Assembly (NCBI GenBank): GCA_033763975.1
Contig: JANRJM010000013.1
Coordinates: forward strand, 376,603-434,106
Direction of reading: 5' to 3'
Length of the DNA stretch: 57,504 nt
Source of the DNA: Planctomycetota bacterium
Lineage (GTDB): Bacteria; Planctomycetota; Phycisphaerae; Phycisphaerales; UBA1924
A program made the position numbers and the translations under genes. A model generated the notes under the pieces. It made no database searches. It saw only the letters and a list, made by a program, of their open reading frames with translations, and was not told the DNA's origin. Below are positions 1 through 57,504 of the stretch, in pieces (positions within the stretch are counted from its first letter, which is position 1; every line of letters starts with the position of its first letter).

Positions 1-1581
1 CGGCACGCCCTTGTTGTCGCGCGACTTGTCGAGCGCCTCGACCAGTTCCGCCGCCACCGTCCGCAGACGCTGCGGGTTCGGCATCGTCTCGCCGGCGTAC
101 CGCACGCCCACCAGTTCCGGGCGTTCCTCGAAGAGCACGCGCAGGTTCACCGCGGCCGAGAGGTACAGCCCCGCGCCGATCTGCGCGTGCAGACGCCCGA
201 GCATCGACACGACGTCGCCCGGGCGCATCGCCAGCGCCCGCGCGAAGTGCTCTTCCGCGTCGAAGTACTGCCCCTGCCCGATGAGCCGCTGCCCCGTCGC
301 CACGTGGTCGGCGTACAGGTCGCCCGGGTTCGGCGCGTCGAGCAGGTACGACTCGACCGTGCCCCCCATGTCGCGGATGGCGTCCAGCAGCGCGCGGTCG
401 ACGTTCGTCACGCGCGCGGAGCGCTCGGTCGCCAAGTCGCGCTCGTCCGCGCGCGTGGCCGTGCCTTGCGTCAGCCCACGATCCTTCAGCCGCCCGCGCA
501 GCGAACGCAGCGACTCGACCCAGGCCGGCTCGCGGAAGCCCTGCACGCCCGCGGTCGGCTGGCCCGTCGAACCCGCCCCCGGCCCGCCCGGCGCCTGCAG
601 GCCCGGCACCGGCGAGCCCGGCGTCTGCCCGCCCGGCGTCAGGCCTCCCGGGGTCAGGCCTCCCGGGGTCTGGTTTCCGGGTGTCTGGCCACCGGGAGAT
701 TGCGGCCCGGCGGGCTGCGAGCCCGCGGGCGCGCCCGGGGTGGCGTCGGCGGGCGCATCGGCCCCCAGGGGCTTCAGGCGCGCTTCCATCCGAGAGACCA
801 GGTCGTCGTACGCCGTCCGCACCGCGAGGTCCTGGCGCCGATCGGGGGCGGTCGTGGCGGCGCTCGCGTTCGCGACGGGGCGCTGCGCGTTCATGGCGGC
901 GGTTTCCGGGTCCACCAGCAGCCCGGCCGTCAGGTCCGCGACGAGCGGGTCGTTCCGCACGCCCAGCAGGCTCGACGCGGTGATCCGCTCGTAGCGGCTC
1001 TCGACCTGGCGCGTGCCGACAACCGCGGGGCTGAGCGATCGCGTGGACGAGAATGCGGCGGTCGATCGCAGCGTGCCCATCTGCGGCGCGATCGAGTCGG
1101 ACCCCTCGGCGTCGAAGGGCGAGCTCGAATACGTGGGCGCGCGCAGGCGCTGCCCGGGGGGCGCGGGCGGGCCGAAATCCAGCCCGCCGCCCAGGCGCGT
1201 CACGGTTCCGACCTGGTCGCGGGTGTTGCCGGTCGTGAAGGCATACTGGTACTGGATGGACTCCGAGCCCCGCCAGCCCATTCCCAGCCCGCCGCTGTAG
1301 GAATCGCGCCGGAACCGGAAGAGCGAATCAGAGCCGAGCGCGGCGCGGAACTCGCCGACGTCGGAATAGGGGGGCGCGATCTGCAGCGACCGCCCGCCGG
1401 TGGCGTGCCCGGTCACGATCGCGTTGCGCAGGCGCACTTCCTCGCGGATGTCCAGCGGGCGCACCTCGCGGATGCCGGTGCGCTGCAGGCCCGTGCCGTC
1501 GCCCAGGGCGTGCTGCGCCAAGGCGGCCGGCGCCACGAGGGTTCCGCCCGCCGCCGCGATGATCCACTGCGTCCGTCGCAT
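1..1581 (-). CDS. Secreted repeat protein with TPR-like C-terminal part (3' end outside window)
   Basis: The frame is open from the ATG at 1581 to the window edge, giving 527 codons with no stop, so the C-terminus is missing. A GGAGGT Shine-Dalgarno lies 6 nt before the ATG. The N-terminus (MRRTQWIIAAAGGTLVAPAALAQ) is a typical signal peptide, so the protein is probably exported. Residues of about 290-335 are a Pro-Gly-Gly-x-Thr pentapeptide run that looks like a flexible linker. Residues of about 415-495 contain helical pairs such as GQYFDAEEHFARALAMRPGD, which is TPR-like. The middle region is not recognised. It is divergent from metG. The role is unknown; a cell-envelope structural or scaffold protein is a guess from the signal peptide and repeats. 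Confidence 0.8.
   Translation of the reverse strand, partial: MRRTQWIIAAAGGTLVAPAALAQHALGDGTGLQRTGIREVRPLDIREEVRLRNAIVTGHATGGRSLQIAPPYSDVGEFRAALGSDSLFRFRRDSYSGGLGMGWRGSESIQYQYAFTTGNTRDQVGTVTRLGGGLDFGPPAPPGQRLRAPTYSSSPFDAEGSDSIAPQMGTLRSTAAFSSTRSLSPAVVGTRQVESRYERITASSLLGVRNDPLVADLTAGLLVDPETAAMNAQRPVANASAATTAPDRRQDLAVRTAYDDLVSRMEARLKPLGADAPADATPGAPAGSQPAGPQSPGGQTPGNQTPGGLTPGGLTPGGQTPGSPVPGLQAPGGPGAGSTGQPTAGVQGFREPAWVESLRSLRGRLKDRGLTQGTATRADERDLATERSARVTNVDRALLDAIRDMGGTVESYLLDAPNPGDLYADHVATGQRLIGQGQYFDAEEHFARALAMRPGDVVSMLGRLHAQIGAGLYLSAAVNLRVLFEERPELVGVRYAGETMPNPQRLRTVAAELVEALDKSRDNKGVP
590..715 (-). repeat. Pentapeptide-coding tandem repeat
   Basis: A 15-bp-periodic repeat inside the first gene encodes successive PGGxT units. 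Positions 638-652 and 653-667 are two perfect copies, and the flanking units are degenerate. The pattern suggests recent slippage or unit duplication that keeps the frame. Confidence 0.7.
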
Positions 1582-1618
1582 GCCGTTACCTCCGTGCCGC
1601 TCCCCCGTTCGGGAAGAG

Positions 1619-1641
1619 TAGGGGGCTTCACCCCCTATACT
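1619..1641 (+). promoter_or_regulatory. metG -10 element with overlapping inverted repeat
   Basis: TATACT at 1636-1641 lies 7 nt before the GTG start of metG, so a transcript would begin at or next to the start codon (leaderless). A perfect inverted repeat, TAGGGGG at 1619-1625 and CCCCCTA at 1631-1637, overlaps the -10 element. It could be an operator or simply a G/C-run palindrome. No good -35 is visible. Confidence 0.5.
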
Positions 1642-1648
1642 CGCCCCC

Positions 1649-3298
1649 GTGCCGAACCCGTACTACCTCACGACCCCGATTTACTACGTCAACGACCGAG
1701 CCCACATCGGTCATTGCTACACCACGACCATTGCGGATGTTCTCGCCCGGTACCAGCGCCTGCTGCGGGGCGAATCGACCCCCCCGACTGGCCCCTCCGA
1801 GGTCTTCCTGCTCACCGGCACCGACGAGCACGCCGATAAGGTCGTGACCAGCGCCGCCGCCAACGGGCACACGCCCCAGGCCTGGTGCGATCGCAACGCC
1901 CAGGCCTTCCGCGAGGCCTTCGCCTTCATGGGCGTCTCGTTCACCGACTTCATCCGCACGACCGAGCCCCGCCACAAGGACCGCGTTCCCGAGTACGTCG
2001 CGGCCCTCATCGCCTCGGGCGACATCTACAAGGGCGAGTACACCGGCTGGTACGACGAGGGCCAGGAGGAGTACGTCACCGAGTCCGCCGCCCGCGACGC
2101 GGGCTTTAAGAGCGTCATCTCGGGGCGTCCGCTCGTCCAGCGCACCGAGGCCTGCTACTTCTTCCGCCTCTCGAAGTACCAGGACGCCCTCCGCGATCTC
2201 ATCGAGAACAACGCCCGGTTCATCCGCCCCAACGCCCGCCGCCAGGAGGTCCTGGGGCGCCTCCGCCAGGGGCTGAACGACGTGCCCGTCTCGCGCCCGG
2301 TGACCGACGATCCCGCCACCCAGTGGGGCATCCGCATCCCCGGCGACCCCTCGCACCGCGTGTACGTCTGGATCGACGCGCTGTTCAACTACCTCACGGT
2401 CGTCGACACGCCCGAGCGCCGGCGCTTCTGGCCGGCGAGCCTGCACCTGATCGGCAAAGACATCCTCTGGTTCCACGCCGTCATCTGGCCGGCGCTCCTG
2501 CTCGCGCTGCGCGCCTCGGGCCCGGCGTACGAGTGGGTCGCCCTGCCCCGCAGCATCTTCGGGCACGGCTGGTGGGTGAGCAACGGGCAGAAGATGTCCA
2601 AGAGCCTGGGCAACTTCATCGACCTCGAGCGCCTGCAGGCATACGCCGCCCGGTACTCGCTGGACGCGCTCCGCTGGCACCTGCTCTCGCAGGGGCCCTT
2701 AGGGGGCACCGACGCGGACTTCTCGCACGACAAGTTCGTCGAGGTGTACAACGCGGACCTCGCCAACGGCGTGGGAAACTGCGTCAGCCGCGTCGGCAAC
2801 ATGATCGAGAAGTACTTCGCGGGCGCGATGCCGCCGTTTGACCCCGCGCCGCTCGCGGGTGTGATCGATGTCCCGGGCGTCTGTCGCGCCGCCGCCGCCG
2901 ACGCGCTGGCCGCACTGGCCGAGGACGATCCCGCCGGATCCGCGGCCCAGGGCGCCAGAATCGTTCGCGCGGTCGACGAGTTCATCGGCGCAACCGCGCC
3001 GTTCAAGCTCGCGAAAGACCCCGCCAACCTCGCGCAGGTCGGGTCGATCCTGGGCGTGTGCGCGGAGGCGCTGCGCGTGGCGTCGGTGCTGTTCGCCCCG
3101 GCGATGCCCGACAAGATGGGCGCGCTCTGGCGGACATGGACCTGCGCGCCCCCGCCCGGGGCCACGCTCGCGGCGCTGCTGGAGTTTGGTGGCCCGCACG
3201 CGCTGCGCGTGGGCCAGCGCATCGCCAAGGGTGACAATCTGTTCCAGCGTGCGAACCCGGCGGACGCGCCGCCGGGGGCCGAGCCGGCGACGCCCTAG
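1649..3298 (+). CDS. metG: Methionyl-tRNA synthetase
   Basis: Charges tRNA-Met with methionine in the cytoplasm. It is a class I synthetase of 549 aa. The N-terminal TTPIYYVNDRAHIGH segment holds the HIGH motif, and QKMSKSLGN at about residues 312-320 is the KMSKS loop. The anticodon-binding helical domain follows. It ends without the C-terminal tRNA-binding (OB-fold) extension that E. coli MetG carries, so it is the short form. The connective-peptide knuckle (around YTGWYDEGQEEYVTE) lacks the paired zinc cysteines of many MetRS enzymes. The GTG start is supported by a -10 element 7 nt upstream; there is no Shine-Dalgarno. It is convergent with the next gene, with a 2-nt gap. Confidence 0.96.
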   Translation: MPNPYYLTTPIYYVNDRAHIGHCYTTTIADVLARYQRLLRGESTPPTGPSEVFLLTGTDEHADKVVTSAAANGHTPQAWCDRNAQAFREAFAFMGVSFTDFIRTTEPRHKDRVPEYVAALIASGDIYKGEYTGWYDEGQEEYVTESAARDAGFKSVISGRPLVQRTEACYFFRLSKYQDALRDLIENNARFIRPNARRQEVLGRLRQGLNDVPVSRPVTDDPATQWGIRIPGDPSHRVYVWIDALFNYLTVVDTPERRRFWPASLHLIGKDILWFHAVIWPALLLALRASGPAYEWVALPRSIFGHGWWVSNGQKMSKSLGNFIDLERLQAYAARYSLDALRWHLLSQGPLGGTDADFSHDKFVEVYNADLANGVGNCVSRVGNMIEKYFAGAMPPFDPAPLAGVIDVPGVCRAAAADALAALAEDDPAGSAAQGARIVRAVDEFIGATAPFKLAKDPANLAQVGSILGVCAEALRVASVLFAPAMPDKMGALWRTWTCAPPPGATLAALLEFGGPHALRVGQRIAKGDNLFQRANPADAPPGAEPATP

Positions 3299-3300
3299 TC

Positions 3301-3615
3301 CTACGCCGCCCGGGGGCCTGTGGGCCCGCCCAGGTCGTCGCCCAGCAGGGCGCGCAGGTTGTCCAACTGGCGTGCGACGCGTTCGATGGCGTCCTCGGCG
3401 TGGTGGGGCCGGCGCGGGGGCGGGGCGATGTCGGGCTCGTCGCGTCCGACCAGGCGCGGGCGCGGGCCGCCCGTCGTCGGGAACGGGATCGCGTCGGTCG
3501 TCTCCGCCTCGTCGTGCAAACGCAAGTTGCCCACGGCCTCGCCCCTTCCGGCACTCCACACGCGCCGGAGAGACATCGGGTGCGATGGAACGGCGATTTC
3601 ACGGTTGAGACGCAT
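3301..3615 (-). CDS. Small hypothetical protein
   Basis: A 104-aa protein that I do not recognise. The N-terminal half is basic, the middle is Pro/Arg-rich (around PDIAPPPRRPHH), and the C-terminal part (EDAIERVARQLDNLRALLGDD) is predicted to be one amphipathic helix. A GGGGGAC stretch 3 nt before the ATG is a weak, close ribosome-binding site. No signal peptide or membrane segment is present. It ends 2 nt from the metG stop in convergent orientation. Its coding status rests on the open frame, the plausible helix and the lack of a better frame here. Confidence 0.5.
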   Translation of the reverse strand: MRLNREIAVPSHPMSLRRVWSAGRGEAVGNLRLHDEAETTDAIPFPTTGGPRPRLVGRDEPDIAPPPRRPHHAEDAIERVARQLDNLRALLGDDLGGPTGPRAA

Positions 3616-3916
3616 GAAGTCCCCCAGATCAGGCAGGCCGGGCCGTCATGCCCCGCACGCCCCCCGCCGCTTGCCGTCGGCGCAGGAGCGAGAACTCGGA
3701 GCGCCGCAACTATCGGACTTCCCGCCCGCGGGCCGTCAGTTCCGCGAGCGCGCCCCGCGGGGATGACCGATAACCATCGGCGCGGGCGGTTGCCGGGGCG
3801 GGTGGCCCCCCGCGCCGCACGGCCCGCCCCCCCGGAATATCGTGCGAACGGGCCGCCTCCACGGGCGGTGCGGGCGTGCCCGAAGGCCGATGAGTCGTGG
3901 CGAAGATCAGCCGCTG
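3616..3916. other. Non-coding stretch before the polysaccharide cluster
   Basis: About 300 nt separate the divergent small gene from the deacetylase. No convincing gene, hairpin or -10/-35 pair was found. It presumably carries the promoter of the exopolysaccharide genes. An in-frame ATG at 3890 (after GAAGG) is an alternative, 9-residue-longer start for the deacetylase. Confidence 0.4.
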
Positions 3917-4861
3917 ATGACCGACGACGCTCGTCAACTCGTGCACGCGCTCTCCTTCGACATTGAGGACTGGTTCCACATCGTCGAGGTGAAGGCGGTG
4001 GAGAACCCGGAGCACTGGCCCCGGCTGTCCGCGGAATCCTCGCTCGTCGAGCGGTACACCGATCTCATCCTGCGCATCTGCGACGAGGGGAATGCCAAGG
4101 CGACCTTCTTCGTGCTCGGGTGGATCGCGGAACGTCACCCCGCCCTGGTCAAGCGCATCGCCGATGCCGGGCACGAACTCGCGACCCACTCGTTCTGGCA
4201 TCGCAAGGTGTATGAACTGACGCCCGAGGTCTTCGCGCGCGACCTGGCCGACTCGCTGGAAGCAATCCGCGCGGGGGCGGCCGGTTCCGGGCCGGGCTCT
4301 GTCGGCGCGGTCCGCGGCTTTCGGGCGCCGTCGTTCTCCATCACGCCCGGAACAGAATGGGCGTTCGACGTGCTGCTGGACGCGGGGCTCTCGTACGACG
4401 CGAGCCTGTTCCCGGGAACTCGGGGGCACGGCGGGTACGCCTGCCCGCCCGGGGCGCACGTCGTGACGACGCCCCGGGGGCGGAAGATCCCGGAGTTGCC
4501 GATGTCGGTGGCGCCGGTGGGTGTTGGGCCGCTGCGCAAGCGCATGTGCTACAGCGGCGGTGGGTACCTGCGTCTGCTGCCGGGATTCATGATCGAGCAG
4601 GGCGTACGCGCCGAGGCCGAAGCGGCGCGCCCGACGGTGGTGTACCTCCACCCGCGCGACTTCGCGCCCGATTGCCCCAAGGTCCGCATGCCCCCCCACC
4701 GCTACTTCAAGTGCTACGTCGGCACGCGGACGACCGAGGCCAAGTTGCGCCGGCTGCTCGCGCGGCACCGGTGGGACACCTGCGCGAACGTGCTGGCCCG
4801 CGCGGGGCTCTTGCACGACACGCCGCCCGCGAGCGGCACGCCTTCGGAGACCCGGCCATGA
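3917..4861 (+). CDS. Polysaccharide deacetylase (NodB-like, DUF3473 type)
   Basis: A predicted metal-dependent carbohydrate esterase of family CE4 that removes N-acetyl groups from a polysaccharide. The HALSFDIEDWFHI segment near the N-terminus matches the first metal-binding block (LSxDxEDWF) of the deacetylases associated with EPS/exosortase loci. KATFFVLGWIAERHPALV, HELATHSFWHRKVYELTPE (the HxxxH motif) and RGFRAPSFS follow in family order. The C-terminal PTVVYLHPRDFAPDCP and HRYFKCYVG segments match the DUF3473 extension. It has 314 aa from this ATG, which places the first motif where the family has it. The gene overlaps the next one by ATGA, which implies translational coupling. No exosortase or PEP-CTERM protein is in the window. 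Confidence 0.9.
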   Translation: MTDDARQLVHALSFDIEDWFHIVEVKAVENPEHWPRLSAESSLVERYTDLILRICDEGNAKATFFVLGWIAERHPALVKRIADAGHELATHSFWHRKVYELTPEVFARDLADSLEAIRAGAAGSGPGSVGAVRGFRAPSFSITPGTEWAFDVLLDAGLSYDASLFPGTRGHGGYACPPGAHVVTTPRGRKIPELPMSVAPVGVGPLRKRMCYSGGGYLRLLPGFMIEQGVRAEAEAARPTVVYLHPRDFAPDCPKVRMPPHRYFKCYVGTRTTEAKLRRLLARHRWDTCANVLARAGLLHDTPPASGTPSETRP

Positions 4862-5463
4862 ACGGCGCCGATACCACCGGCGCACGCCCGGACGCCGCGC
4901 CGGCGAGCGACGCGCCCCCGAGCGGCCCGGAGCGCGCCAGCCCGCACTCGATGGGCAACCGCGTGGCCCGGGTGCTGTGGGGCGTCGTGTACAAGGTGCT
5001 CTTCCGCCCTTCGCCCCGGCCCTGCCACGCCTGGCGAAACTGGCTGCTCCGGTGTTTCGGCGCGAAGCTGCACCGCACGGCCCGGGTGTACCCGACGGCC
5101 AAGGTCTGGGCGCCCTGGCTGCTGGAGATGGGCGAGCGCGCGACCCTGGGCGACGACGTCGACTGCTACTGCGTCGGCGGGGTGACGATCGGGGCGTTCA
5201 CCACGGTGAGCCAGTACACGTTCCTGTGCGGCGCGACACACGACGCGGACCTCGAGTCGTTCCCCCTGCTGCCCAAGCCCGTGCGGATCGGCTCGTGGTG
5301 CTGGGTCGCCGCGGACGTCTTCGTCGCCCCGGGCGTCACGATCGCGGACGGCGTGGTGGTGGGCGCTCGGTCGGGCGTGTTTCGGGACCTTCCGGAGTGG
5401 GTGTTCGCGGCGGGGACGCCCGCGCGCGTGGTCCGCCCGCGAAATCGGCCTCGCCGGGCGTAG
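4858..5463 (+). CDS. WcaF-type acyltransferase (left-handed beta-helix)
   Basis: Predicted O-acetyltransferase that decorates a sugar during exopolysaccharide assembly. The 201-aa protein has a 40-residue Ala/Pro-rich lead, then a hexapeptide-repeat beta-helix. Characteristic pieces are YPTAKVWAPWLLEMGERATLGDDVDCYCVG, VSQYTFLCGATHDAD (the catalytic His region of the CysE/WcaF superfamily), IGSWCWVAADVFVAPGVTIADGVVVGARS, and FAAGTPARVV at the end. The start ATG overlaps the deacetylase stop, so the two are probably made together. Its closest relative in the window is the C-terminal half of the next gene's product. Confidence 0.88.
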   Translation: MNGADTTGARPDAAPASDAPPSGPERASPHSMGNRVARVLWGVVYKVLFRPSPRPCHAWRNWLLRCFGAKLHRTARVYPTAKVWAPWLLEMGERATLGDDVDCYCVGGVTIGAFTTVSQYTFLCGATHDADLESFPLLPKPVRIGSWCWVAADVFVAPGVTIADGVVVGARSGVFRDLPEWVFAAGTPARVVRPRNRPRRA

Positions 5464-5591
5464 TCGAGTCGCACCCCGGTCTGTACGATAGGTGTTCGTC
5501 GCGGGGGCCTCGGGGGGGGAGATGACCGGGGCACGGGCCGCCCCGCCGCCCGTCCGAACCGTCGCCCGTCGGTTCCCGTAGGTCCGTACCC

Positions 5592-7259
5592 ATGCGTGTT
5601 GCTGCCGCCACGCCCGCCTCGAGTGTCGCCCCGGAGGAGGGGTGGGGCTCGCTCACCGCGCCGGTGAGCGTGGTGATCCTGACGCTGAACGAAGAGGTGA
5701 ACATCGCCGACTGCCTGCGCAGCTGCGCGTGGTGCGACGACGTGCACGTGGTGGACTCGGGCTCGACGGACCGCACGGTGGAGATCGCGCGGGCGATGGG
5801 GGCGAAGGTCTACCACAACCCGTTCGAGAGTTTCGGCAAGCAGCGCAACTGGGCGATCGAGCACTGCCCGTGCACGCACGAGTGGATCTTCCACCTCGAC
5901 GCCGACGAACGCTTCACGCCCGCGCTGGTGGGCGCGATGCGCGAGCTGCTCGCGCGCGAGCCGGCGACGGCGGGGTACCACATCCCGCAGAAGTTCATGT
6001 TCATGGGCAAGTGGCTCAAGCGGGCGGCGGTCTACCCGACGTACCAGATGCGCCTCTTCCACAAGACCCGCATGCGCTTCTGCGACTGGGGGCACGGGCA
6101 GCGCGAGATGACCGAGGGCGAGGTCGGCGTGCTCAATGTCCCGTACCTCCACTACGGGCTTTCCAAGGGCCTGTCGGAGTGGATCGACCGGCACAACCGC
6201 TACAGCACCGCCGAGGCCATCGAGGCGGCGAAACTCCTGGGCGAGAAGGCCAACTGGCGGGACGTCTTCAGCAAGGACCCCATCCGCCGCCGCCGCGCAT
6301 ACAAGGAAGTCTCGTACCGCCTGCCCTTCCGCGCGTCGATCCGGCACATCGTGACGCTCTGGGTGCTCGGGGCGGCGTTCGAGGGCAAGCCCGGGCGCAC
6401 CTACGCCCAGCTCCTCAACCTCTACGAGCGCATGATCACGCTGAAGCTCCGCCTCATCCGCGAGAAGGCGGCCCGGCACCGCGCGACCGAATCCCCCGAC
6501 TTCGAACGCGACACCCTCCCCCGCGTGCGCACCGCCGCCCCGCCCCCCGACGACGGGCTGACCAGCCACCGACGCGAGCGCCCCGGGGGCACGAGCGTCG
6601 CCATCCCCCAGAACGGCGACGCGGCGGGCGCGTCCTTCGGGCTGACGCCGCGTGCACCCGACGCCCGCCCCGGCGCGGACGCCGATATCGTGGTGGAGGT
6701 GACCACGCCGACCGGTGACATCGTGCAGTTGTTCCCGGAATCCACCCCGTGGACGTTCAAGCAGAAGGTCTTCCGCGCGATCTGGATGCTCGTGGGCAAG
6801 CCGCTGTTCCGGATGTCGTTCCACAACTGGTACGGCGTGCGTGCCGCGATCCTGCGCCTGTTCGGGGCGCGGGTGGGCGCGGGCGTGCGCATCCGCCCCA
6901 CGGTGAACATCGAGGTGCCCTGGAACCTGCACATCCACGACGGGGTGACGGTGGGCGACTATGCCATCCTTTATTCGCTGGGGGTGATCGAGATCGGCGA
7001 ACGCACGATCGTGAGCCAGTACGCGCACCTATGCGCGGGGACGCACGACTACACCGACCGGCGCTTCCCGCTCATCCGCGACCCGATCATCATCGGTGCC
7101 GACGCCTGGATCGGCGCGGACGCGTTCGTCGGGCCCAACGTCAAGATCGGACGCCTCAGCGTGCTCGGCGCCCGCTCGAGCGCGTACAAGGACCTCCAGC
7201 CGGGGATGGTGTACGCGGGCAACCCGGCGCGCCCGCTCAAGAAGCGCGAGCTCCACTAG
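5592..7259 (+). CDS. Bifunctional glycosyltransferase 2 / WcaF-type acyltransferase fusion
   Basis: A 555-aa two-domain protein. Residues of about 25-300 are a GT-A glycosyltransferase of family 2 resembling the WaaE/KdtX group. Motifs are SVVILTLNEEVNIADCLRS, VVDSGSTDRTVEIA, GKQRNWAI, and WIFHLDADER with the DxD motif. A variable Pro/Arg-rich linker (about 300-390) follows. Residues of about 395-555 are a complete hexapeptide-repeat acetyltransferase with SQYAHLCAGTHDYTD, IIGADAWIGADAFVGPNVKIG and YAGNPARPLKKRE. One chain could add a sugar and acetylate it, or acetylate a neighbouring residue. The order of action is inference. No Shine-Dalgarno is obvious. The 128-nt upstream gap holds nothing recognisable. 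Confidence 0.9.
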   Translation: MRVAAATPASSVAPEEGWGSLTAPVSVVILTLNEEVNIADCLRSCAWCDDVHVVDSGSTDRTVEIARAMGAKVYHNPFESFGKQRNWAIEHCPCTHEWIFHLDADERFTPALVGAMRELLAREPATAGYHIPQKFMFMGKWLKRAAVYPTYQMRLFHKTRMRFCDWGHGQREMTEGEVGVLNVPYLHYGLSKGLSEWIDRHNRYSTAEAIEAAKLLGEKANWRDVFSKDPIRRRRAYKEVSYRLPFRASIRHIVTLWVLGAAFEGKPGRTYAQLLNLYERMITLKLRLIREKAARHRATESPDFERDTLPRVRTAAPPPDDGLTSHRRERPGGTSVAIPQNGDAAGASFGLTPRAPDARPGADADIVVEVTTPTGDIVQLFPESTPWTFKQKVFRAIWMLVGKPLFRMSFHNWYGVRAAILRLFGARVGAGVRIRPTVNIEVPWNLHIHDGVTVGDYAILYSLGVIEIGERTIVSQYAHLCAGTHDYTDRRFPLIRDPIIIGADAWIGADAFVGPNVKIGRLSVLGARSSAYKDLQPGMVYAGNPARPLKKRELH

Positions 7260-7292
7260 CCCGGACCGCCTCCCCGCCGGAACGCCCTCGCG

Positions 7293-8516
7293 ATGACCAC
7301 CACGCTCGAACCGCTCCCCACGCGTGAGGCCGGCACGCACGCACCCCCCCTGCGCGTCGCGTTCGTCGCCAACAACCTGACCCCCTACCGCGTCCAGGCC
7401 CACGTGCGGTTCCGGCGCGAGATCCCCGGGCTCGAGATCCGCACACTCGTCACCTGGGATATCTCGCGGAATCTCTGGGTCTACCGCGAGATGCCCGACA
7501 TCGGCGTCACCACATTCCCGGGCGCGATCGCCGAGAGCATGGTCGGATCCATCGACTACTACGTCAGCGACTTCCGCACCGGCGGACGCGTGATCGCGGA
7601 CCTGGCCGCGTGGCGGCCCGACGCCGTCGTGGTCTGCGGGTACGGCTTCCCCGCCATGATGCGCACCCTCCGCTGGTCGCACGCCCGGGGCATCCCCACG
7701 CTGCTCTGGACGGACAGCAACGCCCACGCCGATACGGCCCGGGGGATCAAACGCGCCGTCAAGAACGCCGTCGTCCGAAGCGTCGTCCGCGCGTGCGACG
7801 CGATCCTCGTGTGCGGGGAGAACGGCGCCCGCTACTGGGCGGCGTACGGCGCCGACTCGTCGCGCATGTTCCGGGTGCCCATCGAGCCCGAGTACCGCCT
7901 CATCGGCGCCTCGCCCCCCGAACTCGTCCGCGAGGTCGCCCGCATGCACGACCTGCGCGAGGGGCGTCGGCGCCTCCTCGTGTGCGCCCGCCTCGTCCCC
8001 GTCAAGGCGGTGGACCAGGCCATCGACGCCTTCTGCGCGATCGCCCGCAAGCGCGAGAACCTGGACCTGGTGATCCTGGGCAACGGCCCGCTCCGCGCCG
8101 AGCTCCAGGGGCGCGTGCCCAGCGTCCTGCGCGAGCGCGTGAAGTTCGCCGGCTTCCAGGACCGCCAGGAGGTCGTCAACGCCTTCTATCAGTTGTGCGA
8201 CGTGCTCGTGCACCCGGCGACGTGGGAGCCCTGGGGCGTGGTGCTGCTGGAGGCCGCCGCCGCCGGGCTCGCCATCATCACCACGACCGTCGTGGGCGCG
8301 GCGCCCGAGACATCGCACGACGGGCTGAACGCGCTTGTCATCCGCCCGAACGACCGGCGGGCGCTCTCGAGGGCGATGATGGACGCGACCGAGCCGGGGC
8401 GCCTGGAGGCGATGAAGGCCGCGTCTCTCCAGATCAGTGCGCACTTCCGCGAGGCGAACGACCCGGTGCGCGGGCTGCGCGACGCGCTGCGGTGCGCGGG
8501 CGTGCGGGGCGTCTGA
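7293..8516 (+). CDS. Glycosyltransferase family 4 (GT-B)
   Basis: A 407-aa retaining GT-B glycosyltransferase, probably adding one sugar of the exopolysaccharide repeat unit from a nucleotide-sugar donor. The N-domain begins at LRVAFVANNLTPYRVQAHVRF, whose TPYR motif is common in this group. The C-domain starts around RRLLVCARLVPVKAVDQAIDAF. The nucleotide-binding E-x7-E motif is in WEPWGVVLLEAAAAG (two Glu). It lies 33 nt after the fusion gene in the same direction and converges on the O-antigen-ligase-like gene with a 9-nt gap. Confidence 0.9.
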   Translation: MTTTLEPLPTREAGTHAPPLRVAFVANNLTPYRVQAHVRFRREIPGLEIRTLVTWDISRNLWVYREMPDIGVTTFPGAIAESMVGSIDYYVSDFRTGGRVIADLAAWRPDAVVVCGYGFPAMMRTLRWSHARGIPTLLWTDSNAHADTARGIKRAVKNAVVRSVVRACDAILVCGENGARYWAAYGADSSRMFRVPIEPEYRLIGASPPELVREVARMHDLREGRRRLLVCARLVPVKAVDQAIDAFCAIARKRENLDLVILGNGPLRAELQGRVPSVLRERVKFAGFQDRQEVVNAFYQLCDVLVHPATWEPWGVVLLEAAAAGLAIITTTVVGAAPETSHDGLNALVIRPNDRRALSRAMMDATEPGRLEAMKAASLQISAHFREANDPVRGLRDALRCAGVRGV

Positions 8517-8525
8517 CGAAGGGCG

Positions 8526-9938
8526 TCAGGCCCGCGCCTCGGCCGACGCCGGCTCGCCCGGGTCCTCGTACGACACCAGCGGGATCTCGTCCTCGGGCGA
8601 CGCGAACTGCGCGTTCCACGCGGCGAACACGCGCTCGCGGTACACCAGGCGGCAGACGATCGCCATCGTGTACCACGTATCGGGCGCGCCCACGAACGTC
8701 CCCTGCTTCAGCGACAGCAGCACCAGGTACGCGCCCAGCGCCAGCATCACCGCCGCCGCCGACCGCTCGCTGGGGTCCTCGCGGTGCGAGGTCCAGAACT
8801 CGCGCCCGGCCTTGTACATCCACACGAGCAGCACGATCGTCACCGTGATGCCCAGCAGCCCGTACTCGCCCAGCATCTCGATGAACAGGTTGTGCGCATA
8901 ACTGTGCGGATGCCCGGAGACGTAGGAGTACGCGTTCGTTCCCAGGCCGAACAGCCACTTCGCCGGCTGCTGCAGGAGCGCATCGATCAGGATCCACGCC
9001 TCGAACGCCCGGTCGGCCAGCGTGTCGAACTGCGCCTGCAGGTCCCACCGCCGGCTCTGCTCCACGTTCTGCGCGATGAAGAACCGCAGGGCGATGAGCG
9101 CGACCCCGCCGACGGCCCCCAGGCCGATCAGGCTCACGAAGAACTGCTTCACGTTGCGCACCGGGCGCGCCAAGGGCCAGAAGAGCGCCATCACGAGCAG
9201 CGCCAGAATGAGCTGCCCGCGCGACCCCGCCGCCACCGCGATCCCCAGCCCCAGGAACACCCCGCCCAGGCGCGCCAGGTTCACCAGCCTCGTCGCGCGC
9301 GACGGGAGCATGAGGGCGGCGACGATCGCCAACTGCCCGCCCATCTGCGCGGTCGCGAGCGGGCTCCCGCGATAGTCCGCCACGCCCTGGAAGTATCCGA
9401 TCTCCAGCGTGAGGCGTCCGGCGTAGAACTTCGCCTGCGGGTTCGTGAGGAACAACCCGATCACCACGCACCCGGCGATCAGGAACGGCATGAAGAACCG
9501 CTGCACGTCGCGGACGTCGCTGAACACGAGCGGGAGCAGCAGGATCTGCATCACCCAGTACGGCGCGCCGTCGATGGCGCGGGCGATCGCCGTGTCCTGC
9601 GACGGGCTGTAGAGGATCGCGAACAGCCCGAACATGTACATGAACAGCAGCAGCACGGCGTAGCGGTTCCAGTACCCGATGAACACGCCCCGACCGCGCG
9701 TCACGCTCGACAGCACCGCGATGCAGACCCCCGCGAAGATGATCATGTTGAACCACGACGAGTGCTGCGCGAAGATCGGCAGGTACGTCATCTGCAGCTG
9801 CTTCAGCGGGTAGAGGATCAGCACGAGCGCGAACGCGAACGCCGGGCGCTGATAGCACAGCACCATCGACGCGGCCAGGGCCGCCAGCACGAGATACCCG
9901 AACGCCGCGAGCATGCGATCTCCGACCCCCCGAGACAC
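8526..9938 (-). CDS. O-antigen ligase/polymerase-like membrane protein (Wzy/WaaL superfamily)
   Basis: A 470-aa integral inner-membrane protein with about 10-12 hydrophobic segments. A long periplasmic loop follows residue 300 and contains GLGTNAYSYVSGHPHSYAHNLFIEMLGEYG. The H-x-H...HN-x-x-x-E-x-x-x-x-x-G pattern is the hallmark of the O-antigen ligase/Wzy family. It would polymerise or transfer lipid-linked oligosaccharide on the periplasmic face, fitting the surrounding glycosyltransferases. It is transcribed opposite to the rest of the cluster. The ATG at 9914 (MLAAFGYL) is an alternative start 8 codons in. Confidence 0.88.
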   Translation of the reverse strand: MSRGVGDRMLAAFGYLVLAALAASMVLCYQRPAFAFALVLILYPLKQLQMTYLPIFAQHSSWFNMIIFAGVCIAVLSSVTRGRGVFIGYWNRYAVLLLFMYMFGLFAILYSPSQDTAIARAIDGAPYWVMQILLLPLVFSDVRDVQRFFMPFLIAGCVVIGLFLTNPQAKFYAGRLTLEIGYFQGVADYRGSPLATAQMGGQLAIVAALMLPSRATRLVNLARLGGVFLGLGIAVAAGSRGQLILALLVMALFWPLARPVRNVKQFFVSLIGLGAVGGVALIALRFFIAQNVEQSRRWDLQAQFDTLADRAFEAWILIDALLQQPAKWLFGLGTNAYSYVSGHPHSYAHNLFIEMLGEYGLLGITVTIVLLVWMYKAGREFWTSHREDPSERSAAAVMLALGAYLVLLSLKQGTFVGAPDTWYTMAIVCRLVYRERVFAAWNAQFASPEDEIPLVSYEDPGEPASAEARA

Positions 9939-10270
9939 TCCCGCCCACGAGCCGTTCGCTCGGCGCGGGGTGGATGTTCGGCGGTGTTCCCGAGATATCG
10001 GTCACTGGCACGCGTCGCTGCAGGACGCCCAGGACCGAACACCGGTAGAACATCATATCCGGCAAGGCGACCGCCACCGGATTTGCCCGCGTCCGATCGA
10101 TTGCGCCCGCAGCACCGGCGGGAGCGGCGGGGATGGCGCGAGCGGGGCACGTTGTGCAGATGTGCGTCCCGATGGGCCTCTTTCGCCCGGCGGGGGCAAC
10201 GTTGCGCGGGGGCGCGCCGATGCAACCTGCGGCACTGGCGGAGGACCCGCCATCGCCGGAGGAGATCGCC
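9939..10270. other. Divergent intergenic region with a dyad
   Basis: 332 nt lie between the divergent ligase-like gene and the GH56-like gene. The main feature is a near-perfect nested palindrome at 10057-10082 (ATCCGG...CCGGAT enclosing GGCG...CGCC). It could be a regulator site controlling both directions or a transcript hairpin. No confident -10/-35 pair was identified. A GGAGGAG ribosome-binding site at its right end serves the GH56-like gene. Confidence 0.4.
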
Positions 10271-12178
10271 ATGCCCAGCGTCCTGCTGACCCTGACGTCC
10301 ACGAGCCGCGCCCGACTGTTCGCCGCGGTGGCGGGGCTGACGGCCGGCGTCGCGCCCTCGCTCGCGCAGGCTCCGCCCGCGAACGCCCCGGCCCCCTTCA
10401 GCCTCTACTGGAACGTGAACTCCACGCAGGCGAACCGCCCGAACATCTCGGGCGCCAACAACCTGCGCACGAACGTCGTGATCTTCGACGCCGCTCAGCT
10501 CGGTTCCTTCCCGCTGCAGGGGCCCCACATGATGGAGCTCGCCCCCGGCGGACGCGAGGCGTTCATCCAGGCGCACGTCGCCCGCATCGCCTCGCAGATC
10601 GGCGGGTACGGCAAGATCCCCGATGAGTCGTGGGAGGGCTACGCCGTCATCGACTACGAACTGTGGATGCCCTACTGGACGCTGCACGTCAACGACGCGT
10701 CCACGGGCGCCTTCGACGCCAACGACCGGGACTTCCTCGACGACTGGCGCGACTACATCCGCCAGAACCGCCCGACCCTGCTCGCCGGCCGCACTTTGCA
10801 GGAGCAGGAGCAGATCTTCGCGGACACGTACATCGAGTCGGGCTCGGCCTTGTTCACCGCGACGATCCGCGAGTGCAAGCGTCTGCGTCCCAACGCCACC
10901 TGGGGGTTCTACAACCTGCCGGGCATGATGTACTGGACGTGGGTGGGCAACGTCAGCCCGCACACGCAGCGCCGCGCGGACGCGCAGCGTGTGCACGACG
11001 TCGAACTCGCCTGGCTCCACCCGGAGGTCGACGCGTACTTTCCCTGCTTCTACACGTACTACACGTCGGTGCCGCACCCGACCCCGCGCACCCGCCAGGA
11101 CTCGTACGCCGACAACAACGCGTGGTGGAGCCGCGCCATGGTCGAGTGGCGGCGCTTCGCCGGCGACAAGCCGGTCGTGCCCTACATCTGGTACTCGTAC
11201 CACGACGGGGCGGGCAACCACGGGCTGCCGTTCCTCAACGACTTCAACGCCGACAACAACTTCCGGGCCGCCCAGCGCAACGGCGCGAATGACGTGATCG
11301 TCTGGGGATGGGTGCCCACCTCTGCAGAGCGCGATCGGGTCCAGCAGTACCTCGACGACCGCTTCTTCCCGATGTGGAATCAGCTCGACGCCGAGCTCGA
11401 GGCCCTCCGCAACCCGCCTCCGCCGCCCCCGCCCCCGCCCGAGCCGCCCACCGGCGGCGGCGGTGGCCCGCCCGCGCCCCCGCCTCCCCCGCCCGAGCCG
11501 CCCACCGGCGGCGGTGGTGGCGATCCGCCCCCGCCTCCTCCGCCCGAACAGCCCACCGGCGGTGGTGGTGGCGATCCGCCCCCGCCCCCGCCTCCCCCGC
11601 CCGAACAGCCCACCGGCGGCGGCGGTGGTGATCCGCCCCCGCCCCCTCCCCCGCCGCCCGAGCCGCCCACCGGCGGCGGTAGTGGCGATCCGCCTCCCGC
11701 GCCGCCCGAGCCCCCGTCCGGCGGCGGCGGTGGTGAGCCGCCCGCGCCTCCCGCGCCGCCCGAGCAGCCCACCGGCGGGGATCCGCCCTCGCCCCCGCCG
11801 CCCGGTGGCGACGATCCTCCGCCCACGGCCCCCGGTTCGTCGGGCGGCGGCTCGGCGCAGCCAGTCGCACCGCTTCCCCCGTCCGCGCGCTCGGCGCGCG
11901 ACATCCTGAACACGGCGCGCGGACGCACGTCCGGCACCACCACCGGCGGCGGCAACCCGGCCCGCCTGCGCTTCACCCAGGTGGTCGCACCCACGCCGCC
12001 GACGACGGGCCCGGCGCCCTCGGGCGGCACGGGGTCCGGGGGCGCGTCGCCCTCAGGCCCGTCGGGCTCCAGCGTCATCGACATCACCCGGCGCAACCGC
12101 GTCAGTGTGCCGAGCGTGGCGCGACCCGACCGCATCAGCATCATGGAAGCACTGATGCGCGCCCGCGGGAACCGATAG
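10271..12178 (+). CDS. Secreted GH56 (hyaluronidase-family)-like glycosidase with Pro/Gly-rich tail
   Basis: A 635-aa protein that starts at an ATG preceded by GGAGGAG. A signal peptide ends near LAQA (residues 31-34). Residues of about 41-370 follow the GH56 fold plan known from bee-venom and mammalian hyaluronidases. FSLYWNVNS corresponds to the first strand. YAVIDYELWMPYW corresponds to the catalytic VIDFExWRPxW block, with Asp128 and Glu130 in the D-x-E positions. FTATIRECKRLRPNATWGFYNLPG, KPVVPYIWYSYHD and GANDVIVWGW match later conserved blocks. Residues of about 382-505 are Pro-rich/Gly-rich repeats and the rest is low-complexity. Predicted activity is endo-hydrolysis of a glycosaminoglycan-like or cluster-made polysaccharide; the substrate is unknown. 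The assignment rests on motif order read by eye. Confidence 0.78.
   Translation: MPSVLLTLTSTSRARLFAAVAGLTAGVAPSLAQAPPANAPAPFSLYWNVNSTQANRPNISGANNLRTNVVIFDAAQLGSFPLQGPHMMELAPGGREAFIQAHVARIASQIGGYGKIPDESWEGYAVIDYELWMPYWTLHVNDASTGAFDANDRDFLDDWRDYIRQNRPTLLAGRTLQEQEQIFADTYIESGSALFTATIRECKRLRPNATWGFYNLPGMMYWTWVGNVSPHTQRRADAQRVHDVELAWLHPEVDAYFPCFYTYYTSVPHPTPRTRQDSYADNNAWWSRAMVEWRRFAGDKPVVPYIWYSYHDGAGNHGLPFLNDFNADNNFRAAQRNGANDVIVWGWVPTSAERDRVQQYLDDRFFPMWNQLDAELEALRNPPPPPPPPPEPPTGGGGGPPAPPPPPPEPPTGGGGGDPPPPPPPEQPTGGGGGDPPPPPPPPPEQPTGGGGGDPPPPPPPPPEPPTGGGSGDPPPAPPEPPSGGGGGEPPAPPAPPEQPTGGDPPSPPPPGGDDPPPTAPGSSGGGSAQPVAPLPPSARSARDILNTARGRTSGTTTGGGNPARLRFTQVVAPTPPTTGPAPSGGTGSGGASPSGPSGSSVIDITRRNRVSVPSVARPDRISIMEALMRARGNR
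11414..11785 (+). repeat. Proline/glycine-rich repeat tract
   Basis: About seven degenerate units, each a run of 6-9 prolines, then E/Q-PPTG and 4-5 glycines (sometimes ending in Asp). The DNA is an alternating C-rich/GGCGGC-rich imperfect repeat. It links the GH56-like catalytic domain to the C-terminal tail and may span the cell wall or bind matrix. Such DNA is prone to slippage. Confidence 0.85.
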
Positions 12179-12267
12179 ACCTATCTCGGGCGGCGTGGCG
12201 GACACGCCCCGTCGCCCGCTTCTACCATCGAGCTCCCCGGCGCGGGTGCTCGGGCGCCCACACCCGC

Positions 12268-13428
12268 ATGAAGATCCTGCAGCTCACCAGCTCGCTCTCG
12301 GCAAAGGCCGGCGGACCTCCGATGGTGGTCACGCGCCTCGCCGCCGCACAGGCCGGGCTGGGGCACCAGGTGACGTTGTGCTCGTACGAGACCGCGCCCG
12401 GCGACGCGGAATCGCCCGTCGACATGGCCCGCGCGGGCGGGAACCTGACGAACGCGCGCCTGCCGCGGGGCGGGCGTCTGGAGCGCGTGCTCCCGCGCGC
12501 CGGGATGGGCGTGCTGCGCTCGATGCTCCCGTCGTTCGACATCCTGCACATCCACTCGCTGTGGGAGCCGATCTGCCTGGGCGCGTCGATGGAGGCGCGC
12601 CGCGCGGGCGTGCCCTATGCCCTGGCGCCGCACGGCATGCTCGACCCCTGGGCGCTCTCGGAGAAGGCGCTCAAGAAGAAGGTCTTCCTCGCGCTGGCCT
12701 ACCGGCGGATGGTGGAGCGCGCCGGCATGATCCACGCGCTGAGCGCGTACGAGGCGACGAGCATCCGAGCGCTGGGCGTGCGGGCGCCGATCGAGACCAT
12801 CCCCAACGGGGTGTTCCTCGAAGAGATCGACCCGCTGCCAGCGCCGGGCAGCTTCCACGCGGCCCGCCCCGAACTGCGGGGCGAGCCCTACGCCCTCTTC
12901 CTGAGCCGCCTGCACCCGGTGAAGGGGCTCGACATCCTGGCGGAGGCGTTCGCGCGCGTGCTGCAGGACTGCCCGGACGCGCGCCTGGTGGTCGTCGGCC
13001 CGGACTGGGGCGCGAAGGAGCCGCTCGAGGCGCAGGCGAAGTCGCTGGGGATCGCCGAGCGGGTCCACCTGACCGGGCCGCTCTACGCCAAGGACAAGTT
13101 CGCGGCGATGGTCGACGCGTCGTGCTTCGTGCTGCCGAGCAAGCACGAGGCGTTCAGCGTGGCGATCGTGGAAGCGCTGGCGTCGTCGTGCCCGCCGGTG
13201 ATCAGCGAGCAGTGCCATTTCCAGGAGGTTGCCGACGAGGGCGCCGGGTTCTGCGTGCCGCGCGAGCCCGAGCACGTCGCCCGCGCGATGGTGATGCTGC
13301 TGCGCGATCGTCCGCTGCGCGCGAGCATGGGCGCCGCCGGACGGGCGATGGTCGAATCGAAGTACACCTGGCCCCGGATCGCCGCCCAGAGCGTCGAGGC
13401 GTACGCGCGAGCCCGTCGCCCCCGCTGA
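12268..13428 (+). CDS. Glycosyltransferase family 4 (WcaI-like)
   Basis: A 386-aa GT-B glycosyltransferase. It starts at MKILQLTSSLSAKAGGPPMVV, the usual first strand plus GGP loop. DILHIHSLWEP and APHGMLDPWAL (a subgroup signature) lie in the acceptor domain. LSRLHPVKGLDILAEAF opens the donor-binding domain and KHEAFSVAIVEALASSCP holds the E-x7-E nucleotide-sugar motif. It probably adds one residue of the exopolysaccharide. A TACCAT hexamer lies about 35 nt upstream. The next glycosyltransferase gene follows 51 nt downstream in the same direction. Confidence 0.92.
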   Translation: MKILQLTSSLSAKAGGPPMVVTRLAAAQAGLGHQVTLCSYETAPGDAESPVDMARAGGNLTNARLPRGGRLERVLPRAGMGVLRSMLPSFDILHIHSLWEPICLGASMEARRAGVPYALAPHGMLDPWALSEKALKKKVFLALAYRRMVERAGMIHALSAYEATSIRALGVRAPIETIPNGVFLEEIDPLPAPGSFHAARPELRGEPYALFLSRLHPVKGLDILAEAFARVLQDCPDARLVVVGPDWGAKEPLEAQAKSLGIAERVHLTGPLYAKDKFAAMVDASCFVLPSKHEAFSVAIVEALASSCPPVISEQCHFQEVADEGAGFCVPREPEHVARAMVMLLRDRPLRASMGAAGRAMVESKYTWPRIAAQSVEAYARARRPR

Positions 13429-13479
13429 GGCCGCCCCCCGCGCCTTCTACCATGTGCCCCCGTCGCGGGGGAGAACCGT

Positions 13480-14685
13480 GTGACGACCGCCATACCCACC
13501 CCGAACCCCCCGCTGCCCGCGCCGACGACCGGCACCATCCGCGTCGTCATCCAGCAGCCCTGCCTCAGCCACTACCGCGTGCCGGTGTTCCGCGAGCTCG
13601 CGTCACGCCGGGGCCTCGACCTGCTGGTGCTCTACGGCGACGAAAAGGGCATCACGAACGTGGCGCCCGAGGGGTTCCGCGCCGAGTTCGTGAAACTGCA
13701 CGACATGCGCGTCGCGGGAACGCTCGTGCGGTACCACGCGGCCCAGTTCTCGCACTGCCGGCGCGAGTGCGCGGACGTCGTCGTGCTGTCGTGGAGCACC
13801 CGCTACGCCTCGCTCGTGCCCGGGCTGGCCCGCGCGCGATGGAACGACTTGGGCGTCGTGCTGTGGGGTCACGGGTACTCCAAGGCCGAGACACGCATCC
13901 GCCGGCGCCTTCGCACGCTTCTGCCGGGCGTGACGGATTCGGTGCTGTTCTACAACTACACGGCGGCGCAGGACCTGATCGACACGAACCTCATCCGCCC
14001 GGAGAGGGTCTTCGTCGCGCTGAACACCATCGACCTCTCGCCCGTGCAGGCCGCCGCCGACGTCTGGCGTCGCGACCCCGCGCGCCTGGCGCGCTTCCGC
14101 TTCGAGCACGGGCTGGGCGCCGGGCCCGTGGTGCTCTTCGTCTCGCGCCTGTTCGCCGAGAACCAGACCGACGTGCTCGTCCGGGCCGCCCCCGCGCTCG
14201 CGTCGAGATTTCCCGGCGCAAAGGTCGTCATCGTCGGCGATGGCCCGGACGCGCCCCGCCTGCGGGCCCTCGCCAAGGACATCGGCGCCGACGACGCGGT
14301 CCGCTTCGCCGGGGCCGTCTTCGGCGAAGAGAACGTCGCCCCCTGGTTCCTCTCCGCCGATGTCTTCTGCTACCCCGCCAATGTCGGCCTCAGCCTCATC
14401 CACGCGCTCAGCTACAGCCTGCCCGTCGTCACTGGCGACCGCCTGCAGAGCCAGAACCCGGAGATCGAGGCCTTCCGCGACAACGTGAACGGGCTGCTCT
14501 TCCGGCACGCCGAGCCCGACAGCCTCGTCGAGACCTTGTCGCTGCTCCTGGGCGACGCGGCGCTGCGACGGCGCCTCAGCGAAGGCGCCCTCGACACCGT
14601 CACCAACGACTACTCGATCCCCAAGATGGTCGACGGCATGGAGGCCGCGATCCGCTACGCCGCCGCCCGGCACCCGCTCGCCTGA
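13480..14685 (+). CDS. Glycosyltransferase family 4
   Basis: A 401-aa GT-B enzyme with a GTG start. The N-domain begins at IRVVIQQPCLSHYRVPVFRELA, whose HYRVP motif is similar to the TPYR region of the 7293 gene. VSRLFAENQTDVLVRAAPAL starts the donor domain. The E-x7-E site is replaced by NVGLSLIHALSYSLPVV, where the first Glu is Asn/Gly-like, as in some family members. Gene order suggests it acts in the same polysaccharide pathway. Its TGA abuts the TGA of the convergent methyltransferase gene with no spacer (TGATCA). Confidence 0.9.
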   Translation: MTTAIPTPNPPLPAPTTGTIRVVIQQPCLSHYRVPVFRELASRRGLDLLVLYGDEKGITNVAPEGFRAEFVKLHDMRVAGTLVRYHAAQFSHCRRECADVVVLSWSTRYASLVPGLARARWNDLGVVLWGHGYSKAETRIRRRLRTLLPGVTDSVLFYNYTAAQDLIDTNLIRPERVFVALNTIDLSPVQAAADVWRRDPARLARFRFEHGLGAGPVVLFVSRLFAENQTDVLVRAAPALASRFPGAKVVIVGDGPDAPRLRALAKDIGADDAVRFAGAVFGEENVAPWFLSADVFCYPANVGLSLIHALSYSLPVVTGDRLQSQNPEIEAFRDNVNGLLFRHAEPDSLVETLSLLLGDAALRRRLSEGALDTVTNDYSIPKMVDGMEAAIRYAAARHPLA

Positions 14686-15498
14686 TCACGCCCGGCGGAA
14701 CACCAGTTTCGGTCGAGGCTCCAGCCAGACGCTGCGGCATCGCCGCACGTACGTGAACCCGGCCTCTTCCGCCAACGTCCGCAGCACCCGCGCCGAGATC
14801 GCCGGCCCGCTGTCCAGCGCGATGAAGCCCCCCGCCCGCACCACCCGCGCCAGTTCGTGCACCAGCGACTCGACCTGCGCAGGACGCAGGTACAGCCCCA
14901 CCACCCCGCCCGAGATCGCAAAGTCCGCGCTGCCGTCCGCCACGCGCTCCCCGCGCACCACCAGCGGGCGGCTGATGTCCTGGCACTCGAACCACGGACG
15001 CATCACCTCGCCACGCGCGCTGCGGAACGACCCCGCCGCGCCCCGCGCCCGCGCCACCTCCACGTAGCGCGACACCGCCTCGAACCCGATGATCTCCCAC
15101 GACGGGTTCCCGAAGCGGCACAGAATCTCCGTCGACGTGCCCGGCCCGCAGCCCAGATCCAGCAGGCGCGCCCCGAACCGCGGCACGCGCCCCGAGATCG
15201 CCCGCGGGATCTGCCGCGACTCCACCCACACCTGCGGCAGGTTGTACGCGTGAAACTCCTCGTCGCGCAGCCGCGAAAACCCGTCGAGCACCGCGCGGGG
15301 ATCGGCCCCGATCATCCCCTGCCCCTGGATCCGCCCGCCCCGCGCCCGCACCGACAACTCCCGCGCCTTGCTCCGCAGCAGCGCCTTCCACGGCAGGCGA
15401 ACTTCCCGCGCCATGCGGCGCGAGATGTGCAGCACCCCGCCGCCGGGCGCGCCTGATGCGAGTTGTCCGGTCCGGCTTCCCAGCGTCGCGTGCGTCAC
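14686..15498 (-). CDS. SAM-dependent methyltransferase (class I)
   Basis: A 270-aa protein. ARLLDLGCGPGTSTEILCRF is motif I of the Rossmann-fold methyltransferases. SADFAISGGVVGLY is the motif IV region, followed by VRAGGFIALDSGP. The first 80 residues are basic and not recognised. The start is a GTG with GGAG about 6 nt upstream. It closes the exopolysaccharide region and could methylate a sugar or lipid carrier, but the substrate cannot be deduced. A Rossmann methyltransferase is certain; the pathway link is only from position. Confidence 0.82.
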   Translation of the reverse strand: MTHATLGSRTGQLASGAPGGGVLHISRRMAREVRLPWKALLRSKARELSVRARGGRIQGQGMIGADPRAVLDGFSRLRDEEFHAYNLPQVWVESRQIPRAISGRVPRFGARLLDLGCGPGTSTEILCRFGNPSWEIIGFEAVSRYVEVARARGAAGSFRSARGEVMRPWFECQDISRPLVVRGERVADGSADFAISGGVVGLYLRPAQVESLVHELARVVRAGGFIALDSGPAISARVLRTLAEEAGFTYVRRCRSVWLEPRPKLVFRRA

Positions 15499-15717
15499 AC
15501 AGTCTCCAGTCGTCCCGCCCTGTACTCTTCTTCGGAAAGTAAGCGGTCACTTTACGTCGGATTTCCGTCCGCCGCAGGATGAACGTTGCCCCGCACGCCC
15601 GCAGATCTCGGGTTCCGGGGAAACTCTGGCCCCGTTCGTAGCGCTGCCTTCGCGCTCGCTCGGCGCACTGTGCGGCGTGTGCATGCGACCATCTCGTGCG
15701 CCCGGGTGTGAAGTCGC

Positions 15718-15855
15718 TCAGGCCCCCCGCCCGCATTCCGGGCACTGCACAGACGGAATGCCGGCGAGTTCGTACCCGCACGGGCGGCAGGCGGTCGGGC
15801 CGCGACGCGAGCGCTGCTTCCAGAGACGGGCCTGCTGCGACAGCGAGTGCAGGTC
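15718..15855 (-). pseudogene. In-frame zinc-ribbon extension beyond a stop codon
   Basis: Directly after the TAA that ends the upstream gene (15856-15858), the same frame stays open for 45 codons to a TGA at 15718. It encodes a basic linker followed by CRPCGYELAGIPSVQCPECG, a four-cysteine zinc ribbon of a type common in planctomycete proteins. There is no ATG or GTG start and no ribosome-binding site of its own. The likeliest reading is that the ribbon was the C-terminus of the preceding membrane protein and was cut off by a single nonsense change. Stop-codon readthrough is the alternative. Confidence 0.6.
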
Positions 15856-16338
15856 TTACGTGAGCACGTCCCGAAGAATGGACCGCACGCCGTACGCCGC
15901 GGCGAGGAGCACAAGCGCCATGAGTATCATGCAGCCGATTCCGAGGCCCGTGCCACTTTGCCGGCGCGCGCTCGTCTGCTTCGCGCCCGGCTCGGGCGTC
16001 AGCTCGGCCAGACGACGCTGCGCACATTCGGGCAATCCTGATGGCTTGCGCGTCGCGAAGCAGCGTGGCAACTGCCCCAGGACTCGCTCACGAACACCCG
16101 CGCACGATTGCACGAACACCGCGATCGCCGCCGACGCCTGCGGATCATCGCAAGCCGTGAGAAAGAACCACCGCCCGGCCTCTCGTGTGTCCCGCATGTC
16201 GCAAGACAGCCGTGCGATCCGCTCGCACAGCTCCGCCGAGTACCCCGCTTCGCGCACGCGCGACATGAGCCTGCGTCGCGCACTGCCCAGATCCCCAGCG
16301 ACGACATCCCGCTCAACTCGCTCGATGAGCCGGCGCAT
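15856..16338 (-). CDS. Small helical protein with C-terminal membrane anchor
   Basis: A 160-aa protein of unknown function. Residues 1-80 are helical, with alternating segments such as GDLGSARRRLMSRVREAGYSA and DTREAGRWFFLTACDDP that resemble a small repeat-type fold. A polar stretch follows, then one transmembrane helix (GLGIGCMILMALVLLAAAYG) near the C-terminus. It ends in TAA, but the frame continues into a zinc ribbon (15718-15855), so the present protein may be a truncated form. It sits 12 nt upstream of nothing on its strand; the carboxylase gene ends just before it. Confidence 0.65.
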   Translation of the reverse strand: MRRLIERVERDVVAGDLGSARRRLMSRVREAGYSAELCERIARLSCDMRDTREAGRWFFLTACDDPQASAAIAVFVQSCAGVRERVLGQLPRCFATRKPSGLPECAQRRLAELTPEPGAKQTSARRQSGTGLGIGCMILMALVLLAAAYGVRSILRDVLT

Positions 16339-16350
16339 CGCGCACCTCCC

Positions 16351-18042
16351 TCACACCTGCAACACTCCCGTCCTGAACGGCTGACCGTAATCCCACGCCT
16401 GATTCGCGGCGTCCAACGCCGCGATGAGTTCCTCGCGCGTCTTGTGGGGCTCGATCATCCGGTCGACCCACCCGCGTGCCGCGCCGTGGGTGATCGCCGC
16501 CTGCTCGGTGTACGACGCGTGGATCGCGCCGTAGATCTTCTCGTGCGCCGCCTCGTCGATCGTCTCGCCCTTGCGTTTGCGGCTTGCTTCCTCGATCTGC
16601 ACCAGCACGCCCGTCGCCTGGTTCGCGCCCATCACCGCGCACTTGGCGCTGGGCCACGCGAACGACAGGAACTGATCGAACGCGCGCCCGCACATCGCGT
16701 AGTTGCCCGCGCCGTACGAGCCCCCCAGGATCACGACGATCTTCGGCACCACGCAGTTGGCCATCGCGTTCACCATCTTCGCGCCCGCGCGGATGATGCC
16801 CCCCTGCTCGCTGTCGCGCCCGACCATGAACCCCGTCGTGTCATGCAGGAACACGATCGGGATCTTCCGCTGGTTGCAGTCCATGATGAACCGGGCGCTC
16901 TTGTCCGCGCTGTCGTCGTAGATCACGCCGGGCATCTGCACGGCCTTGGATGGGCCCGCCTTTCCGCCCGCCACCGCCCGCTGCACCAGTTTCTTCTGAT
17001 TCGCGACGATGCCGCACGCGTGCCCGCCGATCGAGGCATAGCCGCAGACGATCGACTGGCCGTAGTCGGCCTTGTATTCGTCGAAGTCGCCTTGGGTAGT
17101 CCGGCTCTCCGAGCCGGGCGGCTGTGCATCCACGAGGCATGCGATGACTTCCTTGATGTCGTACTGCGCGCCGGGCTTATCGGTGAACACGTCGTCAATC
17201 GTTACGGCGCTCGATGGCGGAGAAGGCATCGCGGCGGCAAGGCACCGAGGCATCGAGTACTTCGCCATCAGGCTCCGCAGCCGCTCGATGCACGCCTCGT
17301 CGTCCTTCTCCTTGAAGTCGATCGTCCCGCTGATGCTCGCGTGCATCGTCGCGCCGCCGAGTTCCTCGTCGGTCACTTCCTGCCCGATCGCGGCCTTCAC
17401 CAGCGCCGGCCCGGCGAGGTACAGCCCGCTCCCTTCGGTCATCAGCAGCGTGTCGCACAGCACGGGCAGGTACCCGCCCCCCGCGACGCAGTAGCCCATG
17501 ATGGCCGCGATCTGCGGGATTCCCATCGCGCTGATGACCGCGTTGTTGCGGAAGATCCGCCCGAAGTCGTCCGTGTCGGGGAACACGTCCTCCTGCAGCG
17601 GCAGGAAGACGCCCGCGCTGTCCACCAGGTAGATCAGCGGCAGGCGCGCCATCATCGCGATGGTCTGCGCCCGGATGATCTTCTTGCACGTCATGGGAAA
17701 GAACGCCCCGGCCTTCACCGTCGCGTCGTTCGCGATGATCATGCACCGGCGCCCCTGCACGGTGCCGATGCCGGTCACAACGCCGGCCGCGGGCGCCCCG
17801 CCGTGCTCCTTGTACATCTCGTGGGCGGCCCAGAGCCCGAGTTCCTGGAACTGGGTACCCCCACGCTCCGCGTGGGGTCTGTCCACGAGCAACGCGATCC
17901 GCTCGCGCGCGGTGAGGCGGCGTTTCTCGTGCTGGCGTTCGATGGCCTTCGCCCCGCCGCCCTCGCGGATCTTCGCTTCGGTGCGGAGAAGTGCCTCGGT
18001 CTGGTCGCGCAGGGAGTTGGCCGCAGCGGGGGACGTGCTCAT
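16351..18042 (-). CDS. Acyl-CoA carboxylase carboxyltransferase (beta) subunit, methylcrotonyl-CoA type
   Basis: A 563-aa carboxyltransferase that moves the carboxyl group from biotin to an acyl-CoA. LTARERIALLVD at the N-terminus, the oxyanion loop GYCVAGGGYLPVLCD, and the C-terminal GGSYGAGNYAMCGRAFDQF and WPSAKCAVMGANQATGVL blocks are those of the methylcrotonyl/geranyl-CoA carboxylase beta group. With HMG-CoA lyase and LiuC-like hydratases 6-9 kb away it would fit leucine breakdown. The biotin-carrying alpha subunit is not in the window. TACCCT lies 8 nt before the ATG, with no Shine-Dalgarno, so the mRNA is probably leaderless. A short insert near residue 270 (around MPSPPSSAV) is unusual. 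Confidence 0.92.
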   Translation of the reverse strand: MSTSPAAANSLRDQTEALLRTEAKIREGGGAKAIERQHEKRRLTARERIALLVDRPHAERGGTQFQELGLWAAHEMYKEHGGAPAAGVVTGIGTVQGRRCMIIANDATVKAGAFFPMTCKKIIRAQTIAMMARLPLIYLVDSAGVFLPLQEDVFPDTDDFGRIFRNNAVISAMGIPQIAAIMGYCVAGGGYLPVLCDTLLMTEGSGLYLAGPALVKAAIGQEVTDEELGGATMHASISGTIDFKEKDDEACIERLRSLMAKYSMPRCLAAAMPSPPSSAVTIDDVFTDKPGAQYDIKEVIACLVDAQPPGSESRTTQGDFDEYKADYGQSIVCGYASIGGHACGIVANQKKLVQRAVAGGKAGPSKAVQMPGVIYDDSADKSARFIMDCNQRKIPIVFLHDTTGFMVGRDSEQGGIIRAGAKMVNAMANCVVPKIVVILGGSYGAGNYAMCGRAFDQFLSFAWPSAKCAVMGANQATGVLVQIEEASRKRKGETIDEAAHEKIYGAIHASYTEQAAITHGAARGWVDRMIEPHKTREELIAALDAANQAWDYGQPFRTGVLQV

Positions 18043-18050
18043 AGGCCGCT

Positions 18051-18056
18051 AGGGTA
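18051..18056 (-). promoter_or_regulatory. -10 element of the carboxylase gene (leaderless type)
   Basis: TACCCT on the minus strand sits 8 nt before the ATG. It belongs to a set of TAnnnT hexamers found 5-9 nt upstream of start codons in this window. No clear -35 is seen. Confidence 0.45.
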
Positions 18057-18101
18057 GCGACGAACCCTCGAACCCCACGAGCGGGCGGGCCGCGCGGCCC
18101 C

Positions 18102-18845
18102 TCACGCCGCCACCAGCACGTCGGCCAGTTTGCCGGCGACGAACGTCCGTCGCTCGTCGGGGAGGTACGACCCGAACCGGAGGGTGCGGTCGGCCTCGAC
18201 GACGATCTCCTGCTTGCTGCGGGCGTCGCCGTCGCTGTCCTTCCAGCGCCGGTGCTCGACCGCGACGCGCGTGACGCCGGCCGCGTGGAACCGGCGCGTC
18301 CACCCCACGGGGCCGATGCCCGTGAACAGCTCGCCCGCCGCGTCGCGGACGCGCACCTCCACGCGCCCACCCAGGGACATCACGAACGCCCCGAGCATCG
18401 CCAGCCCGATCACGATGAACGGCGTCAGGAAGATCCACAGGAAGATGGTCATCCCCAGGCCCATCCCGCTCCCGTTCATCATCGGCGCGGGGAACCAGCC
18501 GGGCGGGGTAAAGCCCGCGGCCTTGATCGTCCCCGAGATCGCGAGCAGCACGAACACCGACACGATCCCGTTCCAGAACAGGCTCACCGCCAGCGTGCCG
18601 ATCGCCCCGCCGACCGAGCGCGTCGACGCCCCCACCACGATCTCGACCCCGTCGTCGGTCGCCCAGCACCCCTCCGGCGGCTCGCCCACCGCCGCCTCGC
18701 GCAGCGACTCGCCCTCCGACGCCTCCACCAGGCGGCTGAGGCGGAACACCTTCCCGCACCCGCGGCAGAGCCCGACGCCCTCGGCGATGTTCACGTCCGA
18801 CACGTCGATGCAAACCCGGCAGGTCGGGCACGTCGCGCCGCTCAT
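18102..18845 (-). CDS. Zinc-ribbon membrane protein of unknown function
   Basis: A 247-aa protein. The N-terminal CPTCRVC and, about 22 residues later, CRGCG form a zinc ribbon, probably cytoplasmic. Two transmembrane segments follow (around GTLAVSLFWNGIVSVFVLLAI and GMTIFLWIFLTPFIVIGLAML). The C-terminal part is a soluble beta-rich domain with GRVEVRVRDAAGELFTGIG and ending EADRTLRFGSYLPDERRTFVAGKLADVL. This ribbon-TM-beta arrangement recurs in planctomycetes; its role is unknown. The start at MSGATCP is chosen because the ribbon begins there; the longer open frame upstream is composition-driven. Confidence 0.72.
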   Translation of the reverse strand: MSGATCPTCRVCIDVSDVNIAEGVGLCRGCGKVFRLSRLVEASEGESLREAAVGEPPEGCWATDDGVEIVVGASTRSVGGAIGTLAVSLFWNGIVSVFVLLAISGTIKAAGFTPPGWFPAPMMNGSGMGLGMTIFLWIFLTPFIVIGLAMLGAFVMSLGGRVEVRVRDAAGELFTGIGPVGWTRRFHAAGVTRVAVEHRRWKDSDGDARSKQEIVVEADRTLRFGSYLPDERRTFVAGKLADVLVAA

Positions 18846-19049
18846 GCCTGTTCCATCGGCCCGCGCCGGCAGCGCCTGCGATGCACCCCCCAGGCCGAGC
18901 ACGCCGCGGGCCCGAGAAATCCGATTTCGCCCGTTCCGTGCGTGTGCCCCGCCCGTTCCGCATGCCCACCACACACCGAACACGGGCGCTTACACAAACT
19001 TTGCGCGGCGTTCGCCCGTATCGGCCCATCGCACGGGCACAATGCACGC

Positions 19050-20816
19050 ATGCACACGCCGGCTTGTCCCAACTTCCCGTCCCTGCGCGTCCGTTCCGGG
19101 TCTCGCGTACTGGCGATCGCCGCCGCCCTGGGCGTCGGCGCGCCGGCGCTCGCGCAGTCTCCCACGCTCTGGAACTTCGACAACCCGGGCAACCGACTCA
19201 TGCCGACGTTCGGGCCGGGCACGATCTCGTACCGGGGCACCTCGATCAACGTCACGCAGTTCGGCACCTGCACCGCCTTCGGCATCCCGCTGCTCCCGGG
19301 GGGTGATTCCGGCGTGATGCGCGTGCCGGCCTACACCGCCTCGCAGGGCCTGCTCGTCGACCACAACACGCCCGCGAACGGCGCCCACATCGCCGACGGC
19401 TGGGTCTCGAACTACACGCTGCTCTTCGACCTGCTCATCCCCGCCTCGTCCTTCGCCGCGCCCCGCTCGCTCTACAACACCAACCTCACGAATGCCAACG
19501 ACGGCGACGCGTTCATCAACGCCGCGGGCGCCATCGGCCTGGGCTCGGTGTTCTGCGGCCAGCTCCAGCCCGACACCTGGCACCGCGTGGCGGTCGTCGC
19601 CGGGGCCGGCTTCGGCGAGGGGTTGTTCTACTTCTACATCGACGGCGCCTTCGTCGGCGCGCTCGGCGGCACGGGCGGGGGCATCGGCTCGCGACACGCC
19701 CTGTACGCCAACACCGGCGCCGACCAGGGCTTCATACTCTTCGGCGACGACAACACGCAGACCGGCGTGACCTACGTCTCCAGTTTCATGTACGTGGACG
19801 AACGCCTGTCCGAGACGCAGATCGCCGCGCTGGGCCGCCCCACCGCCGCCGGGCTCGGCACGCCCGGAGCGCCGCCCGTCGCGACACCCGGCACCGCCGC
19901 GAGCACCGGCGTGATCGCGCACCGCGGCAACTCCGGGCACGCCCCCGAGAACACCCTCGCCAGCGTTGATCAGGCCCTGGACCTCTGCGTCGACGCCATC
20001 GAGATCGACGTGCGCCTCTCGGCCGACGGGCAGGTCGTGCTCATGCACGACACAACCCTCGACCGCACGACCGACCAGACCGGCAACGCCAACGCCCGCA
20101 CCGCCGCCCAGCTCGCGCAGGCCGACGCCGGCGAGTGGTTCAGCCGTGCGTACGACGCCGAGCCCGTGCCCACGCTCGTGCAGGCGCTGCTGCTCGCCAA
20201 GCAGAAGGGCGGGCGCCTGTACCTGGACGTCAAGGTCTCGGGCGCCGGGCCGGCGATCAACGCGGCGTTGCAGCAGGCCGGCGTTCCCGCGAGCGACATC
20301 TGGCTCTGGGCGTACAACGACGCGAACATCACCGAGTTCTTCCAGACCATCCCCGGCGCCCGCATCGTGTGCGACCAGGTGCCCACCACCCCCGCCGCCA
20401 TGATCGCGCTGCGCGACCGGGGCGTCGTCGGCTTCGACTACGGCTGGGGCAGCAGCGCCATCAACCCGACGCAGATCGCCCTCGCGCACGCCCACGGCCT
20501 GTTCGTCTCGGCCTACACGCTCGACTCGCCCGCGCAGATCCTCGGCGCCATCGCCGCGGGCGTCGACTACTTCGAGACCGACTTCCCCGCCTTCGCCTAC
20601 TCGCTCATGCAGTCGCGCCCCGCGTGCTGCGCCGCCGACCCCGACTACACCCGCGACGGCAACGTCGACCAGGACGACATCGCCTGCCTCGCCCAGGTCA
20701 TCGCGGGCGACGCCTCGTGCAGCGACGCCGACCCGGACTTCAACCGCGACGGCAACGCCGACCAGGACGACATCGCCGCGCTCGAGCAGGTCGTCGCCGG
20801 CGCGCCCTGCCCATAA
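19050..20816 (+). CDS. Secreted LamG-glycerophosphodiesterase-dockerin protein
   Basis: A 588-aa exported protein with a signal peptide ending near LAQ (residue 36). Residues of about 37-270 look like a concanavalin/LamG-type beta-sandwich (FYFYIDGAFVG, FILFGDDNTQTGVTYVSSFMY). Residues of about 286-525 are a glycerophosphodiester phosphodiesterase domain: AHRGNSGHAPENT (His291-Arg292), AIEIDVRLS (Glu318, Asp320), LMHDTTLDRTT (His333). It hydrolyses glycerophosphodiesters to glycerol-3-phosphate and an alcohol. The last 59 residues carry two EF-hand-like loops (DGNVDQDD, DGNADQDD) that form a dockerin-like tail. The start codon is not preceded by a Shine-Dalgarno. Confidence 0.9.
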   Translation: MHTPACPNFPSLRVRSGSRVLAIAAALGVGAPALAQSPTLWNFDNPGNRLMPTFGPGTISYRGTSINVTQFGTCTAFGIPLLPGGDSGVMRVPAYTASQGLLVDHNTPANGAHIADGWVSNYTLLFDLLIPASSFAAPRSLYNTNLTNANDGDAFINAAGAIGLGSVFCGQLQPDTWHRVAVVAGAGFGEGLFYFYIDGAFVGALGGTGGGIGSRHALYANTGADQGFILFGDDNTQTGVTYVSSFMYVDERLSETQIAALGRPTAAGLGTPGAPPVATPGTAASTGVIAHRGNSGHAPENTLASVDQALDLCVDAIEIDVRLSADGQVVLMHDTTLDRTTDQTGNANARTAAQLAQADAGEWFSRAYDAEPVPTLVQALLLAKQKGGRLYLDVKVSGAGPAINAALQQAGVPASDIWLWAYNDANITEFFQTIPGARIVCDQVPTTPAAMIALRDRGVVGFDYGWGSSAINPTQIALAHAHGLFVSAYTLDSPAQILGAIAAGVDYFETDFPAFAYSLMQSRPACCAADPDYTRDGNVDQDDIACLAQVIAGDASCSDADPDFNRDGNADQDDIAALEQVVAGAPCP

Positions 20817-20836
20817 CGGGCCCGACGCGCCGTACG

Positions 20837-20909
20837 AGCCCGAAGCGCAGGCGAGGGTTGCTTTCCCTCACTTCTCATATCCACCGAACCCTCGCTCGCG
20901 CGTCGGGCT
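20837..20909. terminator. Long inverted repeat between convergent genes
   Basis: Arms at 20837-20859 and 20887-20909 (23 nt each, 20 of 23 paired by eye) flank a 27-nt loop. The outer stem is AGCCCGA/TCGGGCT and the inner stem is GCGAGGGTT/AACCCTCGC. It sits between the stops of the convergent GDPD and OsmC genes and can act as a bidirectional terminator. The arm sequence resembles dispersed intergenic repeats I associate with planctomycetes. Confidence 0.55.
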
Positions 20910-20948
20910 TGTTGATCGGGCTCGTCCAGAGAGCTCGCCTGCCCCGCG

Positions 20949-21356
20949 TCACTCGTACCGGTACTCGATCGGGGCGTCGACATCCGGGTGCAGGCTCGCG
21001 TGCACCGGGCAGGCGTGCCCGATCTTCTCCGCGCGCTCGCGCATGTCGGGCGGCAGGCTCGCGGGCAGCGTCACCACCACCGGCAGCCTCGCGATGCGCC
21101 GTGGCGCCGGGGGCGTGCTCATGCCCTTCTCCACCCGGGCCGTGGCGCCGGTGATGTCGATCCCGTGCCGCTCCGCCCACATCGCGATCGTGGTGAGGAT
21201 GCAGCTCGCCAGCCCGGCGGCGACGAGATCCGTGGGGCTGAACGCGCTCGCGTCGCCCCCGATGTCGCGCGGCGCGTCGGTCCGCAGCGTCGCGCCCTGC
21301 GGGTGCGTGAGGTCGCACTTCTTCCCGCCCGAGTACCGCACGTCGATGGTCACCAT
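20949..21356 (-). CDS. OsmC/Ohr-family peroxiredoxin-like protein
   Basis: A 135-aa protein of the OsmC superfamily, thiol-dependent hydroperoxide reductases in the cytoplasm. Both catalytic cysteines are visible: LVAAGLASCILTTIAMWA (first Cys, on the central helix) and KIGHACPVHASLHPDV (second Cys). The N-terminal beta hairpin (DVRYSGGKKCDLTHPQG) is shorter than in Ohr, fitting the YhfA/OsmC-like subgroup. TACCCT 6 nt before the ATG and no Shine-Dalgarno suggest a leaderless transcript. It is a single-gene unit. Confidence 0.9.
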   Translation of the reverse strand: MVTIDVRYSGGKKCDLTHPQGATLRTDAPRDIGGDASAFSPTDLVAAGLASCILTTIAMWAERHGIDITGATARVEKGMSTPPAPRRIARLPVVVTLPASLPPDMRERAEKIGHACPVHASLHPDVDAPIEYRYE

Positions 21357-21492
21357 GCGGGCAGGGTATCGCGCACGTCCGCCCTCACCCCGCCGGGCGT
21401 CCGAAACGTGGCGGGCGACCGCCGGTATGCTCCGGTGGGAGGCGCGGCCCGGGCCGCACCGCATGCGCACGTGGTATCACGGGAGCCACCGG

Positions 21493-22029
21493 ATGAGCGA
21501 AGAGCCCTCGACGACGTTCTCGCCGCTCGAAGCCGGTGAGCGCCTGTTCCTCATGCAGCACCTGGTCTCGTTCATGGAGATGGCGCAGGCCGCGGACGCG
21601 GAGCCGCGCGAGGACGAGCCCGACATCGACACCCCGCAGGTCGCCGACCGCCTGCTGCGGTGGTGGCGTGCGCAGCCCGAGGACGCGCGCCCCGACGCGA
21701 ACGAACTGGTCTGGGCGGTCGCCACGGGCGTGGGCGAGTACCTGCGCGAGGTGGCCCACCTTGATTGGCGCCTGGTGACGCAGGGCGAGGACGCGTACCT
21801 CGCGCTGGTCGCCGACCGGGGCGACACCAACCTGGTGCTGGCGATCGCCGACTCGGTGGCGAAGCGCTTCGACGCGTCCGAGGACGACGCGATCTGCGAG
21901 TACCTGAGCGGGCTGGGCGAGCACGTCGAAGGCCTGCTGCGGGGCGAGAACGACCCGCCGCCCGAGCCGCTCGACGCCGGGCTGGAAGCACTCGACGAGG
22001 ACGACGAGGACGACCGGCCCGCACCCTGA
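21493..22029 (+). CDS. Acidic hypothetical protein (DUF3806-like?)
   Basis: A 178-aa, strongly acidic protein. The core ANELVWAVATGVGEYLREVAHLDWRLVTQGEDAYLALVAD looks like the 'helix, GEyL, W, strand' core of the DUF3806/immunity-like families, but that resemblance is weak. The C-terminal 30 residues are Asp/Glu/Pro-rich. No signal peptide or membrane segment is present. GGGAG about 8 nt upstream may serve as ribosome-binding site, and TATGCT at about 21426 as a -10. It is convergent with the ABC permease gene. Confidence 0.6.
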   Translation: MSEEPSTTFSPLEAGERLFLMQHLVSFMEMAQAADAEPREDEPDIDTPQVADRLLRWWRAQPEDARPDANELVWAVATGVGEYLREVAHLDWRLVTQGEDAYLALVADRGDTNLVLAIADSVAKRFDASEDDAICEYLSGLGEHVEGLLRGENDPPPEPLDAGLEALDEDDEDDRPAP

Positions 22030-22045
22030 CGGCCCGCGCCCCGCG

Positions 22046-22885
22046 CTACGTCGTGGTGATGTCACGCCGCGACAGCACGACGAGCGCCCCGACCCACAGC
22101 ACGCCGATCGTGCCCGCGAGGATGCCCATGTCGCGCCAGGGCCACGCCGCCTCCATGAGCATCCGGATCGGTCGGTAGTAGTCGAGCACGCTCAGGAATC
22201 GCAGGTGCTTGGTGAACTCGAGCGAGGGATCGAGGGTGTACAGGAAGTTGATGAGCACCGAGAACACGGTGAGGATGATGGTCGCGAGCACCGCGCGGAC
22301 GCGCCGGTCGCTCACGATCGCGCCGAACATCGCGACCATGCCGATCACGCCGTAGACCAGCGCGAGGTTGCACAGCACCATGAAGAGCCGCCCGAAGTCC
22401 GGGCGGTACTGCTCCTCGATGAACCGCGCGCCCGTCCAACTGCCCGCGTACACCGCCCCGAGCAGGACCGCGCCGCTCATCGACCACGCCAGCGTCTCGC
22501 TCGCGAAGAGGCGCATCCGCGACACGGGCAGCGCGAGCAGCACGTCCACCGTCCCGCGCTCCACCTCCCCCGCCAGCACCCGCGTGCACACGATGATCGC
22601 GTGAGCCGCCAGCAGCGCGATCACGATCGGGTGGCTCCACGCCAGCGAGAACGCGATGTCCGACACCGACGAACTCGTCGAGTCGAAGCCGAACATAGCG
22701 TCGCGGAACTGGCGCACCCCCGGCGGGATCCGGCCGCGGCTCATGAACCGCGCCTGCACCCGCGGCAACGCGTACGCCAGCAGCCCCGAGATCGCCCCCG
22801 AGATCAGCGCCAGCACCACCGTCGACCAGAAGACCTCGCGCAGCGCCCGACGCACCAGCCCCACGTTGAACGGCCCGATGTTCAT
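22046..22885 (-). CDS. ABC-2 type transporter permease
   Basis: A 279-aa inner-membrane protein with six predicted helices. ALISGAISGLLAYALP is the first helix, followed by a periplasmic loop. The conserved ABC-2 segment is GEVERGTVDVLLALPVSRMRLFASETLAW. It partners the upstream ATPase, with which it overlaps by ATGA. The pair is of the exporter type (no binding protein); the cargo is unknown. The start follows from the overlap and from the amphipathic MNIGPFNVGLVRRALREVFW lead. Confidence 0.9.
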   Translation of the reverse strand: MNIGPFNVGLVRRALREVFWSTVVLALISGAISGLLAYALPRVQARFMSRGRIPPGVRQFRDAMFGFDSTSSSVSDIAFSLAWSHPIVIALLAAHAIIVCTRVLAGEVERGTVDVLLALPVSRMRLFASETLAWSMSGAVLLGAVYAGSWTGARFIEEQYRPDFGRLFMVLCNLALVYGVIGMVAMFGAIVSDRRVRAVLATIILTVFSVLINFLYTLDPSLEFTKHLRFLSVLDYYRPIRMLMEAAWPWRDMGILAGTIGVLWVGALVVLSRRDITTT

Positions 22886-23811
22886 GAGCGCGCCTCCGCC
22901 ACGTCCGGCGCCGCCGCACCCGCGACGCCCGCCTCGTCCTCGTAGTACCGGCGGAAGATGTCCTCGAGGTCCGGGCGCGCGATCCGCACGTCCTCCACCC
23001 CCGGGTGAGCGCCCAGGTACGCCAGCAGCACCCCGATCTCGCCCCGCAGCCGCCCACGCCACTCGCGCGCCGTCCGCACATCCAGCGTCAGGAACTCCGG
23101 CACCGTCTCGGGCGCCCGCTCACGCCAGTGCACCTGCACCTCGTGGCTCGCCTGCCGGCGCAGTTCCTCCAGCGTGCTGTCGGCCACGATCCGCCCCTGG
23201 CGCACGATCGCCACCCGCTCGCACAGGTCCTCCACCTCGCTCAGCGTGTGGCTGCTGAAGAACACCGTGCGCCCCGCCCGGGCCTTGCGGCGGAGGATCT
23301 CGCGCAGGCGGTCCTGCATCAGCGGGTCCAGCGCGGTGGTCGGTTCGTCCAGGATCAATACCTGCGGGTCGTGGGCCAGCGCCAGGATCAGGCCCAGCTT
23401 CTGGCGCATGCCGCGCGACATCTTCCGCACCGGCACGCGCAGGTCCAGTTCCAGTTCGTCCGCCAGCGCCAGGCCCGCCGCGCGCAGGTCCTTCCCGCGC
23501 ACGCTGCCGAACAGCGCGAGCGCCGAGTGCCCGTTCAGATAAGGCCACAGGCGCAGGTCGCCGGGAATCGCCCCCACCTCGCGCTTCACGCGCGCCGAAT
23601 CGCGCCAGCAGTCGAGCCCCAGCACCGTCGCGCGCCCGGACGACGCGCGCAGGAACCCCAGCAGCACGCGGATGGTGGTGGTCTTTCCCGCGCCGTTGGG
23701 CCCGAGAAACCCGTACAGCGTCCCCGCGCCGATGGACAGCGTCACGTCGTCCACGCCGCGCCGACGCCCGTAGCGACGCGTCAGGTTGCTGATTTCAATG
23801 ACTGCACTCAT
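22882..23811 (-). CDS. ABC transporter ATP-binding protein (exporter type)
   Basis: A 309-aa nucleotide-binding subunit. Walker A GPNGAGKTT (about 38-46), signature MSRGMRQKL, Walker B LILDEPT and the switch His in FFSSHTLSEVEDL are all intact. The C-terminal ~90 residues (after STLEELRR) form the regulatory extension common in drug/lantibiotic-type ABC-2 ATPases and end in DLEDIFRRYYED. It energises the overlapping permease. TACGCT 9 nt before the ATG may be a leaderless -10. Confidence 0.93.
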   Translation of the reverse strand: MSAVIEISNLTRRYGRRRGVDDVTLSIGAGTLYGFLGPNGAGKTTTIRVLLGFLRASSGRATVLGLDCWRDSARVKREVGAIPGDLRLWPYLNGHSALALFGSVRGKDLRAAGLALADELELDLRVPVRKMSRGMRQKLGLILALAHDPQVLILDEPTTALDPLMQDRLREILRRKARAGRTVFFSSHTLSEVEDLCERVAIVRQGRIVADSTLEELRRQASHEVQVHWRERAPETVPEFLTLDVRTAREWRGRLRGEIGVLLAYLGAHPGVEDVRIARPDLEDIFRRYYEDEAGVAGAAAPDVAEARS

Positions 23812-23900
23812 GGCGGGCGCAGCGTAGGAACGCCCACACCACTACCCGCGCGCAGCGCGATTCCGCGCTGGGGGCCGTCCCCGGCGCCGGTGGCCGCCGG

Positions 23901-24020
23901 TCAGAACTCGAGCCCGTCCTCGCGCGTCAGCGAGTCGCCCGTGGTCAGGGCTTCCGCGGCCATCGCGGGGATCATCAGGATCACGCTCATGAGCATCTGA
24001 AAGCGATTGACGATCTTCAT
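23901..24020 (-). CDS. Small hydrophobic peptide, possible
   Basis: A 39-codon open frame starting MKIVNRFQMLMSVILMIPAM and ending in an acidic tail. The first half could be a signal peptide or single membrane helix. GGGAG lies about 8 nt before the ATG. It lies between the ABC ATPase and mvaB. It could be a real small secreted peptide or a chance frame; nothing else explains the roughly 400-nt gap. Confidence 0.35.
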   Translation of the reverse strand: MKIVNRFQMLMSVILMIPAMAAEALTTGDSLTREDGLEF

Positions 24021-24229
24021 TGGTCCGGCTCCCGTCGAACGGCTTCGGGCCCCACGCATCCGGGCCTTCCCTGTGGAACGTGACACCCCGCGCGCCGTCG
24101 GCAACCTCGTAGGCGAAAAAATCCGCATAACCCCTCCAGGCCGCGGCAATATCCCGTGTTGTCCGTACCCACACCGAACACGCCCCCCCTCCCGCATGCC
24201 GTTGCGGCCGGGGTACCCTCCCGCACCTC

Positions 24230-25192
24230 ATGTCCGATCGCGTGCGGATCACCGATGTTTCTCCCCGGGACGGGCTGCAGAACGAGCCCGGCGTCATCCC
24301 CGCGACCGACAAAGCCTCGCTCGTTCGGGCCGTGGTCGCCTCTGGGGTCGACGAGGTCGAGGTTTCCAGTTTCGTCAGCGCCCGGTGGGTGCCCCAGCTC
24401 GGCGACGCCGAGGAGGTCTTCGGCCTGCTCGCCGCCGACCCGCCCCACCGCTGCGTGTTCTCGGCGCTGGTGCCCAACGAGCGCGGGCTCGACGCCGCGC
24501 TGGCCGTGAACGCGCGCTGCGGGCGCGCGCTCATCGGCAAGGTCGCGGTCTTCACCGCCGCCAGCGAGACCTTCAGCCGGCGGAACACCAACGCGTCGAT
24601 CGCCGAGACGCTGGACCGATTCGCGCCGGTGATCACGCGCGCCCACGCCGCCGGCGTGCGCGTGCGAGGCTACGTCTCCTGCGTGGTGGCGTGCCCGTTC
24701 GAGGGGCCGATCGCGCCCGACGCGGTGGCGCGCGTCGTGGCGCGCCTGCGTGCGCTGGGGGTCGACGAGATCGACCTGGGCGACACCATCGGGGCCGGCA
24801 CGCCGCAGACCATCGCCGAAGTGCTCGACGCCGTCCGTCCCGCGTGGGGCGACTTCGTGCCGGCGGACGCGCTCGCGCCGCACGGCGCGCCCGCCGGCGC
24901 GGGGTACTGCACGCTGCACCTGCACGACACGTTCGGGCAGGCCGCCGCGTGCGTGCGGGCCGCGCTCGATCGGGGCGTGCGCTCCTTCGACGGGTCGGTC
25001 GCCGGGCTGGGGGGCTGCCCGTACGCCAGCACGCCCCATCGCCGCGCACCGGGCAACATCGACACGCAGGTGCTCGTGCGCACGCTGCGTGAGCGCGGGT
25101 TCTCGACGGACGTGGGCGACGCGGCCCTCGCGCACGCGGCGGCGGTCGCGCGCGATCTCGTCGCGCGAGCGCGCACGGAGACCCCGCCATGA
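24230..25192 (+). CDS. mvaB: Hydroxymethylglutaryl-CoA lyase
   Basis: Cleaves HMG-CoA to acetyl-CoA and acetoacetate, the last step of leucine degradation. The 320-aa TIM barrel begins with ITDVSPRDGLQNEPG, the catalytic Arg-Asp motif. It continues with EVSSFVSARWVPQ, SRRNTNASIAET, ISCVVACP-like YVSCVVACPFEG, TIGAGTP and LHLHDTFGQA, and ends with the signature loop VAGLGGCPYA containing the active-site Cys. It overlaps the next gene by ATGA, so it is translationally coupled to the enoyl-CoA hydratase. Confidence 0.95.
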   Translation: MSDRVRITDVSPRDGLQNEPGVIPATDKASLVRAVVASGVDEVEVSSFVSARWVPQLGDAEEVFGLLAADPPHRCVFSALVPNERGLDAALAVNARCGRALIGKVAVFTAASETFSRRNTNASIAETLDRFAPVITRAHAAGVRVRGYVSCVVACPFEGPIAPDAVARVVARLRALGVDEIDLGDTIGAGTPQTIAEVLDAVRPAWGDFVPADALAPHGAPAGAGYCTLHLHDTFGQAAACVRAALDRGVRSFDGSVAGLGGCPYASTPHRRAPGNIDTQVLVRTLRERGFSTDVGDAALAHAAAVARDLVARARTETPP

Positions 25193-25917
25193 TCGACGTC
25201 ACCCGCGACGGGCGCGTCGCGATCCTGCGCCTCGACCGCCCTTCGAAGCGCAACGCCCTGACGCCCGCGATGCTCCGCGCGCTCGGCGGGCATCTGGCGA
25301 CCTCGACCTCGGCGGGCGCGATCGTGCTCTCGGGCGTGGGCGATGTGTTCTGCGCGGGGTTCGACCTTGCGCTCGCGCGCGACGACGCGGGCGAACTCGA
25401 GGCGCTCCTGCGCACCCTCGACGCCGCCTGCCGCGCCCTGCGCGACATGCCCTGCCCGGTCGTCGCGAGCGCGCACGGGGCGGCGATCGCCGGCGGGTGC
25501 GCGCTGCTGTGCGCGTGCGACGTCGTCGTCACCGAGCCGGGCGCGCGCATCGGGTACCCGGCGGTGCGCCTGGGCATCTCGCCCGCCGTCTCCGCGCCGC
25601 ACCTGGGAGCGGGCATCGGGCGCGGGGCGGCTCGGGCGAGGCTCCTGGACCCCGCGCTCATCGACGGGCGCGAGGCCGCCCGCCTCGGGCTCGCGGCGGA
25701 GTGCGTCGACACCCGCGCCGCGTGCGAGCCCCGCGCCATCGAGCTCGCCCACGCGCTCGCCGCGAAGCCGCCCCACGCGCTCGCGTACACCAAGCGCTGG
25801 CTGAACGAACTCGAAGGCGCGGCCGACGCCCGCGCGCTCGACGCCTCGCTGTCGTGCGTCGGCACGCCCGAGCAGCAGACGCTGCTCGCGGCGGCGTTCG
25901 CACCCCCGACGCCGTAA
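25189..25917 (+). CDS. Enoyl-CoA hydratase/isomerase family protein (LiuC-like), copy 1
   Basis: A 242-aa crotonase-fold protein. KRNALTPAML near the N-terminus, the first oxyanion block FCAGFDLALA and the second block HGAAIAGGCALLCACDVVV are present. The YPAVRLGISPAVSAPHLGAGIG segment has the 'LGxxPAVxxP' pattern I associate with methylglutaconyl-CoA hydratases (LiuC). The Glu usual before 'VRLG' is Ala here, so catalysis may differ. Its start overlaps the mvaB stop, supporting a role in leucine or acyl-CoA catabolism. Confidence 0.85.
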   Translation: MIDVTRDGRVAILRLDRPSKRNALTPAMLRALGGHLATSTSAGAIVLSGVGDVFCAGFDLALARDDAGELEALLRTLDAACRALRDMPCPVVASAHGAAIAGGCALLCACDVVVTEPGARIGYPAVRLGISPAVSAPHLGAGIGRGAARARLLDPALIDGREAARLGLAAECVDTRAACEPRAIELAHALAAKPPHALAYTKRWLNELEGAADARALDASLSCVGTPEQQTLLAAAFAPPTP

Positions 25918-25937
25918 CCTCCCCGCGACCACCCACC

Positions 25938-26693
25938 ATGACCGAACTCGCCACACTGTCGTTCGAGGGTCCGATCGCGACGCTCACCCTCCGCCGCCCG
26001 GCGCAGCGCAACGCGCTGTCGATCGACCTGCTCCGCGCGCTCGACGCTCGCCTGGCCGAGGCCGCCGCCCGCGCTGATCTGCGGGTGCTCGTGCTCGCGG
26101 GCGAGGGCAAGGCGTTCTGCGCGGGGATGGACCTGAAAGCCGTGCTGCACGACCCCGAGGCGCCCGGGCGCCTGCTGCACACGCTGGCCGATGTCACGCT
26201 GCGCCTGCGGGCGCTCCCGCTGGTGACGCTGGCGCATGTGCAGGGCGCCGCGATCGGCGGCGGGTGCGGGCTCGCGTGCGTGTGCGACCTGCTCGCGACG
26301 CACGCCGACAGCGTCGTGGGATACCCGGAGGTCGATCTTGGCGTCTGCCCCGCGGTGGTGGCGCCCTGGCTCGTCCGCAAGGTCGGCGCGGGGCGCGCCC
26401 GGCGCATCCTGCTGATGGGCGGCACGATGCCCGGCACGCAGGCCCACGCCCTGGGCATGGCCGACCTGCTCGCCCCCGACCGCGACGCGCTCGACGCGCT
26501 CGTGAAAGACACCGCCGCCCGCCTCGCGCTCGGCGGGCCCGCCGCCGTGCGCGCCACCAAGGACCTGCTCAACCACCTCGACGGTTCGCTCGACGCCGAC
26601 CTGGTTCGCCGCGGCGCCGACCTCTCGGCCCGCGTGGTGGCCCTCCCCGAAACCCAGGCAGTTCTCCGCGCCCGGTTCGCGGCCTCGTCGTAG
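25938..26693 (+). CDS. Enoyl-CoA hydratase/isomerase family protein (LiuC-like), copy 2
   Basis: A 251-aa crotonase-fold protein, second of a tandem pair and 20 nt after the first. It shows RRPAQRNALSIDLLRALD, the oxyanion block FCAGMDLKAVL, and VQGAAIGGGCGLACVCD. Unlike copy 1, YPEVDLGVCPAVVAPWLVRKVG keeps the catalytic Glu. It is therefore the better candidate for methylglutaconyl-CoA hydratase, giving HMG-CoA for the lyase encoded just upstream. The two copies are divergent, so this is not a recent duplication. Confidence 0.87.
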   Translation: MTELATLSFEGPIATLTLRRPAQRNALSIDLLRALDARLAEAAARADLRVLVLAGEGKAFCAGMDLKAVLHDPEAPGRLLHTLADVTLRLRALPLVTLAHVQGAAIGGGCGLACVCDLLATHADSVVGYPEVDLGVCPAVVAPWLVRKVGAGRARRILLMGGTMPGTQAHALGMADLLAPDRDALDALVKDTAARLALGGPAAVRATKDLLNHLDGSLDADLVRRGADLSARVVALPETQAVLRARFAASS

Positions 26694-26716
26694 CCGGGCC
26701 CCTCTGGAACCAGCAC

Positions 26717-27103
26717 ATGTTCGACAACGTGCGCATGCTCGGGGCCATCTCGGGCCTCATGAAGAACAAAGAGAAGATCGCCGAAGCGACGCAGCGCGTG
26801 CGCGCGACGCTCGAGGCCGCCCGCCTCACGGGCGAGGCCGGCGCCGGCGCCGCCCGCGCCGAGGTCACGGGCACGATGCGCGTGCTGCGCGTGGAGCTGA
26901 GCCCCGCGCTGGTGCAGGGGATGGCCGCCGACGAGAAGACCCGCGCGCTCGCGTCCTCGCTCGTCGCCGACGCCGTCAACGACGCGATCCGCAAGGCCCA
27001 GGAGCGCATGCGCGCCGAGATCGACGCCGAGGCCAAGGCCCTGGGGCTCGAAGGCCTGCTCGGCGGGCAGCTCGGCGACATGCTCGGGGGGAAGGCGCCC
27101 TGA
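26717..27103 (+). CDS. YbaB/EbfC family nucleoid-associated protein
   Basis: A 128-aa protein with the YbaB plan. An N-terminal helix (MLGAISGLMKNKEKIAEATQRVRATLEA) leads to the central sheet segment ARAEVTGTMRVLRVELSP and a C-terminal helix with DAVNDAIRKAQERMRAEIDAEAKAL. Family members are dimeric DNA-binding tweezers. The usual partner recR is not next to it. It lies 23 nt after the hydratase gene in the same direction, so it may be co-transcribed. Confidence 0.85.
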   Translation: MFDNVRMLGAISGLMKNKEKIAEATQRVRATLEAARLTGEAGAGAARAEVTGTMRVLRVELSPALVQGMAADEKTRALASSLVADAVNDAIRKAQERMRAEIDAEAKALGLEGLLGGQLGDMLGGKAP

Positions 27104-27123
27104 GCGCGGCCGACGCCATCCGC

Positions 27124-27831
27124 GTGCTCGCTCTCGCCTCGCCCGTGCGCGTGCGCATCGCGCGCGATGTTCCCACGGCGCCCAGCCGCGCCGACGACGA
27201 GCAGCGCGAATGGGACCGCCACCGCGCCGCGAACCCCGCGCTCTTCGACGGGCCCATTCTCTCGGTGGTCTCCATCGACGCCGACACCGGCGAGATCCTC
27301 GTGCGCCGCGAGTCGTACCGCCGCCTGGTCGTGCAGCCCCGCGTCGCGACGGGCGTGCGCCTCCTCGCCGTCACCGGGCTCCTCACCGCGCACGACGACG
27401 CCGGCGCGCCCCACGTCCTCCTCGGCCGGCGGGCCGAATCGACCCGCGCCTACCCGGGCATGTGGGAGATCGGCCCATCAGGCGGCGTCGGCGTGCCCCC
27501 GGCCAGCGTCGAGGAACTGCTCGCCGAGCACCTCACGTCGTACCTCGCCGACGAAGCGTCCGAAGAAGTCGGCCTCGACATCGAGCACGCCCGCGCCGTC
27601 GCCATCGTGCGCGACGAGCACGCCCGCAGCGACGACATCGTCCTCGCGGCCGACATGGGCCCGCTCAGCGACATCGCCCCCCGCACGCGCTGCGCCTCGT
27701 GGGAATACACGCAGCTCCGCTGGATCGCCCGGCGCGATGTCCCCGCGTTCGTCCGCGATGAGCGCGATGCCATCATCCCCCCCACGCTCGCGCTGCTCGA
27801 TCACCTCGGCTGGAGCGCGCCCGGCGACTGA
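27124..27831 (+). CDS. NUDIX-fold hydrolase-like protein
   Basis: A 235-aa protein. YPGMWEIGPSGGV is the typical strand before the NUDIX box, and LADEASEEVGLDIEHARAV resembles the REuxEExGu half. The spacing between the Gly and the Glu helix is longer than usual (about 28 residues) and the box is degenerate, so pyrophosphohydrolase activity is uncertain. The GTG at 27124 is the first in-frame start after the YbaB stop; a CTG at 27100 overlapping that stop is possible. It converges with a small gene at 27838. Confidence 0.65.
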   Translation: MLALASPVRVRIARDVPTAPSRADDEQREWDRHRAANPALFDGPILSVVSIDADTGEILVRRESYRRLVVQPRVATGVRLLAVTGLLTAHDDAGAPHVLLGRRAESTRAYPGMWEIGPSGGVGVPPASVEELLAEHLTSYLADEASEEVGLDIEHARAVAIVRDEHARSDDIVLAADMGPLSDIAPRTRCASWEYTQLRWIARRDVPAFVRDERDAIIPPTLALLDHLGWSAPGD

Positions 27832-27837
27832 GCGCCG

Positions 27838-28098
27838 TCAGCCCGGCCGCCCGGCGTCGCCCCGGTCCGCGTGCGGGTCCGCGCCGGCGGCGTCCTGCCG
27901 GCGCGCGTCGGGCACGATGACCTCCTCGATGGTCGTGCGGCGCAGGATCACCTTCTTGCCCGAGGTCGTGCTCGCCTCGCGCTCTTCCACGCGGCGCTTG
28001 GTCACGGTGCGCGTCGGGTCGGCCTTGACGCCCTTCCAGATCTCGCCGACGAACTCGCCCAGGGAGCGCAGCAGGGGCTTGCGCGGCTCGCGGGTCAT
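27838..28098 (-). CDS. Small charged hypothetical protein
   Basis: An 86-aa protein with no recognised family. The first half is basic with LLRSLGEFVGEIWKGVKAD, an amphipathic helix. Then comes a beta-like stretch TTSGKKVILRRTTIEEVIV and an Asp/Gly-rich tail. It starts by ATGA overlap with the upstream membrane-protein gene, so it is the third gene of a nuoE-led unit. The reading-frame overlap supports it being real. Confidence 0.6.
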   Translation of the reverse strand: MTREPRKPLLRSLGEFVGEIWKGVKADPTRTVTKRRVEEREASTTSGKKVILRRTTIEEVIVPDARRQDAAGADPHADRGDAGRPG

Positions 28099-28550
28099 CC
28101 CGGCCCCTTCGGCGCCCCGGTGGGGTTCGCCTCGTGCCGCTTGTGGATGAGCATCTCTCGCGCCCGCTCGAGCGCGTCGTACGCCCGCACGGCCGCGGCC
28201 TCGTCGCCCGCGGTCTGGGCCGCCTCCGCCGCTTTCTCTCGCTCCTTCACCAGCGTCGTGAGCTGCGGGATCGACATGGCCTCCAGCGCCCCCAGGTCGG
28301 CGTGGATCTCGTCGCGCAGCGCGATCTGCTCGGGCGTCAGTTCGAACCGCACCGGACCCCCGGACGACAGGTTCGACACGATGAGCCACAACGCCACCGG
28401 CAGCACCACGAGCGCCAGCCCCCCCGCCACCTTCGTCCGCAGCGGCGCCTCGCGCACCTGCTCCGGAAGCCGGTCGTTCAGGCGCCGCCCCCACTCGGGC
28501 AGGTCCCGGAATGTGTCCTGCAACGCCATCGTGCGCTCCCGCGAATGCAC
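28095..28550 (-). CDS. Single-pass membrane protein with coiled-coil tail
   Basis: A 151-aa protein (or 144 aa from the ATG at 28529, MALQDTF). One transmembrane helix, KVAGGLALVVLPVALWLIVSNL, lies near residue 50. The C-terminal ~75 residues are charged and helical (LTTLVKEREKAAEAAQTAGDE). No family is recognised. It lies 15 nt after nuoE on the same strand and overlaps the next gene, so it is probably co-expressed with a respiratory subunit. Confidence 0.62.
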   Translation of the reverse strand: MHSRERTMALQDTFRDLPEWGRRLNDRLPEQVREAPLRTKVAGGLALVVLPVALWLIVSNLSSGGPVRFELTPEQIALRDEIHADLGALEAMSIPQLTTLVKEREKAAEAAQTAGDEAAAVRAYDALERAREMLIHKRHEANPTGAPKGPG

Positions 28551-28565
28551 CCCGTGCGCTCGTCG

Positions 28566-29114
28566 CTAGTGCCCGGCGTGCGCCCCGCCACGGCGCGCCG
28601 CCTCGATCAACTCCACCACGCGCTGGGGCGTCAGTCGCTCGTGCAGCGTCTCGTCGATCAGCGCCACCGGGGCCGTGTCGCACGACCCCAGGCACTCGAG
28701 CTCGACCAGCGTGAACATCCCGTCGTCGGTCGTCTCGCCCACGTCGATGCCCAGCGCGCCTTTCACCGCGTTGGTGATCGCCTCGTGCCCGCAGAACTCG
28801 CACGCGATGGAGCGGCAGATCGCCACGACGTGCGTGCCCCGGGGGCGCAGCCAGTATTCCTCGTAGAAGCTCGCGGTGTCGATCACCTGCGACGGCGCGA
28901 GCGAGAGGAACGCCGCCACCTCCATCATCGCCTGGTGCGGGATCCACCCGTGCTCGTGCTGGATCATGTGCAGCGCGGGCAGGAGAGCGCCCTGCGCGTG
29001 CTCGTACCGCGGCAGGACGCGCGTGCGCAGGTCGTTCTTCATCGCGTCCGTCAGGTACGCCTCGTCGCGACGTTCGATCCGCGCCGTGCCCGAGTTCTTG
29101 GTGATCCACGCCAT
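28566..29114 (-). CDS. nuoE: NADH-quinone oxidoreductase subunit E-like 2Fe-2S protein
   Basis: A 182-aa thioredoxin-like ferredoxin of the NuoE/HoxE family. LLPALHMIQHEHGWIPHQAMMEVA is the N-terminal helical part. The 2Fe-2S ligands are all present: Cys100 and Cys105 (CRSIAC) and Cys141 and Cys145 (ECLGSC). In complex I it passes electrons from FMN in NuoF, with the N1a cluster. Here nuoF does not follow; two small proteins do. Either the other nuo genes are elsewhere or this serves another NADH-linked complex. Confidence 0.9.
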   Translation of the reverse strand: MAWITKNSGTARIERRDEAYLTDAMKNDLRTRVLPRYEHAQGALLPALHMIQHEHGWIPHQAMMEVAAFLSLAPSQVIDTASFYEEYWLRPRGTHVVAICRSIACEFCGHEAITNAVKGALGIDVGETTDDGMFTLVELECLGSCDTAPVALIDETLHERLTPQRVVELIEAARRGGAHAGH

Positions 29115-29169
29115 GCGTCAGGTCGCTCCGGGGTCGGCGTGAGTCTAGGAACGCCCCGGCCCGGGGCGT

Positions 29170-29541
29170 CTACTCCGGGGTGTTCCGCAGGCGCAGCCCG
29201 TCCCCGGCGATCTCGATCTGCCCTTCGATCACGCGCAGCTCCACCGTGCGGGAGGGCTCGTCGATGGTCCAGCGCGCGGTGCCGCCCTCGCGGGGGCCGT
29301 CCGTCCAGGCCTCTACGACGGCGCCGGACCGGAGTGTCACCTCCCGGGTTGCACCGGGGGCCAGCACGACCTCGCCGCTCCCAACATCCACATGCACCGG
29401 ACGGTCGCCGGTGTTGCACAGTGTGACAGCGCCCGCGCGCACGGCGTGCCCGTACTTGGTGTAGAGCACATACCCCGTCGCGCCCACGAGCACGAGCAGG
29501 AGGGCCGCCGAGATCGCCGTCCGCGCCGGATTCGCCGCCAT
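29170..29541 (-). CDS. Membrane-anchored hypothetical protein
   Basis: A 123-aa protein with one N-terminal transmembrane segment (AISAALLLVLVGATGYVLYTKYG). A beta-rich exported domain follows (RAGAVTLCNTGDRPVHVDVGSGEVVLAPGATREVTL) and looks like a small beta-sandwich. No family is recognised. TACACT lies 7 nt before the ATG and there is no Shine-Dalgarno, suggesting a leaderless mRNA. A 22-nt gap separates it from the next gene upstream on the same strand. Confidence 0.65.
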   Translation of the reverse strand: MAANPARTAISAALLLVLVGATGYVLYTKYGHAVRAGAVTLCNTGDRPVHVDVGSGEVVLAPGATREVTLRSGAVVEAWTDGPREGGTARWTIDEPSRTVELRVIEGQIEIAGDGLRLRNTPE

Positions 29542-29563
29542 GGGGCGGAGTGTACCCGCGGGC

Positions 29564-29974
29564 TCAGGCCGCGGTGTACTGCCCGCGCGAGACCTTCTTG
29601 AACAGGTCCTTGTGCTTCAGGAGGCACGCGTTGACGATGGTGCGGAAGTTCTCGGCGTTGGTTTTGTAGCCGGCCTTGACGACGGCGTCGGCCACCTCGG
29701 TGACGCCCATCTGCTTGCCCTTCAGCACCGCGGCGAGCGCCGACGCCAGCGTGCCGGAGTTGTCGCGCCGCGTGGCGCCCTGCGAGCCACGACCACGCCC
29801 GGACCCCGTGGACTCCCCAAGTTCGCGGAGCTGCGCGTTGAGCTTCTCCACGCGGGCCATGAGCCGGTCGCGCTCGCGACGCACGTCCGCCGCGCGCCCG
29901 CGCCGACGCTCGAGTTCCTTCATCAGCTGCGCAGCCGACACACCGCTCAGACCCGAGCTCGCACGTTTCGCCAT
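29564..29974 (-). CDS. Coiled-coil / winged-helix-like small protein
   Basis: A 136-aa protein. Residues of about 10-50 form a basic coiled coil (LMKELERRRGRAADVRRERDR and following). A Gly/Ser/Arg linker leads to a C-terminal region of about 60 residues (ALAAVLKGKQMGVTEVADAV, then FRTIVNACL, and a Lys-rich end) with the helix-helix-helix-wing pattern of a winged-helix domain. DNA binding is a prediction. Homologues of this architecture are familiar in planctomycetes without known function. AAGGAG 8 nt before the ATG fixes the start, and a good promoter lies upstream. Confidence 0.7.
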   Translation of the reverse strand: MAKRASSGLSGVSAAQLMKELERRRGRAADVRRERDRLMARVEKLNAQLRELGESTGSGRGRGSQGATRRDNSGTLASALAAVLKGKQMGVTEVADAVVKAGYKTNAENFRTIVNACLLKHKDLFKKVSRGQYTAA

Positions 29975-30097
29975 TACCAAAGCTCCTTATGAAGATCCAT
30001 CAACAGGCGGCCATCGCCGCCATAAACCCGACGCACAAAGTCGAGCGAGACTCGGCAGAAGTCCCTCGCGATCGCGGGAGAAGCGAGTCCTAACAGC

Positions 30098-30126
30098 ACT
30101 ATGGACAGAGTTGTCGGAAAAGTCAA
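30098..30126 (-). promoter_or_regulatory. Sigma-70-type promoter of the winged-helix-like gene
   Basis: On the minus strand TTGACT (30126-30121) is separated by exactly 17 nt from CATAGT (30103-30098), the best -35/-10 pair in the window. It would give a leader of about 115 nt before the ATG at 29974. Two further TTGACA motifs lie upstream on the same strand in a direct repeat (GTTGACACG) near 30195-30225. The region is distinctly less GC-rich than its surroundings. Confidence 0.6.
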
Positions 30127-30218
30127 TCTCCGGAGCGCTCCAATTTCACGATCACACCGCGCGATGCATTGCGGCGCATCGTCATCCATCGCCCCGTGTC
30201 AACTCCCCTGCTCGCGTG

Positions 30219-31274
30219 TCAACCGCCCGTTGTTATTCCCAGCCTTGACATGAGTGCGTCAAAGTGATCCAACCCGTAGAACTCGAGTGTCACCCGCCCC
30301 CGCTTCCCGCCGCGATCCGTCGAGATCACGACCTTGGTTCCCAGTTGTTGACCGATCCGGCGCTGCAAGTCGGACAGCACGGCGAGGCGCGCGTCATCCC
30401 TGCCTGACACACCCCGACCCGTTCCCTCGCGCGGCGGAACCCGCCCCGCCTGGATCAGACGCTCCAGCGCGCGCACGCTCATCTCCTCGCGGGCCGCCCG
30501 CCCCGCGAGCACCGCCCGCAGCGCCCGGTCCCCCACCGCCAGCAGCGCGCGCGCGTGCCCGGCGCTCAGCGTCCCCGCCGACACCAGTGTCGCGATCTCC
30601 GGCTCCAGTTCCGTGAGCCGGATCAGGTTCGCAACAGTCGGGCGCTCCAGCCCCACGCGCTCGGCCAGCTGCGCGTGCGACAGCTCGAACCGCTCGGACA
30701 ACGATCGCAACGCCCAGGCCCGCTCCATCGGGTTCAGGTCCTCGCGCTGCACATTCTCCACCAGCGCCTGCTCGGCCGCCTGCTCGTCGCTCAGGTCGCG
30801 CACCAGCGCCGGCAGCGTCGAAAGCCCCGCGATCTGTGCCGCCCGCCAACGCCGCTCTCCCGCGATCAACTCGTACCGCGTGCCGTCCGCCCCGCGCCGA
30901 GGCCGCACCAGCACCGGTTGCAACACGCCCGACCGCCGGATCGATTCCGCGAGTCGTGCCAGCGCGCCGTCGTCCATCACACGCCGCGGCTGGAACGGCG
31001 ACGGCGACACCTCCCCCACCGCGATTGACTGAAGGTCCGATAATGCAGCGTCTTCATCCCCGGAACGGGCGATTGAGCCCGTATTTGCCGCAGTATGCGT
31101 TGGGTTGGTGGGGATTGGCGCGCTCGCGCGGGCCGCGGCTTCACCGGGCGCTGGCTCTCGCCGCGCGGGGCCCGCGGGCACCTCGACGGGCACGTGTACA
31201 TGCAACAGGCTGGTCAACCCGCGTCCGAGCCGGCGCGGCTTGGCCGCGTCCGTTCCGCTTGCGCTCGCGTCCAT
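30219..31274 (-). CDS. parB: Chromosome-partitioning protein ParB
   Basis: A 351-aa CTP-dependent DNA-sliding clamp that loads at parS. RRLGRGLTSLL is the usual N-terminal motif before a Pro/Ala-rich linker. The catalytic core shows SPFQPRRVMDD, GVLQPVLVRP, YELIAGERRWRAAQ (the GERRxRA box) and ALVENVQREDLNPME. The helix-turn-helix is around LSHAQLAERVGLERPTVANLIRL, and a C-terminal dimer domain follows. AAGGAG 6 nt before the ATG at 31274 fixes the start. No parA lies on either side; three parS-like sites lie within 0.7 kb upstream. Confidence 0.95.
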   Translation of the reverse strand: MDASASGTDAAKPRRLGRGLTSLLHVHVPVEVPAGPARREPAPGEAAARASAPIPTNPTHTAANTGSIARSGDEDAALSDLQSIAVGEVSPSPFQPRRVMDDGALARLAESIRRSGVLQPVLVRPRRGADGTRYELIAGERRWRAAQIAGLSTLPALVRDLSDEQAAEQALVENVQREDLNPMERAWALRSLSERFELSHAQLAERVGLERPTVANLIRLTELEPEIATLVSAGTLSAGHARALLAVGDRALRAVLAGRAAREEMSVRALERLIQAGRVPPREGTGRGVSGRDDARLAVLSDLQRRIGQQLGTKVVISTDRGGKRGRVTLEFYGLDHFDALMSRLGITTGG

Positions 31275-31335
31275 GCGAATCTCCTTGGTAGAGTCATCAT
31301 TCAAGCACCGCTGTCATCACGTGGAACCGACAACC

Positions 31336-31833
31336 ATGCCGTCAGAATCGCTCGACATCGAAGTCATCGCGCGGGGCGTGCTCCTCGCGGGCGACTACGT
31401 ACTCCTGTGCCGCTCCGTCCCGGGCGGCTACCGGTACCTCCCCGGCGGGCACGTCGAGTTCGGCGAGGCCGCGCACGCCGCGCTCGCGCGTGAGTTCGCG
31501 GAGGAGTCGGACCTGCCGGTGCGCGTGGGTCGGTGCGTGCACGTGGATGAACATGTCTTTCGGCAGAAGAGCCGCCTCCGCCACGAAATCAACGTGACGT
31601 TCCACGTGGAACAGGCCACGCCGGGCGCAGGCGCCGGTGCCGAAGTGGCGGGGCAGAACACGGCGGCCCCGGCGCCGGTCGCGAGTCGCGAGCCGGACAT
31701 CGCGTTCGACTGGGTCTCGGTGCGCGAGCTCGACAGCGCGGACCTGCGCCCCACCGCCGCGGCCGAGATCATCCGGCGCGTGCACGGGTTCCCGCACGAC
31801 CCGTTCGCGCGATGGTCGTCCGCCGTCGAGTAG
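31336..31833 (+). CDS. NUDIX hydrolase with an internal parS site
   Basis: A 165-aa enzyme expected to hydrolyse a nucleoside diphosphate linked to a variable group. The NUDIX box GGHVEFGEAAHAALAREFAEES is complete (G-x5-E-x7-REuxEE), with Ser in the place of the usual Gly. Residues 89-93 (FHVEQ) are encoded by a parS palindrome at 31598-31613, so these residues may be constrained by DNA function. It is divergent from parB with a 61-nt gap. No Shine-Dalgarno is evident. Confidence 0.88.
   Translation: MPSESLDIEVIARGVLLAGDYVLLCRSVPGGYRYLPGGHVEFGEAAHAALAREFAEESDLPVRVGRCVHVDEHVFRQKSRLRHEINVTFHVEQATPGAGAGAEVAGQNTAAPAPVASREPDIAFDWVSVRELDSADLRPTAAAEIIRRVHGFPHDPFARWSSAVE
31598..31613. promoter_or_regulatory. 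parS-like site 1 (inside NUDIX gene)
   Basis: A 14-bp perfect palindrome GTTCCACGTGGAAC, flanked C/A. It matches the ParB target consensus TGTTnCACGTGAAACA with the A-to-G/T-to-C symmetric variant. It lies within the coding sequence. Confidence 0.85.
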
Positions 31834-31849
31834 CGTTCCACGTGGAACA
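31834..31849. promoter_or_regulatory. parS-like site 2
   Basis: Again GTTCCACGTGGAAC with flanks C/A, starting at the base after the NUDIX stop codon. It is intergenic and 236 nt from site 1 (start to start). Confidence 0.88.
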
Positions 31850-31890
31850 CGACGCGTGCCGCGCTCCGACGCGCGGGCGGAGGTCGGTTC

Positions 31891-31906
31891 TGTTCCACGT
31901 GGAACG
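31891..31906. promoter_or_regulatory. parS-like site 3
   Basis: TGTTCCACGTGGAACG, intergenic, 57 nt from site 2 (start to start). It has the same 14-bp core as the other two. A degenerate half-site (CACGTGGAAC) is also found at 31318-31327 in the parB-NUDIX spacer. Confidence 0.88.
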
Positions 31907-31988
31907 TGTGCCGCGGAGCGGCGGCGGCGAGCCGCGATTGTCCATGCGCCGCGGGAACCACGCCGCGGCGTGCGCGCTGCCAGACCGA

Positions 31989-33119
31989 TCACTCGCCCGC
32001 GTGGGCCGGCAGCAGCACCGTGTCTTCGGGCGCGAGCGTCACGAACACGTGCGAGCCGGGCGCGTCGAACGGCAGCGACGCCGGGGGATTCAGCACCGCG
32101 GCACGAATCACCTGGCCGCTCACGAGTTGCACCGAGTACTGCGCTGTGTCGCCCAGGTAGATTCGTTCTCGGACCTTGCCCTCAAGTCCTGGTCCGTCCG
32201 GCGCGAGGCGGACACCTTCGGGCCGGACCGAGACGAGCGCCGCCGACCCGGCCGCGGGGGGCGCGTCCGGGCTCACGGCCTCCACCACCCCGGCCGCGGT
32301 GCGCACGCGGACATGCACTCCGCCCGCAGAGGAGTGGGGGAGCGCCTGCACCTCGACCGCCCCTTCCAGAATATTTGTTTCACCAAGGAATTCAGCGACG
32401 AACCGCGTTCGCGGCCTGCGGTACAGGGCCGCCGGCGAACCCGCCTGTACCACCTTCCCCGCCGCCATCACCGCGACCCGGTCGGCCATGCTCAGCGCCT
32501 CCTTCTGGTCATGGGTGACGTAGACCGTGGTTATCCCTGAGTCCTTGCAGACGCGGCGGATTTCGGAGCGCAGTTCGAGGCGGAGTTTGGCGTCGAGGTT
32601 CGACAGCGGCTCGTCGAGCAGCAGCACGCTGGGGCGGATGACCATGGCGCGGGCGAGCGCGACGCGCTGCTGCTGCCCGCCGCTGAGCTGCGTCGGGCGC
32701 CGGGCGGCGAGATGGTCCATGCGGACGGCGGTGAGCGCTTCGCCGACGCGCCGCTCGCGCTCGTCGCGCGGGAGGCCCCGCACCTCGAGCCCGAAGGCGA
32801 CGTTCTGCGCGACCGTCATGTGCGGCCACAGCGCGTACGACTGGAACACCATGCCCGTGTTGCGCTTCTCGGGCGCCAGGTGCGTGACGTCGCGCGTGCC
32901 CGACGGCTCGCGGAAGTGGATCGAGCCGCCGGTGGGCTCGATGAACCCGGCGATCATGCGCAGCAGCGTGGTCTTGCCGCAGCCCGAGGGCCCGAGCAGG
33001 AAGAAGAGCTCGCCCGGCTCGATGGTGAGCGACACGCCGTCGACCGCGGCGGTGGGGCGGCCTCCGTCCACGGACGGGAAGACCTTCGTCAGCGCCTGGA
33101 TGTCGATCGCGGTGGACAC
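31989..33119 (-). CDS. ABC importer ATP-binding protein (MalK/PotA/FbpC type)
   Basis: A 376-aa ATPase of the importer class. Walker A is LLGPSGCGKTT, the Q-loop is GMVFQSYALWPHMTV, the signature is LSGGQQQRV and Walker B is LLLDEPLSNLD. The switch is TVYVTHDQKEALSMADR. A C-terminal TOBE domain follows (VSVRPEGVRL, IYLGDTAQYSVQL). The GTG at 33119 is preferred over the one at 33125 because TACGCT (33133-33128) lies 8 nt before it and only 2 nt before the other. No permease or binding-protein gene adjoins it, so the substrate (iron, polyamine or sugar) cannot be set. Confidence 0.9.
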   Translation of the reverse strand: MSTAIDIQALTKVFPSVDGGRPTAAVDGVSLTIEPGELFFLLGPSGCGKTTLLRMIAGFIEPTGGSIHFREPSGTRDVTHLAPEKRNTGMVFQSYALWPHMTVAQNVAFGLEVRGLPRDERERRVGEALTAVRMDHLAARRPTQLSGGQQQRVALARAMVIRPSVLLLDEPLSNLDAKLRLELRSEIRRVCKDSGITTVYVTHDQKEALSMADRVAVMAAGKVVQAGSPAALYRRPRTRFVAEFLGETNILEGAVEVQALPHSSAGGVHVRVRTAAGVVEAVSPDAPPAAGSAALVSVRPEGVRLAPDGPGLEGKVRERIYLGDTAQYSVQLVSGQVIRAAVLNPPASLPFDAPGSHVFVTLAPEDTVLLPAHAGE

Positions 33120-33152
33120 GGGCACGGAGCGTAGCAGACAGGGGGCGTTCGA

Positions 33153-33686
33153 TCAGGAGTCGTGCAGCGACATCATGAACGCGATGGCACCAGCGGACGG
33201 CGAAGGTGCGTCTGCGACCGCACGAAAGCCGCACGCGAGGTGGGCGGGCACGCTGATCTCTGCGAACTCTGGCGCGGTATCGCTGGCGAACTCGCGAAGC
33301 CCGCGTTGGACGGCCCATCGCCGCGCGCCATCGACCAGCGCTCGGCCGACGCCACCGACGCGGGATTCGGGGCGGACATACCAGCCTTCGAGATACGCGA
33401 CGGGAGACGTTCGGCAGCCAGCCGCGGCCTCGCGGACCGAGACCTCGGCGAAGCCAATCGCCCGAGCCGGTTCGTCGACGACGGCGATGAGCACAATGTG
33501 AGGTATGTTGTCGATGGTTCCATCGACGAAGTACCGCTCGATCTCGCTCGCGTGCGTGCTGGCTTCGTCGGGCCACAGCGCGGCACGGAGCTCGAGCCAT
33601 TGCTCAAGATCGTCGGGCTGTGCGGGCCGAACAAGCACGATCTCGATTCCTCGCTGTGCGGTGCGATTCGACGCGTCCCGCATCAT
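33153..33686 (-). CDS. GNAT acetyltransferase, aminoglycoside 6'-N-acetyltransferase-like
   Basis: A 177-aa GCN5-type acetyltransferase. The pattern DLEQWLELRAALWPDEAS, IGFAEVSVREAAAGC, SPVAYLEGWYVRPESRVGGVGRALV (acetyl-CoA-binding R/GxGxGR/A loop) and GLREFASDT, ending HLACGFRAV, is that of the AAC(6')-I aminoglycoside acetyltransferases. These inactivate aminoglycosides with acetyl-CoA. Whether this chromosomal version does so or has another amine substrate is unknown. Two ATGs are in tandem (33686, 33683). The gene appears somewhat less GC-rich than neighbours. Confidence 0.85.
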   Translation of the reverse strand: MMRDASNRTAQRGIEIVLVRPAQPDDLEQWLELRAALWPDEASTHASEIERYFVDGTIDNIPHIVLIAVVDEPARAIGFAEVSVREAAAGCRTSPVAYLEGWYVRPESRVGGVGRALVDGARRWAVQRGLREFASDTAPEFAEISVPAHLACGFRAVADAPSPSAGAIAFMMSLHDS

Positions 33687-33822
33687 GGCCGGGCGGCGCA
33701 GCGCTTGTCCTGGTGGACGCTGCCCGCGACGGGCTCGATGGGCGTCAACCTCGCGGAGTTTTCGTCTGCGGCCGGGTGGTGGTCGCGCTCATGTGACGGC
33801 AACCGCCAACCGGGCGCCGCGC

Positions 33823-35118
33823 CTACTTCGGCGCCGCGATGGACGCCTCGAAGGTGGGGCGGCCGCCCATGATCTTGAGGACGACGGCGTCCTTGGTGGC
33901 GTTGCGTGCGGGGTCGATGGAGATATTGCCGGTGACGCCCGGGAAGTTCTTGGTGGCGTTGATGGCGTCGGCGAGGTCCTTGCCGTGGAGGGAGGGCGCG
34001 CGGTCCATGGCGTCGAAGAGCAGGCGGGCGGCGTCGTAGCCGAGGGCGGCGAGGCCGTCGGGAACCTTCGCGTACGTCTCCTGGTACTTCTTGACGAAGG
34101 CCTGGACTTCGGGGCGGGTGTCTTCGTGCGAGTAGTGGTTGGAGAAGTACGAGCCGTCGAGCGCGTCGCCGGCGTTCTTGAGTTCCTCGCTGTCCCAGCC
34201 GTCGCCGCCGATGAGCGGGACGTTGAGCCCGAGGCGGCGGGCCTGGCGGGCGATGTTGACGACCTCGGTGTAGTAGCCGGGGACGTAGATGAAGTCGGGG
34301 TTCTTGGCGCGGATGGCGGTGAGCTGGGCGGAGAAGTCGTTGTCGCCGTCGCCGTAGGCCTGCTCGATGACGACCTCGCCCCCCATCGACGCGAAGGACT
34401 CCTTGAAGTTGCGGTTGAGCCCGGCGGAGTAGGCCTGGGCGCGGTTGTAGAGCGTGGCGGCCTTGGAGAGCTTCAGGTTCTCGCGCGCGAACTTGGCGCC
34501 GACGTACCCCTGGAAGGGATCGATGAAGCACACGCGCGAGATCATGTCGCCGACGCTGGTGACGTCGGGGTTCGTGCTGCTGGGGGTGATCATCGGGACG
34601 CCGAACTGCTGGGCCTTGGGGGCGCCCGCGAGCGAGCGCGACGAGGCCACCTCGCCGATCAGCGCGACCACCTTGTCCTGCTGGATCAGCCGGGTCACCA
34701 CGGTGGTGGTTTCCTGCTGCTTGCCCTGGTTGTCGTAAGTGATGAGTTCGACCTGGCGGCCCTTGACGCCCCCGTCGGCGTTGCGTTCGGCGATCGCGAG
34801 CTGGATGCCGTTGTCGGTCGAGACGCCGAAGGTGGCCTCCGAGCCGGTCATGCTGGCGAAGTGCCCGATCTTGATGGGCCCGGAGCCGGTGTCGTGGGTG
34901 TTGCCGGCGCCCTTGGTGGTGGCGCCGCCCGAGCCGCCCGCGGCCGGACCGGGGTTGGAGTCGGTCGCGCCCGCGGCGCCGCTCGAAGAGGTGTTCGTCG
35001 TCTCGCCGCCCTTCTTGTCCTCGCACCCAACGCCGAAGGCGACGAACGCGAGCATGGCGCAGAGGGTGAGGAGCGAGAGGAAACCGGAGCGGAGAATGGT
35101 GGGGGGGGTGCGGGTCAT
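33823..35118 (-). CDS. Branched-chain-amino-acid-type ABC substrate-binding lipoprotein
   Basis: A 431-aa periplasmic binding protein of the LivJ type (type I fold). The signal peptide ends in a lipobox-like FGVGC followed by a Ser/Gly/Thr-rich tether of about 45 residues. PIKIGHFASMTGSEATFGVSTDNGIQLAIAE starts the domain. VVALIGEVASSRSLAGAPKAQQ and FGVPMITPSSTNPDVT are typical ligand-pocket segments. The hinge and second lobe include GYYTEVVNIARQARRLGLNVPLIGGDGWDS. No LivHMGF genes are near, so it either pairs with distant permeases or is a sensor-type orphan. Confidence 0.9.
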   Translation of the reverse strand: MTRTPPTILRSGFLSLLTLCAMLAFVAFGVGCEDKKGGETTNTSSSGAAGATDSNPGPAAGGSGGATTKGAGNTHDTGSGPIKIGHFASMTGSEATFGVSTDNGIQLAIAERNADGGVKGRQVELITYDNQGKQQETTTVVTRLIQQDKVVALIGEVASSRSLAGAPKAQQFGVPMITPSSTNPDVTSVGDMISRVCFIDPFQGYVGAKFARENLKLSKAATLYNRAQAYSAGLNRNFKESFASMGGEVVIEQAYGDGDNDFSAQLTAIRAKNPDFIYVPGYYTEVVNIARQARRLGLNVPLIGGDGWDSEELKNAGDALDGSYFSNHYSHEDTRPEVQAFVKKYQETYAKVPDGLAALGYDAARLLFDAMDRAPSLHGKDLADAINATKNFPGVTGNISIDPARNATKDAVVLKIMGGRPTFEASIAAPK

Positions 35119-35257
35119 GGTCGTCTCGCTGGGGCGCGGGGATATGCGTGGGCGGCCGAACGCCGGAGCCCCAACGCCGCGCTGCATTGGGGCAGGGTAT
35201 CGAGTTCGCGGCGGGCGTGCAGCGGGAGCGCTTGACACGCGTGGTAGCCTTGGCGGC

Positions 35258-36742
35258 ATGACGACCTTCAGGAATCGGCGCGCCCTCGCGGGCGCGGTGG
35301 CGCTGTCGCTCGCGTGTGTGGCCGGGGCGCAGGTGGTGCGTTCGGCGGCGGAGGTCGTCCGCGAGGGCGACCCGGTCGCGGGCATGCCCGGCTGGAGCAT
35401 CGCGGGCATCAACACGCCCTTCACGAACACCGACGGCACCGTCGGGTTCACCGGCTCGATCGTCGGCGAGACGACGATCAACTATGTCTGGTACGACACG
35501 GGCATCGTCTGGCTCAACACCGACGCGGCACCCGCGTTCATCCTGAGCGGCGCGGAAGACACCAGCGGCGTGGGCGCGAACGGCGCGTTCCTCTACAGCA
35601 CCGCCGCCACGCCCGCCGGCGGCACAAGCGAGGACGCCGTCTGGTCGCACCTGGGCCTGGTGGCCCGCGGCACGGAGCAGATCCCCGGCCTTGAGGACCG
35701 CTTCTACGTCGCCTGCTCGCGCACCACCATGTTCGGCGCGAACTTCGGCGCGTTCGTCAGCACCACCTCCACGACCGCGGGCGGGAGCACCACCGGGCGG
35801 GCGCTCATGCGCTGGAACCCCACCGACGGCGCCACGGTCGTCTTCAAGACCGGCGACGTCGTCTTCCCCGCGCCCGACGACTTCGCCATCGCCTTCGCCT
35901 CGCCCACGATCGCCTTCGCCTACGACTTCTCCGACAACGGGCTGCACCACGTGCACCTGATCGGGCTCGTCACGGGCTCGACCGCCAACGACGCGTACAT
36001 CTACAAGGACGGGATGCCCCTCCTGCGCGAGGGGTCGCTCGTGCCCGGCACCACCATCGATGAGCGCTGGCAGAACTTCTCGGGCATGTCGATCAACAAC
36101 GACGGCACGTCGCTGGTGTTCGGCGATACCAGCGGCCCGGCGGCGGCCGACGCGTTCCTCGCCGTCAACGGCGACATCACGCTCCGCGAGGGCGAATCCA
36201 CCGTCGGCGGGGTGCTGCTCGATTTCGGCTCGTCGTGCCTGGGCGCCAGCATCAACAACCTCGGACGCGTCGTGCACGTGTGGAACGTCGCCTCGAGCAC
36301 CAACCGCACCGTGTTCGCGGGCGACGTGACGAACCTCGCCGCCGGGTGCGCGATCGTCGCGCACGGCGATCAGCTCGACATTACCGGCGACGGCGCGGGC
36401 GATCGCGTCGTCACGAACATCCAGGTCTCGCAGACCACCAGCCCGGGCCTGGACCTCGCGGAAGACGGCGTGGTCTACATCCGCATGGAAACGACCGACC
36501 TGCTCGGCACCGACGAGCAGACCGGCATCTACCGCTTCTCCACCTCGTGCCCGGCCGCGTGCGATCCGGACTTCAACCAGGACGGGAACGTCGATCAGGA
36601 CGACATCGCGTGCCTGGCGCAGGTGGTCGCGGGCGATCCGGCGTGCTCGCCCGTCGATCCTGATTTCAATCGCGACGGGAACGTCGATCAGGACGACATC
36701 GCCGCTTTGGAGCAGGTCGTCGCCGGCGCCGAGTGCCCGTAG
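35258..36742 (+). CDS. Secreted protein with dockerin-like C-terminal tail
   Basis: A 494-aa exported protein of unknown function. The signal peptide is AGAVALSLACVAGAQ. The main body has repeated beta-rich blocks (FIYKDG-like YIYKDGMPLLREGSLVPGT, SINNDGTSLVFGDTSG, SINNLGRVVHVW) that suggest a beta-propeller. The last 59 residues contain two Ca-binding loops and are identical at 49 of 59 positions (counted by eye) to the tail of the GDPD protein at 19050. TAGCCT lies 7 nt before the ATG. It is divergent from the binding-protein gene. Confidence 0.8.
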   Translation: MTTFRNRRALAGAVALSLACVAGAQVVRSAAEVVREGDPVAGMPGWSIAGINTPFTNTDGTVGFTGSIVGETTINYVWYDTGIVWLNTDAAPAFILSGAEDTSGVGANGAFLYSTAATPAGGTSEDAVWSHLGLVARGTEQIPGLEDRFYVACSRTTMFGANFGAFVSTTSTTAGGSTTGRALMRWNPTDGATVVFKTGDVVFPAPDDFAIAFASPTIAFAYDFSDNGLHHVHLIGLVTGSTANDAYIYKDGMPLLREGSLVPGTTIDERWQNFSGMSINNDGTSLVFGDTSGPAAADAFLAVNGDITLREGESTVGGVLLDFGSSCLGASINNLGRVVHVWNVASSTNRTVFAGDVTNLAAGCAIVAHGDQLDITGDGAGDRVVTNIQVSQTTSPGLDLAEDGVVYIRMETTDLLGTDEQTGIYRFSTSCPAACDPDFNQDGNVDQDDIACLAQVVAGDPACSPVDPDFNRDGNVDQDDIAALEQVVAGAECP

Positions 36743-36754
36743 CCGCCCGGTCGG

Positions 36755-37126
36755 TCACGCGTCGGCGATCGCACCCCGCACGGCGGCGGCGTCGAGCCCC
36801 TCGACGCGCAGCGTCTTGAGGGGCGAGGCGTGCCCCGAGACAACGCCCACACGCCGGGAGGCGATGTCCAGCGCGGACGCGAGCAGCGCGCAGATGGCGG
36901 CGTTCGCACGCCCGTCCTCGGGCGGGGCCGCGACGCGGATCTTCAGACGATCGCCCAGCGGGCCGACAATCTCATCACGCCGCGCCCCGGGCACGGCCTT
37001 CACGCGCACCAGGCACGCGGGCGCGCCGACCGAATCACCCGGCGGCGGGGAGTGCGAACCGCGGCGCCCCTTTGCCGAGGGGGCCTGCGGCGCGGCGGGG
37101 GTTGCGGGTTCATCCGTGACGAACAC
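36755..37126 (-). CDS. DUF167 (YggU) family protein
   Basis: A 123-aa protein. Residues of about 38-123 match the small YggU/DUF167 fold: VRVKAVPGARRDEIVGPLGDRLKIRVAAPPEDGRANAAI is the family signature, followed by ALDIASRRVGVVSGHASPLKTLRVEG. Function is unknown in bacteria. The N-terminal 37 residues are low-complexity. The GTG at 37126 is the best in-frame start before the domain; a later start inside the lead is possible. It converges with the preceding gene, 12 nt apart. Confidence 0.78.
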   Translation of the reverse strand: MFVTDEPATPAAPQAPSAKGRRGSHSPPPGDSVGAPACLVRVKAVPGARRDEIVGPLGDRLKIRVAAPPEDGRANAAICALLASALDIASRRVGVVSGHASPLKTLRVEGLDAAAVRGAIADA

Positions 37127-37286
37127 GGGTGAATCGCAGGCGCGCGCGGGGCCGCCGTCAAGCCGCGGGCCTTCGCGGACGATGGAACCCGCGAGGTTCC
37201 AGCGGCGAATCCGCTTGCGGTGCGCGGCGGGTCGGGTACCGTGGGGGCGGCGGGGCGTGCGGGTGCGAACGCGGGAGGCGGCACGG

Positions 37287-38903
37287 GTGACGACGCGACG
37301 ACTGATGATGGCGGCCGGCGTGGCGGGCGCGGTGCTTGGCGCCGCGAGCGCGCGGGCGCAGCTCCGGGCCGACGAGGTGCTGCTGGTGTACGACTCGCGA
37401 CTGCCCGACAGCCTGGGCGTCGCGGAGGTGTACGCGGGCTCGGCGCGCGTGCCGGGGGGCGCCGGGGGCGTGGTGGGCGCGCGTCCGGGGGTGCGCGTGG
37501 TCGATCTCGCGGCGCTGGGCGCGCCGCAGTCGAACGATGCGACGATCACGTACGCGCAGTTCGAGGCCTGGCTGCGCGAGCCGATCCGCACGTACCTGGT
37601 CTCGCAGAACCTCACGCAGCGCGTGCGGTGCCTCGTGCTCACCAAGGGCCTGCCCCACCGGATCGAGGACCACCAGGACACGCCCGCGGCGGCGCCGGTG
37701 GGCGACGACCCGCCGGGCATGATCGCCGAGATCCAGGCGAGCGACGCGACGTGCGCGAGCGTGGATTCGGAGTTGACGTTGCTGTACCACGACCTGGACG
37801 TGAACGAGGCCGGCGGGCAGGCCGACAGCCGCGCGGACGGCGCGATGCTCAACCCGTACTGGCGGCTGGGCACGCCGATCCGCCTGTATCCGCAGACGAA
37901 CAACCAGGCGGCCAAGACGTACATCACGCGCCTGCCCGGGCCGGTCTACCTGCCCTCGGGATCGGGCGCGTCGATCCTGCTCCCGGGCGACATCATGCTC
38001 GTCGTGCGCCTCGACGGGCGCAGCGTGCCCGACATCGCATCGTCGCTCGCCCGCGCAGGCCGGGTGTACTACGACACGCTCGCGCACATCGCCACGTTCG
38101 ACGAGAGCGGCGCCAACGGCGTGGCTGATGGCGGGCCCACCGACGAGCTCGACAACGCCGCGTCGCTGCTCAGCGCGCTGCGCGACGCGGACGACTACGA
38201 AACCACCCGCAACGAGCTGCAGAGCGACACGCGCTTCGCGCCGACGTTCGCGCGGTACAACGAACTGCTCGGCAGCACGCAGTTCTTCGTCGGCCCGCGC
38301 GTGGCGTGGCAGCCCACGGTGATCACCGTCGTCGAGCCGGTCGCGCTGGTCACGACGTACGGCTCGAATCACTTCGGCCTGCCCCTGACGACCGGCGGCG
38401 AGATCGCACGGACCATCTACGCGTCGAGCTACAACTACGCCGACGGCGCGATCTTCAACACGCTCGAGAGTTACAACGGGCGCGACCTGGGCGGCACCGG
38501 GCAGCTCAGCTTCGCGCCCCAGCAGCAGATCGCGGACTTCATCGCGGCGGGGGGCACCTTCGGGGTGGCGAGCGTCTGGGAGCCCCTCGCCGACAGCGCG
38601 CCCGACAGCCGCTACCTCGCCCGCAACTTCCTCCGCGGCAACCTCTCCTGGGCCGAGGCCGCGTGGAGCGCCATCCCGGGCCTCAGTTGGCAGCAGATCG
38701 CGATCGGCGATCCGCTCGCCCGCCCCCTGCGCAGCAGCGAGGACATCACCGGCGACCGGCGCGGCACCATCGACGACCTCTACGCCTGGGAGCAGACCCC
38801 GGCCGACGTCGACCGCAACGGCACGCCCAACGACGCCGACCGCGGGCTGGTGCTCCAGATGCTCCGGTCGTGGGAACGCGCCGAGATGCTCACCGGGCGC
38901 TAG
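37287..38903 (+). CDS. TIGR03790-type secreted protein with dockerin-like tail
   Basis: A 538-aa exported protein. The signal peptide is AAGVAGAVLGAASARAQ. The body follows the TIGR03790 plan: EVLLVYDSRLPDSLGVAEVYAGSARVP at the start, then RCLVLTKGLPHRI, a VDSELTLLY block, and later YASSYNYADGAIFNTLESYNG. This family is of unknown function and occurs in planctomycetes and some proteobacteria. The C-terminus (DITGDRRGTIDDLYAWE, then DVDRNGTPNDADRGLVLQML) is a divergent pair of EF-hand-like loops. The GTG start has GGGAGG about 8 nt upstream. It overlaps the convergent peptidase gene by 14 bp. Confidence 0.85.
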   Translation: MTTRRLMMAAGVAGAVLGAASARAQLRADEVLLVYDSRLPDSLGVAEVYAGSARVPGGAGGVVGARPGVRVVDLAALGAPQSNDATITYAQFEAWLREPIRTYLVSQNLTQRVRCLVLTKGLPHRIEDHQDTPAAAPVGDDPPGMIAEIQASDATCASVDSELTLLYHDLDVNEAGGQADSRADGAMLNPYWRLGTPIRLYPQTNNQAAKTYITRLPGPVYLPSGSGASILLPGDIMLVVRLDGRSVPDIASSLARAGRVYYDTLAHIATFDESGANGVADGGPTDELDNAASLLSALRDADDYETTRNELQSDTRFAPTFARYNELLGSTQFFVGPRVAWQPTVITVVEPVALVTTYGSNHFGLPLTTGGEIARTIYASSYNYADGAIFNTLESYNGRDLGGTGQLSFAPQQQIADFIAAGGTFGVASVWEPLADSAPDSRYLARNFLRGNLSWAEAAWSAIPGLSWQQIAIGDPLARPLRSSEDITGDRRGTIDDLYAWEQTPADVDRNGTPNDADRGLVLQMLRSWERAEMLTGR

Positions 38904-40110
38904 CCGCCGACGCCCCGCCGGACCGCGGCGCCTCGCCCACGCGATCTTCCAGCACGAAGCGGCGTTCGTCGTACAGGCGCGCGAAGCGGGCGGCGTGCGA
39001 ACCCTCCGTCGGCAGGCCCCGCCCGCACTCGATCAGCAGGTCCACCATGCCCTCGAAGTCGGCGGTCGCGATGAACTCGCGCTCGATGGTGGGGGGGCGG
39101 TCGTTCGTGCGCGCCTCCACCGCCGCCAGGTCGCCCATGTTGTGATAGTTGCCCAGCGGCAGGCACACGCACGTCGCGTCGAACCCCGCGTCGCAGAACA
39201 CCGACGCCTCGCACGCGCCCCCCGCCATCAGCTTGCGCTGCCAGCGCCACGTTCGGTCCGCCGACGACACCACGTTCGAACGCGTCAGCGTGCCCTGCGC
39301 GATCTCCTCGGCCCGGCGCGCCACCGCGTCCGTCAGGCGGGGCGTGAAGATCGACAGCCGATCCCCCACCCGCACGATCGGCCCGCCCCCGATCGGCGAT
39401 TCCGCGAAACTGCGGCTGTTCTCGAGCGCGATGACCGTCGAGCCCGCGGGGATCGTGCCCAGGCGGCACGCCGCGATTGCCCCCACGAACCCGATCTCCT
39501 CCGCCCGCGTCAGCAGCAGGCGCACGTCGCGCACCGGCCCCTCGCGCCGCAGCACGTCGAACGCGCCCAGCGCGCCCGCGAGCGCCGCCAGGTCGTCGCA
39601 CGCGAGCGCGTGGAACAGCCCGTCGCGCTCCTCGGGCGCGGGCAGCGCCCAGATGCCCACGTCGCCCACCTTGAGGTCCCACCGCCCCTCGACCTCGCAC
39701 AGCCACTGCTTGAACGGGCCCGGCGCATCGGCGGGGCCCGAGACCACGCCCGCGTGCCGCCGGTCGGCGGTGTCGTACACCTCGACCCGCGCGCCGCGGA
39801 AGTACGCGTCCATCACGCCCCCGCGGAACGACATCTGCACGACCCCAGGCGCGACGATGCGCTCCACCACGAAGCCGGGGTGGTCCATGTGGGCCGTGAA
39901 GTACAGCGGCGGGCCCGCGTCCGTCGGCGCGTGCGCCAGACGCAGCGTCAGGTTCCCCGCGCCGTCGCGCTCCAGCCGCACCTCCGGTCGCGTGGCGGCC
40001 CATTCCTCGATCCACGCGATCACCCGGAACTCACGCCCCGCCGCCGTCGGGATCGGCGTCAGATCGTGCAGCCAGCGGCGGTGAAGAGCACGGTCCTCGG
40101 GCGTCGTCAT
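38890..40110 (-). CDS. M42-type zinc aminopeptidase family protein
   Basis: A 406-aa metallopeptidase-fold protein. PLYFTAHMDHPGFVV provides the first metal ligand (HxD), ALACDDLAALAGALGAFD the bridging Asp, and RLLLTRAEEIGFVGA the Glu-Glu pair (general base and ligand). NYHNMGDLAAVEARTNDRP carries the late His region. An inserted PDZ-like domain typical of M42 sits between about 90 and 180. It would trim amino-terminal residues or act on a related substrate. The ATG at 40122 (MLGL) is an alternative start four codons upstream. Its end overlaps the convergent gene. Confidence 0.8.
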   Translation of the reverse strand: MTTPEDRALHRRWLHDLTPIPTAAGREFRVIAWIEEWAATRPEVRLERDGAGNLTLRLAHAPTDAGPPLYFTAHMDHPGFVVERIVAPGVVQMSFRGGVMDAYFRGARVEVYDTADRRHAGVVSGPADAPGPFKQWLCEVEGRWDLKVGDVGIWALPAPEERDGLFHALACDDLAALAGALGAFDVLRREGPVRDVRLLLTRAEEIGFVGAIAACRLGTIPAGSTVIALENSRSFAESPIGGGPIVRVGDRLSIFTPRLTDAVARRAEEIAQGTLTRSNVVSSADRTWRWQRKLMAGGACEASVFCDAGFDATCVCLPLGNYHNMGDLAAVEARTNDRPPTIEREFIATADFEGMVDLLIECGRGLPTEGSHAARFARLYDERRFVLEDRVGEAPRSGGASAASAR

Positions 40111-40270
40111 CAGCCCCAGCATATTGAATCGTGACACCCCGGGATGCACGCCCGGCCGGCGGGAGACTCGAAAAAACACGCGCCCCGGCGGAATCGTGAG
40201 AAGACCCGGGCGCGCCCGGTGTCTTTCGGGCCTTTCGCCCCCCCGGCCGCGGGCCGATACCGTCTGGCGC

Positions 40271-40705
40271 ATGTCCGACACGCCGGGAAACACGGTCCGC
40301 ATGGCGCCGGGGGTAGAGATCCCCGCCGACGCGATCACGTTCTCGTTCGTGTCGAGCTCGGGCCCGGGCGGGCAGAACGTGAACAAGCGGGCGACCAAGG
40401 CGGTGCTGCGCGTGCGCGTCGCGGACATCCCGATCCCCCCGGACGCGGGGGAGCGGCTGCGTCGGCTGGGGTCGATGTACCTGACCGGCGACGACGAACT
40501 GGTGATCGCCGCCGACGACCTGCGCTCGCAGGGGCGCAACCGCGACGACGCGATCGACCGGCTGCGGGAACTGGTGCGGGCGGCGCTGGTGCGCCCGAAG
40601 GTGCGGCGTGCGACCAAGCCGACCCGCGGCAGCCGCGAACGCCGCATCACCGAGAAGAAACAGCGGGGCGAGACGAAGCGCCGGCGCCAGGACCGCGCGG
40701 ACTAG
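40271..40705 (+). CDS. arfB: Ribosome-rescue peptidyl-tRNA hydrolase ArfB
   Basis: A 144-aa protein that frees stalled ribosomes lacking a stop codon. ITFSFVSSSGPGGQNVNKRATK holds the GGQ catalytic motif. The C-terminal tail (RRATKPTRGSRERRITEKKQ and following) is strongly basic, as needed to occupy the empty mRNA channel. TACCGT lies 7 nt before the ATG and there is no Shine-Dalgarno. Length and layout match ArfB/YaeJ rather than RF1/RF2. Confidence 0.93.
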   Translation: MSDTPGNTVRMAPGVEIPADAITFSFVSSSGPGGQNVNKRATKAVLRVRVADIPIPPDAGERLRRLGSMYLTGDDELVIAADDLRSQGRNRDDAIDRLRELVRAALVRPKVRRATKPTRGSRERRITEKKQRGETKRRRQDRAD

Positions 40706-40791
40706 TCCCGGCGCGGCCGAGGGCGAGAGACGGTGCGCGGGCCCGGCACCCAGTGCGGTGAGACGCTGCGGGCGGTCTCGACGCGGCGGGT

Positions 40792-42753
40792 CTAGACGCC
40801 GAGCATTTCCTTCGCCGCCTTGACGATGTCGGTCGCGGTGAGCCCGCACGTCTGGAGGATTTCTTCGGGGGTGCGGGCGCTCTTGGGGATGCGCCGGACG
40901 TGGAGCTGGCGGAGCTTGAAGGCGTCGCCGGAGTCGAGCAGCGCGTCGGCGATGGCCGAGCCGATGCCGCCCCCGAAGTTGTCCTCGGCGCTCAGCACGA
41001 GCCCGTTGTTCTGGCCGACGACGTCGAGGAGGCGGTCGGCGTCGAAGGGGAGCGAGTAGAGGTCGATGAGGGTGGCGGCGATGCCGTCCTTGTCGAGCAT
41101 CTCGATGGCCTTGTTGGCCTCGTGCACCATGTACCCCGCCGCGCAGATCGCGATGTCGCGCCCGTCGTTGAGCACCTCGAACCCGCCGAGGTTGAAGTCC
41201 ACGTCGTCGCTGTAGATGAACTCGGTGTCGGGGCGGAGGGTGCGCATGTAGCAGACGCCCTCGTACTCGGCCATGGCGAGCGTCAGGGCGTACGCGGCGT
41301 ACGCGTCGGCGGGCTGCAGCACGTAGCACCCCGGGTTGCCCCGATGGTCGCGCATCGTCGTGAACGAGCGGAACCACGCGACATCGGGGAGCGACATCTG
41401 GCTGGGCCCGTCGGCGGCGAGCGTGACGCCCGCGTGGCTGCCGATCACCTTCAGGTTCGCGCCGCTGTAGATCGCCATCTCGATCTGGTCGTACCCGCGG
41501 GCGACGAACTTCGCGAACGTCGAGCAGAAGGGCACCTTGCCCGCCAGCGCCATCCCAGCGCCCGCCGAGAACATGTTCTGCTCGGCGATCTTGCACTCGA
41601 TGAAGCGAGCCGCGCACGCGGCGTCCTTGCGGAACATCTCGGCGAACGTCGAGTTCGAGACGTCGGCGTCGAGCACCACGACCCGCTCGTTGGTCTGGCC
41701 GAGAGCGCGCAGCGCGATCCCGTACGCGCGCCGGGTCGCCATGCTCCCGCTCTGGAGCAGGCTCTCCATGTCGTTGCGCTTCATGAACTCGCTGAGCGGG
41801 GGCGCCTCGCGGGGCTCGGGGGTCTGCGTGCTCAGCTCGGGCGGGGGCTCGATGGTGAACGCGTCCGAGTTCGCCAGGCTGCTGGTCAGTTCGACGCGCT
41901 TCTGGTCGAGTTCGGTCAGGCACTTCTTGAGCGCGTCGCCGGTGGGGGGCTTGCCGTGCCAGCCGTTGCCCTGCAGGCTGGCGGCTCCCCAGCCCTTGAT
42001 GGTCCGCGCGATGATCGCCAGGGGCTTCCCGCTCTTGGTCCCGGCGATGAACTGGTCGAACGCGCCTTTGATCTGCGCGGGCGCGTGCCCGTCGATCACC
42101 TTGACCTCGAACCCCGTCGCCTCGAGCTTGGCGCTCAGCACCTCGGGCGACTGCTGCGCGCTCACGCGGTCGGCCTGCCCGTACTCGTTGCAGTTGAAGA
42201 TCGGCAGGACGTTCTTGAGCTTGCGGTCGATGATGAAGTCCAGCGCCTCGGCCACCTGCCCCTCGCGCGCCTCGCCGTCGCCGATGATGCAGTAGATCCG
42301 CCGGTCCAGGTTGTCCAGGCGGGCGGCCTCGGCCAGCCCGGCCGCCACCGACAGGCCCTGCCCCAGGCTGCCCGTGGCGGCGTCAAAGAAGGGGAAGCCC
42401 TCCATCGGGTTCGGATGGCCCTCGAGCTCGCTCGACGCCGCCCGCAGATTCCGCAGGTCCTCGGTCGTCAGGCGCCGACGGTTCGCGCCGTCGCGCCCGA
42501 TCATCACGCCCAGCTTCGCGGCGGCGGCGTAGACCGCGGGCACCGCGTGCCCCTCGCTCAGCACCAGCCGATCGGACGTCGGGTAATCGGGGTAGTCCGG
42601 GCTCCATCGCATGGTGCTGAACATCAGCACGGTGACCAGGTGCCCGATGCTCATGGCGCTGGTCGGGTGCCCGCTTCCCGCGGCGGCGCACATCTCCAGC
42701 GACATGCGGTCGATCTCGATGGTCTGGGCATGAACGGCGGCTTCAAAGGACAT
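40792..42753 (-). CDS. tkt: Transketolase
   Basis: A 653-aa TPP-dependent enzyme that moves two-carbon units in the pentose phosphate pathway. CAAAGSGHPTSAMSI is the N-terminal block. GDGEAREGQVAEALDFI with FNCNEYGQAD is the TPP-binding region. KVIDGHAPAQIKGAF, ATRRAYGIALRALG, ECKIAEQNMFSAGAGMALAG (containing the catalytic Glu) and LTLAADGPSQMSLPDVAWFRS follow. The start at ATG 42753 is set by AAAGGTGG just upstream. It is more AT-relaxed than neighbours in places but otherwise ordinary. Confidence 0.94.
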   Translation of the reverse strand: MSFEAAVHAQTIEIDRMSLEMCAAAGSGHPTSAMSIGHLVTVLMFSTMRWSPDYPDYPTSDRLVLSEGHAVPAVYAAAAKLGVMIGRDGANRRRLTTEDLRNLRAASSELEGHPNPMEGFPFFDAATGSLGQGLSVAAGLAEAARLDNLDRRIYCIIGDGEAREGQVAEALDFIIDRKLKNVLPIFNCNEYGQADRVSAQQSPEVLSAKLEATGFEVKVIDGHAPAQIKGAFDQFIAGTKSGKPLAIIARTIKGWGAASLQGNGWHGKPPTGDALKKCLTELDQKRVELTSSLANSDAFTIEPPPELSTQTPEPREAPPLSEFMKRNDMESLLQSGSMATRRAYGIALRALGQTNERVVVLDADVSNSTFAEMFRKDAACAARFIECKIAEQNMFSAGAGMALAGKVPFCSTFAKFVARGYDQIEMAIYSGANLKVIGSHAGVTLAADGPSQMSLPDVAWFRSFTTMRDHRGNPGCYVLQPADAYAAYALTLAMAEYEGVCYMRTLRPDTEFIYSDDVDFNLGGFEVLNDGRDIAICAAGYMVHEANKAIEMLDKDGIAATLIDLYSLPFDADRLLDVVGQNNGLVLSAEDNFGGGIGSAIADALLDSGDAFKLRQLHVRRIPKSARTPEEILQTCGLTATDIVKAAKEMLGV

Positions 42754-43062
42754 GTCCACCACCTTTTCTCACGGGGCGCTCGCCCCGGCGCGTGCACGAT
42801 CCACGCCGCGACGCCCACGCGCCACGGCCGCCCGGCGCGCCGGCCGCGCGCTTCGGGATAGGGAGTATCCGCCCCTCATCGCCCCGGGGCAACCGGCGCG
42901 CCCGCCGATTTGTGCAAAGCAGGTGCCACGATTCGACAGGGCTCGCACCCCCTGCCGACAGCCCCTGCGCATCGCGCACCGCTATCTATCTGGTACACTT
43001 GCCGCGCCCCCCGCGCCCGATGGATCGGGGACGCTCGCCGGCTGAGAGACGGAGTTCGATCC
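42754..43062 (+). promoter_or_regulatory. tkt-dnaN divergent spacer with extended -10
   Basis: 309 nt between divergent tkt and dnaN. TGGTACACT at 42991-42999 is an extended -10 element (TGn-TACACT) about 64 nt before the dnaN ATG; there is no matching -35. GGAG lies 9 nt before the dnaN start. No DnaA-box cluster (TTATnCACA) was found, so the spacer does not look like oriC. Confidence 0.4.
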
Positions 43063-44241
43063 ATGCGAGTCATCTGCGATCGAGCGGCATTGTTGGAAGG
43101 GATCAACCTGGTCTCGGGCGCGGTCGCCGCTCGCACGCCCCGCCCCCAGCTCCAGTGCGTGCGCATCCAGGCGATCAAGGCCGGCGGATCGAACGAACTC
43201 GTGCTCTCGGCCACCGATGCCGAGGTGGCGCTGCGCCTGTCGATCTCGAAGGTGGACGTGCAGACCCCCGGCGAGACGCTGATCCCCGCCGACAAGATCC
43301 GCCAGATCGTCTCCGCCGAAGAAAACGAGCCGACGCTCACGCTCGAGACCGAGGGCGAGACCCTGCACATCCGCGGGAAGGACGCGCACTTCAAGGTCTT
43401 CGGCTACCCGGCAACGGACTTCCCGCCGATCCCCGAGTTCGCGAGCGTCGTCGCGGGCGGGACGGGCACGCCCCCGGCCAAGGCCGTGCTCAGCCACCCC
43501 GCCGGCTCGCTCGCCGAACTCGTGGCGCGCACGCTGTTCGCGACGGCCCGGGAAACGTCCCGGTACGCGATCAACGGGGTGCTCTTCAAGCGCGACGGCA
43601 AGCGCCTGGAACTGGTCGCGACCGACGGCCGCCGCCTGGCGCTCGCCCGGGCCGCCCTCTCGGGCACCGAGAAGGACGCCAAGCCCGTGCAGTGCATCGT
43701 GCCGAGCAAGGCGCTGGGCATGCTGCAGAAGCTCATCCACGACCACGACGAGCCGGTGCAGATCGCGATCACCGATACGCAGATCCTGTTCAGCTTCGGC
43801 ACCGCCGCCAGCCCCGGTCGGGCCGTGCTCACCAGCACGCTCACCGAGGGCAACTTCCCGCCCTACGAGGACGTCATCCCCAAGGACCAGGACAAGAAGG
43901 TCACCTTCGACCGCGACGTGGTGACCTCCGCCGTCAAGCGAGCGGCCCTCCTCACAAACGAAGAGTCCCGCGGCGTGCGCCTGGCCTTCAAGGGCAAGAG
44001 CAAGCAACTGGACCTCACGAGCCGCGCACCCGAGATGGGCGAGGCCAATGTCAAGGTCGACCTCGCCGGCTACGACGGCGACGACATCGAGATCGGGTTC
44101 AACCCGACGTTCCTCGTCGACGCCCTGAAGGTGCTCACCGACCCGCAGGTGATCATGGAACTCAAGGCCCCGAACAAGCCGGGGCTGATCAAGAGCGGCG
44201 CCGACTTCATGTACGTCGTGATGCCCGTGAACCTGCAGTAG
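43063..44241 (+). CDS. dnaN: DNA polymerase III beta subunit (sliding clamp)
   Basis: A 392-aa ring-forming clamp that holds polymerase III on DNA. Three repeated clamp folds are visible: the first begins MRVICDRAALLEGINLVSGAVAARTPRPQLQC, the second has ATARETSRYAINGVLFKRDGKRLELVATDGRRLA, and the third has ESRGVRLAFKGKSKQLDL with GFNPTFLVDAL. It ends in the hydrophobic YVVMPVNLQ, equivalent to the MPMRL terminus that helps form the client-binding pocket. A 12-residue Gly/Thr/Pro insert follows the first domain. It is not next to dnaA or recF, so the classic origin operon is broken up. Confidence 0.96.
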   Translation: MRVICDRAALLEGINLVSGAVAARTPRPQLQCVRIQAIKAGGSNELVLSATDAEVALRLSISKVDVQTPGETLIPADKIRQIVSAEENEPTLTLETEGETLHIRGKDAHFKVFGYPATDFPPIPEFASVVAGGTGTPPAKAVLSHPAGSLAELVARTLFATARETSRYAINGVLFKRDGKRLELVATDGRRLALARAALSGTEKDAKPVQCIVPSKALGMLQKLIHDHDEPVQIAITDTQILFSFGTAASPGRAVLTSTLTEGNFPPYEDVIPKDQDKKVTFDRDVVTSAVKRAALLTNEESRGVRLAFKGKSKQLDLTSRAPEMGEANVKVDLAGYDGDDIEIGFNPTFLVDALKVLTDPQVIMELKAPNKPGLIKSGADFMYVVMPVNLQ

Positions 44242-44422
44242 TCGCGGATGATGCCCCGGCGACGCCCTTTCCCGGTGTGTTGATATGTTGCGCACAACGC
44301 CCCTAAGCAGTTTGCGGGGGCGGCGTTAGTCCGTCCCGACGTTCGCCGCGCGTCGGGCCAGCTTGACAGCATCCGCCGTTGTGGATTCTACTGCTCGATG
44401 TAATACAACGGGGGTGCGAAGC

Positions 44423-45178
44423 ATGCGAAAGCTGTTGTGGATGATCGTCTTCGCCGGAGCGGCCGCCGCCGGTTGCAAGTCGTCGCCGGCGCCGCGGGGC
44501 CCGGCGGCCGAGGCGGGAACCGTCGGATTGGTGATCACCGAGAGAGGGAAGTCGGGCGAAGCGCACACGCCGCAGTCCGCCTCGGGCGAAGTGCTGCGCG
44601 CGCAGTACACGGGCAAGCATCGCAAGGGGCCCAAGACGTCGATTGTCGCCGACGCGCCGGTCGAGGACGAGTACGGGTCGATCGAGGACCTCTTCGCGAC
44701 GCTGCCGTCCGATCAGGACATGATGGAGGCGTTCGCCGAGTTGGTCGAGGAGACGGGCGAGGCGAGCGCGAAGTACGCCGAGTTCCGCCTACCCGACGAG
44801 CAGCGCAACGTCCGCGTGCGGGCGTGGCTGTACGCGGTGAAGTTTGAGAGCGACAAGGACTTTCATGTCATCATCGGATCGACCCGTTCGAAGTCGACGG
44901 CAGAGTTCATGAACGTGGAGGTCACAGGGCTACCCAGGCCGCCGACCAGCGACACCGACCGGCTCGCGGAGGTGCGAGTGCAACTGCGTGACATCCTGGG
45001 GCGGCTTCCCTCGGGCTCGCGGTATCACAAGCTTGCGACGCCGATCAAGGTGGAGGTCGAAGGCTCGCTGTTCTACGACATCGATCACCCGCCGGGAGTT
45101 GTGGGGCCGATGGATATGCGTCCGCGGACGGCGTGGGAAATCCACCCGATCTCGGATATTCACCAGGGATGGGATTGA
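44423..45178 (+). CDS. Lipoprotein of unknown function, first gene of a protease pair
   Basis: A 251-aa lipoprotein: the signal peptide ends in the lipobox AAAAGCKSS. The mature part starts with a flexible Ala/Pro stretch. The C-terminal half (FHVIIGSTRSKSTAEFMNVE to EVEGSLFYDIDHPPGVVG and TAWEIHPISDI) is a beta-rich domain whose 'FYDxDH...WEIHPI' ending recurs in uncharacterised secreted proteins and is somewhat like an OB-fold nuclease-like domain. It is 6 nt from the next gene, so the two are probably co-translated. No catalytic residues can be assigned. The upstream 181-nt spacer holds a weak hairpin near 44300 after dnaN and TAATAC at about 44400. Confidence 0.7.
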   Translation: MRKLLWMIVFAGAAAAGCKSSPAPRGPAAEAGTVGLVITERGKSGEAHTPQSASGEVLRAQYTGKHRKGPKTSIVADAPVEDEYGSIEDLFATLPSDQDMMEAFAELVEETGEASAKYAEFRLPDEQRNVRVRAWLYAVKFESDKDFHVIIGSTRSKSTAEFMNVEVTGLPRPPTSDTDRLAEVRVQLRDILGRLPSGSRYHKLATPIKVEVEGSLFYDIDHPPGVVGPMDMRPRTAWEIHPISDIHQGWD

Positions 45179-45184
45179 GTCGCC

Positions 45185-46246
45185 ATGGCCAGACGCGCAC
45201 CCGCGAATCGCCGACGACCGATGCACGACGCGCGTCTAGTCCCCCCGTCGTTCGATGCCGGGAAGCGGCTCATCCGCTACCACGCCATGCGCTGGCTGAC
45301 GATGCCGGGGATGACATCGGTCGGCGTCGGGCGCTGTGAGGTTGATCGCACACCGACGGACGAGATCGGCGTGCAGTTCACGGTGCGGCGCAAACTATCG
45401 TCCCGCGAGCTCAAGGCCGCCGGCGCACTCCCGGTGCCCAAGGCGTTCCGCTTGGACGACGGACGCATGCTGCGGACGGACGTCGCCGAGCGGGCGTACC
45501 GGCGGACGCACTTTGACCCGCTCACTCCCGCCGCGGCCCCAGCCTCGCCGCCCGATCCGCGGCGTGCACGCCTCGACCCGGTGCGCCCGGGGGGCAGCAT
45601 CGGGCACTTCGCGTCCGAGGCCGGGACCATCGCCGCTGTTGTGTGGGACGCGGGCGGCGTGCCGCACCTGCTCAGCAACTGGCACGTGCTCGCCGGGCCG
45701 GGCATCTCGCCGGGGCAGGACATCTGCCAGCCGGGCGTGCTCGACAGCGCGGACGAACATGGCAACCGGGTCGGTTCGCTGGTGCGCCGGCATCTGTCGC
45801 TCGCTGGTGACGGGGCCATTTGCTCCATCGAAGGGCGGACGTTTGATGATCGCATCCTCGAGCTCGACGTCGTGCCGCGTCGCCTGCACGTGCCCGAGAT
45901 CGGCGACCCGGTCGTGAAGTGCGGCCGCACCACCGGCGTCACGCGCGCGCTGGTGTCGCGTGTGAACGTCGTGGCGGTCGTGTCCTATCCGCAGGGCGAC
46001 CGAAACATCAGCGGGTTTGAGGTGGTCTCAAACCCGGCGCATCCGCCGGGCGTGCAGGGCATCGCCGAGGGCGGCGACTCGGGCAGCATGTGGATGATCG
46101 ACGCGATCGCGCCGGACGACGACATCGCCGTCGGTCTCCAGGTCTGTGGGCGCGACGGGCCGCTGGAGAGCGGCGATTCCGCCATCGCGTGCTATCTGGG
46201 CCCGCTGCTGGATCGCCTCGGCGTGACGCTCAGGCCGGGTCCGTGA
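45185..46246 (+). CDS. Trypsin-fold serine protease (Nal1-like)
   Basis: A 353-aa protease-like protein without an evident signal peptide. Residues of about 36-100 form an N-terminal domain (TSVGVGRCEVDRTPTDEIGVQFTV, RLDDGRMLRTDV) seen in bacterial Nal1-like proteases. The triad is visible: His167 in LLSNWHVLAG, Asp209 in AGDGAICSIEG, and Ser299 in AEGGDSGSMW (GDSG). It probably cleaves or senses a peptide partner, possibly the lipoprotein encoded 6 nt upstream. The ATG at 45221 (MHDARL) is an alternative. It is predicted to be cytoplasmic if no export signal is used, which leaves open how it meets the lipoprotein. Confidence 0.8.
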   Translation: MARRAPANRRRPMHDARLVPPSFDAGKRLIRYHAMRWLTMPGMTSVGVGRCEVDRTPTDEIGVQFTVRRKLSSRELKAAGALPVPKAFRLDDGRMLRTDVAERAYRRTHFDPLTPAAAPASPPDPRRARLDPVRPGGSIGHFASEAGTIAAVVWDAGGVPHLLSNWHVLAGPGISPGQDICQPGVLDSADEHGNRVGSLVRRHLSLAGDGAICSIEGRTFDDRILELDVVPRRLHVPEIGDPVVKCGRTTGVTRALVSRVNVVAVVSYPQGDRNISGFEVVSNPAHPPGVQGIAEGGDSGSMWMIDAIAPDDDIAVGLQVCGRDGPLESGDSAIACYLGPLLDRLGVTLRPGP

Positions 46247-46273
46247 TCACACGCGGGCGGGCGCTCCCGCCTG

Positions 46274-46795
46274 CTACACCCCGTACATGAACTCTTCGCG
46301 GGCGATCTTCCCGTCGCGCACGGTGTACACGCCGATCTCGTCCATGACGATGCGCTGGCCCGTAGAGATCGTCTCGACGTCCATCTTGAACTTGATCGCG
46401 AACCCGCTGGACCCCACGTATGGGCCCTCGGCGCTCGCGCCGTGGATGCGGTGGTCCTTCATCCAGTCGGCGTTCTTGGCCTCGACGGCCTGTCGCCCGC
46501 GCCACTCGAGCCCCACGCCCATCCCCTCGCACGAGACGATGTCCGGCGCCCAATAGAGATCCTCGATCTCCTTCATCTTGCCCTCGTTGAACATCGCGAC
46601 GATCGTCTTGCCGATCTGCACGGGCGTCGCGCCGCTCCCGGTGTTCACCGGGAACATGCCGCCCTTGCCCGATGCCTTGGACGCGCCGGGTTTCTTCGCC
46701 GGCGCCGGCTTCGGGGCGGCCTTCTTCGGAGCCGGCTTCGCCGCGGGCTTCTTCGCTGACTTCGCCGCCGCCTTCTTCGCCTTCTTCTTCGCCAT
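46274..46795 (-). CDS. SnoaL/NTF2-like protein with histone-H1-like lysine-rich tail
   Basis: A 173-aa protein. Residues 2-45 are a Lys/Ala/Pro-rich tail (AKKKAKKAAAKSAKKPAAKP and onwards) like histone H1 or bacterial H1-like tails. From about residue 50 there is a cone-shaped SnoaL/NTF2-like fold (QIGKTIVAMFNEGKMKEIEDLYWAPDIVSCEG, VYTVRDGKIAREEFMYG). The tail should bind nucleic acid or polyphosphate; the fold domain may be an enzyme or a dimer scaffold. It starts at the ATG before the tail. Gene order gives no pathway. Confidence 0.82.
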   Translation of the reverse strand: MAKKKAKKAAAKSAKKPAAKPAPKKAAPKPAPAKKPGASKASGKGGMFPVNTGSGATPVQIGKTIVAMFNEGKMKEIEDLYWAPDIVSCEGMGVGLEWRGRQAVEAKNADWMKDHRIHGASAEGPYVGSSGFAIKFKMDVETISTGQRIVMDEIGVYTVRDGKIAREEFMYGV

Positions 46796-46913
46796 GTCGT
46801 GCACTCCGGGTGAATCGATCCTGCGCAGTTTACCTGCGCGCACCGCGTCCGTGGCAAGCGGGGCGGGCGGAGAACCGAGTTGTGGAGAAGCCGATGGAAT
46901 GCGGCGGCGGGCG

Positions 46914-47777
46914 TCAGGCCGTCCGCACGCGCTCGGCAACGATGTACACCGCCGAGGGGCTGATCTTCTTGAGCGCGCTCTCGGTGTGGTACGCGACGTT
47001 CCAGGCCGTGAGGGCGGACAACATGGCGTCGACACGGGTCGACCAGGTCCGCTCGTAGACGGGGACCTTGAGCATCTGGCACGCGCGCAGCCACGGGCGG
47101 AAGGCGATGTGCGACGCGGACCGGACGACAAACCCGTTCTTTTCAAGGGCTTGCGTAAACGGCCGCAGGGGCAGGCCTCGCTCGCGCTTCGTGAGGGCTG
47201 GGCGCACGCGTCGCCAGTCGCCCATGGACGTGATGGGCTCGCGGACCAGGAAGAAGCCGCCCGTGGCGGTCGCACGGGCGATCTCGGCGATGACGCTCGA
47301 GACGTTGGGGATGTGGTGCAGCACGCCGAAGCAGGTGACCAGGTCGAAGGTGCCGTCGGGGAAGGGGAGTCGCCCGGAGGGGTCGGGCTTGACCCAGCGG
47401 GCAGGCTTTCCGCCGATCTCGGTCTTCACGAACTTCTCGGAGGGCTCGACGATGGTGAGTTGGGCCGCCCGATCGACGATCGGCAGGAGCTCGAGCCCGT
47501 ACGCCGCCCCGAAGCCCAGCGCGTGATTGAAGCGACGGTCCGAAGGCAGCCTCGAGAACCCGTGCACGCGGTTCATGGCGTGGTAGACGTAGGTGTACTC
47601 CTGCACGTCCTCGTAGAGAAGATTGGCATAGCCCTCGCGCTCGTCTTCGAACCAGGCGCCGATCTCTTCGGGCGAGAAGTCATCGCCGTAGATGGCCTCA
47701 CCCCGCAGGGCCCGCGCCACCCGGGGGTCGGGAACGCGCGCGTCGGCGACGGGCGGCTGTGCGGGTGGGGCGGTCAT
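46914..47777 (-). CDS. SAM-dependent methyltransferase (class I)
   Basis: A 287-aa protein with a GGAGGA ribosome-binding site before the ATG at 47777. The N-terminal ~90 residues are acidic (FSPEEIGAWFEDEREGYANLLYEDVQ). The Rossmann part includes FGAAYGLELLPIVDRAAQLTIVEPS, PFPDGTFDLVTCFGVLHHIPNVSSV (motif IV with HH) and ATGGFFLVREP. A C-terminal domain follows. The motif-I glycine loop is FGAAYGLE rather than GxGxG, so it is unusual. The pattern is typical of enzymes acting on lipids or sugars; the substrate is unknown. Confidence 0.82.
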   Translation of the reverse strand: MTAPPAQPPVADARVPDPRVARALRGEAIYGDDFSPEEIGAWFEDEREGYANLLYEDVQEYTYVYHAMNRVHGFSRLPSDRRFNHALGFGAAYGLELLPIVDRAAQLTIVEPSEKFVKTEIGGKPARWVKPDPSGRLPFPDGTFDLVTCFGVLHHIPNVSSVIAEIARATATGGFFLVREPITSMGDWRRVRPALTKRERGLPLRPFTQALEKNGFVVRSASHIAFRPWLRACQMLKVPVYERTWSTRVDAMLSALTAWNVAYHTESALKKISPSAVYIVAERVRTA

Positions 47778-47865
47778 GGCTGTCCTCCGGCGCCCCGGAC
47801 ACGGGCGGGCCAGACGGTACCAGCGTCCGGGCATCGAGGCTAGGTCCCTCGCACGGTTACGCCGG

Positions 47866-49116
47866 TTACGAGACCGTCAGCGTCGGGCGCGTCTGGCCCT
47901 GGCGGAGCGACGCGAGCGCGACCTGGCCTTCCAGGTTCCGCACGAGGCGCTCGAGGTCGGCGCGGAGGGCCGTGCCCGGCGTGTCGGCGCCGGTGAAGTT
48001 CGCCGTGGGGTTCCCCGCGTCGCTGTTCTGGCGCAGGGCCGTGGTGATTGGCACACCCCCCAGGTACGGGGTGTTGAGCCGCCGGGCCATGGCCTCGGCC
48101 CCGCCCCGCCCGAAGATGTCGTACTCCTTCCCGTCGTCGCCCACGAAGTAGCTCATGTTCTCGACGACGCCCAGCAGCGGGACGCCGAGCTGCTCGAACA
48201 TCCGGGCGGCACGCACGGCGTCGTCCTGCGCCACCTTCTGCGGCGTGCACACGATGACCGCGCCCGTCAGTTTCAGCAACTGCGCCATCGTCAGCGAGAC
48301 GTCGCCCGTGCCGGGGGGCAGGTCAATCACGAGATAGTCGAGTTCGCCCCAGCGGGTCTGCTCGAGCAACTGCTTGAACGCGCCGTGCGCCATCGGCCCA
48401 CGCCAGATCAGGGGCTTGTCGGGCTGCACGAGGGCGCCCATCGTCATGCACCGCACGCCGTGCGACAGGAACGGCTCGAGCACGCCCTCGCGGACGATCG
48501 GCTCGAGCCCGCCCAGCCCGAGCATCGTCGGCATCGACGGGCCGTAGATGTCGGCGTCGAGCAGCCCGACGCGGTGGCGCGCCCGTGCGAGCCCGACAGC
48601 GAGGTTGAGAGCGATGGTGCTCTTGCCCACGCCGCCCTTGCCCGCGCCCACGGCGATGACGTGCGCCACGCCTTCGAGCCCCGAGACGCCCGGGTTGAGG
48701 CCCGGGATCGGCGTGTGCCCGGCGGCGGCCTGGCGCGACGGCGGCGGGGCTTGCTCGCGCGCGGAAACAGGCTCGCGCGGGGAGTTCGTCGCCGGGCCGG
48801 CGGCCGGGGGCGCGGGGCGCGCCGACCCGCCGAAGCGCTCGGTCTGCACCACGGTCCCCGCGTGATCCACGAACTCGACGACGAGCGCGTCCACCTGCTC
48901 GCCCGCGGCTCGGGCGGCCGCCACCAGCCCGTCGTACGCCGTCCGGGCCGCGGTCCGTCGTTGGTCGGGCGCATCGCCCGCGTGCTGGAGTTTCACCGAC
49001 GCGTACCCGTCGCACGCGGCGACCCAGACGACGCGATCACCACCCAGCGCGGGCGACCCGTCGGGCCCGCGCAATCCACGCAATGCTTCAAGAACAAACG
49101 ACTTGGTGAGCCCCAT
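47866..49116 (-). CDS. Mrp/NBP35 family ATPase lacking the CxxC
   Basis: A 416-aa P-loop protein of the ApbC/Mrp type that normally carries Fe-S clusters to apo-proteins. An N-terminal DUF59-like domain (residues 1-95) is followed by a Pro/Ala linker, then the deviant Walker A GAGKGGVGKST (about 157-167), DADIYGPSMPTMLGL, GPMAHGAFKQLL and IDLPPGTGDVSLTM. The usual ENMSYFxCPxC is ENMSYFVGDDGKEYDIFG, with both cysteines missing. Cluster binding must then use other residues or be absent. TACCAT 5 nt before the ATG suggests a leaderless start. Confidence 0.88.
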   Translation of the reverse strand: MGLTKSFVLEALRGLRGPDGSPALGGDRVVWVAACDGYASVKLQHAGDAPDQRRTAARTAYDGLVAAARAAGEQVDALVVEFVDHAGTVVQTERFGGSARPAPPAAGPATNSPREPVSAREQAPPPSRQAAAGHTPIPGLNPGVSGLEGVAHVIAVGAGKGGVGKSTIALNLAVGLARARHRVGLLDADIYGPSMPTMLGLGGLEPIVREGVLEPFLSHGVRCMTMGALVQPDKPLIWRGPMAHGAFKQLLEQTRWGELDYLVIDLPPGTGDVSLTMAQLLKLTGAVIVCTPQKVAQDDAVRAARMFEQLGVPLLGVVENMSYFVGDDGKEYDIFGRGGAEAMARRLNTPYLGGVPITTALRQNSDAGNPTANFTGADTPGTALRADLERLVRNLEGQVALASLRQGQTRPTLTVS

Positions 49117-49219
49117 GGCCGATGGTAGGTTCTGGGACGCCCGGACTTGCGCGGCAATACGCGCGTGCCCCGGGCGTTGGACACAGTGCTCGGCCTACGC
49201 CGACGCAGGAGGGTTTCCC

Positions 49220-50158
49220 GTGATCAATCGCGCTTCGTGGATGGTGTCGGTGTGCGGCGTGGCGCTGCTCGCCGGTTCGGCCCTGGCTCAGCAGTCGTCC
49301 CCGCCCCCCGCCCCGCTCAAGGGGCCGGAAGTGAAGGACGGGGGCGTCCCGGGCGAGAATCGCAAGCTCTCCGGGGGCAACCCGGTCGGTCGCGAGCGGC
49401 GCGAGGCGCCCACGCCCCAGCGCGTGTTCATGCGGGCGTTCGACGTGCTGCGGGGAGAGAAGGCGCCGGCCGAGGTGCGCCTGACCGCCGACCAGCAGGA
49501 GTTGATCGAGTCGATCGACGCGGAGTTCCGCAAGGAGATGGACGAGTTCCGGGCCGCGAACGGCGCCGAAGTGCGAGGCCTGATGAAGGACCTGCCCGAG
49601 GGCGAGCGTCGCCGCGTGCTGGAGATGCTGGGGGCGCCGCGGCCGGAGGGCGGCGCGCCCGAGGGGCGTCGACCCGGCCAGCGCCGCCCGGGCGCGAAGC
49701 CGCCGCAGGGCGAGCGTCCGGCCGAGGCGCCGATGGACGCGCCCGCGGACGGCATGATGGACGCGCCGGCTGGGGAGCGCCCGACCGACGAGGCCACCGC
49801 CGCCGCCCGGGCGCGTCTGCGCGAGATCATGGAGGCGGCGCCCAAGCCGGCGGACACGCAGGCGGCGATGTTCGGCGTGCTGACCGAGGCGCAGAAGCCG
49901 GTGTTCCAGAAGGAACTGGAGCGCGTGAAGGCCGAGGTGCAGCAGCGTCGCGGGCCGCGCGAGGTGGAACGCAACATCGAGAAGGACAAGTTCCCGGGCA
50001 AGGCGCCGGGCGCGGGCGACAAGCCGCTGACGCTCGACGACCCGCGGATCCCGGAGCGCGTGCGCGAGCGGATCAAGTCGCTGCCCCCGGAGCGCCAGGC
50101 CGAAGCGCTGCAGCGCCTGCAGGAGCGCCTGCGCAACGCGCAGCCGAAGCCCGAGTAA
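49220..50158 (+). CDS. Secreted Pro/Ala-rich protein of unknown function
   Basis: A 312-aa exported protein. The GTG start has AGGAGG 8 nt upstream. The signal peptide is INRASWMVSVCGVALLAGSALAQ. The mature protein is strongly charged and alternates helical segments (VRLTADQQELIESIDAEFRKEMDEF, AKARLREIMEAAP-like, QRLQERLRNAQ) with Pro/Arg/Gly-rich linkers, like the Spy/LTXXQ or heavy-metal-sensor chaperone families. Two 'LTxxQ' motifs (RLTADQQEL, VLTEAQKPV) are visible. A role as an envelope chaperone is inference. A strong hairpin follows the stop. Confidence 0.72.
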   Translation: MINRASWMVSVCGVALLAGSALAQQSSPPPAPLKGPEVKDGGVPGENRKLSGGNPVGRERREAPTPQRVFMRAFDVLRGEKAPAEVRLTADQQELIESIDAEFRKEMDEFRAANGAEVRGLMKDLPEGERRRVLEMLGAPRPEGGAPEGRRPGQRRPGAKPPQGERPAEAPMDAPADGMMDAPAGERPTDEATAAARARLREIMEAAPKPADTQAAMFGVLTEAQKPVFQKELERVKAEVQQRRGPREVERNIEKDKFPGKAPGAGDKPLTLDDPRIPERVRERIKSLPPERQAEALQRLQERLRNAQPKPE

Positions 50159-50220
50159 TCGACGCGAACACGGGGGCGTCGCGGGCTCGCGCAACGCGGA
50201 CACATATGTGAAGACAGCCG

Positions 50221-50247
50221 ACAGCCCGGGGCGCTCCCCCGGGCTGT
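50221..50247 (+). terminator. GC-rich hairpin terminator
   Basis: A perfect 11-bp stem, ACAGCCCGGGG at 50221-50231 and CCCCGGGCTGT at 50237-50247, with a 5-nt loop. It is 62 nt after the stop of the Spy-like gene. No strong U-run follows. Confidence 0.6.
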
Positions 50248-50570
50248 TGTACGTCTCGCCTGAACACGCGGGTGTGCAGGCGAGATATGCGCGGCTGTTC
50301 GCACGTCGTTCGCAATTCCCCCATGCGCCCGGTGGGCATCCTGGCGCCTTGCGGAATTCCTGTCGATGTCAAGGGTCTTTTTGAGGGTTTAGGCAACTTT
50401 TCGCCCGATGAAGTTCCTATACTCCCCACGATCTCTCTCTCCTCCAGCGGGGTGCCGTCCACAAGATGGCACCCTGCTTGTTTTTTTGTCGCCAGCGCCG
50501 GGTCTGGAACGTGTTCACATTGTGTTCAGGCACGCATCGGCGCGGCGCCCGCACCGGGTACGGTTGACGC
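50248..50570 (+). promoter_or_regulatory. Long leader of the epimerase gene
   Basis: About 320 nt, less GC-rich than the coding sequence. TATACT at 50418-50423 is a good -10, but no matching -35 is seen at 17 nt. TACGGT at 50559-50564, 6 nt before the ATG, is a second, leaderless-type candidate. A 7-bp direct repeat (GTGTTCA) lies near 50510-50530. No gene is supported. Confidence 0.4.
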
Positions 50571-51530
50571 ATGAGCGAAACAGTGCTCGTGACCGGGGCC
50601 GCGGGGTTCATCGGGTCGCACGTGTGCGTCGCGCTCGCGTCGCGCGGGCAGCGCGTGATCGGCCTGGACAACTTCGACCCGTTCTATCCGCGAGCGGTGA
50701 AGGAACGAGCGCGCGACGCGATCGTCCGCGCGGGCGTGCTGTTCGTCGAGGGCGACATCACCGACGCGGGCGCGCTGGCCTCGCTGCTCGCGCGCGAGCG
50801 CCCGCAGGGCGTCATCCACCTCGCGGCCAAGGCCGGCGTGCGCCCGAGCATCGCCGACCCCGCCGGCTACGCCCGCGCGAACGTGCTGGGCACGGCGGCG
50901 GTCCAAGACGCGTGCGCCACCCAGGGCGTGGGGCGCCTCGTCGTCGCGTCATCGAGCAGCGTGTACGGCAACGCGACCACCGCGCCGTTCCGCGAGGATC
51001 AGGACGTCTCGCAGCCCATCAGCCCCTACGCCGCCACCAAGCGCGCGTGCGAACTCATCGGCTACACCCACCACATCATCACGGGCATGCCCACGGCGAT
51101 GCTGCGCTTCTTCACGGTCTACGGCCCGCGCCAGCGCCCCGACCTGGCCATCGCCAAGTTCATCGCGGCCATCGCGCGCGGCGAGCCCATCACGCTCTTC
51201 GGCGACGGCACCACCAGCCGCGACTACACGTTCATCGACGACATCGTCGCCGGCGTGCTCGCGGCGTACGACCGCATCCCCACGCACGGGTACCGCGTGT
51301 GGAACCTCGGCAGCGATGCGCCGATCTCGCTCGCGGCGATGGTCCGCACCATCGAGCGCGTCGTGGGGCGGGCGGCGGTCATCGAACGTGCGCCCATGCA
51401 GCAGGGCGACGTCGAGCGGACCTGGGCCGACCTCACCCGCGCGCGGGCCGAACTCTCGTACGCGCCCCGCACGCCGTTCGAAGAGGGTGTGCGCCGCCAG
51501 TGGGACTGGTGGCGGGCGGAATCGCGCTAG
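50571..51530 (+). CDS. NAD-dependent epimerase, UDP-glucuronate 4-epimerase-like
   Basis: A 319-aa SDR-fold enzyme. VLVTGAAGFIGSHV is the NAD-binding GxxGxxG, and SSSSVYGN plus SPYAATKRACEL supply the Ser-Tyr-Lys catalytic set. GLDNFDPFYPRAVKERARD after the third strand is the pattern of UDP-glucuronate epimerases, where LDNxNDYYD is typical, making this a likely source of UDP-galacturonate for surface polysaccharide. TACGGT lies 6 nt before the ATG. It ends convergently with the SPINDLY-like gene, 18 nt apart. Confidence 0.87.
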   Translation: MSETVLVTGAAGFIGSHVCVALASRGQRVIGLDNFDPFYPRAVKERARDAIVRAGVLFVEGDITDAGALASLLARERPQGVIHLAAKAGVRPSIADPAGYARANVLGTAAVQDACATQGVGRLVVASSSSVYGNATTAPFREDQDVSQPISPYAATKRACELIGYTHHIITGMPTAMLRFFTVYGPRQRPDLAIAKFIAAIARGEPITLFGDGTTSRDYTFIDDIVAGVLAAYDRIPTHGYRVWNLGSDAPISLAAMVRTIERVVGRAAVIERAPMQQGDVERTWADLTRARAELSYAPRTPFEEGVRRQWDWWRAESR

Positions 51531-51548
51531 AACCGCCGCGCGGCACGA

Positions 51549-53318
51549 TCAGCCCCCGCGCTGCGTTTCACACCACGCGCGCCAGCACGCACGGAGGGCG
51601 GCCTCGAACCGGCGCGCGAACCCGGGGAAGTCGCTCACGGGCGACGCGAAGAACCGCTCGCGCACGACGCCGCGGATCGCGTGCAGGCGCGCCGGGTCGT
51701 GCGCGAGCGCCACGCCGGCGCGGACGTACGACTCGACATCGGGCGTGACCAGGTCGTGCAGCCCGCACGCCGCGAGCAGCGACGCGCCCACACGCGCGCG
51801 GTGCACCTCGCCCGCGAGGGCGAGCACGGGCGTGCCGGTGACGAGCGCCTCGCATGTTGTCGTGGTGCCGTTGTACGGGAAGGGGTCGAGCGCGAGGTCG
51901 ACGTGCCGGTGGGCGGCGAGGTGCGAGCCGGGCGCCTGCACGAACGGGGTCCAGCGCAGGCGCGCGGGATCGCCACCGGCCGCCCGGAAACGCCGTGCGA
52001 CCGCGCCGCGGGCGCCGGGCGCGCGGTGGTCGTTCAGCAGCAGCGCCGCGCCGGGGGTCTGCGCCAGGATGGCGGCCCAGGCGCGGCATGTCGCGTGCTG
52101 GATCTTCTCGGTGCGGTTGAAGCACCCGAAGGTGAACGGCGCACCGGGGTCTTTGGCGAGGGGCGTCCACGCGGCGCCCCGGGCGGCGAATGGCGCGGGC
52201 TCGTACGCGAGGTAGCACGCGTCGAGGCGCACGAGGCGTTCGGTGGCCCAGCGCTCGGCGCCGGGCGGATCGGTGACGGCGTCGATGAAGCGGTAGTGCA
52301 CGCCCGGCACGCCGCACGTGTTGGAGTAGCCGAGCCACGCCGCCTGCACGGGGGCGATGGGGTGGGCGATGGCGTCCATGCGGTGCCCGCGCGACCAGCC
52401 GGCGCAGTCGACGAGCGCGTCGATGCCGTCGGCCCGGGCGATCTCGCGGATCTCCTCGACGCCCAGGTCGCCCATCGCACGGTACACCCAGCGCGACGAA
52501 AAGAACCCGGTCGATTCGTCCGGCTCGTTCAGGGCGTAGCAGTGCACGCGCACGCGCGCGGGGTCGAGATTCGCGAGCAACGCGCGCAGGAAGTACGCGC
52601 ACGCGTGCGTGCGGAAGTCCGTGGACCAGAACGCGACGTGCAGCGGGCGATCGGGGTCCGGGGCGTTCGTGAACGCCACGCCCGTGGGCGGCACGGCATC
52701 GCGGAACATCTCGCCCAGGCGCCGGTGCAGCGCGGCGTGCTCGTCGGCGTCCACGCCGTCGGCGAACGCGAGCGCGACGCAGAGTTGCAGCAGCGCATCA
52801 GACGACTCGGGAAACCGTGCCACGCCCTCGCGCGCGACGCCCACCGCCTGGTCGACCTCGCCCGCGCGGATCGCCAGGTCCGTGTGGCGCACCACCACCT
52901 GCGGGTCGTCGGGACGGGCCTGCCCCGTCTCGCGCAGCACGCGCCACGCGTCGCCGGGGCGGTCCGCGATGAGACACACCCGGGCGGCCTCGGCGGCAAG
53001 GTCCAGGTTCGCCGGGCCCCCGGCGTGCAGCGCCACCAGGTGCCCCGCCGCGTCCGCGTACCGCTCGGCCTGCGTCAGTGCTCGGGCCAGTTCCGCCCGC
53101 AGCCCGGGCACGCCCGGCGCGAGGGCGACCGCCCGCTCGAACGCGCCGGCGGCCTCCGCCGCGTCTCCCGCGCGCTGGCACACCTGCCCGAGCGCGCGGT
53201 GCAGCTCGGGCGCGCCGGGCTGGCGCGCGATCGCGTCGTGCAGCAGGCGACGCGCGCCGGCGAGGTCGCCCGAGGCGGCCTGGGCACCCGCCGCCCGCAG
53301 GATGAACGCCATGTCCAT
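51549..53318 (-). CDS. SPINDLY/OGT-type glycosyltransferase (GT41) with TPR repeats
   Basis: A 589-aa protein. Residues 1-200 are TPR-like helical repeats (GAPELHRALGQVCQRAGDAAEAAGAFERAVALAP). The catalytic part starts near 225 with VAFWSTDFRTHACAYFLRALL. IDALVDCAGWSRGHRM, IAPVQAAWLGYSNTCGVPGVHYRFIDAVTDP, FGCFNRTEKIQHATC and DLALDPFPYNGTTTTCEAL are the characteristic blocks of GT41. It may glycosylate Ser/Thr of proteins with GlcNAc or fucose. TACGAT 8 nt before the ATG suggests a leaderless start; the gene is divergent from pdxJ. Confidence 0.88.
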   Translation of the reverse strand: MDMAFILRAAGAQAASGDLAGARRLLHDAIARQPGAPELHRALGQVCQRAGDAAEAAGAFERAVALAPGVPGLRAELARALTQAERYADAAGHLVALHAGGPANLDLAAEAARVCLIADRPGDAWRVLRETGQARPDDPQVVVRHTDLAIRAGEVDQAVGVAREGVARFPESSDALLQLCVALAFADGVDADEHAALHRRLGEMFRDAVPPTGVAFTNAPDPDRPLHVAFWSTDFRTHACAYFLRALLANLDPARVRVHCYALNEPDESTGFFSSRWVYRAMGDLGVEEIREIARADGIDALVDCAGWSRGHRMDAIAHPIAPVQAAWLGYSNTCGVPGVHYRFIDAVTDPPGAERWATERLVRLDACYLAYEPAPFAARGAAWTPLAKDPGAPFTFGCFNRTEKIQHATCRAWAAILAQTPGAALLLNDHRAPGARGAVARRFRAAGGDPARLRWTPFVQAPGSHLAAHRHVDLALDPFPYNGTTTTCEALVTGTPVLALAGEVHRARVGASLLAACGLHDLVTPDVESYVRAGVALAHDPARLHAIRGVVRERFFASPVSDFPGFARRFEAALRACWRAWCETQRGG

Positions 53319-53326
53319 AGCCGACG

Positions 53327-53358
53327 ATCGTACCGGGGGCGCGCTCGCTCGCTACCGT
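53327..53358. promoter_or_regulatory. Back-to-back leaderless-type -10 elements
   Basis: In a 48-nt divergent spacer, TACGAT (53332-53327, minus) lies 8 nt before the GT41 ATG and TACCGT (53353-53358, plus) lies 8 nt before the pdxJ ATG. -35 regions placed at a 17-nt spacing would overlap the opposite -10, so transcription may be mutually exclusive. Confidence 0.5.
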
Positions 53359-53366
53359 TCGTGCGC

Positions 53367-54170
53367 ATGGCGCTGCTCTCGGTGAACATCGACCACGTCG
53401 CCACCATCCGCCAGGCGCGCTACCGCCCGGGCGCGGGCTCGGGGAACGAGTACGGCGAGCCGGACGCCGTGCGGGCCGCCCACGAGGTCGAGATGGGCGG
53501 GGGCGACGGCATCACCGTGCACCTGCGCGAGGACCGGCGCCACATCGTCGACCGCGACGTCGAGCTGCTGCGCCCGCTGGTGCGCGTCAAGTTCAACCTC
53601 GAGATGGCCGCCACCGACGAGATGATCGCCATCGCGACGCGCGTGAAGCCCCACAGCGCGATGCTCGTGCCCGAGGGGCGCCACGAGGTCACGACCGAGG
53701 GCGGGCTCGACGTGGCGGGGCAGGCGGCACGCATGCGCGACGTCGTCGCCCGCCTGCGCGAGGCCGGGTGCCTGGTGTCGGCGTTCATCGACGCCGACGC
53801 GCGCCAGGTCGAGGCGTGCGCGCACGCGGGGTTCGACGTGTGCGAGGTGCACACGGGCCCCTACGCCGCGGCGTTCCTCGCGTGCGGGGGTGATTTCCGC
53901 GTCGAACGCCTGCGCGCGGCGTACGCGGAGATCGGCGACACGGGCGGGCGGATCCGTGCCGCGGGCATGCGCTTCAACGCGGGGCACGCCCTGAACTACG
54001 CGAACGTCGGGCCCATCGCCCATTTGCCGGGCGTGGCCGAGCTGCACATCGGGCACGCGATCGTCAGCCGCGCCATCTTCGTCGGCCTGCGCCGGGCCGT
54101 GCGCGACATGAAGCAGGCGATGCGCTCGCGCGGGTGGGCGGCGGACGTCGGAGGGCTGTCATGGGACTGA
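53367..54170 (+). CDS. pdxJ: Pyridoxine 5'-phosphate synthase
   Basis: A 267-aa TIM-barrel enzyme that condenses 3-amino-1-hydroxyacetone phosphate with deoxyxylulose phosphate in vitamin B6 synthesis. LSVNIDHVATIRQAR is the N-terminal signature. GGGDGITVHLREDRRHI, VKFNLEMAAT, KPHSAMLVPEGR, SAFIDAD, EVHTGPYA and FNAGHALNY follow, ending with the ELHIGHAIVSRAIFVGL phosphate-binding region. It overlaps the DinB gene by 10 nt. Start and length match the family. Confidence 0.95.
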   Translation: MALLSVNIDHVATIRQARYRPGAGSGNEYGEPDAVRAAHEVEMGGGDGITVHLREDRRHIVDRDVELLRPLVRVKFNLEMAATDEMIAIATRVKPHSAMLVPEGRHEVTTEGGLDVAGQAARMRDVVARLREAGCLVSAFIDADARQVEACAHAGFDVCEVHTGPYAAAFLACGGDFRVERLRAAYAEIGDTGGRIRAAGMRFNAGHALNYANVGPIAHLPGVAELHIGHAIVSRAIFVGLRRAVRDMKQAMRSRGWAADVGGLSWD

Positions 54171-54649
54171 TCGGGCATTTCCGGCGCATGCTGGCGTACG
54201 AGGCGTGGGCGAACGAGCTGGCGGTCGCGTCCATCGAGAGCGTGCCGCAGGCCAACCGGCGGGGCGAGGCGTGGGAGCGGCTCGTCGGGCTGCTGCCGCA
54301 CGTCGCGCTGGCGCGCCAGGTGTGGATGTGGCGCATCCGGCGCACGCCCTACCAGAATCCGCTCGACTGGTTCCCCGGGCTGACGCCTCAGGAAACGCGG
54401 GCGCGCCTGGCCGAGGTGGATGCGTCGTGGGGCGCGTACATCGCCGGGCTGCGCGAGGAAGACCTCGAGCAGGAGTGCCTGTACACGAGCAGCGAGGGCG
54501 TGACCTACGTCTCGACCGTGGGGGAGATTCTCACGCACGTGCTCAACCACTCGACGTATCACCGCGGGCAGGTCGCGCGCCTGGTGCGCGAGTGCGGCGG
54601 GCAGCGCGCGTCGACCGATTTCATCCTGATGAGTCGGCGGGCGCGCTGA
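54161..54649 (+). CDS. DinB-like family protein (putative metal-dependent)
   Basis: A 162-aa four-helix-bundle protein of the DinB/YfiT superfamily. HFRRMLAYEAWANELAVASI is the first helix with the typical 'YExWAN' motif. PHVALARQVWMWRI supplies one metal His. LTHVLNHSTYHRGQVARLVRE supplies the paired His ligands. Family roles include thiol-dependent transfer and hydrolase reactions; this one is unassigned. Its ATG lies inside the pdxJ end (10-nt overlap), so the two are translationally coupled. Confidence 0.87.
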   Translation: MGLIGHFRRMLAYEAWANELAVASIESVPQANRRGEAWERLVGLLPHVALARQVWMWRIRRTPYQNPLDWFPGLTPQETRARLAEVDASWGAYIAGLREEDLEQECLYTSSEGVTYVSTVGEILTHVLNHSTYHRGQVARLVRECGGQRASTDFILMSRRAR

Positions 54650-54782
54650 GCGCCCGCAGCGGGCCCGCGCCCCCCGGCGCCTGGGGCTGCGCCCGAGCAG
54701 GGGGGTGTCGGAGCGACCGGGGGAAGATAGTGCAACCGTTTCCCGGGGATTCTGATAGAGTACCGCAGGGGGCCTTCTCGAC

Positions 54783-56315
54783 ATGTCCGGCAAGAAGCCC
54801 AAGCCAGCAGCTTCCGACGGCGTCCGGGGGAAACGGCGGGCGCCGGCGCACGTTCCGGCGGGCGGGTCCCGCGCCTTCCACGGGTACGACGACGCGCTGG
54901 CCTTCCTTGAGTCGCGCGTAAACGTCGAGGCGCTGAGCCCGACGCAGGTCGATGGTGCCGCGACCTTCCGGCTCGACCGCATGCGCGCGCTCATGGATCG
55001 CCTGGAGAACCCGCAGTCGTCGTTCAAGTGCGTGCACGTCGCGGGGAGCAAGGGCAAGGGCAGCGTGTGCGAGATGCTCGCGTCGTGCCTGCAGGCGTGC
55101 GGGATCGCGACCGGGCTCTATACCAGCCCGCACCTGGTGGACATGTCCGAGCGCATCCGCATCTGCCGCGACCCCATCGGGCGGGGAGCGTTCTCGACCC
55201 TGCTCGCGCGGGCCGCGGACGCGGCGGACGCCATCGCCCGCGCGCACGGCGACGCGACGTACTTCGAGCTGCTCACGGCGACCGCGTTCCTGCACTTCGC
55301 CGAGCAGGCGGTCGACGTCGCGGTGATCGAGGTCGGCCTGGGCGGACGCGACGACGCGACCAACATCATCACGCCCGAGGCCTGCGGCATCACGGCGATC
55401 CACGTCGAGCATGCGCGCCTGCTCGGGCCCGCCATCGAGGACATCGCGCGGCACAAGGCGGGCATCATCAAGCCCGGCATCCCCGCCGTCAGCGTCCCGC
55501 AGTCGGCGCCCGTGGCGGGCGTCCTGCGCGCGCGGGCGGCCGAGGTCGGGACAACGCTCGAGTTCCTGGGCGAGGACATCGACTATTCCTTCCGGTTCGA
55601 ATCGAGCCCCGAGCTGGGCCCGCACACGCGCGTCGTCGTCACCACGCCCCGCAGCAGCTTCGAGCACCTCCCGGTCCCCTTGAAGGGCGAGCACCAGGCG
55701 GTGAACTGCGCGCTCGCGCTCGCGCTCATCGACAAGCTGCGGACCCGGGGCGTGGAAGCGCCCGAGGCCGCGGTCGCGCAGGGGCTGAGCGCCACGCCGA
55801 GCCTGGGGCGGCTCGAGACCGTGCGCATGCGTCCACGCGTGGTGGTGGACGGTGCGCACACGCCCGAATCAGTGCAGGCGCTGATCAAGGCGCTGGGGGC
55901 GCAGGTGCGGTACGACTCGCTGGTGGTCGTGTTCGGGTGCGCGAGCGACAAGGACGCCGGGGGGATGCTCGCCGCCCTGGCGACCGGGGCCGACAAGGTG
56001 ATCTTCACCCGCGCGCACGGCAACGCGCGGGCGGCCGACCCGCGCGACCTGCAGCGCCGGTTCTCCGAGGTCTCGGGCAAGATGAGCCAGCTCGCGCCCA
56101 ACGTGCGCGAGGCGCTGGCACTCGCCGCCCGCGCCGTGAACCGCGACGATCTGGTGCTCGTCACGGGCTCGTTCGCCGTCGCGGGGGAGGCCAAGCGCCA
56201 CGCCCAGGCCTCGGCGCCGTCCCCGGGCGTCCCCGACGGCGCCCTGCGCGAGGTCAAGCTCTCGGGTGTGGCACGCGGGCGCGACGCGCGGGGCAAGCCG
56301 GGCGAACGGCTATAG
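54783..56315 (+). CDS. folC: Folylpolyglutamate synthase / dihydrofolate synthase family
   Basis: A 510-aa Mur-ligase-fold enzyme that adds glutamate to folates. CVHVAGSKGKGSVCEMLAS is the ATP loop (GSKGKGS). GLYTSPHLVDMSERI and EVGLGGRDDATNII are the classic FolC blocks. LGRLETVRMRPRVVVDGAHTPESVQAL is the C-terminal-domain link with the 'DGAH' motif. A 30-residue basic extension precedes the domain and a long tail follows; both exceed the usual length. TAGAGT lies about 20 nt upstream. Confidence 0.93.
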   Translation: MSGKKPKPAASDGVRGKRRAPAHVPAGGSRAFHGYDDALAFLESRVNVEALSPTQVDGAATFRLDRMRALMDRLENPQSSFKCVHVAGSKGKGSVCEMLASCLQACGIATGLYTSPHLVDMSERIRICRDPIGRGAFSTLLARAADAADAIARAHGDATYFELLTATAFLHFAEQAVDVAVIEVGLGGRDDATNIITPEACGITAIHVEHARLLGPAIEDIARHKAGIIKPGIPAVSVPQSAPVAGVLRARAAEVGTTLEFLGEDIDYSFRFESSPELGPHTRVVVTTPRSSFEHLPVPLKGEHQAVNCALALALIDKLRTRGVEAPEAAVAQGLSATPSLGRLETVRMRPRVVVDGAHTPESVQALIKALGAQVRYDSLVVVFGCASDKDAGGMLAALATGADKVIFTRAHGNARAADPRDLQRRFSEVSGKMSQLAPNVREALALAARAVNRDDLVLVTGSFAVAGEAKRHAQASAPSPGVPDGALREVKLSGVARGRDARGKPGERL

Positions 56316-56375
56316 TCGCCCCCCCAGCACACGCCCGAGGGCGGCGCACGCGTGCGGCCCGGGCCGAGGCCGCCG

Positions 56376-57504
56376 ATGTCCGAGCCCACCCACCGTTACA
56401 CAGCCCGGCTCGCCGATGAGATCGAGCGCCGCTGGCAGGACGCCTGGTCGCGCGAGCAGGCCTTCCGCCAGCCGAACCCCGGCGAGCCCGGGTTCGACGC
56501 CGCCCGTCCCAAGTTCTATTGCCTCGACATGTTCCCGTACCCCAGCGGCGCGGGTCTCCACGTCGGCCACCCCCTGGGCTACATCGCCACCGACATCCTG
56601 AAGCGCTACTACCGCACCCGCGGCTACAACGTGCTGCACCCCATGGGCTTCGACGCCTTTGGCCTCCCGGCGGAGAACTACGCCATCCAGACCGGCATCC
56701 ACCCCGCCATCAGCACCGAGCAAAACATCCAGCGCTACCTGCAGCAGATCGAGGTCATCGGCCTGGGACACGATCCCGACACCCTCACCCGCACCAGCGA
56801 CCCCGACTTTTACCGCTGGACGCAGTGGATCTTCCTCCAGCTTTTCGATAGCTGGTACGACCAGTCCGCCGACAAAGCCCGCCCCATCGTCGAACTCATC
56901 GCCATTCTGGACCGCGAGGGCAACGCCAACGTCCGCGCCGCCTGCGATACTGACACGCCTACCATCACCGCCAGTGAATGGAAGGCCCTGACCGGCAAAG
57001 CCCGCGAGGACTTCCTGCAGCACTACCGCCTGGCGTACCTCAGCTACGATTTCGTGAACTGGTGCGCTGCCTTGGGTACCGTCCTCGCCAACGAGGAGGT
57101 AAAGGACGGCCTGTCCGAACGCGGCGGCCACCCCGTGGAGCGCGTTCGCATGCGCCAGTGGAGTCTGCGCATTACCGCTTACGCCGACCGCCTTCTGCGC
57201 GGCCTCGAGACCTTGGACTGGCCCCAAGCCATCATCGACCAGCAACGCAACTGGATCGGCAAAAGCGAAGGCGCTTCCATTCGCTTCCGTGTAGGGGAGG
57301 GGCTTGCCCCTCCCGCCGGGCTTGCTCCTCCCGCTAACATCGAAGTCTTTACCACGCGCCCTGACACCATCTTCGGCGTCAGCTTCCTGGTCATCGCGCC
57401 CGAGCATGAGGCCGTCGAAGCGCTCACCACGCCCGAACAACGCGCCGCCGTCGAAGCCTACGTCACCAAAGCCAAGAACAAAAGCGAGCGCGAGCGCCAG
57501 GCCG
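56376..57504 (+). CDS. leuS: Leucyl-tRNA synthetase (5' part; runs off the window)
   Basis: 376 codons of a class I synthetase, incomplete at the C-terminus. [30 protein letters not shown] contains the HxGH signature. Two insertions common in planctomycete LeuRS precede [21 protein letters not shown], and [28 protein letters not shown] leads to the editing domain, which begins [34 protein letters not shown] segment comes from a palindromic DNA insert (57295-57334). From about 56.8 kb the DNA is visibly less GC-rich than the rest of the window. TATAGT at 56311-56316 (overlapping the folC stop) may be its -10. Confidence 0.95.
57295..57334. repeat. Palindromic insert inside leuS
   Basis: GGGAGGGG (57295-57302) and CCCCTCCC (57307-57314) form an 8-bp stem around CTTG. 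A near-copy of the second half (GGGCTTGCTCCTCCCGC, 57318-57334) follows as an imperfect direct repeat. It adds about 12 in-frame residues between two conserved blocks of LeuRS, as a small palindromic mobile repeat would. Confidence 0.65.

Follow-up and report, generated by a model that had tools for sequence, protein, structure and literature searches.

What do three identical copies of a palindrome do beside a parB gene, when one of them lies inside the reading frame of another protein and parA is nowhere next to it? The question arises from a window (the whole stretch of DNA analysed, 57,504 nt, C13:376603-434106) of the planctomycete genome G000, a 3.27 Mb draft in 19 contigs whose host we infer to be a member of the order Phycisphaerales. 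Comparison with relatives makes us confident that the three sites constitute a chromosomal parS centromere of the familiar ParB type, belonging to a split ParABS system and placed partly inside a NUDIX hydrolase gene. The features on which we draw are collected in Table 1.

Table 1. Features of the parB region and of the unlinked genes discussed. Positions are those of the window unless a contig (C) or fetched locus (L) is named.
Feature	Position	Strand	Remarks
parB (351 aa from ATG)	30219..31274	-	ParB_N, HTH_ParB, ParB_C; LGRGL and GERRWRA motifs
CACGTGGAAC half-site	31318..31327	+	flanked by the start codons of parB and NUDIX; other half without a match
NUDIX hydrolase gene	31336..31833	+	PF00293; divergent from parB; carries site 1
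parS-like site 1 (core of CGTTCCACGTGGAACA)	31599..31612	.	inside the NUDIX gene; exact palindrome; codon position conserved in relatives
parS-like site 2	31835..31848	.	2 nt past the NUDIX stop codon; exact palindrome
parS-like site 3	31892..31905	.	intergenic; NUDIX and ABC genes converge on it; exact palindrome
ABC transporter ATPase gene	31989..33125	-	ABC_tran and TOBE_2; convergent with the NUDIX gene; no parS inside it here
Soj-like stand-alone ParA, 299 aa	C9:108377-109276 (L004:1153-2052)	-	AAA_31 E 1.3e-52, best of the genome
CBM48-fused second ParA	C4:48042-49559 (L005:523-2043)	-	beside aroB; C-terminal AMPK1_CBM/CBM48
Histidine-kinase-like frames with distal sites	L108:3964-4965, L156:4149-5018, L138:3448-4176	+	Pfam HATPase_c E 1e-16 to 2e-25

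A palindrome cluster beside parB

The first-pass annotation of this DNA had described a 14-mer present exactly three times within 310 nt and noticed no other copy in the window. A pattern search confirms both points: GTTCCACGTGGAAC, a perfect palindrome, has three exact copies in the window and no match with one or two mismatches, and the six matches with three mismatches bring the total to nine, against a mean of 2.58 in shuffled sequence. Extended to the whole genome, a check that the same annotation had proposed, the search returns these three copies, all inside the 307 bp of the cluster, and no scatter over unrelated sites; about 0.007 copies would be expected genome-wide from the base composition of the window, and reversed GTTCCACGTGGAAC is absent. 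The looser pattern GTTNCACGTGNAAC, at up to two mismatches, matches 70 places in the genome versus 121 for its reversed control, so degenerate sites are not enriched here. The cluster lies 325-631 bp upstream of parB, its nearest edge 325 bp from the parB ATG, and the half-site CACGTGGAAC closer to parB is possibly a degenerate or decayed fourth site.

We place the start of parB at an ATG that follows AAGGAG at 31274, where the list of open reading frames instead uses a TTG at 31304. Its product scores above cut-off with PF02195, PF17762 and PF23552, has Spo0J (6sdk, E 3.6e-47) as its best PDB match and is the single match to the ParB_N profile in the whole genome. GERRxRA is the CTP-site motif of ParB, and 142 of 144 ParB frames carry it. 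LG[RK]GL is found in 140 of the same 144; LG-R/K-GL is named as the ParA-binding motif of ParB in PMC12704722. The domain set, together with the CTP-site and ParA-binding motifs, is that of B. subtilis Spo0J and of the Caulobacter and Pseudomonas centromeres, and chromosomal ParB-parS centromeres share with this locus a near-identical palindrome and the placement of sites beside parB.

Could this be the binding array of a Noc-type nucleoid-occlusion protein instead, or a plasmid-type partition locus? The NCBIfam Noc model does match the ParB, at 187 bits, which is far under the model cut-off of 315; the Noc core is CCCGGG, whereas the sites contain CACGTG; and the genome encodes one ParB_N protein, in an arrangement that recurs across the order. 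We find this barely conceivable.

As for the surroundings, a 138-aa frame downstream of parB (29564-29980, minus strand) matches nothing in Pfam or NCBIfam, and a GNAT acetyltransferase gene at 33153-33686 (minus strand) resembles models of AAC(6') aminoglycoside acetyltransferases at scores below cut-off. The ABC gene is also a neighbour of the parB region in part of the relatives, where, of 44 loci in which ABC was matched, just three have a site in the matched part. An SMC gene is present in the genome, on contig C18.

Sites at parB across the Phycisphaerales

Of the 151 genomes of the order, our own included, 146 have a ParB match. The parB locus was read in 130 of these, the remaining 16 being the lowest-scoring matches and those at the end of the list; with 18 named loci added, the 130 make 148 parB stretches, four of which are duplicates. 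At least one site with no more than one mismatch lies near parB in 123 of the 130 genomes, and at least two sites in 108. At this threshold the parB loci of the other seven (G059, G086, G101, G104, G137, G064 and G145) have none, and site-less loci make up five of the 44 within the genome's own family. Over 694 kb of parB stretches, GTTNCACGTGNAAC is matched 180 times exactly and 78 times with one mismatch, compared with 0 and 1 for the reversed pattern. Exact GTTYCACGTGRAAC occurs in 113 of the 151 genomes, with 256 sites in total versus 2 for the reversed pattern; two per genome is the commonest number (60 genomes), followed by one (32) and three (11), with 38 genomes having none. Together, the rarity of GTTCCACGTGGAAC in its own genome and these order-wide counts against reversed controls rule out a chance origin of the copies.

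Indeed, 179 of the 210 exact sites in the 130 genomes read fall inside the fetched parB stretch. The putative centromeres of the Phycisphaerales are thus small and hug parB, and the compact cluster that the first-pass annotation had seen beside parB is strongly supported by this comparison with relatives. Unlike other chromosomal ParB-parS centromeres, 103 of the 151 order genomes hold just one to three exact sites, and one of these here sits at conserved NUDIX codons. One genome, G103, has 24 exact parS-like sites, of which those listed are spread over many contigs.

The same comparison bears on whether ParB is the protein that reads the palindrome. Regulator sites often have CACGTG as their core, and the window's copies lie in and just past the NUDIX gene; perhaps, then, they are operators through which another regulator, such as an E-box-like CACGTG repressor, controls the NUDIX or ABC genes. 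A divergent NUDIX gene is the neighbour of parB in 36 of the 44 own-family loci versus three of the 86 others, and outside the family 84 of 86 loci nevertheless have a site near parB while a NUDIX gene is detectable in three. The sites therefore track parB and not NUDIX, and we hold an operator for another regulator to be highly improbable.

The palindrome itself varies within the order. Altered cores occur as CCCGTG/CACGGG in part of family f2 and some f1 genera, and as CACATG/CATGTG in several f1 genera. In G104, GTTCCGCGCGGAAC makes up 10 of the 17 GTTCCNNNNGGAAC matches, five of them upstream of parB (L149), and its presence in place of a CACGTG core is a possible switch of parS specificity. 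Such variants suggest that ParB and parS change together in the order. A general scan with GTTCCNNNNGGAAC of 15 own-family genomes without exact GTTYCACGTGRAAC rose above the reversed control in five (G104, G122, G125, G137 and G140) and stayed at or below it in ten, and so proves little by itself.

Where do these loci lie relative to the origin? According to PMC9298525, parS is found near oriC in almost 70% of the chromosomes studied. With contigs taken as circles, parB lies at most 154 kb from the best DnaA match in seven of nine single-contig relatives (19 kb in G025, 52 in G031, 84 in G068, 107 in G049, 137 in G055, 146 in G039 and 154 in G033), and 489 kb and 1.1 Mb away in G061 and G012. 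In our genome dnaA is on a contig other than that of parB. The genome has two DnaA-domain matches (C5:21653-22132 and C13:90943-91416), and each of the 16 genomes searched has at least two. The cumulative GC skew of C13 is lowest at about 410 kb, with the sites at 408 kb; this minimum is weak, noisy and flat towards the nearby contig end, and is at most suggestive of a position by the origin.

A site within conserved codons of a NUDIX gene

Site 1 is read in the NUDIX frame as ACG TTC CAC GTG GAA CAG, or T-F-H-V-E-Q, in agreement with the residues FHVEQ that the first-pass annotation had assigned to a site inside a coding gene. In an AlphaFold2 model of the protein (mean pLDDT 88.9), FHVE (residues 89-92) closes a strand spanning 80-93 and is followed by a poorly modelled loop; Foldseek returns general MutT/NUDIX folds, including pyrimidine-nucleotide pyrophosphohydrolases, which name no substrate. 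Sites within genes are not peculiar to this lineage: in Pseudomonas aeruginosa nine of ten parS are predicted within coding sequences (PMC4368675), and are coding-compatible as here. What may distinguish the present case is that the same NUDIX position is kept over many genera of a family, with a codon signature.

In a codon alignment of 51 parB-linked NUDIX genes (named loci included), the homologous codons (V)-F-H-V-E-(H/Q) carry the site in 38 (26 exact copies and 12 with a single mismatch); of the 13 site-less genes, one has two mismatches and twelve at least four. As background, six of 7,440 same-frame windows at least six codons away in the same genes come within one mismatch. We then ranked synonymous bias over 153 NUDIX codon columns against the genes' own codon usage, and the top three all fall within the 16-bp parS word: GAA at the E column (36/39 versus a background of 40.5%; binomial 1.5e-11), GTG at the second V column (36/41 versus 44.2%; 7.8e-9) and GTG at the V before F (34/39 versus 44.2%; 3.1e-8), these probabilities ignoring shared ancestry and the choice of columns. 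Because the three most codon-biased columns are parS positions, the DNA word appears to be selected beyond the protein sequence. A NUDIX paralogue offers no control for this bias, since 54 of the 55 genomes with a match have a single one.

Might the strand alone dictate the word, so that the NUDIX copy is a by-product of the F-H-V-E residues and parS consists of the two downstream copies only? The F is indeed kept in 49 of the 51 proteins, with or without the site. Yet synonymous codons are fixed far above background (GAA 36/39; GTG 36/41 and 34/39), the 13 site-less genes each differ at one or more F-H-V-E residues and include all three GAG codons of the E column, and G185 has lost the residue stretch and still has an exact site elsewhere in the same frame. 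We therefore regard a by-product as very unlikely, and keep to a parS copy selected within the gene.

A further sample points the same way. Among 35 new genomes, 31 of which were matched, there were 15 new genera, a set that leans to better NUDIX matches; 14 of the 15 keep the site at the same NUDIX codons (12 exactly, two with one mismatch), the fifteenth being that of G185. In 14 of the 15 the locus also encodes ParB, and the remaining one is truncated by a contig end. The embedded site can, it seems, also be lost, as it is missing from 13 of the 51 NUDIX genes; in the one congeneric genome, G143, it differs at a single position (GTTCCGCGTGGAAC), and no exact copy of the pattern occurs anywhere in that genome.

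Own-family genomes often have a more distal parS-like site further upstream as well. In ten loci that we opened, several of these distal sites fall inside a second reading frame, histidine-kinase-like in the three cases of Table 1.

What would the sites mean for the genes around them? Since ParB is reported to repress promoters near parS3 and parS4 (PMC5521831), autoregulation of the parB and NUDIX promoters by ParB is plausible by analogy.

ParA proteins encoded away from parB

The first-pass annotation had found parA missing from both sides of parB, and this holds: the parB stretch of the genome contains no ParA-like frame, the sole AAA_31 match in the window being a Mrp-type protein (47866-49116), and the canonical operon layout of parA next to parB is not found here. 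Nor did a search of all 148 parB stretches, counting duplicates, bring up a ParA-like frame, so that a split between parA and parB is the rule in the order, unlike in chromosomal ParB-parS centromeres: here parA lies on another contig, without a parB operon. A likely candidate for the distant parA for which a search had been advised lies on contig C9, and as this Soj-like protein is encoded there, an absent neighbour does not amount to a missing function.

The AAA_31 profile has six matches in the genome, two of them ParA-type. The first, the C9 protein, aligns nearly end to end with ParA/Soj structures (8ray, E 4.7e-56; 1wcv, E 3.1e-53; 6iub, E 1.1e-48), and for it no NCBIfam model reaches cut-off. 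All nine order members fetched have a counterpart, their second ParA match, at 58-70% identity, and a match outside the order but within the class is 41% identical. In the two relatives measured, G005 and G012, a ParA of this type lies 88 kb and 1.4 Mb from parB, respectively. The neighbouring gene reads like an undecaprenyl-phosphate sugar transferase, and polysaccharide-type genes are near. We consider the C9 protein the likely partner of ParB.

The second ParA-type protein, on C4, shares 43% identity with the first across 262 residues and ends in a carbohydrate-binding-like segment (PF16561, E 3.7e-13; PDB 1z0n, E 2.3e-8). It is matched in all 151 genomes, at least via the ATPase part. We inspected 50 proteins of this type (the 30 best matches and 20 chosen across families): the CBM48-like segment ends 44 of them and is absent in six, in one of which, G044, a stop lies inside the match. 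When 119 genomes of the phylum were sampled, six of them from the order, those among the matches listed that cover the segment are all from Phycisphaerales. In the nine single-contig relatives the distance from this gene to parB ranges from 56 kb to about 1.2 Mb; the shortest separation that we noticed, about 4 kb, is in G021. Thus, whilst the C9 protein resembles known ParA/Soj ATPases over nearly its full length, it differs from them in being unlinked to parB and in sharing its genome with a CBM48-fused ParA.

Which of these would serve ParB? Similarity leads us to favour the C9 protein over its C4 relative, which matches Soj less well (1wcv, E 1.9e-38 versus 3.1e-53) and is less conserved (41-64% in five members, versus 58-70%). 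The other AAA_31 matches were set aside: one is FlhG-like, on C1, another is the Mrp protein of the window, and in those of L007 (679 aa) and L009 (704 aa) the profile covers the C-terminal part only.

Taken with the sites, these genes outline how the system would work. ParB dimers carrying CTP would recognise palindromes of 14-16 bp, form closed clamps and spread out across the parB-NUDIX region, following the CTP clamp cycle described in PMC12704722; a ParA ATPase from elsewhere, most likely the Soj-like protein of C9, would move the region coated with ParB, which may also be where SMC is loaded. The NUDIX copy would have a dual use, its codons giving the end of a β-strand and its exact nucleotides being kept for ParB. 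What appears to be new is a parS copy at conserved codons of a NUDIX gene, in a system otherwise ordinary in kind. Among the papers listed in searches of open-access literature, which mostly lacks the subscription journals, none describes parS in a NUDIX gene or a ParA-CBM48 fusion.

Could the oddities of this locus be connected? One might imagine that CTP or related pyrimidine nucleotides are the substrates of the NUDIX hydrolase, which would so tune the CTP-switched ParB clamps on its own gene, and that the CBM48-ParA places storage polysaccharide on the same nucleoid platform. We rate this joint reading as unlikely, a long shot; if it were true, the centromere would be hard-wired in NUDIX codons by a functional tie, and segregation and carbon stores would be partitioned by sister ParAs.

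To conclude, the comparison gives a map of ParB-parS and of unlinked ParA genes in the Phycisphaerales, and brings to light a conserved and unexplained ParA-CBM48 fusion. Above all, nature here provides a clean instance of a protein-coding sequence seemingly also selected as a centromere, in which a homologous position, a measurable bias in synonymous codons, and the loss or shift of the site in some genera allow the cost and turnover of intragenic parS to be studied.
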